From Lachnospiraceae bacterium (GTDB taxonomy: Bacteria > Bacillota > Clostridia > Lachnospirales > Lachnospiraceae), in contig JAMPGL010000034.1 in assembly GCA_023663945.1 (NCBI GenBank), forward strand, positions 1-44,909: a stretch of 44,909 nucleotides of DNA. Reading direction: 5' to 3'. The translations under genes were made by a program, and so were the position numbers. Shown piece after piece: positions 1 through 44,909 of this stretch. How positions within the stretch are numbered: position 1 is the stretch's first letter; each line of letters begins with the position of its first letter. Below the pieces are notes generated by a model that was not told the origin of the DNA, made no database searches, and saw only the letters and a program-made list of their open reading frames with translations.

Positions 1-21
1 CTTGCTGCGTTACAAGTTTGA

Positions 22-53
22 TGCCCCGTCAGCTTGCTACGGGGTATTTGACT
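22..53. repeat. GC-rich hairpin repeat, copy 1
   Basis: This 32-base stretch matches the reverse complement of the hairpin at 8742-8780 (core CCCCGTCAGCTTGCTACGGGG) almost exactly. The outer part of one stem arm has diverged, so the hairpin is imperfect here. It overlaps the 3' end of the MNT pseudogene, whose last codons and stop lie inside it. It could be a rho-independent terminator remnant or a dispersed palindromic element. Confidence 0.7.
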
Positions 54-285
54 TCAAATACATCAACATTTTTATTCAAAATCATCCTCAACTCCTCAGC
101 AAGTGAAAAAATCATCGTAAGTTTAAAATTTCCCCGCCGTACACCAGAAAGTCTAAATCACTGCGTTCATCCGCTTCCCCTCTGGCATAAGAGCCAAACA
201 AATAGATTGCTTTCACTTTATATTTTTCAGCGATTGGCTGTACTAAATTTTCAATATCCTTGATTGTAAATACACCGCTATTCAT
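29..285 (-). pseudogene. MNT-domain nucleotidyltransferase, frameshifted
   Basis: The first part reads as a minimal nucleotidyltransferase with the signature LFGSYARGEA followed by SDLDF, the GSxxRGE and DxD motifs of MntA / DNA polymerase beta-like proteins. These often act as antitoxins or AMP-transferring partners of HEPN toxins. The frame breaks after GGE near 130-135, in an A/T run. The expected C-terminal part (AEELRMILNKNVDVFEV) continues in another frame and stops inside the hairpin at 22-53. The ATG at 285 has an AAGGGA ribosome binding site. No HEPN partner is visible, though it could lie before the window. The frameshift is seen directly; loss of function is inferred, and a sequencing error in the homopolymer cannot be excluded. 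Confidence 0.75.
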
Positions 286-842
286 TTTGTCAGTCCCTTC
301 TTTTACGATAAATGATGATGTCTTTTTTGTGCGAGCGTCAAGAAATGTCGGCAGTGACCACAGTTACAGCTCTATCCTTCTGATCTGGCATACCACGCCT
401 TTGCAACCTCCTCGTCAAGTTCAACTTGAAATCTCCAGAAATTATATTTTTCATAGCGCGTCTCTTATAAATCTCCATTTTGATATCGCACTATATTTCA
501 GTGCTTATTTCAAGGCACGAAAAAAGTCGAATATTTTTTATACACTGGAAATGTATATCTATAGGATTGATTTTAACGGGTACACAATTCCGAAAAGGGT
601 GATATAATATTGGTTAATATAATCTGTTTATTCAGCAGGATAAAATAGGTGCATAAAATGAAAAGATTCCGTATGAAACAGGCGAAATCCATTATAGATA
701 CTCACGTAAGATGTCAGATGATGAAACGCAATGGATTCGGGATAGTTTATTTACGGAATATTATCAAAATGGTCACTTTGCTTTTTGCTCGTATCGCCAC
801 TTAAAATACAGTGGCTCAATATGAATTTGAAAGGCAATTTAT
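286..842. other. Intergenic region with decayed coding fragments
   Basis: No intact gene is convincing here. On the minus strand near 360-460 a short frame reads like protein (VELDEEVAKAWYARSEG) but lacks a start and is cut by stops. On the plus strand about 659-823 a frame of about 54 codons (EKIPYETGEIHYRYSRK, ending YRHLKYSGSI) lies just after an in-frame stop and has no ribosome binding site. Both look like remnants of genes I cannot identify. A TATAAT hexamer is present at about 603, without a good -35. Confidence 0.4.
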
Positions 843-1484
843 ATGAATGAAAAACTATACAATTTAGGTTTCTATATCTGCAAAGTAGAAGACACACCTA
901 AATATTTGAATGAAATATCAAACAAACTAATTTCTTTAAGTGAATGCTTGTGCACTCACGAGCCACAAATCTGCTTATGCCATGATTGGAAACCAAACGG
1001 CGATAGTGTTGAATATATGGAAAAACTCGGGTTGACTCTAAAACAATACCTTGATTATAGCAATGAGGTACAAAATATTTTTGAAAAGGGCAGATATTTT
1101 ATTGATGGGCGTTTTTCGAATGAAGAAGATGCAAAATATTTTTATGGCAAATACTTTAATAACCAACAATACATACTTATTTCTTTTGCGACAGAATATG
1201 AATATTATGCAGTATTGACAGATAATAATTCTTTTAGGCAGAGTAAACAGTTAGTTTCAATGAAAGAAAAACAAATATTGGGCTGTGATATTATAGGATT
1301 TGATATAAGTTCATTTCATTCATTTTTATGTAATTCATTGCAGAAAAAGTTTGAATATATACCTTTTTCCGAATATGGACTGATAGATTTAGATTTTTTA
1401 ACAGTAAAAGAAATGTGTAAGAATATACGGGGATTAGGAGAGCCTGTTGACTGGATTCCTGTAATTGTTTTTGAACAATTATAA
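843..1484 (+). CDS. Hypothetical protein, 213 aa
   Basis: An intact frame starting MNEKLYNLGFY, preceded by AAAGG at suitable spacing. It has no signal peptide or membrane segment. It is acidic and aromatic-rich, with a Cys/His patch around residues 36-48 (CLCTHEPQICLCHDW) that might bind a metal. I do not recognise the family. Standing alone among TA genes and acetyltransferases, and followed by a repeat shared with two other orphan genes, it could be an immunity-type protein, but nothing in the sequence proves this. Confidence 0.6.
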   Translation: MNEKLYNLGFYICKVEDTPKYLNEISNKLISLSECLCTHEPQICLCHDWKPNGDSVEYMEKLGLTLKQYLDYSNEVQNIFEKGRYFIDGRFSNEEDAKYFYGKYFNNQQYILISFATEYEYYAVLTDNNSFRQSKQLVSMKEKQILGCDIIGFDISSFHSFLCNSLQKKFEYIPFSEYGLIDLDFLTVKEMCKNIRGLGEPVDWIPVIVFEQL

Positions 1485-1517
1485 ATGCCGCTTTATTAGA
1501 CAGTTTTTGCCAACTTC

Positions 1518-1592
1518 CCGTTTTGTCGTGCAAAAATATAAACAGAGATTGCTGTCATGATAATTTAACAGCCTCTGCTTTACCCTCAACAT
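1518..1592 (+). repeat. Gene-terminal hairpin repeat, copy A
   Basis: About 35 bases after the 213-aa gene. The flanks CCGTTTTGTCG and CTCTGCTTTACCCTCA recur at 5869-5943. The core 1543-1577 folds as CAGAG / CTCTG plus GCTGT / ACAGC around a loop. The stem sequence differs from copy C while pairing is kept. Further on, ACATTTTGGTTAC at about 1612 recurs after copy B. Probably a terminator-like dispersed element. Confidence 0.55.
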
Positions 1593-1719
1593 AAAAGAAA
1601 GAATATTAGTTACATTTTGGTTACGCTTGCATCATATCGTGAATGATATGTATTTTCGCTTATTTCTGCCCTTATGAATTTTAAAAGGAAAAGTTTTAAG
1701 CTAGTCGATAATTCCTTGA

Positions 1720-1735
1720 AAATGAAATTTCATTT
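1720..1735. promoter_or_regulatory. Perfect 16-bp palindrome, candidate Phd operator
   Basis: AAATGAAATTTCATTT is a perfect palindrome just upstream of the phd promoter. Phd/YefM antitoxins repress their own operon by binding palindromes, so this is a natural operator candidate. The assignment is inferred from position and symmetry. Confidence 0.45.
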
Positions 1736-1745
1736 ACATAATAGG

Positions 1746-1774
1746 TTGTTTTATAGCTAGAATTTACATATAAT
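1746..1774 (+). promoter_or_regulatory. Promoter of phd-doc
   Basis: TTGTTT, a 17-base spacer and a perfect TATAAT, ending 26 bases before the phd ATG. The ribosome binding site GAGAGGTG precedes the start. A second weaker pair (TTGAAA, 17 bases, TAATAG at 1716-1744) overlaps the palindrome upstream. Confidence 0.6.
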
Positions 1775-1800
1775 ATAACTGAAAGAGAGGTGCACCTAAA

Positions 1801-2043
1801 ATGACAATAGATACAAATACGATGATTTCAATTACAGAAGCAAATCAAAATTTTTCAAAAGTAGCAAAAGTAGTTGATGAACACGGAACAGCGGTTATCC
1901 TAAAAAATAATGTCCCCAGATATATTGTTATTGATTTCAGCAAAGCGGAAAAGGAAAAAGTTGCCAGTAATGATGACGTCTTTGCAATATCTGAACGGTT
2001 AATAAAGCAAAATATGGAAGCATATGAGGTTCTTGCAAAATGA
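1801..2043 (+). CDS. phd: Phd/YefM family antitoxin
   Basis: 80 aa, normal for the family. The N-terminal part (ISITEANQNFSKVAKVVDEHG) is the typical Phd/YefM DNA-binding fold, followed by the strand AVILKNNVPRYIVID. The C-terminal tail should bind and neutralise the toxin. The gene overlaps the downstream doc frame by four bases (ATGA), as in canonical phd-doc operons. It has its own promoter and a palindromic operator candidate. The antitoxin looks intact although its toxin carries a stop codon, so it may persist as a free repressor or by neutralising a related toxin elsewhere. Confidence 0.88.
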   Translation: MTIDTNTMISITEANQNFSKVAKVVDEHGTAVILKNNVPRYIVIDFSKAEKEKVASNDDVFAISERLIKQNMEAYEVLAK

Positions 2044-2417
2044 TTATTTTAAGCAAAGAACAAGTATTAAAGCTTCATGCAAGTTTAATTAAAGCTACCG
2101 GAGGAAGCAGCGGCATTCGTGACGAGGGAATGCTGGACTTGGCATAAGATAATCCTTTTCAGACGTTTGAGGGAAAAGAGTTGTATCCAAGCGTTCAAGC
2201 AAAAGCAGCCAGACTTTGTTTTGGTCTGGTAAAGAATCATGCCATGGTAGACGGAAATAAGAGACTCGGAACACATGTGATGTTGGTTTTTCTAGCGTTA
2301 AACGGATATGAATTGTCATACAGCCAAAAGGAATTAAGTGACGTGGTTCTTGCGTTAGCATCTGGTAATATTGGTGAAAAGGAAATTTTGCAATGGATTA
2401 TTGAACATCAGAAATAA
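2040..2417 (+). pseudogene. doc: Doc (Fic-fold) toxin with in-frame stop
   Basis: From the ATG overlapping phd, the frame gives a Doc protein of about 125 residues: N-terminal IRDEGMLDLA, an in-frame TAA at 2145-2147 (codon 36), then DNPFQTF and the Fic/Doc catalytic motif in NHAMVDGNKRLG (family pattern HxFx(D/E)(A/G)NKR; Phe is replaced by Met here). Everything apart from the TAA is collinear with the family, so one TTA-to-TAA change would explain it. Doc toxins phosphorylate EF-Tu to stop translation. Restart at the TTG at 2181 would lack the N-terminal helix. Most likely an inactivated toxin. Confidence 0.85.
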
Positions 2418-2559
2418 ACTTGATATAAATATGATAGCGAAATACACCCTATGCCCTTCTCAATATGCAGTGCAACAAAGTTTCCCTGTGTTGCAAAATT
2501 GCCATATGTCATGTATAATAAGGCAATAAAGCAATCGAAGTCAGGAGGTCAATTAAGAT

Positions 2560-2919
2560 ATGGCAGGTATCATTATTTATTTGGTAAATTCTTTACTTGT
2601 TTCGCTTATTTTTATCGTGCTTGGCATAAATCAGTTTCGGTCTAAAGTTCCAGTTGCATTGAATACAGGAGAAGTTCCTCCAAGAGAAGATGAGCTTACC
2701 GATATGTCAGAATGGAATCATAAACACGGAAGAAATTTGATAATATTTGGATGTGCTTTGTTTGTAACAATGTCTGTCTTTATGTATTTTCTTGAAAAAT
2801 TTGACAGCATTGCGTTTCAGATAGTTGTATTTCTTATCATAATATTCGGTGAAATAGCTTGGCTGGAAGTTCAACACAGCCTGCTAAAAAAGAAGCTTAT
2901 CAAAAAATTGTTAGAATAA
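2560..2919 (+). CDS. Small membrane protein, 119 aa
   Basis: A good ribosome binding site (AGGAGG) precedes MAGIIIYL. Three hydrophobic segments are visible: about residues 3-22, 62-82 and 86-104. The loop between the first two carries EVPPREDELTDMSEWNHKHG, a pattern I associate with small clostridial membrane proteins of unknown function. The C-terminus is Lys-rich and probably cytoplasmic. It is a single-gene unit; its stop codon lies inside the stem of repeat copy B. Function unknown. Confidence 0.65.
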   Translation: MAGIIIYLVNSLLVSLIFIVLGINQFRSKVPVALNTGEVPPREDELTDMSEWNHKHGRNLIIFGCALFVTMSVFMYFLEKFDSIAFQIVVFLIIIFGEIAWLEVQHSLLKKKLIKKLLE

Positions 2920-2970
2920 TGGTCTAACAGTCTCTGTTTTAATCTCTATACATTTTGGTTACACTTCAGC
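2908..2970 (+). repeat. Gene-terminal hairpin repeat, copy B
   Basis: GTTAGA (2910-2915) pairs with TCTAAC (2923-2928) around AATAATGG, followed by CAGTCTCTGTTTTA. The same order (ATTG, stem, ATAATNN loop, complementary stem, then CTCTG or CTTTG and T-rich) is found in copy C. The stop of the membrane protein gene is in the loop. ACATTTTGGTTAC after it is shared with copy A. Confidence 0.5.
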
Positions 2971-2972
2971 TA

Positions 2973-3149
2973 TTATGCTTTCTGTAATTTTCTTTCTTCC
3001 ATTTCCTTTAAGAATGCTCTGCCGCCTTCATTATAAAAATCAAGTTTCTCCTGCATTGTCATGTCTTTTGTAAGCTCATAATGATATTCTCGGATTTTAT
3101 GAATATCTTCAATCGTAAAATCCGGACTAATAACAGGTTTGGCAATCAT
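2973..3149 (-). CDS. Small partner gene of PIN module, likely antitoxin
   Basis: 58 aa (MIAKPVISPDFTIEDIHKIRE... ending RKLQKA), missed by simple length cut-offs. It starts two bases after the PIN gene stop with GAGGAATAATT before the ATG, so it is translationally coupled to it. The sequence is charged and helical (EYHYELTKDMTMQEKLDFYNEGG), like the short antitoxins that follow PIN toxins in Clostridia. The identification rests on position and character rather than a firm family match. Confidence 0.65.
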   Translation of the reverse strand: MIAKPVISPDFTIEDIHKIREYHYELTKDMTMQEKLDFYNEGGRAFLKEMEERKLQKA

Positions 3150-3151
3150 AA

Positions 3152-3456
3152 TTATTCCTCACTTTCCAATAAAACAGAAGGATTCCATATTTCAATCATC
3201 TTATATCCTTCCAAATTAGTAATAGCTCTTACGCCTCTGATTGTTTTTACATTTACAATATGTTTAAAATTCCATGAAATGATACAATCACATTCATTTA
3301 TAATTGCTGCCCCTATATGCTGGCAATCATCAAAACTCTTTTGTGTCAGTATTCCCATATGAATAATTTTCTTGTATCCGCCATTTTCTCCGGCACATCT
3401 TCTTGTAATAAATGGCTAATAACTGATGTATCTAAATACACTTTTAACTTGCGCAT
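3152..3456 (-). pseudogene. PIN-domain toxin (VapC-like), internally deleted
   Basis: The N-terminal part from the ATG at 3456 is a typical PIN start (MRKLKVYLDTSVISHLL, first catalytic Asp in YLDTS). After TRKLF the frame runs into a stop (WEY*). The C-terminal half continues in another frame: DDCQHIGAAIINECDCIISWNFKHI, carrying the later acidic residues. About 50-60 residues of the middle, normally with a conserved Glu, are missing, so there is both a deletion and a frame change. PIN toxins are RNases. The downstream partner gene remains intact. Confidence 0.8.
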
Positions 3457-3605
3457 ATAACATTGGCTCCATATACAATTTATTTATATCTATTATACTG
3501 TATCTCTTCCGCCTTTTCAATGTGCAGTGCAGCAATAATTTCCCACATTGCACTTTGGATTGCGTTTAAAAACTATATTCATAAAATATTATGATTTGTA
3601 TTAAA

Positions 3606-5231
3606 TTAAAGCACCTTAAGCGCACTATGCTTAGTCAAAGCTTTTATAATTTTCCATCCCTCATGACTATGTTCCAGATTCTCCTTAACCGGCACAAAAC
3701 CTAAATCCATGTATACCTTGCAAGCCAGCCAAGTATTCGTCTGTGTAGGGATTTTGGCGCGCACATACCCTAATTGATTCATTGCTCGAAGGACGTGCGT
3801 TATCAGCGGTTTTGACAGTCCTTTTCCCTGATATTCCCGCTTAACAGCCACCCAATGAAGCCAGCCGTCGCCGGATGCATCACGCCCATAAATATCATAG
3901 AATGCAGCAGCTGTAGCTATTTTCTCGCCTTCATCCGTTTCAACAAAAAACATTCTATCTGGAAGTTCATCCAATTTTGACGCATAATAACGGTTCCATG
4001 CTTCTAATCCTTGCTCATAGCTTGCAAACTCTTTGGCAGACATTTCTATATCAATCCATGCGTCCCTGTCATTGTCAGTATAGGAAACGAAACGGTAACC
4101 TTTGGGAAGTTCATATCGCGGCACTTCCGTAATATCGCTTTCCAGCAAAAGCTCATAATAGCATATCCTCTCATCGTGATTATCATATCTGTCAGCCTTG
4201 ATTTCGGGCAGACAAGAATCCAAAGCTTCTTTCATTTCTTTTTCAATATTCCGAACATACTTTATTCTCTCGACCGTATTCCGCGCCTCAGCAATTCCCA
4301 TCGCTCTTTCTGCTTCATCAATACATGTTCCAAGCGCCCTTTGAATATTATACTCTAACCATTCTACCCAAGTATACGCCAGCCCAAATACACCGCTGTA
4401 TGCCCGAAAACAATTATCATACGCCTTCAGGTAGCCGTCAAAGAAAGCGGCAAGCTTTTCAATGTCCATATTATAGGTTACAATTCCTGACCATTGAAGC
4501 GCCAGCTGAAGTGCATGGGATATCGGATTGCCGTAGTCGAGGCATTCTAAATCTATTACCCATGGACTGCCATTATCCCACATAATGTTTTTGGGATCCA
4601 TATCCTCGTCAGATACACACATGATATCCGGCAAAGATGTCCTTGCCTTGTTCAGCTCCTTCTCAGCATAGACTAAAAGCTTCTCATTGTCAGCCAAAAG
4701 AGAGGCAATCTCACTTTTTTCTTCATCCGCTTTGCGGATATACCCGCGCCAATTAATTTTGCTTAATTCAGGCTCCTTGTGGGAAACATTTTCAGGACTG
4801 ATTGCATGAATCCTTCCAAGAATATTTCCGGCAATATAACACTCATCGATTGAAATATTGTCCCAATCGGTAATATGTCCATCCTGCCAGTTAAATATAT
4901 AAAAATAGTGTCCATCTACCGTTTGCATTTTTTTACCAAAAACTGTCAGTGCAGGCACAATTGGAATATCCTCTTTTTCTAAAAGGCATTCAATTTTCTC
5001 TGCCCTATCGAAATTATCGTGCGCGTCTTCTCTTCCCATTACTTCAGGATTAAGATGTTTAACTGCATATACTCCGGATTTTGTCCTTACCCGGTACATT
5101 CTATGCATTAAACCGCCGGATACTGGTTCGACTGGAAAAACAACATCTCCAAACCCGCATTTTGTCATCAAGTCTGCTATCAATTCGTCTATTGCATAAT
5201 CGTTCAACACTTTTCCCCGCTTTGCATACAA
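3606..5231 (-). CDS. Aminoglycoside phosphotransferase-like / GNAT acetyltransferase fusion
   Basis: 541 aa with two domains. Residues 1 to about 330 are a kinase-like phosphotransferase: SGGLMHRMYRV, VKHLN (ATP-binding Lys), a catalytic loop DEDMDPKN and VIDLE for the metal-binding Asp. Residues of about 370-535 are a GNAT domain (WVAVKREYQGKGLSKPL is acetyl-CoA motif A; VYMDLGF is the end motif). The canonical His of the HxDxxxxN loop is Asp here, while the catalytic Asp and the Asn are present. The start is uncertain: TTG at 5231 with GGAAG five bases upstream, or GTG/TTG at 5210/5207 behind GGGG. It stands alone. The substrate is unknown; antibiotic modification is possible but not shown. 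Confidence 0.75.
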   Translation of the reverse strand: MYAKRGKVLNDYAIDELIADLMTKCGFGDVVFPVEPVSGGLMHRMYRVRTKSGVYAVKHLNPEVMGREDAHDNFDRAEKIECLLEKEDIPIVPALTVFGKKMQTVDGHYFYIFNWQDGHITDWDNISIDECYIAGNILGRIHAISPENVSHKEPELSKINWRGYIRKADEEKSEIASLLADNEKLLVYAEKELNKARTSLPDIMCVSDEDMDPKNIMWDNGSPWVIDLECLDYGNPISHALQLALQWSGIVTYNMDIEKLAAFFDGYLKAYDNCFRAYSGVFGLAYTWVEWLEYNIQRALGTCIDEAERAMGIAEARNTVERIKYVRNIEKEMKEALDSCLPEIKADRYDNHDERICYYELLLESDITEVPRYELPKGYRFVSYTDNDRDAWIDIEMSAKEFASYEQGLEAWNRYYASKLDELPDRMFFVETDEGEKIATAAAFYDIYGRDASGDGWLHWVAVKREYQGKGLSKPLITHVLRAMNQLGYVRAKIPTQTNTWLACKVYMDLGFVPVKENLEHSHEGWKIIKALTKHSALKVL

Positions 5232-5275
5232 AATCGCTTCCGAAAACTTTCATCTAAGTATATCATATGTTTCTA

Positions 5276-5304
5276 TTGTTTTCAAAACATAATTATACTA
5301 TAAT
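5276..5304 (+). promoter_or_regulatory. Promoter upstream of the 148-aa zinc protein
   Basis: TTGTTT, 17-base spacer, perfect TATAAT: the same hexamers and spacing as the phd promoter. It lies 115 bases before the ATG at 5419, leaving a long leader in which I see no clear structure. Confidence 0.45.
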
Positions 5305-5418
5305 TACAATTAGAAATTCTAAAAGTTTAATAAATCCCTTGGACAAGACCCAGATAACATTGAGCCCGCTATGTATAAATAAGCAGACTCCAATTATAGC
5401 AAAAAGAGAGGATATGCT

Positions 5419-5865
5419 ATGTCAGACTATGTTGTCAAGATTATTCCGACGAATCCTTACTGCCACCTAGATAGTCAAAATACACCAAAAATTACAGATG
5501 CCCTTAAAACAAAAATCATAGCAGATAATATTGAATTAAAAACCTATGACACGCCGATGTTTATTGATTGTGGAAGCAACCTGGAAAAAATAATATGCCC
5601 CATATGTGGTAAAACGATAAGTTTTGATTGGTGGAGTGTGGCAATGGATACGGCATGGAACTGCCATTTCATGGATTTATCTGTGAACCTGCCCTGTTGC
5701 GGAGGACACAGCACGCTTAACGATTTGCAATATTATTTTCCATGTGGATTTTCATGCGTTGAATTAACTATACTAAACCCATTAGACAAAATTGACAATA
5801 AATGCTTATCATACATCCAAGAATTGCTTGGGAGCCCCATACAGTGTATTCAAGCACACATATAG
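5419..5865 (+). CDS. Conserved hypothetical Cys-rich protein, 148 aa
   Basis: GAGAGG precedes the ATG. The sequence MSDYVVKIIPTNPY, FIDCGSNLEKI, CPICG, DLSVNLPCCG and YYFPCGF resembles a conserved hypothetical family seen in Bacillota. CPICG (about residues 59-63) and LPCCG (about 91-95) look like two knuckles of one zinc site. No membrane segment. It stands alone and is followed by repeat copy C. Orphan proteins of this kind are sometimes immunity proteins of contact-dependent toxins; here that is only a suggestion from the neighbourhood. Confidence 0.65.
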   Translation: MSDYVVKIIPTNPYCHLDSQNTPKITDALKTKIIADNIELKTYDTPMFIDCGSNLEKIICPICGKTISFDWWSVAMDTAWNCHFMDLSVNLPCCGGHSTLNDLQYYFPCGFSCVELTILNPLDKIDNKCLSYIQELLGSPIQCIQAHI

Positions 5866-5868
5866 ATT

Positions 5869-5943
5869 CCGTTTTATCGGGCAAAAATAGTAAACAGAGA
5901 TTGATAGAATAATAATCTATCAAACCTTTGCTTTACACTCAGC
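5869..5943 (+). repeat. Gene-terminal hairpin repeat, copy C
   Basis: Begins four bases after the stop of the 148-aa gene. The flanks CCGTTTTATCGGGCAAAAAT and CTTTGCTTTACACTCAGC match copy A closely. The stem TTGATAG (5901-5907) / CTATCAA (5917-5923) differs from copy A but still pairs. Differing stems with kept pairing argue for selection on structure or for independent capture. Confidence 0.6.
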
Positions 5944-6087
5944 GCAGTAATCTATGAAGACAAGCCTTTGAGCATAAACAAAGAATTATTCAATATAAAG
6001 CGGAATTATACACAAATAATAGCTCAGATGAAGAAAAAATTAGATGCGTTTTATAAAATAATGACATAAATCAGAGGAAATACTTTC

Positions 6088-6234
6088 GTGACAGATTCCC
6101 TGTATACGCCCAGATATTTGTGTGTGGGTATATCAGGCATCCCCTATCAGGTGCTGATGAATTACTATCTGGACGACTGCGTAAGACAAAAGAAAAAATT
6201 GCAGTTTGTTGAATCTGCCAGTATGCAGCGTTAG
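6088..6234 (+). pseudogene. Ribbon-helix-helix (BrnA/CopG-like) antitoxin remnant
   Basis: The frame from a GTG at 6088 gives 48 codons. Its C-terminal part, GISGIPYQVLMNYYLDDCVRQKKKL, looks like the last two helices of BrnA/CopG-type antitoxins (G-IPYQ-L-N). The expected N-terminal strand and linker are missing: upstream bases 5985-6066 give only an unrelated short frame. AGAGGAAA lies before the GTG, so a short product cannot be ruled out. No toxin partner remains. Confidence 0.5.
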
Positions 6235-6290
6235 GCATCATGCGCTGTCATGCCCCACTGGTCAGATTTCCATTACAAAAGGTTTATGCA

Positions 6291-6530
6291 ATGTTTGATA
6301 TAATATCGAAATGGTTAGATGATGTGTTAAAAATAGATATACCAAATGAAGTTATCGCTTTCGGCTTCAATTTGTATGATGATGGTGATTATAATTGGTC
6401 AATGGAATCAGCTGGAACATCAGAATTTGATATTGATGATGAGGATTGGGTATGTAATGAAATAACAGATTTTAACACAGTTGGTTTTGTTGACGGAGAC
6501 GTGGAGATTCTTTATGCAAAAAACATATGA
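6291..6530 (+). CDS. Short hypothetical protein, probably C-terminally truncated
   Basis: 79 aa from the ATG at 6291 (AAAAGG eight bases upstream): MFDIISKWLDDVLK, VIAFGFNLYDDGDYNWSME, FDIDDEDWVCNEITDF. The conserved-looking acidic N-terminal part ends around residue 62, then the sequence runs into VGFVDGDVEILYAKNI and overlaps the next gene by 17 bases in another frame. This suggests that a longer gene was cut and joined to the acetyltransferase gene. Family not recognised; such acidic proteins are often immunity proteins. Extending the start to 6240 has no ribosome binding site. Confidence 0.5.
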   Translation: MFDIISKWLDDVLKIDIPNEVIAFGFNLYDDGDYNWSMESAGTSEFDIDDEDWVCNEITDFNTVGFVDGDVEILYAKNI

Positions 6531-7044
6531 AATAAATTCCATATCGTATCAGATTAGAACAATAGAAGAAAGTGATTTAGACAGTCTACTGTTGGTTAAA
6601 AATGATGCTTCTGTACACACTGATAGATTCCAACAGCAAAAAGAGGGAAACGCAGTTTATTTAGGTGCGTTTATCAATAATTATGCGGTTGGATATGTGC
6701 TGCTGTCATTGGATAATAAAGAAGATGTCATGTTATATACAGATCACGAGAAATGTGCAGATATGATTGATTTGTTGATAATAGAACCTTTAAGGAATTA
6801 CGGCATTGGGTCTCGTCTGGCATTGGCATGTGAGGAATATTGCAGGGAAATTGCAATCCCCTATTTAGGGCTTGATGTTAATCCAACAGATAATTCCGCG
6901 GCAAAGAGATTGTATGAGAGATTAGGCTATCATGCAGTCGGTGAAATACACTTGGACGGCGTATATGAGTATATTGATGAGCAGGGCAATCAAGGGCAAT
7001 ATGAAGATTGGTGCATAGATATGATTAAACGAACACAGTGTTAA
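6514..7044 (+). CDS. GNAT family N-acetyltransferase
   Basis: 176 aa from the ATG at 6514, with GGAG seven bases upstream. Motif A is DLLIIEPLRNYGIGSRLALACEEYC (R-x-x-G-x-G/A pattern), followed by GLDVNPTDNSAAKRLYERLGY, the typical GNAT end. It transfers an acetyl group from acetyl-CoA to an amine; the substrate is not predictable. The preceding truncated gene overlaps it, so the two could be cotranscribed by accident of the junction. The convergent alpha/beta hydrolase gene ends eight bases away. Confidence 0.8.
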   Translation: MQKTYEINSISYQIRTIEESDLDSLLLVKNDASVHTDRFQQQKEGNAVYLGAFINNYAVGYVLLSLDNKEDVMLYTDHEKCADMIDLLIIEPLRNYGIGSRLALACEEYCREIAIPYLGLDVNPTDNSAAKRLYERLGYHAVGEIHLDGVYEYIDEQGNQGQYEDWCIDMIKRTQC

Positions 7045-7051
7045 ATTTTGC

Positions 7052-7975
7052 TTATTTTGCACTCAGCACAGATTGAATCCAATGGATTCTTCTCTGCATA
7101 GATTCTTCTAACATTTTGCTTTCAAGTGCCGTTTCAAATCCATGACATGCGCCTTTCACCTCGTGAAATTCCGCAGGAATGCCTTCTGAATGCAGTCTTT
7201 CCGCAAAGGAAATCCCCTCGTCGCGGAGGCAGTCGAACTCAGCCGCCTCAATATAAGTCTCCGGAAAATGTTTCAGCGATTCAGCCTCTATAGGCGATAC
7301 ATATTGAATCTGTTCAGGCATTTGCTTCCCTAAATATGCCTTCCAAAACATTTCTGTCCGCTTTGCGTCCCAGACGGGCGTGTCTGTAAACTTCTTCATT
7401 GATTCCGTTGCCATGCGCCTATCCAGAACAGGGTATATCAATAATGCCCCCAAAGGTGAAATCTGGATTCTGTCCCACAGCATCAGCGCAACCGCAGCTG
7501 CAAGATTCCCTCCGGCGCTGTCACCCGCCACAATTATTTTATCCTTATTAATCCCTAACCTGTCAGCAGAATTAAGCACCCATTCATAGGTGCAATAACA
7601 ATCTTCTACAGGAACAGGATACTTATATTTAGGTAATAATCTATAATCCGTAAAAATAACTTTACATTTTGCCATTTCCGCATACCACTTTGCAATCTGG
7701 TAATGCGCCTTTGATGCTTTAAGCAAAAGTCCTCCGCCGTGGTAAAATATAATACATGGGAGAATACTGCTGTATTCCTTTGGTTCAATGACAAAGGTCA
7801 AAAGTTTTCCGCCCTTATATCCGGGTGTCGCATATTTATTAACAATAACATTATCGCTTGATTCACATGTGGATAATTCCATTACCATATTCACGATTGA
7901 ATATAAATATATATTTGACGGTGCTTTCTGCTTTGCAATCCTTGCTAATTCACTGTCTATTTCGTACTTCATCAT
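7052..7975 (-). CDS. Alpha/beta hydrolase, hormone-sensitive-lipase type esterase
   Basis: 307 aa with all hallmarks of the HSL / bacterial esterase IV family: oxyanion-hole motif HGGG at residues 79-82, nucleophile Ser153 in GDSAGG, and the catalytic His in ACHGFE near residue 278, with an Asp (probably in EFDCLRDEG) about 30 residues before it. Probably hydrolyses short-chain acyl esters in the cytoplasm; no signal peptide. Single gene, convergent with the GNAT gene. Either of two adjacent ATG codons could be used. Confidence 0.85.
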   Translation of the reverse strand: MMKYEIDSELARIAKQKAPSNIYLYSIVNMVMELSTCESSDNVIVNKYATPGYKGGKLLTFVIEPKEYSSILPCIIFYHGGGLLLKASKAHYQIAKWYAEMAKCKVIFTDYRLLPKYKYPVPVEDCYCTYEWVLNSADRLGINKDKIIVAGDSAGGNLAAAVALMLWDRIQISPLGALLIYPVLDRRMATESMKKFTDTPVWDAKRTEMFWKAYLGKQMPEQIQYVSPIEAESLKHFPETYIEAAEFDCLRDEGISFAERLHSEGIPAEFHEVKGACHGFETALESKMLEESMQRRIHWIQSVLSAK

Positions 7976-8130
7976 GTCATCTTTCCCATTTAATTTAATA
8001 TTTAATTGTGCTTAAAGAGTTATAGTCAGCCTTTTCAATTGATGATTAATATGATACAACCATATTATAGCAGATTGCATAAAAAGTGCAAAGCCCGCTT
8101 ATAATTCAGAATCAATTTTTACAATTTAGG

Positions 8131-8162
8131 TTGACATTACGCATTTTTAGTAATACTATAAT
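8131..8162 (+). promoter_or_regulatory. Promoter of the CptI antitoxin RNA
   Basis: A perfect TTGACA at 8131-8136. Two overlapping -10 choices follow: TACTAT (17-base spacer, 8154-8159) or a perfect TATAAT (20-base spacer, 8157-8162). No start codon follows for about 200 bases, as expected for a promoter driving a non-coding antitoxin RNA. Confidence 0.55.
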
Positions 8163-8167
8163 AACGG

Positions 8168-8343
8168 AAGTAAAACTTCTGTTTGAAGCGTTTGTCAGAA
8201 GTGCTTGGCTTTATAATAGAATGTATCATTTGATGCTTTCTATTATATACAATAAAAACTGAAGAAATTGTGAGGGGTTCGTCAGATGTACCTGTCTAAA
8301 AAAAGCTGAAGAAATTATCGGGAACTAAATAGTTCCCGTTTTT
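8168..8343 (+). ncRNA. cptI: CptI-type antitoxin RNA (type III TA)
   Basis: Between a strong promoter and a terminator directly upstream of a CptN-like toxin gene, the position of type III antitoxin RNAs. The motif AAAA(A/G)CTGAAGAAATT occurs at 8254 and again at 8301, giving a unit of about 46 bases present once in full and once in part, the unit size reported for CptI. A separate hairpin lies upstream at about 8216-8246 (AATAGAA / TTCTATT). In this class the repeats are cut by the toxin and bind it as pseudoknots. Start and end are estimates. Confidence 0.65.
8319..8343 (+). terminator. Terminator between cptI and cptN
   Basis: CGGGAACT, loop AAAT, AGTTCCCG, then five T: a textbook rho-independent terminator. 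In type III modules a leaky terminator at this point sets the ratio of antitoxin RNA to toxin mRNA. Confidence 0.85.
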
Positions 8344-8358
8344 ACATTGAGGAGAATC

Positions 8359-8792
8359 ATGGAATTTATACTTTGTTACATAAAAAAAGCTATTTTGAAG
8401 CACACCAAGATTTCATAAAGATTTTAAATATTGGAGATGCAGACAAACAATCAAAAAGAACGCATTTATGTATTAAAATTATGTTAAACAAAAATGCTTT
8501 CTATATTCCATTACGAAATAATCTTGGTGCGGAAATAAGGAAATTTGGCAGAATTGGACATTCTGTTCCATCGGAAAAACGAAAGAATGCTGGTTTAGAT
8601 TTTCGTTATGCGCTGATAGTAAATGATTCAACTTATATTGAAGTACAAACAGAAAGAAAAATACCCGCTTCACAATATAGACGCATTCAAAGAGACTATC
8701 ATCTGATCCAATCCGAGTTTGAGGTCTATCTCAGAGGCTATAGTCAAATACCCCGTAGCAAGCTGACGGGGTATTTGACTTTCTCCCACTAA
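8359..8792 (+). pseudogene. cptN: CptN-like type III toxin endoribonuclease; frame needs -1 shift
   Basis: The body (KSYFEAHQDF, KRTHLCIKI, FYIPLRNN, FGRIGHSVPS, KNAGLDFRYALIVND, YIE) matches the CptN/ToxN/AbiQ RNase fold. The only start with a good ribosome binding site (GAGGAGAATC before the ATG at 8359) is out of frame with this body: zero-frame translation stops after 19 codons. The two frames meet at A AAA AAA (8382-8388), a classic -1 slippery heptamer. A -1 shift would give MEFILCYIKK then SYFEA, a sensible CptN N-terminus. So either one A was lost from the run (dead toxin) or slippage makes the toxin. The last about 16 codons lie in the hairpin repeat 8742-8780 and its flank. Confidence 0.75.
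8742..8780. repeat. GC-rich hairpin repeat, copy 2
   Basis: AGTCAAATACCCCG pairs perfectly over 14 bp with CGGGGTATTTGACT around the loop TAGCAAGCTGA. It is an inverted copy of the element at 22-53. It lies inside the 3' end of the cptN frame and marks the change from the AT-rich island to core genes. It could terminate transcription from both sides. Confidence 0.8.
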
Positions 8793-8815
8793 ATTAGCGC
8801 CCCCGAAAATCTGTT

Positions 8816-10192
8816 TTATATTTTAATCTGCGTCCATTTCCCCTTTTTAAAACGTGCAGAAGCAAACAAAAATCTTGAAACCTGATCCGCCAGTACTCCC
8901 AGCCAGATTCCCACAATGCCAAGCCCAAATACATATCCGCCCAGATAAGAGCCTGCGGTACGGATAAAGGTAACGCTGATAGTAGAGGCAGCCGCCGTAT
9001 AAAGCGTGTCCCCCGCGCCGCGCAGGCATCCCATGTATACTACCTGACTGATCTGAAAAGCAACCACAAAAATAATTACCCGCATGATACCCACGCCAAG
9101 ACTCACAATATGCGCCTCCTCAAAGAAAAGCCCCATCAGAGGTCTTGCTCCAAAAAAGTAAACCACCGCAAGACATACAGAAATCACACCGCCAAACATT
9201 CTACAGATACTTCCAAATTCCTTTGCCATCTTTTCATCTCCGGCTCCCAAACTTCGCCCAATCAGCGCTACCGCCGCCGCCTGCAGACCATCTCCAAAGG
9301 AAAAGGAAAGTCCCATAATGTTCATGCCTACCTGATGCGCCGCCATCGCATCCGTTCCCTGCTTTGCCGCCATGATTGCCGTCATCATAAATCCAATCCG
9401 CATCAAGATTTGTTCAAAGAAAACGCTGTATCCCACATGGATTAAATTGTACAGAGACTTGGCGGCAGGGCGTACCTTGTTTTTCAAAATATAAGGAATA
9501 CTGATAAAGCCGTCCGGCTTTAGGATTGATAAAATACTCATAATGCAGGCAACCACCGTCCCCAGAACCGTTGCCAGCGCCGCACCTTGTATGCCAAGAG
9601 CCGGAAATCCGAAATGTCCGTTAATCAGCAGATAATTACATATGATATTGACCGTATTGGAAGTAACATTGGTGCGCATTGTAATCTTGGTATTCCCCGC
9701 GCCTCTCTGGGCAGAATTAATCCCCATTTGAATGCAGTTAAAAATCATGCCTCCCATGATGATCCGAAAATAAGCCACTGCGCTGTCATGGGTTTCTGCC
9801 GTGGAACCGCACAGCCGGATAATAGGATTCGCCAACAGCACAAACAAAATACTCAAAGCCACCGCCGCTATAAGAATAAAAACAATAGCCGTGCTTAAGA
9901 TTCTGTTTGCCTCCTTCGGCTTTTCCTCCCCTCTCCGCCTTGCAACCAACGCTGAGATTGCCACATTTGCCGCAAAAAACAAAGACAGCCCCATAAACTT
10001 AGGCTGAGTCGTAAGCCCTACGGCGGCTACCGCGTAGGCGCCGAGCGAACTCACCATCAGCGAATCCACCAGCCCTGCAAACGCAACAAAAAAGGACTCC
10101 ACAATCGAGGGCCATGCCATATTGAAGGTAATGCGAATATTTTCACGGCTATGCTTCATTTGTTTCTTCTGAGATTTTATCTGTGTTTTCAT
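8816..10192 (-). CDS. MATE family efflux transporter
   Basis: 458 aa with about 12 hydrophobic segments in two homologous halves, as in MATE (multidrug and toxin extrusion) antiporters. Typical features are MAWPSIVESFFVAFAGLVDSL at the N-terminus, GINSAQRGAGNT in the first half and MGCLRGAGDT in the second. It probably exports cationic drugs or metabolites with Na+ or H+ antiport. AGGAAAG precedes the ATG. The promoter about 45 bases upstream carries a dyad, so a local repressor is likely. Confidence 0.9.
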   Translation of the reverse strand: MKTQIKSQKKQMKHSRENIRITFNMAWPSIVESFFVAFAGLVDSLMVSSLGAYAVAAVGLTTQPKFMGLSLFFAANVAISALVARRRGEEKPKEANRILSTAIVFILIAAVALSILFVLLANPIIRLCGSTAETHDSAVAYFRIIMGGMIFNCIQMGINSAQRGAGNTKITMRTNVTSNTVNIICNYLLINGHFGFPALGIQGAALATVLGTVVACIMSILSILKPDGFISIPYILKNKVRPAAKSLYNLIHVGYSVFFEQILMRIGFMMTAIMAAKQGTDAMAAHQVGMNIMGLSFSFGDGLQAAAVALIGRSLGAGDEKMAKEFGSICRMFGGVISVCLAVVYFFGARPLMGLFFEEAHIVSLGVGIMRVIIFVVAFQISQVVYMGCLRGAGDTLYTAAASTISVTFIRTAGSYLGGYVFGLGIVGIWLGVLADQVSRFLFASARFKKGKWTQIKI

Positions 10193-10235
10193 TTTGCTTT
10201 CCTGTCTATAAGTTTAATTTCCACTGCCATCTCCT

Positions 10236-10264
10236 ATTGTATTCGTGTAAAAATACAATGTCAA
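10236..10264 (-). promoter_or_regulatory. MATE gene promoter with overlapping dyad
   Basis: On the minus strand: TTGACA, 17-base spacer, TACAAT. The spacer and -10 include the inverted repeat ATTGTATT / AATACAAT with an 8-base gap (10236-10259), the layout of a repressor operator such as MarR-type sites. No regulator gene of that type is adjacent. Confidence 0.65.
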
Positions 10265-10291
10265 GAATCCGCAGGGCGACTGTTTGTTAAA

Positions 10292-10552
10292 TTACCATTC
10301 CTCAGCCGGGTCATACACAGAACATTCTTCCAACGGTTCTTTTCCCGCTTCAATAATACTTTTCTCCATCTCATCAGCCCTTTGCTCCAAAAAATTTAAA
10401 TAAGCCTCTGTAGACGGCATCGCATTAACCGCAAACTGAAGCAGGTCTTTCTCCCCCCAGCCGTTTATTTGCTGATAGCGCATTGCTAATTGTTCAAGCC
10501 GTTTTTCCAGCCCTCTATTGTCGATAATATACTCTAATAAAAAATGCTTCAT
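10292..10552 (-). CDS. Small hypothetical protein, 86 aa
   Basis: The start is set by AAGGAGG nine bases before the ATG of MKHFLLEY; upstream ATGs are too close to it. The protein is helical and acidic (NRGLEKRLEQLAMRYQQ, EAYLNFLEQRADEME), with no membrane segment or zinc motif. It lies upstream of the MATE gene in the same direction, but the MATE promoter sits between them, so they need not be one operon. Family not recognised. Confidence 0.6.
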   Translation of the reverse strand: MKHFLLEYIIDNRGLEKRLEQLAMRYQQINGWGEKDLLQFAVNAMPSTEAYLNFLEQRADEMEKSIIEAGKEPLEECSVYDPAEEW

Positions 10553-10791
10553 AGACATACGCCTCCTTTTTTTTATCATATTATGCCATTAATTACTTAT
10601 ACTTTTTGATATAAAATAGTCTTTCCTTATCTTTCATTTCAATACTTACACTTTTCAATCTTGTTTTCATATTAATCTCTCATCGTTAATTTATCAGTCA
10701 GAAAGCCTCTTGTCAACCGTGCACCGTTAATATGGCGTCTTAAAATTTCATATACTCTCATTGACAATATAGTACCTAAAGGAGAGCTTTT

Positions 10792-11034
10792 ATGACATAT
10801 TCAGATGCAATCATAAAGCGATTAAGCGATTTATGTAAAGAACGCAGCATTACAATAAACAAACTTGCCACTCTATCAGGCATAACCCAATCTACAGTTG
10901 ATAATCTTATAAAAGGTAAGACTAAAAATCCTAAATTGAAAACCCTGCACAAATTAGCAATTGGTTTAGATATGACTGTTTCTGAATTATTAGATTTTCC
11001 TGAAATGAATGAAACGATTTTTGAAGACGAATAA
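10792..11034 (+). CDS. XRE/Cro-type HTH regulator, 80 aa
   Basis: A complete single-domain Cro/C1-type DNA-binding protein. The helix-turn-helix runs over about residues 22-45 (KLATLSGITQSTVDNLIKGK), followed by TLHKLAIGLDMTVSELLDF. There is no sensor domain. AAAGGAG precedes the ATG. Single gene, divergent from the 86-aa gene and convergent with the CmpB-like gene. Its target is unknown; the intergenic space on its left, including the MATE promoter region, is the closest candidate. Confidence 0.85.
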   Translation: MTYSDAIIKRLSDLCKERSITINKLATLSGITQSTVDNLIKGKTKNPKLKTLHKLAIGLDMTVSELLDFPEMNETIFEDE

Positions 11035-11148
11035 AACACCACCGAATGCTTATCTCATCCGATGGTGTCCGCCTAATATGGATATTCGCTTGTTCCTCCT
11101 GTTTCATAGTTTTCGGCTCATTGCCCGCGGGAATCAATATCCTGCTGT

Positions 11149-12066
11149 CTACTTCCTCCCTCTTCTCTCCTGAACAGCTCTTTTCATTTCTTCCAATGCT
11201 TCTTCAAACCGTTTGGAATACATGCTGGGATTGCCTTTAATGATATTCCTCAGATAAAGGTCTTTCAGCCCTCTAAACTGTTTCCGGCGTTCCTTCTCAA
11301 CGGTATACCTGCTTCTCAGCTCGGAAATTTCTTCCCGAACCTCTTCCATAAACTCAGAAGGATTCAGCCTCATGCGCTCCTTCACAGCGCCAAATCGTCC
11401 TTCAATATGCTCCATCAATTCATCAATGCGCATACTGTTTTCCTGCCTGCGCTGTTCAATCTCGTCATTTGCCACTGCCACAATTACATCAAGCCGCTTC
11501 TGGATACGTTCCATCTCCGCCTTCGCCTTGTCCAGACCAACCAGCAGATCCCGCAAATCCAGAGCCGCCTTGAAGGAAAGGGTAAAATCTGAAATTATGT
11601 AAACCGATACTACAGACGTAACAGTCGTTATGATGCCGTATGGAACCGACAAAATCAGCTTTTCCACACCTTTATGCAAAAACTCCGTCATAAATATCGT
11701 GAGAAAGCCCCATGCTATTGTGGAAGAAAGGCAGATGTGCCCTTTATAATTAAACTTTTGGTTGGAGTAGTCCCAATAACGTACTTTAAACAGGGACTCC
11801 ATCGCCATCCCTGTGACCAGCTCCAATGCCGTAGCGCCCACGCATCCCGCCAGATATGTTAAAACAAGATTATCCTGAAAAGGCATGGACACCACAAGCA
11901 TCATAATTGCGCCGCTTCCGTAAATTGGGAGAAAGGGTCCCCGCATAAAACCTCTGTTTACAAATTTTCTGCTTTTAAGCGACACATAAGTAGATTCAAA
12001 AATCCATCCAAAAAAACAATAAAAATAAAAGAAAAATACCCACTGCGTTATTGTATAGTTGTACAT
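11149..12066 (-). CDS. CmpB-like putative ABC transporter permease (DUF1113 type)
   Basis: 305 aa. Residues of about 1-165 hold five or so membrane segments with the family signature FFGWIFESTYVSL and RGFMRGPFLPIYGSGA. Residues of about 180-305 are a long charged, probably coiled-coil cytoplasmic domain (LDKAKAEMERIQKRL ... EEALEEMKRAVQERRGRK). The family is annotated as a putative ABC permease, but no ATPase gene is nearby, so a transport role is doubtful. GAGGAAAG precedes the ATG. Thirteen bases separate it from the upstream GTPase gene, so it probably belongs to the same transcript. Confidence 0.8.
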   Translation of the reverse strand: MYNYTITQWVFFFYFYCFFGWIFESTYVSLKSRKFVNRGFMRGPFLPIYGSGAIMMLVVSMPFQDNLVLTYLAGCVGATALELVTGMAMESLFKVRYWDYSNQKFNYKGHICLSSTIAWGFLTIFMTEFLHKGVEKLILSVPYGIITTVTSVVSVYIISDFTLSFKAALDLRDLLVGLDKAKAEMERIQKRLDVIVAVANDEIEQRRQENSMRIDELMEHIEGRFGAVKERMRLNPSEFMEEVREEISELRSRYTVEKERRKQFRGLKDLYLRNIIKGNPSMYSKRFEEALEEMKRAVQERRGRK

Positions 12067-12079
12067 CTTTCTTTCCTCT

Positions 12080-13009
12080 TTACGTAAAACTGATGATTTC
12101 TTCCTTCGGCGCTTTTGCCTGCTCCACGCTTAGTGCTTTCAGCACCGGTCCTTCCCCGCCGTAGTCAGCAAAATATTCCTTTGCCACCTTTGCCGTCACT
12201 TTCACCCACTGCTTATCCCGCAGCGTACTTTCCTTGTCATACTCACATGCAAACCCCAGAAACGCCATATCCTCCGCACAGCATGTCATTGCCATGCGCC
12301 CGGGCACAAAGTAACCGGCTGGAAATCCGGATGGCTTTAAAACCATAGCGGTAAACTGGATTGTTTTGTCAATATAGCGTTCCAGATTGTCGAGACTGTC
12401 CAGATACCAGATTCCATAACCCTCGTTATCTAACTCAATAACCGGCGCATCCAGACTGTAAGGCAAGTCATCTTCAAAAATCTGGTTCACTTCTCCCTCG
12501 GAATCTTCAAAAATAATATCCGCTTTCGGGTTAATCGCCTTTACATTTCTCTTATAAACGCTTAAATCCTCCACATTATCACAACGATTAAAAATAATCA
12601 TCTCCGATTTCCGAAGCATCTCCGCTAAGAGCGATTTCATATTGGTAAAATACATGGGAAACGTGGATGCATCAATGGTCGTAATCTGCTGTTCTACCCG
12701 CCAGTGAAAAGGAAGCTTCATATTTTTAAAATTCCACATCCCGTTGTATTCAATAATAATGCGCTCCGGCTTGTATTTCTTTTCCAGTTCAATCAGATGA
12801 GAGGGATTAAAGTCCTCCTCATCCTCAATCAGCACCATATCTGTGCGGCTCATTTTGAGAAGTCTCTCATCATACTCCACTTCACCCTCCTCGCAGAGGA
12901 TCAAAAGTGTCCTCCCCTTAATCTGAAAGTAGGGCTGTTCAATCGTATAACAGATAAATTCCGTTTTACCGCTTTCCAAAAAACCATTGATCACATAAAC
13001 CGGTTTCAT
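12080..13009 (-). CDS. COG0523 GTPase with DUF1980-like C-terminal domain
   Basis: The start is set by AGAAGG six bases before the ATG of MKPVYVINGF. The N-terminal GTPase has a P-loop GFLESGKT at about residues 8-15; the CxCC metal motif of true COG0523 proteins is missing, replaced by an acidic stretch around CEEGEVEYDE. The C-terminal third (AMVLKPSGFPAGYFVPGRMAMTCCAEDMAFLGF) resembles the TIGR03943/COG3689 domain (B. subtilis YcgQ-like), normally found with zinc-regulated permeases. Fusion to the GTPase suggests metal delivery at the membrane, an inference. It is paired 45 bases downstream of the His-rich GTPase. Confidence 0.75.
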   Translation of the reverse strand: MKPVYVINGFLESGKTEFICYTIEQPYFQIKGRTLLILCEEGEVEYDERLLKMSRTDMVLIEDEEDFNPSHLIELEKKYKPERIIIEYNGMWNFKNMKLPFHWRVEQQITTIDASTFPMYFTNMKSLLAEMLRKSEMIIFNRCDNVEDLSVYKRNVKAINPKADIIFEDSEGEVNQIFEDDLPYSLDAPVIELDNEGYGIWYLDSLDNLERYIDKTIQFTAMVLKPSGFPAGYFVPGRMAMTCCAEDMAFLGFACEYDKESTLRDKQWVKVTAKVAKEYFADYGGEGPVLKALSVEQAKAPKEEIISFT

Positions 13010-13054
13010 TCTATACCTTCTTTCTGCTTGACCCGCCATTAAATAACATCTGTT

Positions 13055-14230
13055 TTACGCAGAAAACAACTGCTTCAGCGCATCTTCCTTCAGTTCGGAA
13101 CCAATCACACAGAATTTTCCTGTCACGTCCGGCTTGCCTTCACGCACATTGCTCTCTCCCGGAACATAGTCAAAATAAATCCAGCCGCCGTCAACTCCGG
13201 GTACCATTCCTTTTGCCCGGAGGACAAAACCGTAGGTACCTTCTTTTTCCAGTTCATCCAAAATATTTTCCACATCGGATTTGCTGTACGCCTTGGGCGT
13301 CTCCATTCCCCAGCTGGTAAATACCTCGTCTGCGTGATGATGCCCATGCTCATGATCGTGACAGCCGCAGGTACACTCCGGTCCATGGTCGTGGTGATGA
13401 TGCTCGTGCTCATCCTCTTCATGATGGTGATGATGCTCATGCTCCTCGTCCTCATGATGGTGATGGTGCTCGTGCTCCTCGTCCTCATGATGATGATGGT
13501 GCTCATGCTCCTCGTCCTCATGATGATGATGGTGCTCGTGCTCCTCGTCCTCATGATGGTGATGATGGTGCTCATGCTCCTCATCTTCATGCCGATGCGC
13601 CCTAAGCTCCTCCATCAATTCCGCTTCCAAGTCCTTCGCACCTTCGATTGTTGCAAGAATGTCCTCTCCTTCAATCTGCTCCCAAGGAGTTGTGATAATC
13701 ACTGCCTTTTCATTGTGCTCCCGGATCAGTTCAATCGCCTTATTCAGTTTCTCCTCGGAAATATCTCCGGTACGGCTAAGAACTATTGTTCCTGCATATT
13801 CAATCTGATTGATAAAGAACTCTCCAAAGTTCTTGATATACATTTTACATTTAGACGCATCCACCACTGCCACCGCACTGTTAAGGACTACCTCTTTACT
13901 GTCGATCACATCCTGGACTGCCTTCATTACATCCGAAAGTTTACCGACTCCGGAGGGCTCGATTAAAATCCGCTCCGGTTCATAGGTATGCAGAACTTCC
14001 TTTAATGACGTTCCAAAATCACCAACCAGAGAACAGCAGATACAGCCGGAATTCATTTCCTTAATCTCAATTCCCGCTTCTTTCAAAAATCCGCCGTCAA
14101 TTCCGATTTCGCCAAATTCATTCTCAATCAAAACTACTTTGGTATCTGAGAGTGCCTCCGCGAGGAGCTTTTTAATCAGCGTCGTCTTTCCTGCGCCCAA
14201 AAATCCGGACACAATATCAATCTTTGTCAT
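13055..14230 (-). CDS. CobW/COG0523 metallochaperone GTPase with His-rich repeat
   Basis: 391 aa. P-loop GFLGAGKTT (about residues 9-17), the metal-binding GCICC motif (about 63-67), the SRTGD nucleotide motif and the C-terminal CobW_C domain (about 310-391) are all present. Between them sits a Glu/Asp/His-rich insert (about residues 215-300) with six near-identical units and a final Cys/His cluster (CTCGCHDHEHGHHH). Such GTPases pass Zn, Ni or Co to target enzymes; the insert should store or buffer metal. A strong promoter lies upstream and the second GTPase follows, so the pair form an operon. Confidence 0.9.
   Translation of the reverse strand: MTKIDIVSGFLGAGKTTLIKKLLAEALSDTKVVLIENEFGEIGIDGGFLKEAGIEIKEMNSGCICCSLVGDFGTSLKEVLHTYEPERILIEPSGVGKLSDVMKAVQDVIDSKEVVLNSAVAVVDASKCKMYIKNFGEFFINQIEYAGTIVLSRTGDISEEKLNKAIELIREHNEKAVIITTPWEQIEGEDILATIEGAKDLEAELMEELRAHRHEDEEHEHHHHHHEDEEHEHHHHHEDEEHEHHHHHEDEEHEHHHHHEDEEHEHHHHHEEDEHEHHHHDHGPECTCGCHDHEHGHHHADEVFTSWGMETPKAYSKSDVENILDELEKEGTYGFVLRAKGMVPGVDGGWIYFDYVPGESNVREGKPDVTGKFCVIGSELKEDALKQLFSA
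13391..13588 (-). repeat. In-gene His-codon tandem repeat (33-bp unit)
   Basis: Six consecutive units of EDEEHEHHHHH type: one of 36 bp, four of 33 bp and one degenerate of 30 bp. All lengths are multiples of three, so copy number can change without breaking the GTPase frame. Confidence 0.9.
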
Positions 14231-14289
14231 TTAAATTCCTTCTTTCTAAAATAATGATCGGTTTCCGTTTTATCTCTTATCAACCTTAT

Positions 14290-14318
14290 ATTATAATAAT
14301 CCCACTTCCGAAAGTCAA
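14290..14318 (-). promoter_or_regulatory. Promoter of the COG0523 operon
   Basis: On the minus strand TTGACT, 17-base spacer, perfect TATAAT, about 60 bases before the ATG. I did not find a clear Zur box in the leader. Confidence 0.65.
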
Positions 14319-14369
14319 ATATTCCAGAACTCCTTCGCGGCAAATCGGTAATAGCTCCATCAGAACCAT

Positions 14370-15815
14370 TTACAGGCACCGGATCAGCCGGATATAAAAC
14401 GCCACGGTCTTTACCAGCGTCTCTATCGGGACTCTCTCGTTATTTCCGTGAATCATGCCCCTCTCTTCCTTGGACAGCGCCATTGCCGAAAACTTATAGA
14501 TCCGGTCTGTTATCCTGCTGTAATGCCGGGAATCTGAACACGCCATCATCAGATAAGGAGATACCACCGCATCCTGCCAAGTGGTATGAATCACCCGTTT
14601 CAGCATCTGCCATTCCTCACACTGCGTATCTGAATATCCGGAAGCCTCCATTGCGTGTTGAATGCGGACTTCAATTTTGTCATTTCCGATTACCTTTTTC
14701 AGATATTCCACCGCGCCCTCCGGGGTATCCTCCCCCAAAAGCCGGAGGTTCATCCCAACCGAAGCCGCCGGCGGAAGCACGTTAAACGCCTTGCTTCCTT
14801 CCATCCGGGTAACCGCACAGGTGGTACGCATCATGGCATTCAGTTCACCGCCCGCCTTTTTGCAAAAAGCATTCAGCACCGGCAGAAAACACCAAAGATT
14901 GGCAAATATCATCTTCATCCCAAAACCGGAATGTCTTCCCAGCGTGTCGAACATTTCCCGCACGGGCTTTGTAAACTGCGCCTTAAAGGGGTGCTTTTCA
15001 ATTTCCACCACCGCCTTTGAGAGCTGTCCTAAGATGGTGTGCGGAGGAGGCGTGGAAGCGTGTCCTCCTTCACTTTTCATGGTGAGTTCCACGTTCATGC
15101 CTACCTTTTCACCGATTCCAACCACCGCGCAGGGTCTTGTCACGCCGGGGAATACCTTTTCTACCACGGCGCCTCCTTCATCTAACACAAAAGCAGGCTT
15201 AATTCCCTTTTCTTCCAGATAAGCCACAATTGCCGGACAGCTTCTGCCCTCCACCTCTTCGTCACCCGAAAAGGAAAGATACACGTCATGCTCCGGCGTA
15301 AATCCTTCGGATAAAAGCTGTTCCATCGCTTCAAACACGCCGCACAGTGTTCCCTTAGTGTCCAGCGTGCCTCTTCCCCACAAAAAGCCGTTCTCAACAA
15401 TCCCCTCAAACGCTGGTTTCTCCCAGTCCTTTTCCTCCACCGGAACCACATCGTAATGAGCCATCAGCACTCTCGGCGCATCGCTCCTTTTGCCCTTCAA
15501 ATAATACAAAAGCCCGGTATCTCCAATCTTTTCCAGACTGCACGCCTCATGCACTCTTGGAAAACGCTCCTTTAACAGAAGCTGAAACTTCTCAAACTCT
15601 TTCCAGTCAATCAGTGACTTGTCCTGATAAGAGACGGTTTTACACTTAATCATATCGGACATATCCCGAATGATTTTCTCTTCATCCAAATTTACCTTTT
15701 CTTCCACCATTTCCGGTTCCGGATAAGGCTTGAAAAGCAATGTCCGGATTAAAATTACCGCAATGAAAACCACAACGACCGCCAAAATCAAATATCCTGC
15801 CATATTAAACACCAT
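14370..15815 (-). CDS. M20 family metallopeptidase, membrane-anchored (CPS1/PM20D1-like)
   Basis: Up to 481 aa. One N-terminal membrane segment ([20 protein letters not shown]) is followed by an M20 di-zinc peptidase: [10 protein letters not shown] (zinc His and Asp), [10 protein letters not shown] (bridging Asp), DEEVEGR (catalytic and zinc Glu) and GGHAS in the lid domain. The length and motif set fit the carboxypeptidase S / PM20D1 branch, which cleaves dipeptides or N-acyl amino acids. The ATG at 15803 is an alternative start because AAAGGG is too close to the one at 15815. It follows two membrane protein genes in the same direction. Confidence 0.85.
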
Positions 15816-15889
15816 ACCCTTTCATAATCTGCAGGCTTTTGAGCCGCAGACATTTGTTTAAATCCAAAACCCTCTTCCCTGCCTATGTC

Positions 15890-16546
15890 TTAAATCCAAT
15901 TCTTCTTGTACATAATCCTTGCCGCTCCAAGCGAAATCAGCGCCCCTACCGGCACCAAAACTCCTACCGAGCTGGAGAGCGAAGGAACCATCAAAAACAG
16001 GACAATCATAAAGATTAACGGAGTCAGGGACAATTTCCAGTTCTTACTTATGTAAACCACTGCCAATCCCCCGAACAGCGCCGGAAGGATATTGTCAAAC
16101 GCCGGTTTTAAAGCAGGTGAATTGAGAACCGGCGTCAGTGCCGACAAAAGCAATACGCCTGCCGCAATCACCAGTGTTGTCACAATCGAGCTGGTGGCAA
16201 TCGCCAGAGTGGAAACCACCTCTCCCTCCTCGGTGCCCGGCTTCACTCCGGCATTTTCCATTGCGTTAAGCGCCGCAGGCGCCTTAATATTCGTGATATT
16301 TCCGGTTACAAAAGCCAGATAGGAACCGCCGGTTCCCAGCATTGGACCGTAGGTAAACACTTCGATTACCGCAACCGTCCAATAAATCGGCGCCACGCCC
16401 AAAAGCCCTTTCAGCACCGCGCTTCCTGCCGGCCACGCCTGATAATACAGACAGATTGCCGCCGGTACGGAAAGCAAGAGAAACAATGCCGTCACAATCC
16501 AGATTCTTCCATAAAAATGTGATTTATCATTATATGCTGTATTCAT
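15890..16546 (-). CDS. Integral membrane protein, probable transporter half
   Basis: 218 aa, six or so hydrophobic segments, GGAGG before the ATG. The segment EVFTYGPMLGTGGSYLAFVTGN is unusually Gly-rich with polar residues in a membrane context, as in substrate sites. It follows the DUF5058 gene by about 100 bases and precedes the M20 peptidase by about 75. The two membrane proteins are of similar size and always read in the same direction here. I infer that they form one two-component permease for a peptide or amino acid derivative. The exact family is not recognised. Confidence 0.65.
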   Translation of the reverse strand: MNTAYNDKSHFYGRIWIVTALFLLLSVPAAICLYYQAWPAGSAVLKGLLGVAPIYWTVAVIEVFTYGPMLGTGGSYLAFVTGNITNIKAPAALNAMENAGVKPGTEEGEVVSTLAIATSSIVTTLVIAAGVLLLSALTPVLNSPALKPAFDNILPALFGGLAVVYISKNWKLSLTPLIFMIVLFLMVPSLSSSVGVLVPVGALISLGAARIMYKKNWI

Positions 16547-16647
16547 AAAAACCTCCGATTTTGTAGTATGCGACCCTCTCGGCAGCCGTCAAATGTCTAA
16601 ACCAGCCTTAGGGTTTTAAGCAGCACTTGGCTCGCTGCCCATGGGAA

Positions 16648-17373
16648 TCAGCCTGTGATTACAGGTGTTATTATTGTTGCAAAGATCATGGCTAGTATCA
16701 TGCTGATAGACAGCGCATAGGTTTCCAGCCATTTCATTTTACATACTTTAATCAAAATACCGCAGATTCCCATCATCAGTGCAGAAAAAAGCAGCACGAA
16801 AATAGGTATCCAGCCAGCAAGACCGCTGCGGACATCGGTAAATACCATTCCGAGAAAAGCAGAAATCATTCCCAAAAACAGAGACGTCATAAACAAATCT
16901 CCCCATTTGCTGTCTTTGTTTTTGATTTTCATGATTCCTCCCTGAATCTTTTTCAGGCAGAGCGGAATGATGATCATGCCCGGAATAATTCCCAGCGTCA
17001 TCACCCACGCAATCGCCGTATAAGCTTTCGGATCCGTAATCGTATCGGACAGGGAAAGCCCCAGCGCCTGCGCCGTGGAAGTTGCCGCCGGTAATTCATA
17101 AGTGATTGCACCCACTACGCTTAATCGAATCCATGGAAGGGGAATCCCCAAAAACTTGGACAGAGTCAAAATTCCCAGCAAAATGGAAACAGCCGGAGCA
17201 ATGGTGAAAACAGCCGTGGAAAGAATCGTCTTTTTCAGCTTCGCTCTCTCCATGCCGATTGCCGCCCCGTGCCGGTAAGCGCGCACCAAGAAAAACACAG
17301 ACTGCGCCACCACAAATGCAATGACAAGCACTGCTAAAACAAATAAGAAACTGCTGTTTGGATTAAAATTCAT
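16648..17373 (-). CDS. DUF5058 family membrane protein
   Basis: 241 aa with about seven hydrophobic segments, AGGAGG before the ATG. The start MNFNPNSSFLFVLAVLVIAFVVAQSVFFL and the segment GAITYELPAATSTAQALGL match the DUF5058 family as I know it. No transport function has been demonstrated for it that I know of. The gene begins right after the ogg-like gene and is followed by a second membrane protein and an M20 peptidase, which suggests uptake coupled to hydrolysis. Confidence 0.75.
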   Translation of the reverse strand: MNFNPNSSFLFVLAVLVIAFVVAQSVFFLVRAYRHGAAIGMERAKLKKTILSTAVFTIAPAVSILLGILTLSKFLGIPLPWIRLSVVGAITYELPAATSTAQALGLSLSDTITDPKAYTAIAWVMTLGIIPGMIIIPLCLKKIQGGIMKIKNKDSKWGDLFMTSLFLGMISAFLGMVFTDVRSGLAGWIPIFVLLFSALMMGICGILIKVCKMKWLETYALSISMILAMIFATIITPVITG

Positions 17374-17404
17374 GAAAACCTCCTTCTACACATAAAATAT
17401 ATTT

Positions 17405-18271
17405 TTATTGCTCCATTATAACAGACATTCCCAAAAATTTCTGCTTTATTTCATAATAAAAGATATATTGCTGCAGACTTCCCGAATAGCCCGGATAGCG
17501 TTCAAAGGGAAATCCCTCGGGATACTGTGTCCTTAATACTTGATTGATATGAGTGTCCACCGGAAACGCATCGGTATGGTGTAAAGCAAACAAGCTGACG
17601 CAGTTTGCCACTTTTACGCCGACTCCGCAAAGCTTTTGCAGTTCCTTTACCGCCTCCCCGCCCGTCATGGACATAAGCGCCTTCAAATCTACCTCTCCGC
17701 GGCAGATGCTTCCGGCGGTTTCTCTCACATAACGGCTCCGATACCCCAGATTGCAGGCATACAAGTCCTTCTCCTCTGCTTCCGCCAGTGCCTGCGGACT
17801 TGGAAACGTATCATAAACCGTTCCGTCCTCCGCCCTGCGCCGTTCTCCGTACTCTCTGCACAGCGATTCAATACATCGGCGGATTCTTGGGATATTATTC
17901 TGCTGGGAAATAATAAAAGAAATAATCATTTCCCACAAATCCTGCCGTAAAATCCTGATTCCGCTTCCAAATTCCGCCGCCCGCCTCAAATAAAGATCCT
18001 CCGGGTCAATGGAAGCAATTATTTTCCCGTAATCCTCGTCTAAATCAAAATAATTTTGCCAAATCTGCTCAAACTCTTCCTGAGAACAGAATAAGCTCAC
18101 GGTTTTCTCACACTGCTCCATCACTAAATATCTGCCAAACGCCGAAAGCCCGTACTTCTCCTTTACCCTGCCCTCCGAGTCCTGCCGTGTTTCCAGCAAT
18201 TTCAGTCGAAAACATTGACCAGACTCGCAAATCTGCCTCAGGGAAAAATATTCGTTTTCTATTGTAACCAT
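17405..18271 (-). CDS. 8-oxoguanine DNA glycosylase / AP lyase (Ogg family)
   Basis: 288 aa. The N-terminal domain begins IENEYFSLRQICESGQCFRLK, as in OGG1-type enzymes. The HhH-GPD signature LCGVGVKVANCVSLFAL contains the catalytic Lys (K in GVGVK), and the catalytic Asp is in FPVDTHI about 20 residues later. It removes oxidised guanine and nicks the abasic site. It lies eight bases downstream of endonuclease IV, so the two base-excision repair steps are cotranscribed. Confidence 0.9.
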   Translation of the reverse strand: MVTIENEYFSLRQICESGQCFRLKLLETRQDSEGRVKEKYGLSAFGRYLVMEQCEKTVSLFCSQEEFEQIWQNYFDLDEDYGKIIASIDPEDLYLRRAAEFGSGIRILRQDLWEMIISFIISQQNNIPRIRRCIESLCREYGERRRAEDGTVYDTFPSPQALAEAEEKDLYACNLGYRSRYVRETAGSICRGEVDLKALMSMTGGEAVKELQKLCGVGVKVANCVSLFALHHTDAFPVDTHINQVLRTQYPEGFPFERYPGYSGSLQQYIFYYEIKQKFLGMSVIMEQ

Positions 18272-18279
18272 TTGTTCTC

Positions 18280-19137
18280 TTATCCCTCCGTGCCTTCCTC
18301 CCGGCGCTGTCTGAGCAGTTCCCTTATCCTGTCAATTTCCTCCTTGTGCCCTTGGTCGTCTAAGGGCGTTTCCAGATAAAAAGGAAGCTTTGAAAGAACT
18401 GGATGTTCCAATACCCGAAGCAGTGCTTCCATGCCAATCATACCGCCTCCGATTACCGCGTGGCGGTCCTTATGAGAGCCAAAGGGCATCATACTGTCAT
18501 TGAGATGAACCGCCCGAAGCAGAGATAATCCCAAAACACGGTCAAATTCTTCCAGCACGCCCTCCAAATCATTCACAATATCATACCCTGCGGCAAACAC
18601 ATGACAGGTGTCCAGACAAATCCCAATCCGCTCCGGATGCTCTGCGCCGTCCCTGATGGCTTTCAAATCCTCAAAGCGGTCCCCGATTTCCGTGCCCTTT
18701 CCCGACATAGTTTCCAAAAGCACCGTAAGCTTCTCCTGTCCGGTAATAGCTTGGTTCAGCCCTGCAATAATATTTTGAATGCCTGCCTCCTTGCCGATTC
18801 CGGTATGGCTCCCCGGATGAAAAACCAGATTTTCCATTTCAAGCTGATCCATCCGCGCAATATCCTCCCGGATAACCATGCAGGCAAATTCATAAGTCCT
18901 CTCCGTCCCGCTGGCAAGGTTTAAGGTGTAGGGTGCATGTGCCAGCAGCGGGCCAAACCCGTTTTCCCTGCGTATCCGCTGAAATTTCTCGATTTCTGCC
19001 TCTTCATAAATTCGATAGCCGGATCCTCTGGGATTACGGCTGAAAATCTGCATGGTATCTGCCCCCATTTTGACGACATTTTCCGCCGTCTGCGCAATTC
19101 CTCCCGCTATGGACATATGCGTTCCTATGGTCAGCAT
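18280..19137 (-). CDS. nfo: Endonuclease IV (AP endonuclease)
   Basis: 285 aa, the normal size. A TIM-barrel AP endonuclease with [10 protein letters not shown] at the start, [10 protein letters not shown], the zinc-binding [10 protein letters not shown] and LLETMSGKG stretches, [13 protein letters not shown] and [22 protein letters not shown] precedes the ATG. It cuts 5' to abasic sites and to blocked 3' ends, the step after or beside the neighbouring Ogg glycosylase. Upstream lies an odd 17-bp tandem repeat. Confidence 0.95.
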
Positions 19138-19223
19138 TCTCTTTTCCTCCTGTGTCTGCTCTGCTTTGCAATAAATAAATTATATAATCACCCATTTTCC
19201 CTGTCAACGTGCCAGTGCTTTGT

Positions 19224-19342
19224 GTTCTCTACTGCTTTACTTTCTCTACTGCTTTACTTTCTCTACTGCTTTGCTTTCTCCACTTCTCTGCTTTCTCCAC
19301 TTCTCTGCTTTCTCCACCGCTCTGCTTTCTCCACTGCATTCA
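19224..19342. repeat. 17-bp tandem repeat, seven units
   Basis: Seven units of the form TTTCTCTACTGCTTTAC, changing along the array to TTTCTCCACTTCTCTGC. The unit is not a multiple of three and no convincing gene covers it. It lies between nfo and the 209-aa gene, in the leader of one or both. Confidence 0.85.
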
Positions 19343-19451
19343 AATCCATCATCAGACTTTGCTGTATGAAGAATAGCAAACTTGACACTGCTGTTTCCTC
19401 ATAATAAAATAAATCACGCAGACAAGTCAACAACATCATTGGGAGGGTATC

Positions 19452-20081
19452 ATGGCGGAACAAGATTATTTCAGAAATGCGCTTTCAGATTTTGCCTTTG
19501 AAAATGCTTCCGGCGGAGCAATCCGCCATCTGGCGGATTTAGGCTATACCATAAAACAAATCACAGCCCAGCTTGCCTTTCCCACTCCCTATGCCAAAGT
19601 TCAGCAGACCGTTTGGGAGCATCTGCTTGATACAAAGGTGATCCGCCTCACGGAACCGGGAAACGGCGATGATGCCGAAAAGGCGGACTTTATCAAAGAA
19701 TATGATAAATATGGAAAAGCCAGCTTCCGAAAGGTAACACACCCCTCCGGCAGGCAAACGGCAGTCTGCTGGATCGAAACAGAATTTAATCCCTCAGACA
19801 GCTTTTCAGACTATTTAAGGCAAAAGCTTACTGCCAACTGCTCCTCTGATGCCTATGTCTCCTGCGATTTCGGCATCATGGAGCCTGCCCTTTGGGAACA
19901 GCTCCGTAAGGAACTGAACGAAAGACAGGCAGAATATTTGCAGGGGCTTCCCTGGGTAAGACAGACCTGCTATCATATTCTTGACAGCCGCATGATGGAA
20001 ATACTAATCCGCCTCTATCAAAAGGAGCTTTATCACGGAGTTTGCTTCTTTGAAGGGATTTGCGCAAAAGTCAAATTTTGA
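19452..20081 (+). CDS. Hypothetical protein, 209 aa
   Basis: GGGAGG precedes the ATG. The protein is soluble with no signal peptide. It starts MAEQDYFRNALSDFAFENASGGAIRHLADLGYTIKQI, which could be a helical DNA-binding fold (a helix-turn-helix-like stretch around residues 22-40). It ends with a Cys/Tyr-rich helical part (YHILDSRMMEILIRLYQKE). It looks like a conserved Lachnospiraceae protein but I cannot name a family. Single gene, divergent from nfo and ending in a strong hairpin. Confidence 0.65.
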   Translation: MAEQDYFRNALSDFAFENASGGAIRHLADLGYTIKQITAQLAFPTPYAKVQQTVWEHLLDTKVIRLTEPGNGDDAEKADFIKEYDKYGKASFRKVTHPSGRQTAVCWIETEFNPSDSFSDYLRQKLTANCSSDAYVSCDFGIMEPALWEQLRKELNERQAEYLQGLPWVRQTCYHILDSRMMEILIRLYQKELYHGVCFFEGICAKVKF

Positions 20082-20125
20082 TTTAATTATTTATAATCCT
20101 CTAAAATACCGCATTTTTCAATAGA

Positions 20126-20162
20126 ATACAGCCCTTTATCCGAAAAAGGCAAAGGGCTGTAT
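20126..20162. terminator. Hairpin between convergent genes, probable terminator
   Basis: A perfect 12-bp stem ATACAGCCCTTT / AAAGGGCTGTAT with a 13-base loop, between the ends of the 209-aa gene and the carbonic anhydrase gene. T-tracts on either side are weak. It probably ends transcripts from both directions. Confidence 0.65.
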
Positions 20163-20258
20163 CATTAAAAACAAACCGATAAAACGTAACCAAATTTAAG
20201 TGTGATTCACCACAATTTGCAATCTATAAATTGCAGAATGCAAATATTAAATGTAGAT

Positions 20259-20828
20259 TTAGTCCAAAAACTCAACCTCACCGCTTCCAATATGGTAAAA
20301 CGCACCGCATACTTTAAGACCATTCTCATCGGTATCGGAAACGCCAAGGCTTTCCTTGACTACGGACACCGCTCTTTCCACATTTAAGCAGCATGCCTTA
20401 TATTCGTCCTTTTCCTCTCCGATAGCCTTGCGAATCTCATCGGTTATGTACTTAACAAATCCATCCGGCTCGCCCTGCATTGCCGCGCCTACCGCTCCGC
20501 AGTGCTCATGCCCTAATACTACCACAAGCTTTGATCCCAGATGTCCTGCGGCATATTCAATGCTTCCCAGTTGGTGATTGTCCATCACATTGCCTGCCAC
20601 ACGGATTACAAACAGTTCTCCAATTCCTGCACTAAAGATTCCCTCCGGAATCACTCTGGAATCAGAACAGGTCACGATAACGGCGTAAGGGCTTTGTCCC
20701 TCGTCACAAGTCTTCTGTCTGATCTGGGGCGACATATCCCCGGAATTTGTCATTGCAGTTAAATAACGCTGATTCCCTTCTTTTAACTTTTGCAGTGCCT
20801 CTGCTGCTGATAAATTTCCCTCGTGCAT
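20259..20828 (-). CDS. Beta-carbonic anhydrase
   Basis: 189 aa when started at the ATG at 20828, which has GGAGG five bases upstream; a longer frame to 20915 has no such site. The zinc ligands are in CSDSR (Cys, Asp) and GHEHCGAV (His, Cys), with the typical VIRVAGN between them. It interconverts CO2 and bicarbonate to supply carboxylation reactions. Single gene, divergent from the MBL hydrolase gene. Confidence 0.93.
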   Translation of the reverse strand: MHEGNLSAAEALQKLKEGNQRYLTAMTNSGDMSPQIRQKTCDEGQSPYAVIVTCSDSRVIPEGIFSAGIGELFVIRVAGNVMDNHQLGSIEYAAGHLGSKLVVVLGHEHCGAVGAAMQGEPDGFVKYITDEIRKAIGEEKDEYKACCLNVERAVSVVKESLGVSDTDENGLKVCGAFYHIGSGEVEFLD

Positions 20829-20948
20829 ACCTTCCTCCATTTCTGCCTTACAATTGTCCGGCTTTCGTTCGTTATGTATGAAGTATAGCATATTCCAGGC
20901 AAAAATCCATCCCAAACATCCGTTATTTTTTGATTTCGCTAAATTGCA

Positions 20949-20977
20949 ATTACAGATGCCCTTATCTGTGCTATAAT
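20949..20977 (+). promoter_or_regulatory. Probable promoter of the MBL hydrolase gene
   Basis: ATTACA, 17-base spacer, perfect TATAAT, leaving a leader of about 75 bases. The -35 is weak (4 of 6). Confidence 0.4.
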
Positions 20978-21060
20978 AGGAAAAAGCACCGCCTGCGCGA
21001 TGCTTGAACCTTCACTGTATCAGAACAATTTCTGCCCTCAAGGGACATGGAGATGATCAT

Positions 21061-21852
21061 ATGACTATTACTGCATTAGTAGAAAATACCACAACCTGCG
21101 ATTTGAAAACGGCACACGGGCTTTCCCTTTACATACAGACCCGGAATCATCAGATTTTGTTTGACTTAGGTCCCGATCATACCCTGTTTGCCAACGCCGC
21201 CAGACGCGGAATCGATCTGGCGGAAATAGACACCGTCATTATCTCCCATGGACACGCCGACCACGGCGGCGCTCTGTGCGAATTTCTCACGGTCAACCCC
21301 ACGGCGCAGATTTATATCCAGAAAAGGGCGTTTGAGCCCCATACCAACCACACCTTTGGAGGCAATAAGTTTATCGGACTGGACCAAAGCCTTGCGGATG
21401 ACCCTCAAATCACCTTAATTGACGGCGATTACCGGATTGACCAGGAGCTGTCCCTGTTTACCGTTCCGCAGACCGGCAAATGCCATTCGCCTGCAAACGA
21501 TGTGTTGTACCAAGGTTCCGCCAGAGATGACTTTGCCCATGAACAAAATCTGCTGATTACCGAAAATGCCTCCGCCCTGATTATGGGGTGCGGTCACTGC
21601 GGTATCATTAACATTTTGGAAAAGTCCGCCTGCCAGCCAAATCTCTGCGTAGGCGGGTTTCACCTGTTTAACCCCACCAGCAAAGAGTCTGCTCCTAAGG
21701 CGCTGCTTGACGAAATCCTCTTGGAATTGCAGGCATATCCTAAGACCCGGTTTTATACCTGCCACTGCACCGGCAGAGAAGCCTTTGACTACTTATCCGC
21801 CCGCCGTAAAAATATCTCCTATTTGTCCTGCGGAGAAAGCATTACTATTTAA
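21061..21852 (+). CDS. MBL-fold metallohydrolase
   Basis: 263 aa from the ATG at 21061, with GGAG eight bases upstream. The metal motif is SHGHADHGG (HxHxDH), with FDLGPD before it and GCGHCGI and FYTCHCTG later, a pattern of the subfamily annotated as beta-ribofuranosylaminobenzene phosphate synthase-like hydrolases. The true substrate of this branch is mostly unknown. Cytoplasmic, single gene. Confidence 0.88.
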   Translation: MTITALVENTTTCDLKTAHGLSLYIQTRNHQILFDLGPDHTLFANAARRGIDLAEIDTVIISHGHADHGGALCEFLTVNPTAQIYIQKRAFEPHTNHTFGGNKFIGLDQSLADDPQITLIDGDYRIDQELSLFTVPQTGKCHSPANDVLYQGSARDDFAHEQNLLITENASALIMGCGHCGIINILEKSACQPNLCVGGFHLFNPTSKESAPKALLDEILLELQAYPKTRFYTCHCTGREAFDYLSARRKNISYLSCGESITI

Positions 21853-21886
21853 TATCCCTTACAAATTACAGTAATTATGTCGTTTA

Positions 21887-22315
21887 CTACAGATACAGCT
21901 CTCCTTCTCCGCCCATCATCCTAGTCATCTCCTCGATGCGCTCAATGGGAAAAGGAGGCATTGTCAACGGCTTAAGCGCTATTGACATAAGTTTCATCGG
22001 ATTATCATCCGCCGCAATACGGTTTGAGCTCAGTTGTCCACACTGACGGCACCTGTGAATGATTGCCCATTCTCCATTTTTTCTCACCCACACTGCCACC
22101 GGCTCCATATATCCGCCGCAGTCTGATTCCCGGTCTCCCGGTTCTATATCCACATGCAGACTTGTAAGACAATTGGGGCAATGGTTCCTATGGTCACTCC
22201 CCGCGCCGCAAGGCGCCACCTGACGGCCGCAGACCTTACACCTAAAGACCTCATTACAGGGATGCGTCTTGTAATATCCCTTCTCGTATTGCTTTCTTTT
22301 ATTTTCTCTATTCAA
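21887..22315 (-). CDS. RNHCP domain zinc-ribbon protein
   Basis: 142 aa starting with TTG directly after the stop of the upstream gene; AGGAGG lies eight bases before it. Two CxxC pairs in the N-terminal half (CKVCG, then HRNHCPNC with the RNHCP signature) and a second ribbon (HRCRQCGQLSSNRI). The C-terminal end is a helix rich in Met (IEEMTRMMGGEGE). Function unknown; the family is a small zinc-binding one. Translationally coupled to the CD3324-type gene. Confidence 0.85.
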   Translation of the reverse strand: MNRENKRKQYEKGYYKTHPCNEVFRCKVCGRQVAPCGAGSDHRNHCPNCLTSLHVDIEPGDRESDCGGYMEPVAVWVRKNGEWAIIHRCRQCGQLSSNRIAADDNPMKLMSIALKPLTMPPFPIERIEEMTRMMGGEGELYL

Positions 22316-22615
22316 TTATGCGTCCTCCTTGTGAATCTTATTTTCGGAGGAACCTCTTTTTCGTATTATCCTCTGAATACTTTTTTCAGACAAATAATAT
22401 TCCCTTGATAAATCAGGTATCGCTTTCCCTGATATATATTCATCAAGTATCTTTTGGTCGCGTTTTTCCAGCTTTTCTCTTATTCCGCTTTTTTCTCCCC
22501 AATTTAAATGCTCCTCACATCTTCTTGGAATATACAGCATTTGACCGTCAACATATTTCTGTATTTCTGAAAGAAGCTCATCTGGTAAAACATCAACTGC
22601 CTTTATATAGCCCAT
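22316..22615 (-). CDS. CD3324 family HTH protein
   Basis: 99 aa, AGGAGGGC before the ATG. The sequence (LPDELLSEIQKYVDGQMLYIP, then SGKAIPDLSREYYLSEKSIQRIIRKRG) is that of the small CD3324-type proteins with a C-terminal helix-turn-helix related to Mor-type activators. Probably a DNA-binding regulator of unknown target. It ends directly at the start of the RNHCP gene. Confidence 0.8.
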   Translation of the reverse strand: MGYIKAVDVLPDELLSEIQKYVDGQMLYIPRRCEEHLNWGEKSGIREKLEKRDQKILDEYISGKAIPDLSREYYLSEKSIQRIIRKRGSSENKIHKEDA

Positions 22616-22873
22616 TTATGCCCTCCTAATTATTTGCTATTAGGAAATGCAATGGCTATAACACATGATATTTTATGCAATAGCCATTGCTACCGCACAT
22701 CCTCCACACCATAATTCTTCATGAACTCACCGTTTAACCTTTCTTTACCTTTTCTATTTGTATAACAACATCATAGCAGTACCGTCTTGTGACAGCAACC
22801 TCTTTTTTGGTTTGAGTTGTTTTTGAGCTGGGGGACAAATCCTGCTATATAGTTATCTTTCAAATATTGAATA
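22616..22873. other. Gene-free stretch with long hairpin at island edge
   Basis: Contains a perfect 11-bp inverted repeat, GCAATGGCTAT (22649-22659) / ATAGCCATTGC (22680-22690), with a 20-base gap. On the minus strand a short stretch reads RLNGEFMKNYGVEDVR before a stop, but no start or longer frame supports a gene. The composition changes here from core-like to AT-rich, so this is a probable edge of the hsd island. No direct repeat matching the other edge was found by eye. Confidence 0.45.
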
Positions 22874-22972
22874 TCAACTTTTTTTAATAAAATCCGGATG
22901 AATCGGAATTTCCACTGTCACAGCCCGTCTGCCATCATCTGTAAAGAATCTTGACTCTGAATATGCATTCAT
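22874..22972 (-). CDS. 32-aa ORF overlapping the end of hsdR
   Basis: The ATG overlaps the hsdR stop (ATGA), so translation could continue from hsdR. The product MNAYSESRFFTDDGRRAVTV... ends HPDFIKKS. It contains an ordered pattern (FTDDGRRAVTVEIPIHPDF) unlike random sequence. No family recognised. It could be a tiny accessory protein or the start of a longer gene cut at the island edge. Confidence 0.45.
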   Translation of the reverse strand: MNAYSESRFFTDDGRRAVTVEIPIHPDFIKKS

Positions 22973-25900
22973 CGGTTTCTTAAATCTATATATGCTTCCT
23001 TTGCAATAGATTCCATGACAGATTTATAAAAAGCCTTATCTTCAAACAACTTGGAAAATGCCTTCATCTGCTCCATGTAACACTCTTGGGCTACCTGTTT
23101 AAAAATTTCTGGAAAAATGGAGCGGTTAAATACTTCTTCATCATTTTTCTTTGCCTGCATTTTGATTTTTTCATTGTACTTCACGCATCTGTTATAAAGC
23201 TGTTCTACCATTACCCTGTCGCTCTCGATAAATATTCCTTGATATTTTTCATTTATTTTACCTATAATAACATCCAGTAATTCATCCTCGTCAGTGCCTT
23301 TTCCAGATGTTTTCAGAGTCTTCGGATTCACTAATGTAGAAGTTTCTACCGTTGGATTCAAAGAAATATCTCCCTTAAATGTCTGCTCTAACTTATAAAA
23401 CTCTAATCTCAGCTTATCCTCCAAATCCACTGATTTTGCATCCACCGCCGGTGGCAGCATCTTTTCCAAATACTGCGTAAAGTTAAATTCCTTCTGCAAT
23501 GATATATCAAACATTCTGGAAATTTGAGTAACATAGGAGTACCATTTATTAAAATTATGGATTATTTTCTTATAATCAAATCTCTTGTCTTCCGACAGTG
23601 CTTTATACCTGTTCACAATAGGAGTCAGCACACCTGCCATTCTGCCTAAATCAGTGTCGTTCTGCGGAGACTTTTTAAAGAGGATTTTCAACAGCTTCTC
23701 TATATCATCATCATTGTATAAACCATAACTTCTAAGCATAGTTCTAGTGTCATAAATCAAATTAACATTGATTTCCTGATCCAGTTCCGTGCACTCAAAA
23801 TATGGCTCAAATGCTTCCTTAATTTCATCCGCTGTATTCACAAAATCCAAAACAAAAGTGTCTGTTTTCCCTGCACAGGTTCTGTTAAGTCTCGATAAAG
23901 TCTGCACTGCTTTCACGCCTTTCAGCTTCTTATCAACAAACATGGTATGCAACAGAGGCTCGTCAAAACCTGTCTGATATTTTTCCGCAACAATTAACAT
24001 CGAATACTCATCTTTATTAAATTCAGCAGGCAACTGAGTATATTTGATGGTTGTGCCATCTTTTCTTTTGTTCAGACCTTCCTCTGTATACTCTTCTTCC
24101 CCATCTTTAACAATTCCCGAAAAAGCGACTAAAATTTCAAGATCATCATAGCCTTTCAATTCCAAATATCTTTTAAACTCATGGTAGTATCTGATGGCAT
24201 GTAATCTTGATGCAGTTACTACCATTGCTTTCGCATTGCCGTTAATCTTATTCTTTGTAACACTTCTGAATGTCTCAATGATGATTGCCGTTTTCTGCTG
24301 CAGATTATGCGGATGCAGAGATTCATACCTTTGGATTGCTTTTAGTGCTTGTGAAGCGGGGACTTCGGGATTCCCTGGGGTATTCTTTGCAATCTTATAG
24401 CAGTTCTTGTATGTCATATAATTTTTCAGCACATCAAGGATAAAGCCTTCTTCAATCGCCTGCTTCATACTGTAAATATGAAACGCCTTGAATTTACCAT
24501 TAGGCAGTTTTTCTCCAAACAATTCCAATGTTGATTCTTTCGGCGTGGCAGTAAAGGCAAAGAAAGAGAGATTTTTGTGCTTACCATGCGTAAGCATCTG
24601 CTCAACAATTCTGTCCTCATCATCTTTAATTTGTTCTTCCTCTTTCCCTTCAATTTCCGCAAATTCTTTTAATGCTTCCTCTGTATCAGCAAGAGCAGCT
24701 TTCAATTTTTGAGCAGATCTGCCTGACTGTGAATTATGGGCTTCATCCACAATAACCGCAAACCTTTTATCTGTTGTATCTTTGACTTCTTCATAGATAT
24801 GTGGAAACTTTTGCAATGTGGTAATAATAATCTTCTTTCCATCATTTATAGCATCCCTCAAATCAGAAGAATGTTTTTCATCATCTATCTTCTCAACAGT
24901 ACCCTTAATATGGTCAAAGCCAAAGATTGTATTTTGCGTCTGCCTGTCCAGAACAGTCCTGTCATTTATAACAATCACGGAAGTAAAAACAGGCTTGTCA
25001 TCTTTATCGTGCAGCTCTGACAATTCGTAAGCCAGCCACGCAATCGAATTGCTCTTGCCCGATCCCGCGCTGTGCTGAATCAGGTAATTCTTTCCAGACC
25101 CATTCTCTTTCACATCCGCAATCAATTTTGCGACAACATCCAGTTGGTGGTATCTTGGGAAAATAAGTTTAAGGCTTTTCTTCTTTATTTCTGCCCCATT
25201 TTTATAGACAACCTTTTCTTCTTCCACTCTCTGGATAAATTTATGTATCAGTTCAAGCAGGCTGTCTTTTGTGAGTACCTTTTCCCAAAGATAAGAGGTA
25301 GTATAGCCATCTGGATTCTCTGGATTGCCAGCCCCGCCGACTTCACCTGCCCCGTTAGAGCCTTGGTTAAACGGAAGGAAAAATGTCTCTTTCCCTGCTA
25401 ATCTGGTTGTCATTGCAACTTCGTTCAGGTCAACCGCAAAATAAACCAGAAATCTTTTGTCAAACTGAAAACATAATTCTCTTGGATTCCTGTCATACAT
25501 AAACTGCTTCTTGGCGTTGGCGATAGATTGTCCTGTCAACTGGTTTTTCAATTCCAATGCCACTACAGGAATGCCGTTTACGGAAAGAACCATGTCAATA
25601 CTGTTTTCATTCTGAATGGAGTATTTAAACTGTCTCGTGCAGGTCACAATGTTGCTGTTGTAATCATCAATGACCTGCTGGCTTAAGCTGTTATTTTCTT
25701 TAAAAGCGACAATTTCAATCTTCGCCCCTCTGTCCTCAAACCCATGCCTCAATACATGCAGAAGCCCGAAAATATCAACACTTTCCTGAAATCTTTTATA
25801 AAATTTCTTTTCTGCATCTGCTCCATAATTTCTCTCGTATTTCTGCCACTGCTTAGGCTGTGTTTTCTTTACAAACGCGGTCAGCCTTGGCAGATCGATT

Positions 25901-26004
25901 GCTTTTTCTCTGTCATAGGTTGTTTGATTGTCTTTTAAAAAGCCGCCCCTCGAGAGCATATAACTTTCGATATCCTGTTCAAAACGCTTTTCCTTTGTGT
26001 CCAT
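22969..26004 (-). CDS. hsdR: Type I restriction enzyme R subunit
   Basis: 1011 aa, normal for HsdR. The N-terminal PD-(D/E)xK nuclease has its Asp near 137 and ELK at 151-153. The SF2 translocase follows: Walker A SAGSGKS at about 312-318, DEAH at 420-423, FTATP motif III, then the QTGFDEP and LSRLNR helicase motifs. The C-terminal helical part should bind HsdM/HsdS. It pumps unmethylated DNA and cuts it. It is separated from hsdM-hsdS by ORF255 and a decayed gene, about 550 bases from ORF255, so it may use readthrough or its own promoter. Confidence 0.95.
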   Translation of the reverse strand: MDTKEKRFEQDIESYMLSRGGFLKDNQTTYDREKAIDLPRLTAFVKKTQPKQWQKYERNYGADAEKKFYKRFQESVDIFGLLHVLRHGFEDRGAKIEIVAFKENNSLSQQVIDDYNSNIVTCTRQFKYSIQNENSIDMVLSVNGIPVVALELKNQLTGQSIANAKKQFMYDRNPRELCFQFDKRFLVYFAVDLNEVAMTTRLAGKETFFLPFNQGSNGAGEVGGAGNPENPDGYTTSYLWEKVLTKDSLLELIHKFIQRVEEEKVVYKNGAEIKKKSLKLIFPRYHQLDVVAKLIADVKENGSGKNYLIQHSAGSGKSNSIAWLAYELSELHDKDDKPVFTSVIVINDRTVLDRQTQNTIFGFDHIKGTVEKIDDEKHSSDLRDAINDGKKIIITTLQKFPHIYEEVKDTTDKRFAVIVDEAHNSQSGRSAQKLKAALADTEEALKEFAEIEGKEEEQIKDDEDRIVEQMLTHGKHKNLSFFAFTATPKESTLELFGEKLPNGKFKAFHIYSMKQAIEEGFILDVLKNYMTYKNCYKIAKNTPGNPEVPASQALKAIQRYESLHPHNLQQKTAIIIETFRSVTKNKINGNAKAMVVTASRLHAIRYYHEFKRYLELKGYDDLEILVAFSGIVKDGEEEYTEEGLNKRKDGTTIKYTQLPAEFNKDEYSMLIVAEKYQTGFDEPLLHTMFVDKKLKGVKAVQTLSRLNRTCAGKTDTFVLDFVNTADEIKEAFEPYFECTELDQEINVNLIYDTRTMLRSYGLYNDDDIEKLLKILFKKSPQNDTDLGRMAGVLTPIVNRYKALSEDKRFDYKKIIHNFNKWYSYVTQISRMFDISLQKEFNFTQYLEKMLPPAVDAKSVDLEDKLRLEFYKLEQTFKGDISLNPTVETSTLVNPKTLKTSGKGTDEDELLDVIIGKINEKYQGIFIESDRVMVEQLYNRCVKYNEKIKMQAKKNDEEVFNRSIFPEIFKQVAQECYMEQMKAFSKLFEDKAFYKSVMESIAKEAYIDLRNR

Positions 26005-26044
26005 AAATTAGTTCATCCTTATTCTAATTATTTTGACATCGGCG

Positions 26045-26545
26045 TCACAATTCTATAAATTCATATTTTCCTGGACCCAGTCCTACTACTTTTCTAATAA
26101 CTTTCGATCTTCTCATCTCTTTCATAAGAATACCTGCTTTCGCTTTAGAACACTGTAGCCATTCCATCACATTCGCCTGTCCAAAAGAAACGCCTAAACC
26201 ACACTTGGTAAATACCTGCTCTATATTCCCTCTATTTTTTTCAGTAACCTCTGCCTCTATGAATAGCGGAATATATTTTTTAAATGTGATGCCTTCTTTT
26301 TTCGTGTCATTGCCTATTTTTTGGGGGGCATTGCCTATTTTTTCTGTAGCATTGCCTATTTTTTTTGGGCATTGCCTATTTTTTCTGTAGCATTGCCTAT
26401 TTTTCTAAAAAGAACAGCAATAAAGCCATCCCCATATTCTTCAAAAACCGGTTCCGATAATCCATATTCCTTACATCTGCTAATAATCCTTACACTATTA
26501 TACCCTTTTCTTCTTTATCATGCACTCATAAACAACTATCTTGAA
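26045..26545 (-). pseudogene. C-terminal remnant of ATP-binding (AlbA_2-type) regulator
   Basis: The first fragment reads RIISRCKEYGLSEPVFEEYGDGFIAVLF, typical of the end of the HATPase_c_4/AlbA_2 domain of Schlafen-like ATP-binding regulators. After a repeat with A-runs that shift the frame, a winged-helix end follows (CGLGVSFGQANVMEWLQCSKAKAGILM ... GPGKYEFIEL). The N-terminal 300 or so residues are gone. It sits between ORF255 and hsdR, where intact members of this family occur in some type I loci. Non-functional as it stands. Confidence 0.65.
26308..26410. repeat. About 21-bp tandem repeat, five units
   Basis: Five units starting CATTGCCTATTTTTT with 20-21 base periods, two of them identical with the tail CTGTAG. 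In the minus strand frame they encode KIGNATE-like repeats of the decayed regulator. Poly-A/T runs of variable length within units break the frame. Confidence 0.85.
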
Positions 26546-26549
26546 AACA

Positions 26550-27317
26550 TCAATTATCTTCACCCCAATTTCTTTTTAAAAAGTCATTCACATCCCCACT
26601 ATTATGCAGACCTAAATAACTATTATGTATTACTTCTTTATCATGTGTCCAAATAAATTTTTTAGGCGAATCTTTTTGCAAAACACGCAAATATTGATCT
26701 AATGTTTCCAGTGCTTCCTTAGCAAAAACGTCTAAAACCTTTAAAACTTTATAAATATTCTCATCCGTATTTTCTATATTTTTCAACTGGTTAATTTCCA
26801 TTTCTGTAAATGCAATGTCAAAATATATATACTCATCCATTCTATTTTTTAAATGTATATATTTATCTCTTATAAAATTGTTATGAGCCAACATAAATTT
26901 ATCCTTTTTCCTAAACACACAATAATCTGTATTAACCATCCACAAAAGTCTATTTTGCATAGCTGGTAATCTGCTTGTAAACAAGTTTTTAGGAATTTTC
27001 GTATCTCTATCAAAAATCAGTTCATTAATATTTTTATGTATATAATAAAAATCGCTATATAAGGTTATCGCAGCATTATACAAATATTTTTTTAATCTGT
27101 TTTTATCTAAATAATAATTATAGCTTTTATCTGCAAGCACTGCTACAAGACCCGCGCAGACTCCGCTGCACAATGCCAGTATCATACTATTTGAGAATAA
27201 AACTGAATTTAATATTATTATCCCTGTTTCAGCATTAATGTTCACAAGACATGTTGCTATAAGAAATATAACAGCTATCCATGTCAGCCATTTTATAATT
27301 TTAACATTTACACTCAT
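26550..27317 (-). CDS. ORF255: two-TM protein coupled to hsdS, unknown
   Basis: 255 aa. Two hydrophobic segments lie at about residues 8-27 (IKWLTWIAVIFLIATCLVNI) and 36-62 (ILNSVLFSNSMILALCSGVCAGL). A cytoplasmic domain of about 190 residues follows, mostly helical and charged, ending HNSGDVNDFLKRNWGEDN. The ATG overlaps the hsdS stop (ATGA), so it is translated from the hsd transcript. The architecture (short N-terminus, TM hairpin, helical soluble domain) is like membrane effectors of defence systems, but no family is recognised and no catalytic motif is visible. It could be an abortive-infection type backup linked to the restriction system. Confidence 0.75.
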   Translation of the reverse strand: MSVNVKIIKWLTWIAVIFLIATCLVNINAETGIIILNSVLFSNSMILALCSGVCAGLVAVLADKSYNYYLDKNRLKKYLYNAAITLYSDFYYIHKNINELIFDRDTKIPKNLFTSRLPAMQNRLLWMVNTDYCVFRKKDKFMLAHNNFIRDKYIHLKNRMDEYIYFDIAFTEMEINQLKNIENTDENIYKVLKVLDVFAKEALETLDQYLRVLQKDSPKKFIWTHDKEVIHNSYLGLHNSGDVNDFLKRNWGEDN

Positions 27318-28642
27318 CGTAATCCTATCTCCTGCTCTATCTCTTTCTTTCCGGTAACATACTCATAAATCAGTGATTTTTTATAACTTTCCAAATCAGC
27401 AAGCAGTTCTTCTTTCTTTGCAATCAACTTATCGATTTCAGAACATTTTTCATCAAGGTATCTTGCAATTTTTTTCTGTTCTTTTAAAGGAGGAAGCAAT
27501 ACAGGCAGCTTTTTCAATAACTCTTGGCTCAACGAAGCTCTTGTTACAAGGTTCATTTCTTTTACAAAAAATTTTCTATGTATATCACTTCTAAAATAAT
27601 ATTTAGAAAATTCAGGCAGTAGTTCTTCCTGATTATTTGGTCTAAATCTAATAACAAATCCTGCAAATGTAGCATCATAAATGGTTTTTAGGCAAGTTGA
27701 TGCAAAACCTACTTCTTCGATTGTTTCCGATGTTCTGGTAAAAAAAACATCTCCATATTGAACAGAATATATCTTCCTATCATCTTCACTGGATTTAATT
27801 AGCCCTGACCCCTTTTCTGGCAATGTATAATTTTTATATACATCTCCATAACTTACAAAAGGATACCCTTCTCCAAAATACTCTGATGACTTACTTATTC
27901 CATTTTGGCACATACCCAAAAATCTTAATCTTTTTTCAACCCAATGTGCAGGAAATACTCCAAGATATCTGTTTTTACTTTCTTTCATTTCTACATCAGT
28001 ATTCAGTCCCTTTGTTACGGCATCAGTAATAATCACCTGTTTATATTTCTTATAGTCTTCAATAGTTTCTTTTGTCTTTACAATAACAAAATCAATTTCT
28101 CTAACTCTTTTATCAAGAAAGTTTAAAATTTTTTTTATTTCATCTTGTGAAGGTGGTATTGAAATAAAATAATTATTTATATTTTCTGTTGATATATTAG
28201 GTTGTGCTGAACCAGCAGCTAAAAGATTGATATATTTTAAAAACTCATCTGTACTTAAATAATAAAATATGTATCTGCTAATTTGACTTCTAATAATTCC
28301 TACTCGTTGATTAATATAACATTTATCAGACATTTGAATTACATATCCCAGCTTACCAACAGTTGCCCCACTCATTGCAATAATTACATCATTATCCTTT
28401 ATAATATATTTCTCTAATGTATTGTCATTATAATCAATTTTATTTGCTTGTTTAGCATTAATAGTTCCATCTGCAATATCACCAATCCTTATTACACTAT
28501 ATTTTCCAGTACTTTTCAAACTATTGCTATCAAACGCATATCCGTTTATAAACTCCATCTTATTTTTAATTTTTGTCACTTCCCACTCCGCAGGAATCTC
28601 CCCAATCCATTCCACCCCAGAATCTTTCATCTGCCTTGCCAT
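27314..28642 (-). CDS. hsdS: Type I restriction-modification specificity subunit
   Basis: 442 aa. Two target-recognition domains (about residues 1-170 and 215-390), each starting with the family phrase (KDSGVEWIGEIPAEWEV; LGVFPAHWVEKRLRF), and two helical spacers (FLDKRVREIDFVIVKTKETIEDYKKYKQ; YLDEKCSEIDKLIAKKEELLADLESYKKS) that set the gap between half-sites. The ATG shares its A with the hsdM stop (TGATG) and has AAGGGGG upstream. It gives DNA specificity to both modification and restriction. No second hsdS or invertase was seen. Confidence 0.93.
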   Translation of the reverse strand: MARQMKDSGVEWIGEIPAEWEVTKIKNKMEFINGYAFDSNSLKSTGKYSVIRIGDIADGTINAKQANKIDYNDNTLEKYIIKDNDVIIAMSGATVGKLGYVIQMSDKCYINQRVGIIRSQISRYIFYYLSTDEFLKYINLLAAGSAQPNISTENINNYFISIPPSQDEIKKILNFLDKRVREIDFVIVKTKETIEDYKKYKQVIITDAVTKGLNTDVEMKESKNRYLGVFPAHWVEKRLRFLGMCQNGISKSSEYFGEGYPFVSYGDVYKNYTLPEKGSGLIKSSEDDRKIYSVQYGDVFFTRTSETIEEVGFASTCLKTIYDATFAGFVIRFRPNNQEELLPEFSKYYFRSDIHRKFFVKEMNLVTRASLSQELLKKLPVLLPPLKEQKKIARYLDEKCSEIDKLIAKKEELLADLESYKKSLIYEYVTGKKEIEQEIGLR

Positions 28643-30414
28643 CACTCATTGCCCCCTTTGCCAAACAGTTTCTCCAAAGAGGCCATAATTTCCTTTTCAT
28701 GCTCTGTAATTCTCTCCGCAATCACTTCCGCTTTTTCTGGTGCTTCATACTTATAGAAATATCTTGTAAAAGGAATCTCATATCCAACCTTCGTTTTCGA
28801 TTTCTCTATCCATGCTTCGGGATTATAAGGTTTTACTTCCCTCTCAAAATAACTGTCAATATCCTCTGTCAGCGGAACGTTCTCAAAATCTCTTTTTGAG
28901 GCATCTGCCACAGGCTGATTTTTCTTGCCCTTTGTAATCAGCTTTCCAGCTTCATCATAAGAGGGACTTTCAATCTGGATTCTGTTGAAACCAAAATCTT
29001 CATTGTTAAAAATCTTGCTTTCACAAACTTTACCGTCTAATTCATAAGTTTTGTTTTGAAATTCCCCGTAAGCAGTAACAATCACTTCCCTGCATTCCTC
29101 TGTAATATCATTCCTTTTACTGCCGATATTCTTTCTTCTGGATACAACCATCTTGGAAGCGTCAATAAGCTGTACTTTCCCCTGCCTTTCTTCTGACTTA
29201 TTTTTGGAAATGATCCAAATATAGGTAGTGATGCCAGTATTATAAAATACGTCTGTTGACAACTGCACAATCGCATCCAGCCAGTCATTTTCAATCATGT
29301 ATCTCCTGATTTCGGATTCTCCCGATTCAGCCGCGCCAGTAAACAGAGAAGAACCATTATGGATAATCGCCATCCTCCCATCGTCTTTCAGCTTTGCAAT
29401 TCCATTTAAGTCAAAAAGCATCTGCCCGTCACTAATTTTAGGAAGACCAACAGAAAATCTCCCCATATCTCCAAGCTTTGCTTCCGCTTCCACTGCATTC
29501 TTTTCCACCTTCCATTCAATGCCAAAGGGCGGATTGCTGATAATATAATCAAAGGTATAGCCCTTGAATTTATCATCTGATAAAGTGTTTCCCTGTCTCA
29601 TGTTGTCGCTGTTACCGCCACGAATCAGCATATCAGCTTTTGCAATAGCAAATGTTTCAGGATTCAATTCCTGTCCAAATACTTTCACATCCGCTTCTGC
29701 ATCCAGTTCAAGAAGTCTCTCCGTCATGCAGGTAAGCATCTGGCTTGTACCCATAGTCATATCGTAAACAGTCTTCGCAACACCTTCCTCTATCATGGTG
29801 TCTTTATCTTCCGAAATCAGCAAATCTGTCATAAGGTAAATAATATCTCTCGATGTAAAATGCGCTCCTGCCTGTTCATCGTAGGACTCTGAAAATCTGC
29901 GGACCAAATCTTCAAAGATGTAACCCATGTCAACTGCGGTAATCTTATCTGCTCCCATATAAGCCGATGGTTTATTAAATGCTTCAATAATCAGGAACAG
30001 CATCCCATTATTGGCAAGTTTGGTAATCTCCCTGTCAAATTCAAAATTTTCAATAATGTCCTGCACATTATCAGAAAAACCATTCAGATATTCCCTGAAA
30101 TTTTTCTCAATATGTGTGGCATCATTGCATAACTTTTGAAAATCGAATGGACTGGTATTATAAAACTTATACCCTGATGCAGTTTCCAAAAATCCATCAA
30201 TTACTTCCAAATGCTTTACTTTATCATAAGTGTCCCAAACGCTCTGCCTTGTCGGTGCAAGAACATCATTAAATCTTTTAATTACACACATAGGGAGAAT
30301 CACTTTTCCATATTCGTGGGGTTTATAATATTCCCGAATCAAATCTGCAATAGACCATATAAGATTGGATTTTTCCTGTATATTCGTTGTAGTTTGATTA
30401 TGTAAATCTGTCAT
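28642..30414 (-). CDS. hsdM: Type I restriction-modification DNA methyltransferase subunit
   Basis: 590 aa from the ATG at 30414 (AGGAG nine bases upstream; a GTG two codons earlier is too close). Has the N-terminal helical HsdM domain, the SAM-binding motif in TMGTSQML, FGQELNPETFAIAKADMLIRG, and the catalytic NPPF of N6-adenine methyltransferases (ISNPPFGIEWK). It protects host sites in complex with HsdS. First gene of the hsd operon, behind a good promoter. Confidence 0.95.
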   Translation of the reverse strand: MTDLHNQTTTNIQEKSNLIWSIADLIREYYKPHEYGKVILPMCVIKRFNDVLAPTRQSVWDTYDKVKHLEVIDGFLETASGYKFYNTSPFDFQKLCNDATHIEKNFREYLNGFSDNVQDIIENFEFDREITKLANNGMLFLIIEAFNKPSAYMGADKITAVDMGYIFEDLVRRFSESYDEQAGAHFTSRDIIYLMTDLLISEDKDTMIEEGVAKTVYDMTMGTSQMLTCMTERLLELDAEADVKVFGQELNPETFAIAKADMLIRGGNSDNMRQGNTLSDDKFKGYTFDYIISNPPFGIEWKVEKNAVEAEAKLGDMGRFSVGLPKISDGQMLFDLNGIAKLKDDGRMAIIHNGSSLFTGAAESGESEIRRYMIENDWLDAIVQLSTDVFYNTGITTYIWIISKNKSEERQGKVQLIDASKMVVSRRKNIGSKRNDITEECREVIVTAYGEFQNKTYELDGKVCESKIFNNEDFGFNRIQIESPSYDEAGKLITKGKKNQPVADASKRDFENVPLTEDIDSYFEREVKPYNPEAWIEKSKTKVGYEIPFTRYFYKYEAPEKAEVIAERITEHEKEIMASLEKLFGKGGNE

Positions 30415-30492
30415 TTTCACTTTCTCCTTATTATTCTCTATCTTTTCTATAACTCTGTTATTTTTACAAAAATCATTATAATTCTACTTCCC

Positions 30493-30521
30493 ATTATAAA
30501 TAAAGAATAGCAATAAATCAA
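30493..30521 (-). promoter_or_regulatory. hsd operon promoter
   Basis: On the minus strand TTGATT, 17-base spacer, perfect TATAAT, about 80 bases before hsdM. It lies in the gap between the broken PBECR4 gene and hsdM, so the hsd genes are independently transcribed. Confidence 0.6.
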
Positions 30522-30534
30522 TTTAATGATAAAT

Positions 30535-31108
30535 TCAAAATTCAACAGTTTTCGCCGGCGCTGTATTGGGTTCATTTTTAGTCTTCTGTTCTAATGTGTA
30601 TCGGGGATGCTGATATATTGTCTGTCTGATTCCATTTACAATTTTATCTTTCAGCATCCAATATAGATTTTGTCCTCCATATGCCACATTTTTCTTTACT
30701 CCAAATGAAACAATTGTGCACGGTGAACCTACTCCATTACGATATTTCAAGAATATGTATACTGTGGTAAATGAGCCTGTTAATCGGCTTTCTATTATAT
30801 AGTTACATTCTATAAGGGAATTATTTTGTGGACCATCTTTGGGCGAAAAGATTCGGATAATATTTTTTTCATCCAAATATTGTTCAAGAAAGCAAAGTTG
30901 TCCTATCCAAAATCCATGATAAAGTATTCTTCTTATCTCTTGGGATATTGATATCTGTGAGGTATTGAAGACCCGCTAAATGATGGAAATCTTTCATCAT
31001 AAAATCCAACGAAATCACCCTCACATTTCGATTTGCCAAATGAAACACATATGAGGTTGTATTGACCAACTTCAGAAAATGAACCGCTGCTTCCTGTATT
31101 TTATCCAT
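30535..31108 (-). pseudogene. PBECR4-type nuclease domain protein, frameshifted
   Basis: The N-terminal part (MDKIQEAAVHFLKLVNTTSYVF, DFHHLAGLQYLTDI) and the C-terminal part (FLEQYLDEKNIIRIFSPKD, IESRLTGSFTTVYIFLKYR, YGGQNLYWMLKDKI) are both typical of the PBECR4 family of phage-borne barnase/EndoU/colicin/RelE-like nucleases. They lie in different frames, meeting at about 30885-30910. The joint is also shorter than I expect, so an internal deletion is likely too. Another toxin-type gene that is broken, here beside hsdM. Confidence 0.7.
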
Positions 31109-31183
31109 ACTTATTATCCTATCGCACCGCTCGCTGAATGCGGCATTCGCCAAATGCGGGCGCAAACATCCCACATGGCTTGT

Positions 31184-31222
31184 TCAAAAAATAAAGCCTT
31201 GCACAGACAATGGCAAGGCTTT
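31184..31222 (-). terminator. Rho-independent terminator, minus strand
   Basis: AAAGCCTTGC / GCAAGGCTTT (10-bp stem, 10-base loop), followed on the minus strand by ATTTTTTGAA. It would end transcripts coming from the JAB operon side. Confidence 0.7.
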
Positions 31223-31498
31223 ACACTCTGTTTCACAACTTTCTTTCGCTTACGCTAGATGGATTATGGTAAGTTGCCACCTTTGTGAGCCTCCATGTTC
31301 ACCGCTTTCCATCACGGCTCCCACTTCAACGGCGAAAGCATTTGATGAGTCTGCTTCTCAAGAAGTTTCCTTCTGCTATTATAGTATTCTATTTATATTA
31401 GAAAGTCAAACGAAATTTACGCGCTTTCCATATTTTCCTATATTCCCTCTCACTTTTTTAATAAAAAAATAAACGGGTGTGAAAACATCCACTTTAAT
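31223..31498. other. Unexplained stretch, possibly a decayed element or structured RNA
   Basis: No supported gene. On the minus strand, about 31255-31360, a frame reads SSNAFAVEVGAVMESGEHGG then WQLTIIHLA before a stop, but it lacks a start. The same segment is denser in G and C than its surroundings (31,260-31,380) and ends at the terminator at 31184-31222, so a non-coding RNA is equally possible. Downstream of the 105-aa gene, at 31475-31490, a short GGGTGT / ACATCC hairpin is present. Confidence 0.35.
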
Positions 31499-31816
31499 TC
31501 AATTTTTACTTATTTTGGTATGTCTTTTCATTTGTTCCGTTTTTTCCATAAGCCTTTTTTTCAAATCTTCTGGAATTTTTTCCCCTTGATCAGCATAGAT
31601 GATTGCCTGCAGAACATCTGCATCTTCATGTTCATCTTCCGTATCAAATCTTGATATACTAATACCAAGATCCTCTAACTCTTCTGCAACCCTCATTCTC
31701 CGTGTTATTTCTTCTTCTGTAATAGGTTCCTGCCCATATGTTATATGAGGACTCACAGGTTTTTTTACATTATCATAAATATTATTTATATTTATAGGAT
31801 TTGCCTCCATAATCAT
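31499..31816 (-). CDS. Small acidic protein coupled to the JAB gene, 105 aa
   Basis: The ATG overlaps the stop of the JAB gene (ATGA) and has GGAGG just upstream. Acidic and helical: ITEEEITRRMRVAEELEDLG, then DADVLQAIIYADQGEKIPEDLKKRL. No membrane segment. The two-helix character and coupling recall small antitoxin or adaptor proteins, but I cannot assign a family. It might be the regulator or the substrate of the JAB metalloprotease. Confidence 0.6.
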   Translation of the reverse strand: MIMEANPININNIYDNVKKPVSPHITYGQEPITEEEITRRMRVAEELEDLGISISRFDTEDEHEDADVLQAIIYADQGEKIPEDLKKRLMEKTEQMKRHTKISKN

Positions 31817-32400
31817 TTGCCTCCTGTCTCGTATTTCAGTTTAATTTCAACACTGTTTTTCAGCAACTCCCGCATCGCCATTGTACCATTATTCTTATAA
31901 TCTTTATATTTCCGAGTTGCTAAATCACTATAATAAATTAATGCCTCTCTCCCATCAAATCCATTCAATTTGGTCAGTACTCTTACATTTCCATCATTTC
32001 CAACCACTGTCATTATATATAAAGAATCATTCAAACAAAATGTTTTAAAATCTGTTCCAGAAAATGTTCCTGTACTTGGATGGTTGTGCATAAACATCAT
32101 CGTATTTTTCCTTGAACTCTTCATTGCTTTATAAGCATCTGGATTGCTTCTTGTCTCTATCTCATTCGCTTCGCCCATAATAACCCATGTATCCCAATGA
32201 ACTATATCAACTAAAATGCCAACCTCTCTTGATCCATTCTTTTCTTTTGAAATGGAAAGAAGTCTTTTATGCTGTTCCTGCATAAATAAATTTTCATCTT
32301 CGGAAAATCCTGATAACTCCATTCGTGGTACTTTAGATATCGCTATATCTGTTATTTTTATTGGTCTAGTTCTTTTCTTTTGTCCAAAACCCTCAGCCAA
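31813..32400 (-). CDS. JAB/MPN-like (RadC-type) metalloprotease domain protein
   Basis: 195 aa from a TTG start with AGGAG seven bases upstream; an in-frame stop precedes it. The metal motif is FMHNHPSTGTFSGTDF, that is HxHP...SxxD, the JAMM signature with one residue fewer than RadC between the second His and the Ser. An acidic residue upstream (EANEIETR or REVGIL) could be the catalytic Glu. JAMM proteins cleave isopeptide or peptide bonds; RadC-like ones are of uncertain function. It forms an operon with the 105-aa gene, next to a broken phage-type nuclease and the hsd operon. Confidence 0.7.
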   Translation of the reverse strand: MAEGFGQKKRTRPIKITDIAISKVPRMELSGFSEDENLFMQEQHKRLLSISKEKNGSREVGILVDIVHWDTWVIMGEANEIETRSNPDAYKAMKSSRKNTMMFMHNHPSTGTFSGTDFKTFCLNDSLYIMTVVGNDGNVRVLTKLNGFDGREALIYYSDLATRKYKDYKNNGTMAMRELLKNSVEIKLKYETGGK

Positions 32401-32600
32401 AATGCTTCTCCTGCCACTTTATTTTTCAGCCCGTCTCTACTAGAAAATGCATGCCTTCACACTTGTCATAGCATTATTTCTTATATGGCTATGATAACAC
32501 GCCCCACCCTTGAAATCAAGTTTATAAACGAATCCGTCTGATAACTGTATCGTTATAAAATATCATATTAATATACTCTCTTAATCACAAATCTTCAAAA

Positions 32601-34007
32601 TCACCAAACTTTTGCATGAAGTCTGGAAATCAAACACACCACCTCTATATTCGCCGTCCACGGGAACTGATCCACCGCCACAGCACGTTCCACCGCATAC
32701 CCATTCTCCAAGAACATCTCCAAATCCCGCACCAGACTGGTAGGCTTGCAGGAAATATACACCATCCGGTCGATTCCGTAACCGATAATCTTCTTTAACG
32801 CCTTGGGGTGCACGCCGTCTCTGGGCGGGTCTAAGATAATCATATCCGGCTTTTCTTCAATTTCGTCCAGAACCTTAAGCACATCTCCCGCAAGAAATTC
32901 ACAGTTATGTAAACCATTCAATTCTGCATTTTTCTTTGCGGCTTCCACGGCTTCCTCCACGATTTCTACCCCGATTACCTTCTTTGCCACGGGCGCCATC
33001 AGTTGTGCTATTGTTCCAGTTCCGCTGTACAGGTCAAAGACTACCTTATCCGGCGCTCCGTCCTCATCAAGCCTGCCGATGTATTCCCGCGCCGTTTCGT
33101 ACAGAACTTCCGCTCCCAGAGAATTAGTCTGAAAGAAAGAAAAAGCAGAAACTTTAAAACGCAGCCTCAACAGCTCCTCATAAAAATAATCCTGTCCATA
33201 AAGAATCTCTGTGCGGTCGCTTTGCACCACATCCGCCGCCGAATCATTGACAACATGCAAAACACTTGTTATCGTTCCGGTTAAATCAAGATTTAGCAAA
33301 TCTTCTTTCCATCGTTTAAGAAGCTCTTCTTCCGCAATATGCTCATCGTTCTGTGAGGTAGTCACCAGAGCAATCAAAATCTCACCGGTTCTTGCCGCCT
33401 TGCGCACCAGCAGATGGCGCAGGTATCCCACATGACGAAGCCTGTGATAAAAGGAGACTCCGTCAAAATAATCTCTGGTCAAGGTAAGAATTTGACGGTA
33501 ATCCCGATCTACGATTTTGCATCCGCTGACCGTAACAATATCATAAAAGCTTCCTCTTTTATGCATTCCCAGCGATAACGGACCGCCTTTGCAGGCATCT
33601 CCAAAAGAAAATTCCATTTTATTTCGATATCCCTCACAGACGGGGCTTGCCTTGATTCCCTCAAAAATCCACTCTGCTTCCTGTTTCGCCAGTGCTCCCG
33701 AAAGAAGCTTTCGCACCTGTTCTTCCTTGATTTGAAGCTGTTTCTCATAGGGCAGGGAAAGATAGGTGCATCCGCCGCATTCTCCAAAGTGGGCGCAGGG
33801 GCTTCCTGTTTCCAGAGAAGACGGCTTTTCGATCTGTAAGAGCCTTCCTTCCGCACGGCCGTTCCGTTTCTTTTGAATAACAAACGTTATCTCTTGCCCC
33901 GGAAGGACATTCTTTACCACGCACACGCCTTCCTGCGTATTTACAATCCCTTTATTCGGAAAATCCACTCTTTCAACAATTCCTGTCAACACTTGTCCCT
34001 TTTTCAT
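32601..34007 (-). CDS. rlmD: 23S rRNA (uracil-5)-methyltransferase RlmD/RumA family
   Basis: 468 aa; the ATG at 34007 has GGAG eight bases upstream. N-terminal TRAM domain (about 1-60), [4Fe-4S] ligands in CAHFGECGGC (about residues 74-83), SAM motif FDLYSGTGTIAQLM, catalytic motif LDPPRDGVHPKAL and the nucleophile Cys in VYISCKPTSLVRD. It makes m5U in 23S rRNA; whether U1939 or U747 cannot be told. Stands alone at the right edge of the hsd island, transcribed away from the core side. Confidence 0.92.
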   Translation of the reverse strand: MKKGQVLTGIVERVDFPNKGIVNTQEGVCVVKNVLPGQEITFVIQKKRNGRAEGRLLQIEKPSSLETGSPCAHFGECGGCTYLSLPYEKQLQIKEEQVRKLLSGALAKQEAEWIFEGIKASPVCEGYRNKMEFSFGDACKGGPLSLGMHKRGSFYDIVTVSGCKIVDRDYRQILTLTRDYFDGVSFYHRLRHVGYLRHLLVRKAARTGEILIALVTTSQNDEHIAEEELLKRWKEDLLNLDLTGTITSVLHVVNDSAADVVQSDRTEILYGQDYFYEELLRLRFKVSAFSFFQTNSLGAEVLYETAREYIGRLDEDGAPDKVVFDLYSGTGTIAQLMAPVAKKVIGVEIVEEAVEAAKKNAELNGLHNCEFLAGDVLKVLDEIEEKPDMIILDPPRDGVHPKALKKIIGYGIDRMVYISCKPTSLVRDLEMFLENGYAVERAVAVDQFPWTANIEVVCLISRLHAKVW

Positions 34008-34101
34008 ATTCCTCACTCCACTAAAAATTTCCTATTACGCAAAGAAACGGGATGTGCATCTTACACATCCCGCATTCATCTCATCTGCGCATCGACACAA
34101 A

Positions 34102-34434
34102 TTATTCTGCTTCGTCATCCTTGAAAGGTTTAACATCTTCGTCATCCTTCTTCGAAGCCTTCTCTTCTTCCTCGTCCTCATCCTCAAAGAAGTCATCCTC
34201 AAAGTCATCGTCGAAGTCGTCGTCGAAATCTTCCAGATAGTCCGGTGTCAGATAGCGGTATACCGCGTAAGCAATCGCCGCGACTGCCGCTACTGCTCCG
34301 ATTACTGCCAAAATCCAAAGAAGGGTGTTGTTTTTCTTTTCTTCCCTGTGATTCCAGTAATCCTTCAATTCCTTAATGTCGTGCGTCTTAACAAACTCCA
34401 TCAGTTCCTCAACCTTATTCCAAGTATTCATCAT
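34102..34434 (-). CDS. Membrane protein with acidic C-terminal tail, 110 aa
   Basis: GGGAGG precedes the ATG. Layout: an N-terminal amphipathic helix (VEELMEFVKTHDIKELKDYW), one membrane segment at about 38-62 (LLWILAVIGAVAAVAAIAYAVY), then a tail almost entirely Asp/Glu/Phe (DFDDDFDDDFEDDFFEDED) ending in a mixed-charge stretch. Common in Lachnospiraceae in this form, function unknown. The tail could bind cations or basic proteins at the membrane. Confidence 0.75.
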   Translation of the reverse strand: MMNTWNKVEELMEFVKTHDIKELKDYWNHREEKKNNTLLWILAVIGAVAAVAAIAYAVYRYLTPDYLEDFDDDFDDDFEDDFFEDEDEEEEKASKKDDEDVKPFKDDEAE

Positions 34435-34629
34435 ACATACCTCCCTTTCATGCCCTAGTACAGCGAATATTAAGTAATTGACATTTGACTTGCCTGATTT
34501 TCATCTGCGGTGTTGTCGTCAATCGACGCAGCCACCGAAAACAGGACTATTTAAAATAGTATTAGTATTTCCCTTCTGAATAATAATATAACATTTACAG
34601 CCGGATTTTACTACCAAAAATTTCAATTT

Positions 34630-36867
34630 TTATGAAATTTTAATCAATCTGGCAAATGCCGCGTACATAATTTTTTGACCAGCCTCATCAAAGTCAACCG
34701 TCACCTTATAATCCCGCGGTCCCGGTTCTAGGTCAAGAACCGTCCCCTCTCCGTATTTCACATGTTTCACCCTGTCGCCCACGTCATAACCCGGTTTTCC
34801 TCCGGTGACAGCTCCCACGCCTTTACTGATTCCTGCTGTCTGCAAAGACCCGATACCGCCCCCGGCAATGTAGGGCTTATTTTCCACGGCTGTCCTTGCC
34901 GGTGCAGGTACTGCCGCAGGACGAAATCTTGGTGCTGGCGGTCTGTTATCCATCAAATCCTGAGGGATTTCCCTTACAAACCGGCTTACCGCATTCATCT
35001 GGGTTTCCCCGCGCACGGTGCGCATTCTTGCATAGCACAGGGTCAAATCCTCTTTGGCTCGGGTAATTCCCACATAAGCAAGTCTTCTTTCCTCCTCGAT
35101 TTCATCCGGATCATCGGAAATAATGGTCATATAGCTTGGGAAAATCCCGTCCTCCATCCCCGCCATATATACGTGAGGAAATTCCAGCCCCTTGGCGCTG
35201 TGAAGAGTCATAAGAAGAACTTTGCTGCTTCCCTCATCTAAGTTGTCAATATCCGCCACCAATGCAATTTCATCCAAAAGCTCTCCAAGCGTAGGGCGGT
35301 CGCGCATTTCTTCAAATGCAACAATCTTGCTGATCAATTCATCGATATTTTCAATCCGTCCTTCCGCGTCATCCTCATTGGAAGCTTCTAATTCCTTCAC
35401 ATATCCGGTGGTTTCAATCACATCTTCTATCAAATCTTTCAGACTGTAAAATTCCAATTTGCTCCGAAACGCCTGTATCATATTTACAAAAGGGCGGATT
35501 TTGGCTGCCGTTCCTCTGCTGATCGCGGCAATCTCGTCCACTTCCCGAAGAGCGTCATAAAAGCTGATTTCCCGCATATCTGCATAATCCTGTATTTTGA
35601 CGATGGTAGTCGTTCCAATTCCCCTCTTTGGCACATTGATAATCCTTTTAACTGCCAAGTCGTCTCTGCCATTGTCAATGGTTTTCAGATAAGCGAGCAG
35701 ATCTTTAATTTCCCGTCTGGCATAAAAGTTTACGCCGCCTACCACATTGTAAGGGATTCCCTCTATCACAAAGCGCTCTTCCAAAAGCCGTGCCTGCGCG
35801 TTGGTTCGGTACAAGACCGCACAGTCCCCGTAGTCCGCCGCGCCGCTTCTCTTTTTGCCCGCAACATCTTCCGCAATAAATTCCGCTTCCTCATAGGCGG
35901 TATCAAACTGTCGAAAATGGATTCTGCTTCCGCTGCCCTTATCCGTCCAGAGAGTTTTGCTCTTTCTTCCTTTATTATTGCGTATCACAGCATTCGCCGC
36001 GTCAAGTACATTCTGCGTGGAGCGATAGTTCTGCTCCAGCCGGATTACCTCCGCCTCCGGATAAACCTTTTCAAAATCCAGAATATTACGGATATTCGCT
36101 CCGCGGAATTTATAAATAGACTGATCATCGTCCCCTACCACGCACAGATTATGATGTGCGCCGGCAAGCAGTTTCACCAATTCAAACTGTGCCGTATTGG
36201 TATCCTGATATTCATCCACCATAATATACTGAAAACGGCTCTGATAGGAGGCAAGCACTTGTCCGTCTATTTTAAAAAGCTCCACCGTCTTCATGATCAG
36301 GTCGTCAAAATCCATCGCATTATTTCTGCGCAGCGCTGCCTGATATTCCCGATACGCCGCTCCGATTTTTTCCTTGCGGTAATCTCCCATAATTGTAAGA
36401 GCATACTCCTCCGGCGAAATCAGTTCATCCTTTGCAGAAGAAATCTCTGAGAGAATGGCTCTTTCTTTTAACATCTTAGTGTCAATCTGAAGCCTTTTGC
36501 ACACTTCCTTCATAACGGATTTCTGGTCATCCGAATCATAAATGGTAAAACTCATATCATATCCGATTCGGTCTCCATAACGCTTTAAAATTCTGAGACA
36601 GGTAGAATGAAAGGTAGTCACCCAAATTTTGTCCGAGCCCATTCCTACCAGATTTTCTACCCGCTCTTTCATTTCGCCTGCCGCCTTGTTCGTAAAGGTG
36701 ATTGCCATGATATTCCATGGATTTACGCCCTTTTCTATCAGGTAAGCAATTCGGTGGGTGAGCACGCGGGTCTTGCCGGAACCGGCGCCTGCAAGCAATA
36801 GTACCGGTCCTTCTGTGGTAAATACGCCCTTTTTCTGCTGTTCATTTAACGTGTCATAAATACTCAT
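34630..36867 (-). CDS. pcrA: ATP-dependent DNA helicase PcrA/UvrD
   Basis: 745 aa, normal length. SF1A helicase motifs: LLAGAGSGKTRVLTHR (motif I), TFHS (Ia), DEYQDTN (II), GDDDQSIYKFRGA (III), EQNYRST (IV), LMTLHSAKGLEF (V) and VGITRA (VI). The C-terminal Tudor-like domain (GDRVKHVKYGEGTVLDL) binds RNA polymerase in PcrA. It acts in repair, replication restart and transcription-coupled processing. It starts two bases after the Tim44-like gene, so it is the last gene of the SPFH operon. Confidence 0.96.
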   Translation of the reverse strand: MSIYDTLNEQQKKGVFTTEGPVLLLAGAGSGKTRVLTHRIAYLIEKGVNPWNIMAITFTNKAAGEMKERVENLVGMGSDKIWVTTFHSTCLRILKRYGDRIGYDMSFTIYDSDDQKSVMKEVCKRLQIDTKMLKERAILSEISSAKDELISPEEYALTIMGDYRKEKIGAAYREYQAALRRNNAMDFDDLIMKTVELFKIDGQVLASYQSRFQYIMVDEYQDTNTAQFELVKLLAGAHHNLCVVGDDDQSIYKFRGANIRNILDFEKVYPEAEVIRLEQNYRSTQNVLDAANAVIRNNKGRKSKTLWTDKGSGSRIHFRQFDTAYEEAEFIAEDVAGKKRSGAADYGDCAVLYRTNAQARLLEERFVIEGIPYNVVGGVNFYARREIKDLLAYLKTIDNGRDDLAVKRIINVPKRGIGTTTIVKIQDYADMREISFYDALREVDEIAAISRGTAAKIRPFVNMIQAFRSKLEFYSLKDLIEDVIETTGYVKELEASNEDDAEGRIENIDELISKIVAFEEMRDRPTLGELLDEIALVADIDNLDEGSSKVLLMTLHSAKGLEFPHVYMAGMEDGIFPSYMTIISDDPDEIEEERRLAYVGITRAKEDLTLCYARMRTVRGETQMNAVSRFVREIPQDLMDNRPPAPRFRPAAVPAPARTAVENKPYIAGGGIGSLQTAGISKGVGAVTGGKPGYDVGDRVKHVKYGEGTVLDLEPGPRDYKVTVDFDEAGQKIMYAAFARLIKIS

Positions 36868-36869
36868 AA

Positions 36870-37640
36870 CTAATTTACCTCTGCAACATTACTAAATGTC
36901 CATGCATAAATATTGAGCTCTACTACCGGCGTACCGCAGTATTCGCAGACTTTGCTTCCCGTCCCGGAGATAGGAGCTCCGCAGTTCGGACAATTAAGCC
37001 CTAAGGATAAATCCCTCTCATCCTTGAGTAATTCCCTGTCCTGTATATAAATAACATCTGTATTGTATTTGCTTTGGGTCAGCATGTCCTCCCTGCCCTC
37101 AAGGATTCTTCCATTTTCATCCTTTTTCGCATGATAATACTGCAAAGAAGTCTGAAAGGTAATAATGCAAGTTCCATTACGCTTCTTGTAGTCCGTTATT
37201 TCTGTCCTGTGAAGCTTGATATTCTGGTAATGCTCCCTCTGACCGGAAGCCTTTAACATCTCAATCCGCATTTCAAGCTTATCCTTAAGCTCCTGATTTC
37301 CTTCTTTTAAAGCCCCAACGCTCATCCGATCCACCGCGAGCAGATAAGAAGTCAGGACATTTTCTGCCCTGACCTTCATCTCATCATAGTGAAATTCGGG
37401 AAAGTCCTTTTTAATTTTGGGAAGATACAGCCCGGTCATCGCCGACACGGACTTAGGCGTTAAGGAATATTCCTGCTCCACCTGCTTCAGCCCCTGCATA
37501 ATGTCGGATGTGCCAAATGCATCCCTGGAAAACGATTCTACTGCTCTTTTTGCCTTTCGGACAAACAGATAGACACAGCCAAACACAACAAGAACCAAAA
37601 TTAATATAATAATAACACCTATTATGGCAATACTGCTCAT
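36870..37640 (-). CDS. Tim44-like / zinc-ribbon membrane protein (YdjH-like)
   Basis: 256 aa. One N-terminal membrane segment (IAIIGVIIILILVLVVFGCVYLF), a middle domain of Tim44-like character (about 60-190) and a C-terminal zinc ribbon CPNCG ... CEYCG (about residues 217-236). This layout resembles B. subtilis YdjH, which with YdjG anchors the SPFH protein YdjI and PspA at the membrane. Here it follows the YdjG-like gene and precedes pcrA. Role in envelope stress is inferred from that likeness. Confidence 0.75.
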   Translation of the reverse strand: MSSIAIIGVIIILILVLVVFGCVYLFVRKAKRAVESFSRDAFGTSDIMQGLKQVEQEYSLTPKSVSAMTGLYLPKIKKDFPEFHYDEMKVRAENVLTSYLLAVDRMSVGALKEGNQELKDKLEMRIEMLKASGQREHYQNIKLHRTEITDYKKRNGTCIITFQTSLQYYHAKKDENGRILEGREDMLTQSKYNTDVIYIQDRELLKDERDLSLGLNCPNCGAPISGTGSKVCEYCGTPVVELNIYAWTFSNVAEVN

Positions 37641-37690
37641 ATGTACTGTTTCCTTCCTGAACCCTTCCTTCTAACAGATTTCCTAACACA

Positions 37691-38794
37691 TTACTGTGAC
37701 ATCGCCATGACTAAAACTATAATAAAAATAATTGCAACGATTGTTATAATCACCTTTGGAATGGAAATCGGAGTCTTGCCGGACACCTTACCGGTCTGAC
37801 CGTTTACCATGAACTGATATACCTTTTCTTTATACTTATAGCTGGATATCCATACCGGAAGAAGCAAGTATTTGTAAGTGAGCTTGGAAAAAACGGAATC
37901 CACCTGTAGATTTCTCACACGGTCCGCATTATTTTCTCTGATAATGCGCTTCTCAATGCTTCCTTTCAGCTTATATTTGATGCTTTCTTTTGCCATCTGC
38001 CACGCTTCTTTAATTCCAACGGCATAACGCTCCGCCGCAAACCCTGCCACATACTCCGGGCGGTAAGCCTTATTATCCGCCGTGTTGTAGGGTTCCAGCT
38101 CTTGAAGCATAGACTGGTTATGATTGGTAGTCGCACAGATCAACTCATCATCAAAGAACTCCTCGTGATTTCCCCGCACGGAATGCCACGTGGTTTCTAC
38201 CTGAGTCTCACCATTTGGTTTCTTTTTGACCTTATCCCTGCCAAACTCTCCCTGATATTTGGACTTTGTCATTGCGTCAAAAGTCCAAAATGGCAGATAA
38301 ACCCCTTTAAAATGCTTGGCTTTCGCACTTTCCTTTGCCAGCTTGGGGCAGAACCACTTGCGCCGTATCCAGCCCTTGAACAAATCTGCTGCCTGTTTAT
38401 CCGAAATCTGAAAAGGCACCACCCCTCCGGGCGCCATCGTGTTTTGATCCGATGCTTCCATAACCTGATTGGAACCGCAAAAAGGGCACACCGCCGAAAT
38501 CTCCAATGCATCATAAACGGATTCCGCGCCGCATGCCTTACAGATCACAGTCTTTTTGGAAACGCCCCAATCACAGTTTTCTACCTTGTCCGCCTCTTCC
38601 AGCGCCAGCTCCTCCGCGGACTGTGCCTCAGTATCCTCTACGGGAATCTCTTCCGTGTGACCGCAATATGGACAGCTTAAACCTCCTGTTGCGGGGTCAA
38701 AGTCCATGACCCCGCCGCAAGAAGGACACTTTTTGTCAGTTTCTTCTAATGTAGCTGTTGTTTGGGCATCCAGATTCGTGTCGAACTCACTCAT
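37691..38794 (-). CDS. TFIIB-type zinc-ribbon membrane protein (YdjG-like)
   Basis: 367 aa from the ATG at 38794 (GGGAGG upstream; the longer frame is not supported). Two N-terminal zinc ribbons, CPSCGG...CPYCG (about residues 23-44) and CKACG...CPFCG (about 86-107), a middle domain with KGVYLPFWTFDA, and one C-terminal membrane segment (VIITIVAIIFIIVLVMAM). The family is often mislabelled as PriA helicase because of the ribbons; there is no helicase motif. It resembles B. subtilis YdjG, a membrane anchor of a stress complex. Second gene of the SPFH operon. Confidence 0.78.
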   Translation of the reverse strand: MSEFDTNLDAQTTATLEETDKKCPSCGGVMDFDPATGGLSCPYCGHTEEIPVEDTEAQSAEELALEEADKVENCDWGVSKKTVICKACGAESVYDALEISAVCPFCGSNQVMEASDQNTMAPGGVVPFQISDKQAADLFKGWIRRKWFCPKLAKESAKAKHFKGVYLPFWTFDAMTKSKYQGEFGRDKVKKKPNGETQVETTWHSVRGNHEEFFDDELICATTNHNQSMLQELEPYNTADNKAYRPEYVAGFAAERYAVGIKEAWQMAKESIKYKLKGSIEKRIIRENNADRVRNLQVDSVFSKLTYKYLLLPVWISSYKYKEKVYQFMVNGQTGKVSGKTPISIPKVIITIVAIIFIIVLVMAMSQ

Positions 38795-38808
38795 CTTTGC
38801 TCCTCCCA

Positions 38809-40164
38809 TTATTTAATGTCGTTATCGTCAAAGGGATCTCCGCATTCCGGACAGAATTTGGGCGGATTCTTGGGATCTTCCGGTTCCCATCCGCACTTGT
38901 CGCACCGATATAAAGGCTCCCCTGCCGGTTTCTTAGCTCCGCACTCCGAGCAGAACTTACCTTTATTCACTGCACCGCAGGAGCAAGTCCAGCCTTCCGC
39001 CGCCGGTCTCTCTTTTCCACATTCGGAACAGAATTTGCCGGTATTGCCCGTCTTTCCGCAGCTGCAGGTCCATCCGGAAACTGCCGGAGCAGGTCCGTTA
39101 TTGACAGGCGCCGCATTTCCAACAGATGCCGCATTCGGAGCGGGAGCCGCCTGCTGTCCCATCTGGAACAACTGCTGTGCGTTCATGCCGCCCGCCTGCG
39201 TTGCCATATTCATGCCTGCAAACGCCATCATAGGACCGGTAGATTCGTTGGATGCCGCTGCCTTCATAGCCTCCGCCTGTGCGCCTACCAGTGTTGCCGC
39301 CGCCATATTGGGGTTGCGAAGCACTGCATTCCTTTGCAGTTCCTTGATCATTGCCTCGTCTTCTTCGGAAGCCTTCATTGCGTTGACGCCGAAGGATACG
39401 ATTTCAATTCCGCGGAGCTGTGCCCATTTCTCGGAAAGAACCTCATTAAGCGCGTCCGCCAGCTCCATGGTATGTGCCGGAACCGAACTATAACGGATTC
39501 CCATTGCAGAAATCTTTGCAAATGCCGGCTGCAAGGCGGTCATCAGCTCTGTCTTAAGCTGGCTGTCAATCTCAGACCTTTCATAATCGCTTGTAACATT
39601 TCCGCACACGTTGGTGTAGAACAAAAGCGGGTCTGTAATTTTATAAGAATACTCTCCATTACAGCGGATAGAAATATCAATATCCAGACCAATATTCGCA
39701 TCCACTACACGGAAAGGGACAGGATTTGCCGTCCCGTATTTATTTCCCATAATTTCCTTGGTGTTAAAATAATAGACTCTCTGATCCTTTGCTGTATCTC
39801 CGCCAAAGGTAAAACGCTTTCCGACTGTCGCAAAAGTACGCTTAATATTTTCTCCTAAGTTTCCGCAGAACAAGCTGGGCTCCGAAGAAGTATCGTATGT
39901 AAATTCTCCTGCTTCCGCACAAAATTCAACGACTTTTCCCTGATCCACAATAATCATGCACTGCCCTTCATTGACAGCTACCACGGAACCGTTGGAGATG
40001 ATATTCTCTTCCCCTTTGTTGTTTCCGCCGCTTCTTCCGCTTGTGCGCTTTCTTCCCTTAGTCACCAGCACATCCGTGTCCAAAGAGTCACAATAGAAGT
40101 ACTCTTTCCACTGATCCGCCAGCACCCCTCCAGCTGCACTGGTAATTGCTTTTATCAATCCCAT
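38809..40164 (-). CDS. SPFH domain protein with C-terminal zinc ribbons (YdjI-like)
   Basis: 451 aa. The N-terminal virion-core/SPFH domain spans about residues 1-310 (start MGLIKAITSAAGGVLADQW; a conserved helix LADALNEVLSEKWAQLRGIEI). An Ala/Gly/Met-rich linker follows (about 300-350), then three zinc ribbons in a row (CSCGKTG...CSECG, CSCG...CSECG, CDKCG...CPECG). AAGGAGG precedes the ATG. SPFH proteins form oligomers at membranes; YdjI of B. subtilis is recruited by YdjG and YdjH. First gene of a four-gene operon. Confidence 0.85.
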   Translation of the reverse strand: MGLIKAITSAAGGVLADQWKEYFYCDSLDTDVLVTKGRKRTSGRSGGNNKGEENIISNGSVVAVNEGQCMIIVDQGKVVEFCAEAGEFTYDTSSEPSLFCGNLGENIKRTFATVGKRFTFGGDTAKDQRVYYFNTKEIMGNKYGTANPVPFRVVDANIGLDIDISIRCNGEYSYKITDPLLFYTNVCGNVTSDYERSEIDSQLKTELMTALQPAFAKISAMGIRYSSVPAHTMELADALNEVLSEKWAQLRGIEIVSFGVNAMKASEEDEAMIKELQRNAVLRNPNMAAATLVGAQAEAMKAAASNESTGPMMAFAGMNMATQAGGMNAQQLFQMGQQAAPAPNAASVGNAAPVNNGPAPAVSGWTCSCGKTGNTGKFCSECGKERPAAEGWTCSCGAVNKGKFCSECGAKKPAGEPLYRCDKCGWEPEDPKNPPKFCPECGDPFDDNDIK

Positions 40165-40205
40165 TTTTAAATCCTCCTTAATTTTATGGTCATGCCACTT
40201 ATAAT

Positions 40206-40235
40206 AGTATATCTTATTTTGTCGTCTGTTGTCTA
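40206..40235 (-). promoter_or_regulatory. Promoter of the SPFH-pcrA operon
   Basis: On the minus strand TAGACA, 18-base spacer, TATACT, about 40 bases before the SPFH ATG. Confidence 0.5.
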
Positions 40236-40344
40236 TAAAAACTACTCACAGGGACTTGCTACTTTCTACAAATTTTCACATAGGATAAATCAATACATGC
40301 CGACTAAGCTCAAACAGCCGGTTTCATCCTATTTGGAGGTTCTT

Positions 40345-40824
40345 ATGAAAAAAATATTAAAAAAACCCCTGGCACTGCTCCTTACCGCTCTTCTTGTCAT
40401 GGGCGTTCTGGCAGGATGCGGTAACAAGGCTGATTCAAAAGGCGGAAACAAAGATTCCTTAACGCCCGTAACCTTGAACGAGGTTGCTCACTCCATCTTC
40501 TACGCTCCCATGTATGTGGCAATTGAAGAGGGATATTTTGCAGAAGAGGGAATTGACCTGACACTGGTAACCGGATTTGGCGCCGACAAAACCATGACCG
40601 CCGTGCTCACTGACGAAGCGGACATTGGCTTTATGGGAAGCGAATCCACCATTTATACCTATGCAGGAGGCACGCAGGATTATGTAGTCAATTTTGCACA
40701 ATTAACCCAGCGTGCCGGAAATTTCCTGGTATCCCGTCAGCCAATTGACAATTTTTCCTGGGATATGCTGAAAGGTTCCACCGTTCTTGGAGGCCGGGCA
40801 GGTGGATGGCACGGCACTATGTAA
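40345..40824 (+). pseudogene. ABC transporter substrate-binding protein (NMT1/THI5-like), truncated
   Basis: GGAGG precedes the ATG. The lipoprotein signal peptide is clear (KKILKKPLALLLTALLVMGVLAGCG, lipobox LAGC). The first lobe follows: VTLNEVAHSIFYAPMYVAIEEGYFAEEGIDL, the start of the SsuA/THI5 family, to LKGSTVLGGRAGG. It then ends abruptly in WHGTM, after 159 of about 330 residues. The convergent DUF2804 gene ends one base away, so a deletion probably removed the rest of the gene and its ABC partners. It may still be secreted but cannot form a complete binding protein. Confidence 0.85.
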
Positions 40825-40825
40825 C

Positions 40826-41854
40826 TTACCAATTATTCACTGCATGTTCCGCAAAAGAAACCACATCTTTTACTTCAAGCACAGTCCCGTCATCCAGCAC
40901 AGCCTTTCCGGAAAAGCTTCCAAACATCTGGTGGCAGTGATTATCCACCCAAAGCAGCTTAATCTGAGTCTCCCGGTCATACACAGGGTCAAGCCGTAAA
41001 TCCAGCCGTCCCTCCCGGTCACGCAGATGCCATGGTTCCATATAATTCTTTCCAAGCTCAAAATCCACCTTGCCGAGCTTATGAGATTTCCCCTTATAAA
41101 AAAGCATATTCTCGCTGGCAGTGTCCGTGTTTCCAAATCCGCATCCTAAGTTAAACCCGAACATTTCACCGTCAAGCCATCCGCTCCCGTTACTCCAATA
41201 CCATTCATTATGAAAAGGCCACACGCCCCTGCCCCAGTCCAGAATCCCAAAAGAATCCCTTTTGTCAAATTTCCACTCATGACTATGCGTGCGGATATAC
41301 CCCTCCGCCGTCATACAGTTAATCTTGTGGTTATAATAAAAAGCATGTTCATATTCATCAAACGGCAGATTCACCACCAGAGAATCCGGATTGAGCCTCT
41401 CTAAGGTAATCGAAGCCTCCAAATCCTTCCACCGGCAAGTCAGCACGCGTTTCCCCGAAATCACCTCAAAACTCATAAAAACGTCACTGTTTCCGTATTT
41501 ATTGGGAAGTCCTTTGTGAGAATAAGACAGCACATGATCCTCCTCCGCATTGGACGGCATATGCATAGAGCCGAAAGGGAGCGCCAAAATCCTGTTTTCA
41601 TCCAAATATTTCTTCCCCTTTTGAAAATCAAAGAGCATCAGGCTTACCTGTCCCGCATAAGCGGCATGCCCTATGGTAAACTGCAGGCAGAGATGGTCAT
41701 TGGATATTTGATAAAAATCCCACTCCTTAATCCGCCACGGAGGCGCCTTAATTGCCTTGCGGTCATAAACCAATGTGCTTCTTCTGGAATACCCCGGAAT
41801 GGGGCGCCCTTTTTCGTCCAGCACCGGACCTCGTTCCAGTAATTCTCGTTCCAT
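40826..41854 (-). CDS. DUF2804 family protein
   Basis: 342 aa, AGGAGG before the ATG. The family phrases are GRPIPGYSRRSTLVYDR, AYAGQVSLMLFDFQ, FGILDWGRGVWPFHNEWYW and FGFNLGCGFG. It is a beta-rich fold of unknown function, related in outline to hydroxyneurosporene synthase/lipocalin-type proteins; Trp-rich conserved patches suggest a ligand pocket. No signal peptide. It follows an MFS transporter gene by about 170 bases of tandem repeats, and the two may share a transcript. Confidence 0.85.
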   Translation of the reverse strand: MERELLERGPVLDEKGRPIPGYSRRSTLVYDRKAIKAPPWRIKEWDFYQISNDHLCLQFTIGHAAYAGQVSLMLFDFQKGKKYLDENRILALPFGSMHMPSNAEEDHVLSYSHKGLPNKYGNSDVFMSFEVISGKRVLTCRWKDLEASITLERLNPDSLVVNLPFDEYEHAFYYNHKINCMTAEGYIRTHSHEWKFDKRDSFGILDWGRGVWPFHNEWYWSNGSGWLDGEMFGFNLGCGFGNTDTASENMLFYKGKSHKLGKVDFELGKNYMEPWHLRDREGRLDLRLDPVYDRETQIKLLWVDNHCHQMFGSFSGKAVLDDGTVLEVKDVVSFAEHAVNNW

Positions 41855-41865
41855 ATCATTTCCTC

Positions 41866-42005
41866 CTTTTACTGTTTCCTATTTTTACCATAAAAGTCTG
41901 CTTTTACCGTTTCCTTCTTTTACTATAAAAGTCTGCTTTTACTGTTTCCTTCTTTTACTATAAAAGTCTGCTTTTACTGTTTCCTTCTTTTACTATAAAA
42001 GTCTG
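41866..42005. repeat. 35-bp tandem repeat, four units
   Basis: Four consecutive 35-bp units. In the sense of the DUF2804 gene each unit holds the inverted repeat CTTTTATAGTAAAAG followed by AAGGAAACAG, a ribosome-binding-like motif. The last unit runs into the true ribosome binding site of the gene. Two units are identical; the others differ by a few bases. Confidence 0.9.
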
Positions 42006-42027
42006 TTTTTCTTATCCTGCAGACAGT

Positions 42028-43302
42028 TTAGGCTTTTCCCCTGCGGTGCTGTTTCGCCGCAACCATTAACGGAACTAACGTAAACAACGTCAAAATCGCA
42101 GAAATCAGAAACAGGCTGGGTGCCGGAACCATCCCCAAGGTGCCGTTAACTTCCCTCTGGACGCCAAGATAATTGATTACCGGCGCAGCAATGGCGGGTC
42201 CCGCAATCATAGGAATGCAGACAAAAAAGATCTGCTTAATCCCCTCAAACTGTCCTCTCTGCTCCTCCGGATAAAGATTTTTCATCCATGCTGTCAATGT
42301 CTGCAGCACCAGAATGTAACCAATCCCTGCTCCGAAAACCCCCAGCAGGAGAATGGGAAGCGCCTGCGAAATGCTCACCAGCACCAGTCCCAGCGTATTA
42401 CATGCCAGCGCGCCAAAAATAACAGTTGTCATCTTACCTTTGTCAATCAGTTTTGCCGCCGGAATCGTCAGCACGGAAGCTGCCAGAAGCCCCACTCCCT
42501 GAATAATTCCGGTCATGCCATAGTCATACTCTAAGTAATTTACAAAATAAATCGTGATATAAGGAAAATACACATTAAACCCTATAAAATATACAGTCAT
42601 AACAATAAAGACCCAAAAGAGCTCCTGATTTTCCCGGACTGTTCTCCAATTAAACACCGCTAAAAACTGATGCCAAAATCCCTTTTCGTCCCTTTTCGGC
42701 ATAAGCGAAGGCGAATCCTCCAAAGTAAACAGGGAAACTGCTCCTACCACCGCTACAATTCCTCCCATCAATCCGAAAAAGGCAAAAAAGTCCAGCTTTT
42801 CAATTAAGATTCCGGAGACCACCGCTCCAAAAATTGTTGCAAAAACAGGCATTACTGCCAGCGCACCGCCAAGCTTTCCGCGGTTCTGTTCATTGGAAAT
42901 ATCTGTTGTCCATGGAGAAAATCCGCCGTCATTCCCCACGGAACCAAAAAAGCTCATCACCGCATCCGCCAGAACTACCGCCGCTGCCGCAAGGAAAAGA
43001 GGGTCTTTGGGAATCATTTCTGTTGCGCCAAACAAAAATGTAAATAATCCCCAGAAAATATATCCGATGCAGATAAAGGGCTTGCGCTTTCCTTTCCGGT
43101 CTCCCCATGTGCCCACCAAAAAGGCGCAGAAAGTGGATACTACTGCACTGACTCCCACCATCCACGAGACAATAGCCGGTTCCGGGGCAATCTTATCATA
43201 TACAAAATTATTGAACCATGAATTTTCGATATTCCAGCAGATTTGCCCTGTCATACCCAGAACCCATATCAAAATCCAGTTTTTACGGCTGATGCTTTTC
43301 AT
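42028..43302 (-). CDS. MFS transporter
   Basis: 424 aa from the ATG at 43302, set by AAAGGAG; an upstream in-frame extension has no such site. About 12 membrane segments. It begins NWILIWVLGMTGQICWNIENSWFNNFVYDKI, seen in SLC45/GPH-like sugar transporters of Clostridia, and has a WGDRKGKRKPFI loop after segment 2 (the MFS motif A) and an IDKGKM loop in the second half. Probably exchanges a sugar or other small solute with H+ or Na+. An inverted repeat lies in its promoter area. Confidence 0.85.
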   Translation of the reverse strand: MKSISRKNWILIWVLGMTGQICWNIENSWFNNFVYDKIAPEPAIVSWMVGVSAVVSTFCAFLVGTWGDRKGKRKPFICIGYIFWGLFTFLFGATEMIPKDPLFLAAAAVVLADAVMSFFGSVGNDGGFSPWTTDISNEQNRGKLGGALAVMPVFATIFGAVVSGILIEKLDFFAFFGLMGGIVAVVGAVSLFTLEDSPSLMPKRDEKGFWHQFLAVFNWRTVRENQELFWVFIVMTVYFIGFNVYFPYITIYFVNYLEYDYGMTGIIQGVGLLAASVLTIPAAKLIDKGKMTTVIFGALACNTLGLVLVSISQALPILLLGVFGAGIGYILVLQTLTAWMKNLYPEEQRGQFEGIKQIFFVCIPMIAGPAIAAPVINYLGVQREVNGTLGMVPAPSLFLISAILTLFTLVPLMVAAKQHRRGKA

Positions 43303-43331
43303 TGTGCGCTCTCCTTTTCGATGATACGGTT

Positions 43332-43354
43332 TATAGTTGTTTACTATAACTATA
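43332..43354. promoter_or_regulatory. Inverted repeat upstream of the MFS gene
   Basis: TATAGTT, nine bases, AACTATA, 30 bases before the MFS start. The position and symmetry suit a repressor site; no regulator gene is adjacent. Confidence 0.4.
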
Positions 43355-43672
43355 ATGCTATTGTAGCACATTATCCGGAGCGTTCCTATTGTTTTCTGAA
43401 TTTTCTGAAAATGATGTGGCAGTTTACAGGATAAGTTGTCTTTCCTATATAGTTTTTATAAGCTGTGATCTGTTTTCTTCCTGTGGTTTATTCTCATTAT
43501 TCTCTAACATATTCACTTTCCTTTCCATGCCCAAAAAGCATATAGGACTTTTACCATATGCCCTGCGCTGTTTTAATGTTATGATGGGATTGATAGATTG
43601 AATGGATTGATTTGAATGACAAAGCAGAAAAAGTTGTTGAATTTCTCTACTCCTTATGTTACATTAGACACA
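43355..43672. other. Gene-free stretch between MFS gene and lipoprotein terminators
   Basis: No supported gene. A 36-codon frame from 43616 (MTKQKKLLNFSTPYV) has no clear ribosome binding site and runs through a terminator hairpin. Apart from the MFS promoter area on the left I see nothing else here. Confidence 0.4.
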
Positions 43673-43701
43673 GAAAAAGCACCCACTCCAAAGTGGATGC
43701 T
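43673..43701 (-). terminator. Terminator of the lipoprotein operon
   Basis: On the minus strand AGCATCCACT, loop TTGG, AGTGGGTGCT, then TTTTTCTG. The one non-Watson-Crick position is a G-U wobble only in minus-strand RNA, which sets the orientation. Confidence 0.7.
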
Positions 43702-43734
43702 CCCGAAGAAAATGAAAATGTCCTAAAAGACACC

Positions 43735-43767
43735 GCCTCTCTGTGGATCAGACAGAGAGGCATTTTT
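43735..43767. terminator. Strong hairpin downstream of the lipoprotein gene
   Basis: A perfect 10-bp stem GCCTCTCTGT / ACAGAGAGGC with a 7-base loop, followed on the plus strand by ATTTTTATTT. On the minus strand it precedes TCTTTT, so it may work both ways as the first of two tandem terminators. Confidence 0.6.
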
Positions 43768-43799
43768 ATTTCTTACTGTTTCTCTTAAATTCTACAGCT

Positions 43800-44444
43800 T
43801 TAATGCTCATACCAAACAAGATCATCATAATCCCAGTATAGCCCAACATCCCCGCTAAGAGAATAGGCACCGCAAATACTGCCATCCACAGCATTGACCA
43901 TACAATGATAATCACAAAATTCCTTTGGGTCTGTCACCTCCTCCTTATTACCAAACTGTACGGAATACGCTATATCTCCCTTATCCTTATATTCATCCCA
44001 ATCTGTAATATCATATAAACGCAATTTCCAGCCATTAGATGCGACATCAGGGTATATGCGCACTTCCAGTTCCTTTGCCTTTTCGCCAATATCAATCTCC
44101 ATTGCCTTTCTTGCAATCTCTATCGCCTCATCTTCACTGATACCGCCTGCCGCTTTTACCTTTTCTTCAAGCACGGCTCTATCCCTGCGATCCGCCTCAT
44201 CTATCTTCTCCTGCGTCCAGCCCATTTCCCCGCCCTGTTCCTGTACGTTGTCCTGTATTTGGGTTGTACCCACATCAGACTGTACTTCTATACTCTTTGG
44301 CTCTACTTCTAAAATCTCATACTGTACTGCCGTGTCCGTCTGCTCAATAGCATCGCCAATTTCCCCACAGCCCGTCAATAAAAAAATATCCAAAACAAAT
44401 AAACTCATTGATATTATCTTTACAAATTTTTTATATTTCTTCAT
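43800..44444 (-). CDS. Lipoprotein with PepSY-like region
   Basis: 214 aa, AGAGGG before the ATG. Signal peptide with lipobox LLTGC (about residues 22-26). After an acidic linker the domain starts GGISEDEAIEIARKAME, followed by a beta-rich part (LEVRIYPDVASNGWKLRLYD, IAYSVQFGNKEE, MVNAVDGSICGAYSL). The order helix, strands, DAVDG-type turn is like PepSY domains. A paralogue lies just upstream, 90 bases away. It is likely anchored on the outer face of the membrane; function unknown. Confidence 0.75.
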   Translation of the reverse strand: MKKYKKFVKIISMSLFVLDIFLLTGCGEIGDAIEQTDTAVQYEILEVEPKSIEVQSDVGTTQIQDNVQEQGGEMGWTQEKIDEADRRDRAVLEEKVKAAGGISEDEAIEIARKAMEIDIGEKAKELEVRIYPDVASNGWKLRLYDITDWDEYKDKGDIAYSVQFGNKEEVTDPKEFCDYHCMVNAVDGSICGAYSLSGDVGLYWDYDDLVWYEH

Positions 44445-44533
44445 TATTTTCCCTCTTATCTATGATAAATGTTATTATTTTATGCGACCATTTAACCAGC
44501 AAAGCAATAGACGTTTTGCCGGTTAAACGGTAT

Positions 44534-44909
44534 TTATTCATAAGTCTTCAAGATACTTCCGTTTACAGCATCAATCATGCAGTAATATGTTGAATGGTCA
44601 TTCTCATTTGGATTGCTGAAAATTACGAGATAAGCCACATCTCCCTCATGTTCATAATCTGTCTGTTCTGATATATCTAATTTAATCACTGCCACAGAAC
44701 CATCTTCATATTTCAGTATTTCTTTTCCCTCCGCACGCTCTCCGAGTTCATCATTCATCTGCTTTGCTGCAATTTCTATTGCTTTCTCTTCACTAATTCC
44801 GCCTAGAGCCTGTATCGTTTCCCGCCACTGTTTTTCCTCTGCCTGCTTCCCGGATCTCGCTTCCTGTGCTGCCGTACCCTGTGAAACCGCATAACTCATC
44901 TTATGCTGA
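44534..44909 (-). CDS. Paralogous PepSY-like protein, cut by window edge
   Basis: At least 121 codons; the frame is open to the window end, so the N-terminus (presumably with a signal peptide) is missing. The visible part repeats the layout of the downstream lipoprotein: ALGGISEEKAIEIAAKQMN, DGSVAVIKLDI, GDVAYLVIFSNPNE, MIDAVNGSILKTYE. The two genes are thus a tandem duplication with fairly deep divergence. Same direction, 90 bases apart, probably one operon. Confidence 0.7.
   Translation of the reverse strand, partial: QHKMSYAVSQGTAAQEARSGKQAEEKQWRETIQALGGISEEKAIEIAAKQMNDELGERAEGKEILKYEDGSVAVIKLDISEQTDYEHEGDVAYLVIFSNPNENDHSTYYCMIDAVNGSILKTYE

What the first reader, a model, noticed from the sequence alone, without database searches (positions are those of the whole stretch)
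8359..8400. Type III toxin cptN can only be read through a -1 shift at an A AAA AAA heptamer
Seen: the only well-placed start (ATG 8359, GAGGAG upstream) is out of frame with the conserved CptN body, and the frames meet exactly at A AAA AAA (8382-8388) read as ATA AAA AAA. A -1 slip yields MEFILCYIKK-SYFEA, a credible N-terminus. Known: A AAA AAA/AAG heptamers support -1 frameshifting and poly-A runs cause transcriptional slippage. Inference: the toxin is either inactivated by loss of one A, or made only at a low slippage level or in phase-variable manner, adding a control layer to a type III TA system.
Basis: partly seen in the sequence, partly recalled or inferred. Interest (0 to 1): 0.72.

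Follow-up and report, generated by a model that had tools for sequence, protein, structure and literature searches.

The report
Decayed type III toxin-antitoxin remnant
This looks like a broken leftover of a bacterial toxin-antitoxin module, damaged near both ends of the toxin gene, so the run of A's is better read as one of its lesions than as a control switch.

Summary
The frame break is real. ATG 8359 lies 4 nt behind GAGGAG (8349-8354) and is out of frame with the toxin body; the frames can meet at seven A's, 8382-8388.

The body is not CptN by any test run here. Its only named family match is TenpIN, below the curated cut-off; three intact relatives also fall below it.

Six close intact relatives (two nearly identical) stay in one frame through this site, with no A run longer than four there. 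The RNA downstream shows no structure beyond chance.

After codon 8739-8741 the frame runs into a palindrome (8742-8780) with two near-copies elsewhere in the genome. The C-terminus with its SSLINF motif was not found elsewhere in it. A -1 slip would still give a protein lacking that end.

The antitoxin keeps two pseudoknot repeats and a terminator, but repeat 1 carries a 40-nt hairpin insert that six relatives lack.

Verdict: a decayed TenpIN-like type III module, not programmed frameshifting or phase variation. Raw reads were not available. Interest is low.

The parts
8131..8159 (+). promoter-like site TTGACA-17-TACTAT before the antitoxin
   Evidence: 10 of 12 consensus bases; but 5 promoter-like sites were found in 8050-8830 against 3.3 (sd 1.7) in shuffles, so it is a consensus match only
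8185..8270 (+). antitoxin repeat 1, with a 40-nt hairpin insert
8211..8250 (+). hairpin insert in repeat 1 (arms 8212-8228 and 8231-8247), absent from the repeat 1 of six relatives
   Evidence: its 34-nt core has no other match in the own genome with up to 3 mismatches
8272..8317 (+). antitoxin repeat 2
   Evidence: 44 of 45 bases as in L006 and in L060, 42 of 45 in L005, 37 of 45 in L002
8319..8343 (+). intrinsic-terminator-like hairpin and T run between antitoxin and toxin
   Evidence: 2 strand readings of one hairpin found; 0.3, sd 0.7, in shuffles
8349..8354 (+). Shine-Dalgarno-like GAGGAG
8359..8418 (+). original start frame, 19 codons, corresponding to the N-terminus of the relatives
8382..8388 (+). 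run of seven A's where the two frames can meet
8373..8792 (+). open frame of the toxin body from TTG 8373; alike to relatives to 8741, unrelated tail after that
8742..8780 (.). palindromic repeat that replaces the 3' end of the toxin gene
   Evidence: 15-nt arms, 100% complementary; fold z -6.00 for 8735-8790; two near-copies elsewhere in the genome

Best explanation
A chromosomal type III toxin-antitoxin module of TenpIN-like kind (RNA antitoxin of two pseudoknot repeats, terminator, endoribonuclease toxin gene) has decayed. The original toxin start is still present, but a frame break at an A-rich spot ends translation after 19 codons. Separately, the 3' end of the gene is missing from a genome-specific palindromic repeat onward, so that about 30 C-terminal residues are lost. 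Repeat 1 of the antitoxin carries a hairpin insert. No active toxin is expected; the antitoxin RNA may still be made. Shown: both breaks, the intact relatives, the repeat structure. Inferred: loss of activity, and the order and cause of the lesions.
For: Six of six close relatives stay in one frame and end with SSLINF. The window frame departs from them after 8741 and enters a palindrome with two near-copies in the genome, all three copies starting at the base corresponding to 8742. The relative's residues 132-157 match nowhere in the genome at E up to 1. L and F of the C-terminal motif stand in 9 of 9 intact proteins of a wider alignment. No RNA structure beyond chance after the A run (z 0.01). 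Interrupted or split TenpIN matches also occur in G007, G009 and G028 of the 37 genus genomes. The repeats covary as an H-type pseudoknot.
Against: The body is open for 117 codons without a stop and shows past constraint (pN/pS 0.31 to 0.38 against three relatives; among the relatives 0.13 to 0.46), so the decay is recent or the remnant has some use. Repeat 2 and the terminator are well kept. No reads and no second strain of the species were seen. The own genome is 94% complete in 107 contigs, so absence of the missing 3' end is not proven. No activity was tested.
Confidence: 0.88

Rival explanations
1. Programmed -1 ribosomal frameshifting or transcriptional slippage at A AAA AAA makes a low level of toxin.
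For: The heptamer stands in the right phase and a shift there would enter the body frame; the body is open.
Against: Six of six close relatives have no such run and need no shift; no downstream structure beyond chance (z 0.01); GAGGAG is 27 nt upstream of the run; [quoted passage not shown] coli (PMC5009743); the product would lack its C-terminus.
Confidence: 0.02
2. Phase variation: the A tract changes length and switches the toxin on and off.
For: A homopolymer lies exactly at the frame break.
Against: Seven A's are a short tract and runs of seven or more A or T are common in the window (19); the 3' break would keep the toxin incomplete in either phase. Tract variation itself was not testable.
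Confidence: 0.02
3. The break at the A run is a sequencing or assembly error.
For: Homopolymers are error-prone; no reads were available to check.
Against: It would not explain the 3' break or the insert in repeat 1, which lie apart from the run. It is compatible with a gene that is broken at the 3' end only.
Confidence: 0.05
4. A shorter protein from TTG 8373 is made and has a function of its own.
For: Open frame of 139 codons; past constraint on the body.
Against: GAGGAG lies 18 nt upstream of TTG; the product would lack the conserved N-terminal residues and the C-terminal motif.
Confidence: 0.03

Closest known systems
TenpIN family of type III toxin-antitoxin systems (NCBIfam NF047358; described with ToxIN and CptIN in the review PMC5086642, passages seen)
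   Same: Toxin body is alike (57.7 bits); RNA repeats upstream, terminator between antitoxin and toxin, same gene order.
   Different: Below the curated cut-off of 90, as are three intact relatives at 76.8 to 80.5, so this is a divergent branch; toxin broken at two places; insert in repeat 1.
CptIN family (E. rectale CptIN, PDB 4RMO, PMC4627078, passages seen)
   Same: Same general type: RNA repeats of about 45 nt that form H-type pseudoknots, and a ribonuclease toxin.
   Different: No CptN or other type III toxin was listed in three PDB sequence searches up to E 1 or 10; I do not know whether NCBIfam holds a CptIN model.
Programmed -1 frameshift cassettes such as E. coli dnaX (PMC5009743, passages seen)
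   Same: An A-rich heptamer in the X XXY YYZ phase.
   Different: No downstream structure beyond chance, GAGGAG 27 nt away, no conservation in relatives.

Membership tests
TenpIN | toxin scores above the curated model cut-off (90 bits) | tested here: not met
   57.7 bits; three intact relatives 76.8 to 80.5, also below
TenpIN | tandem repeats upstream that form a pseudoknot antitoxin | tested here: met
   two repeats; 88.9% of cells paired, 5 of 9 pairs with changes on both sides, 0 of 500 shuffles as high; one pair fails in 6 of 10 rows and 'further pair types' is not above shuffles, 454 of 500
TenpIN | terminator between antitoxin and toxin | tested here: met
   8319-8343
TenpIN | intact toxin gene | tested here: not met
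   frame break at 8382-8388 and 3' end lost from 8742
TenpIN | toxicity neutralised by the RNA | not testable with these tools
   bench work needed
CptIN | sequence similarity of the toxin to CptN | tested here: inconclusive
   no type III toxin listed in PDB sequence searches, but the families share little sequence and no CptN model was run
programmed -1 frameshift | slippery heptamer in phase | tested here: met
programmed -1 frameshift | site conserved in relatives | tested here: not met
   0 of 6 close relatives has an A run longer than four at the site
programmed -1 frameshift | stimulatory downstream RNA structure | tested here: not met
   z 0.01 for 8389-8460, 94 of 200 shuffles fold at least as well; a pseudoknot was not modelled
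phase variation | tract length varies between strains or within a population | not testable with these tools
   no reads; no second strain seen in the collections searched

The most novel reading that the evidence does not exclude
The toxin is dead but the RNA antitoxin is kept in use: repeat 2 (44 of 45 bases as in L006 and L060, while synonymous sites of the toxin gene are near saturation against L006, pS 0.75) and the terminator remain, so the RNA may protect the cell against incoming TenpN-like toxins as an RNA anti-addiction module, with the hairpin insert in repeat 1 as a tolerated or tuned variant.
Probability: 0.05. Interest if true: 0.5.

Novelty: new member of a known kind. Interest (0 to 1): 0.12.

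Why it matters
Little in itself: it replaces a proposed extra control layer (frameshift or phase-variable control of a type III toxin) by gene decay. It would matter if the surviving antitoxin RNA still neutralises related toxins, since a type III antitoxin without its toxin would be a clean test of anti-addiction by RNA.

Tried and rejected
CptN identity was dropped because TenpIN is the only named family hit. For the window body, Pfam gave nothing, PADLOC nothing, and PHROGs gave phrog_8049 of unknown function. For three intact relatives, Pfam gave only matches below its cut-offs, among them ToxN_toxin for L005 at E 0.18. Rfam at gathering scores listed nothing at the antitoxin.

Search for an empty site. 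At the MATE flank, none of 19 genus loci (the best 19 outside the own genome; L015 to L033) matches beyond window 8806 towards the module; in G010 and G030 (MATE 96% identical) the neighbouring DNA does not match the window. At the hydrolase flank, the best match (G003) ends at 7975, the start of that gene. So the borders of the module were not found.

A structure model of the intact relative L005 (alignment of 2 rows) had mean pLDDT 37.2; it was not used and no fold search was run.

Other strains and orphan copies: exact-pattern and relative searches of viral contigs gave no relative. Repeat 2 with up to 3 mismatches was found in 2 of 397 family genomes, the window's and G187, the latter beside an intact toxin, so no second orphan antitoxin was seen.

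Literature: listings for type III toxin-antitoxin with pseudogene or frameshift terms (10 of 525 shown, none of the ten holding the type III term), toxin-antitoxin with programmed frameshifting and slippery (2 of 2), CptIN with frameshift (3 of 3), toxin-antitoxin with phase variation (8 of 57 shown) and anti-addiction (8 of 28 shown) showed no title on frameshift-controlled type III toxins. A proposed -1 frameshift for MazF translation is in PMC8749433 (passages). The library lacks most subscription papers, so this is weak evidence of absence.

Rows not in the count of 6 close relatives: the more distant matches L003, L008, L009, L011 to L013, L034, L036 to L038, L040, L062, L065, L066, L068, L078 are open over the domain, but their starts were not compared with the window's; two of them (L062, L065) have Y for the F of the C-terminal motif. 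L035 and L064: my filters found no frame. L063: no ATG near the start of the domain. L041: N-terminus not alike. L039 and L042: interrupted. L004, L067, L069 to L077 were not examined further beyond their match rows or were partial.

Full report
Observation. The frame from ATG 8359 (GAGGAG 8349-8354, 4 nt before it) reads 19 codons and stops at 8416-8418. The toxin-like body lies in the -1 frame, and the two frames can meet at seven A's, 8382-8388, read ATA AAA AAA. The body frame has a start of its own, TTG 8373. Runs of seven or more A or T occur 19 times in the window (8 A, 11 T), so an A7 by itself is ordinary.

Identity. The body matches one named family only, NCBIfam TenpIN (NF047358), at 57.7 bits with a cut-off of 90. 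Three intact relatives score 76.8 to 80.5 and are also below the cut-off. Pfam and PADLOC gave no match for the window body. PDB sequence searches with the body, with an intact relative and with a profile of five relatives listed no type III toxin. I call it TenpIN-like and do not file it as a member of the curated family.

Relatives. With the body as query, 4 of 37 genus genomes and 5 of 397 family genomes had a match, the own genome counted in both. One named relative was found in genome contigs (L005, an Agathobacter sp. MAG, 68%) and one phage-like faecal record (L010); 28 plasmid records, 27 of them Listeria, had weaker matches. A profile of intact relatives found 18 of 392 order genomes, again with the own genome. 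Six close relatives (L002, L005, L006, L007, L010, L060) begin at an ATG at or within one codon of the place of ATG 8359, stay in one frame through the site, where their longest A run is 2 to 4, and hold the motif SSLINF near the end. L007 and L010 are nearly the same sequence, so these are about five independent cases.

Second break. The window's frame is alike to the relatives up to YLRGY (last codon 8739-8741) and then reads SQIPRSKLTGYLTFSH. That tail is coded by a palindrome, 8742-8780 (15-nt arms, 100% complementary; fold z -6.00 for 8735-8790), and the few bases after it. The palindrome has two near-copies in this genome, with 0 matches for the reversed control pattern. In all three copies the shared sequence starts at the base corresponding to 8742; on the right side the other two copies go on differently. 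The relative's residues 132-157 match nowhere in the genome at E up to 1; the genome is 94% complete in 107 contigs, so this is not proof of loss. L and F of the motif stand in 9 of 9 intact proteins of a wider alignment; two still more distant relatives have Y for F. So whatever happens at the A run, the product would lack its C-terminus.

Antitoxin. Upstream lie a promoter-like site (8131-8159; such sites are not more frequent here than in shuffles), two repeats, and a terminator (8319-8343). In 12 repeats (10 distinct) from six loci, an H-type pseudoknot of 5 and 4 pairs has 88.9% of cells paired and 5 of 9 pairs with changes on both sides; none of 500 shuffles reached these values or the covariation score, and slid versions had at most 53.3% paired. 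Against this: one pair (columns 6 and 20) fails in 6 of 10 rows, the alignment shifts the second stem of L007 and L010 by one base, 'further pair types' was not above shuffles (454 of 500), and I drew the structure by eye from these same sequences. Repeat 1 of the window holds a 40-nt hairpin insert (8211-8250) that is absent from repeat 1 of the five other loci in the alignment and of L060, and its 34-nt core has no other match in the genome. Repeat 2 is identical in 44 of 45 bases to L006 and to L060, 42 of 45 to L005 and 37 of 45 to L002.

Frameshift mechanism. RNA 8389-8460 folds as its shuffles do (z 0.01); pseudoknots were not modelled. GAGGAG ends 27 nt upstream of the run. [quoted passage not shown] coli (PMC5009743).

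Selection. pN/pS of the shared 117 codons is 0.31 (L005), 0.32 (L006) and 0.38 (L002) against the window; among the relatives it is 0.13 (L005-L006), 0.42 (L005-L002) and 0.46 (L006-L002). This shows past constraint; it does not tell present function, because synonymous sites are near saturation.

Decay is common nearby. Of 37 genus genomes, 13 have a TenpIN match (own included) and 8 are over the cut-off; besides the window, G007, G009 and G028 hold matches that are interrupted by stops or split over frames. One of G009's interrupted matches is itself over the cut-off, so 8 is not a count of intact genes.

Verdict. A TenpIN-like type III module with two separate lesions in the toxin gene and an insert in the antitoxin: a remnant, most likely without toxin activity (0.88). 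Programmed frameshifting and phase variation are not supported (0.02 each). Raw reads were not available, but an error at the A run alone would leave the 3' break. The open question is whether the antitoxin RNA is still made and useful (novel case, 0.05).

Noticed in passing
window 8211-8250: A 40-nt hairpin insert within antitoxin repeat 1; no other match of its core in the genome and absent in six relatives.
   Followed up: partly
window 8742-8780; L052 and L053 near position 1507: A palindromic repeat with two near-copies in the genome, which there go on into a longer composite element (CCTCGCGGCAGTCGTCAA...) that the window copy lacks.
   Followed up: partly
L006 838-882, L060, window 8272-8316: Antitoxin repeat 2 is almost identical (44 of 45) between loci of different taxonomic families while the toxin genes have diverged far.
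   Followed up: partly
G007:C6, G009:C12, G009:C36, G028:C4: Other TenpIN matches in the genus that are interrupted by stops or split over frames.
   Followed up: no
window 13055-14230 (-): A 391-codon frame with several copies of a repeat rich in His and Asp/Glu (EDEEHEHHHHH); by eye like a CobW-type metal GTPase (recalled, not tested).
   Followed up: no
window 31231-31334 (-): A drum RNA (Rfam RF02958, 49.4 bits, gathering score 43), close to what looks by eye like a type I restriction-modification set at 22969-30420.
   Followed up: no
window 40186-40824 (+): A 212-codon frame that looks by eye like the front part of a substrate-binding lipoprotein and ends just before a convergent gene; possibly another truncated gene (not tested).
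   Followed up: no
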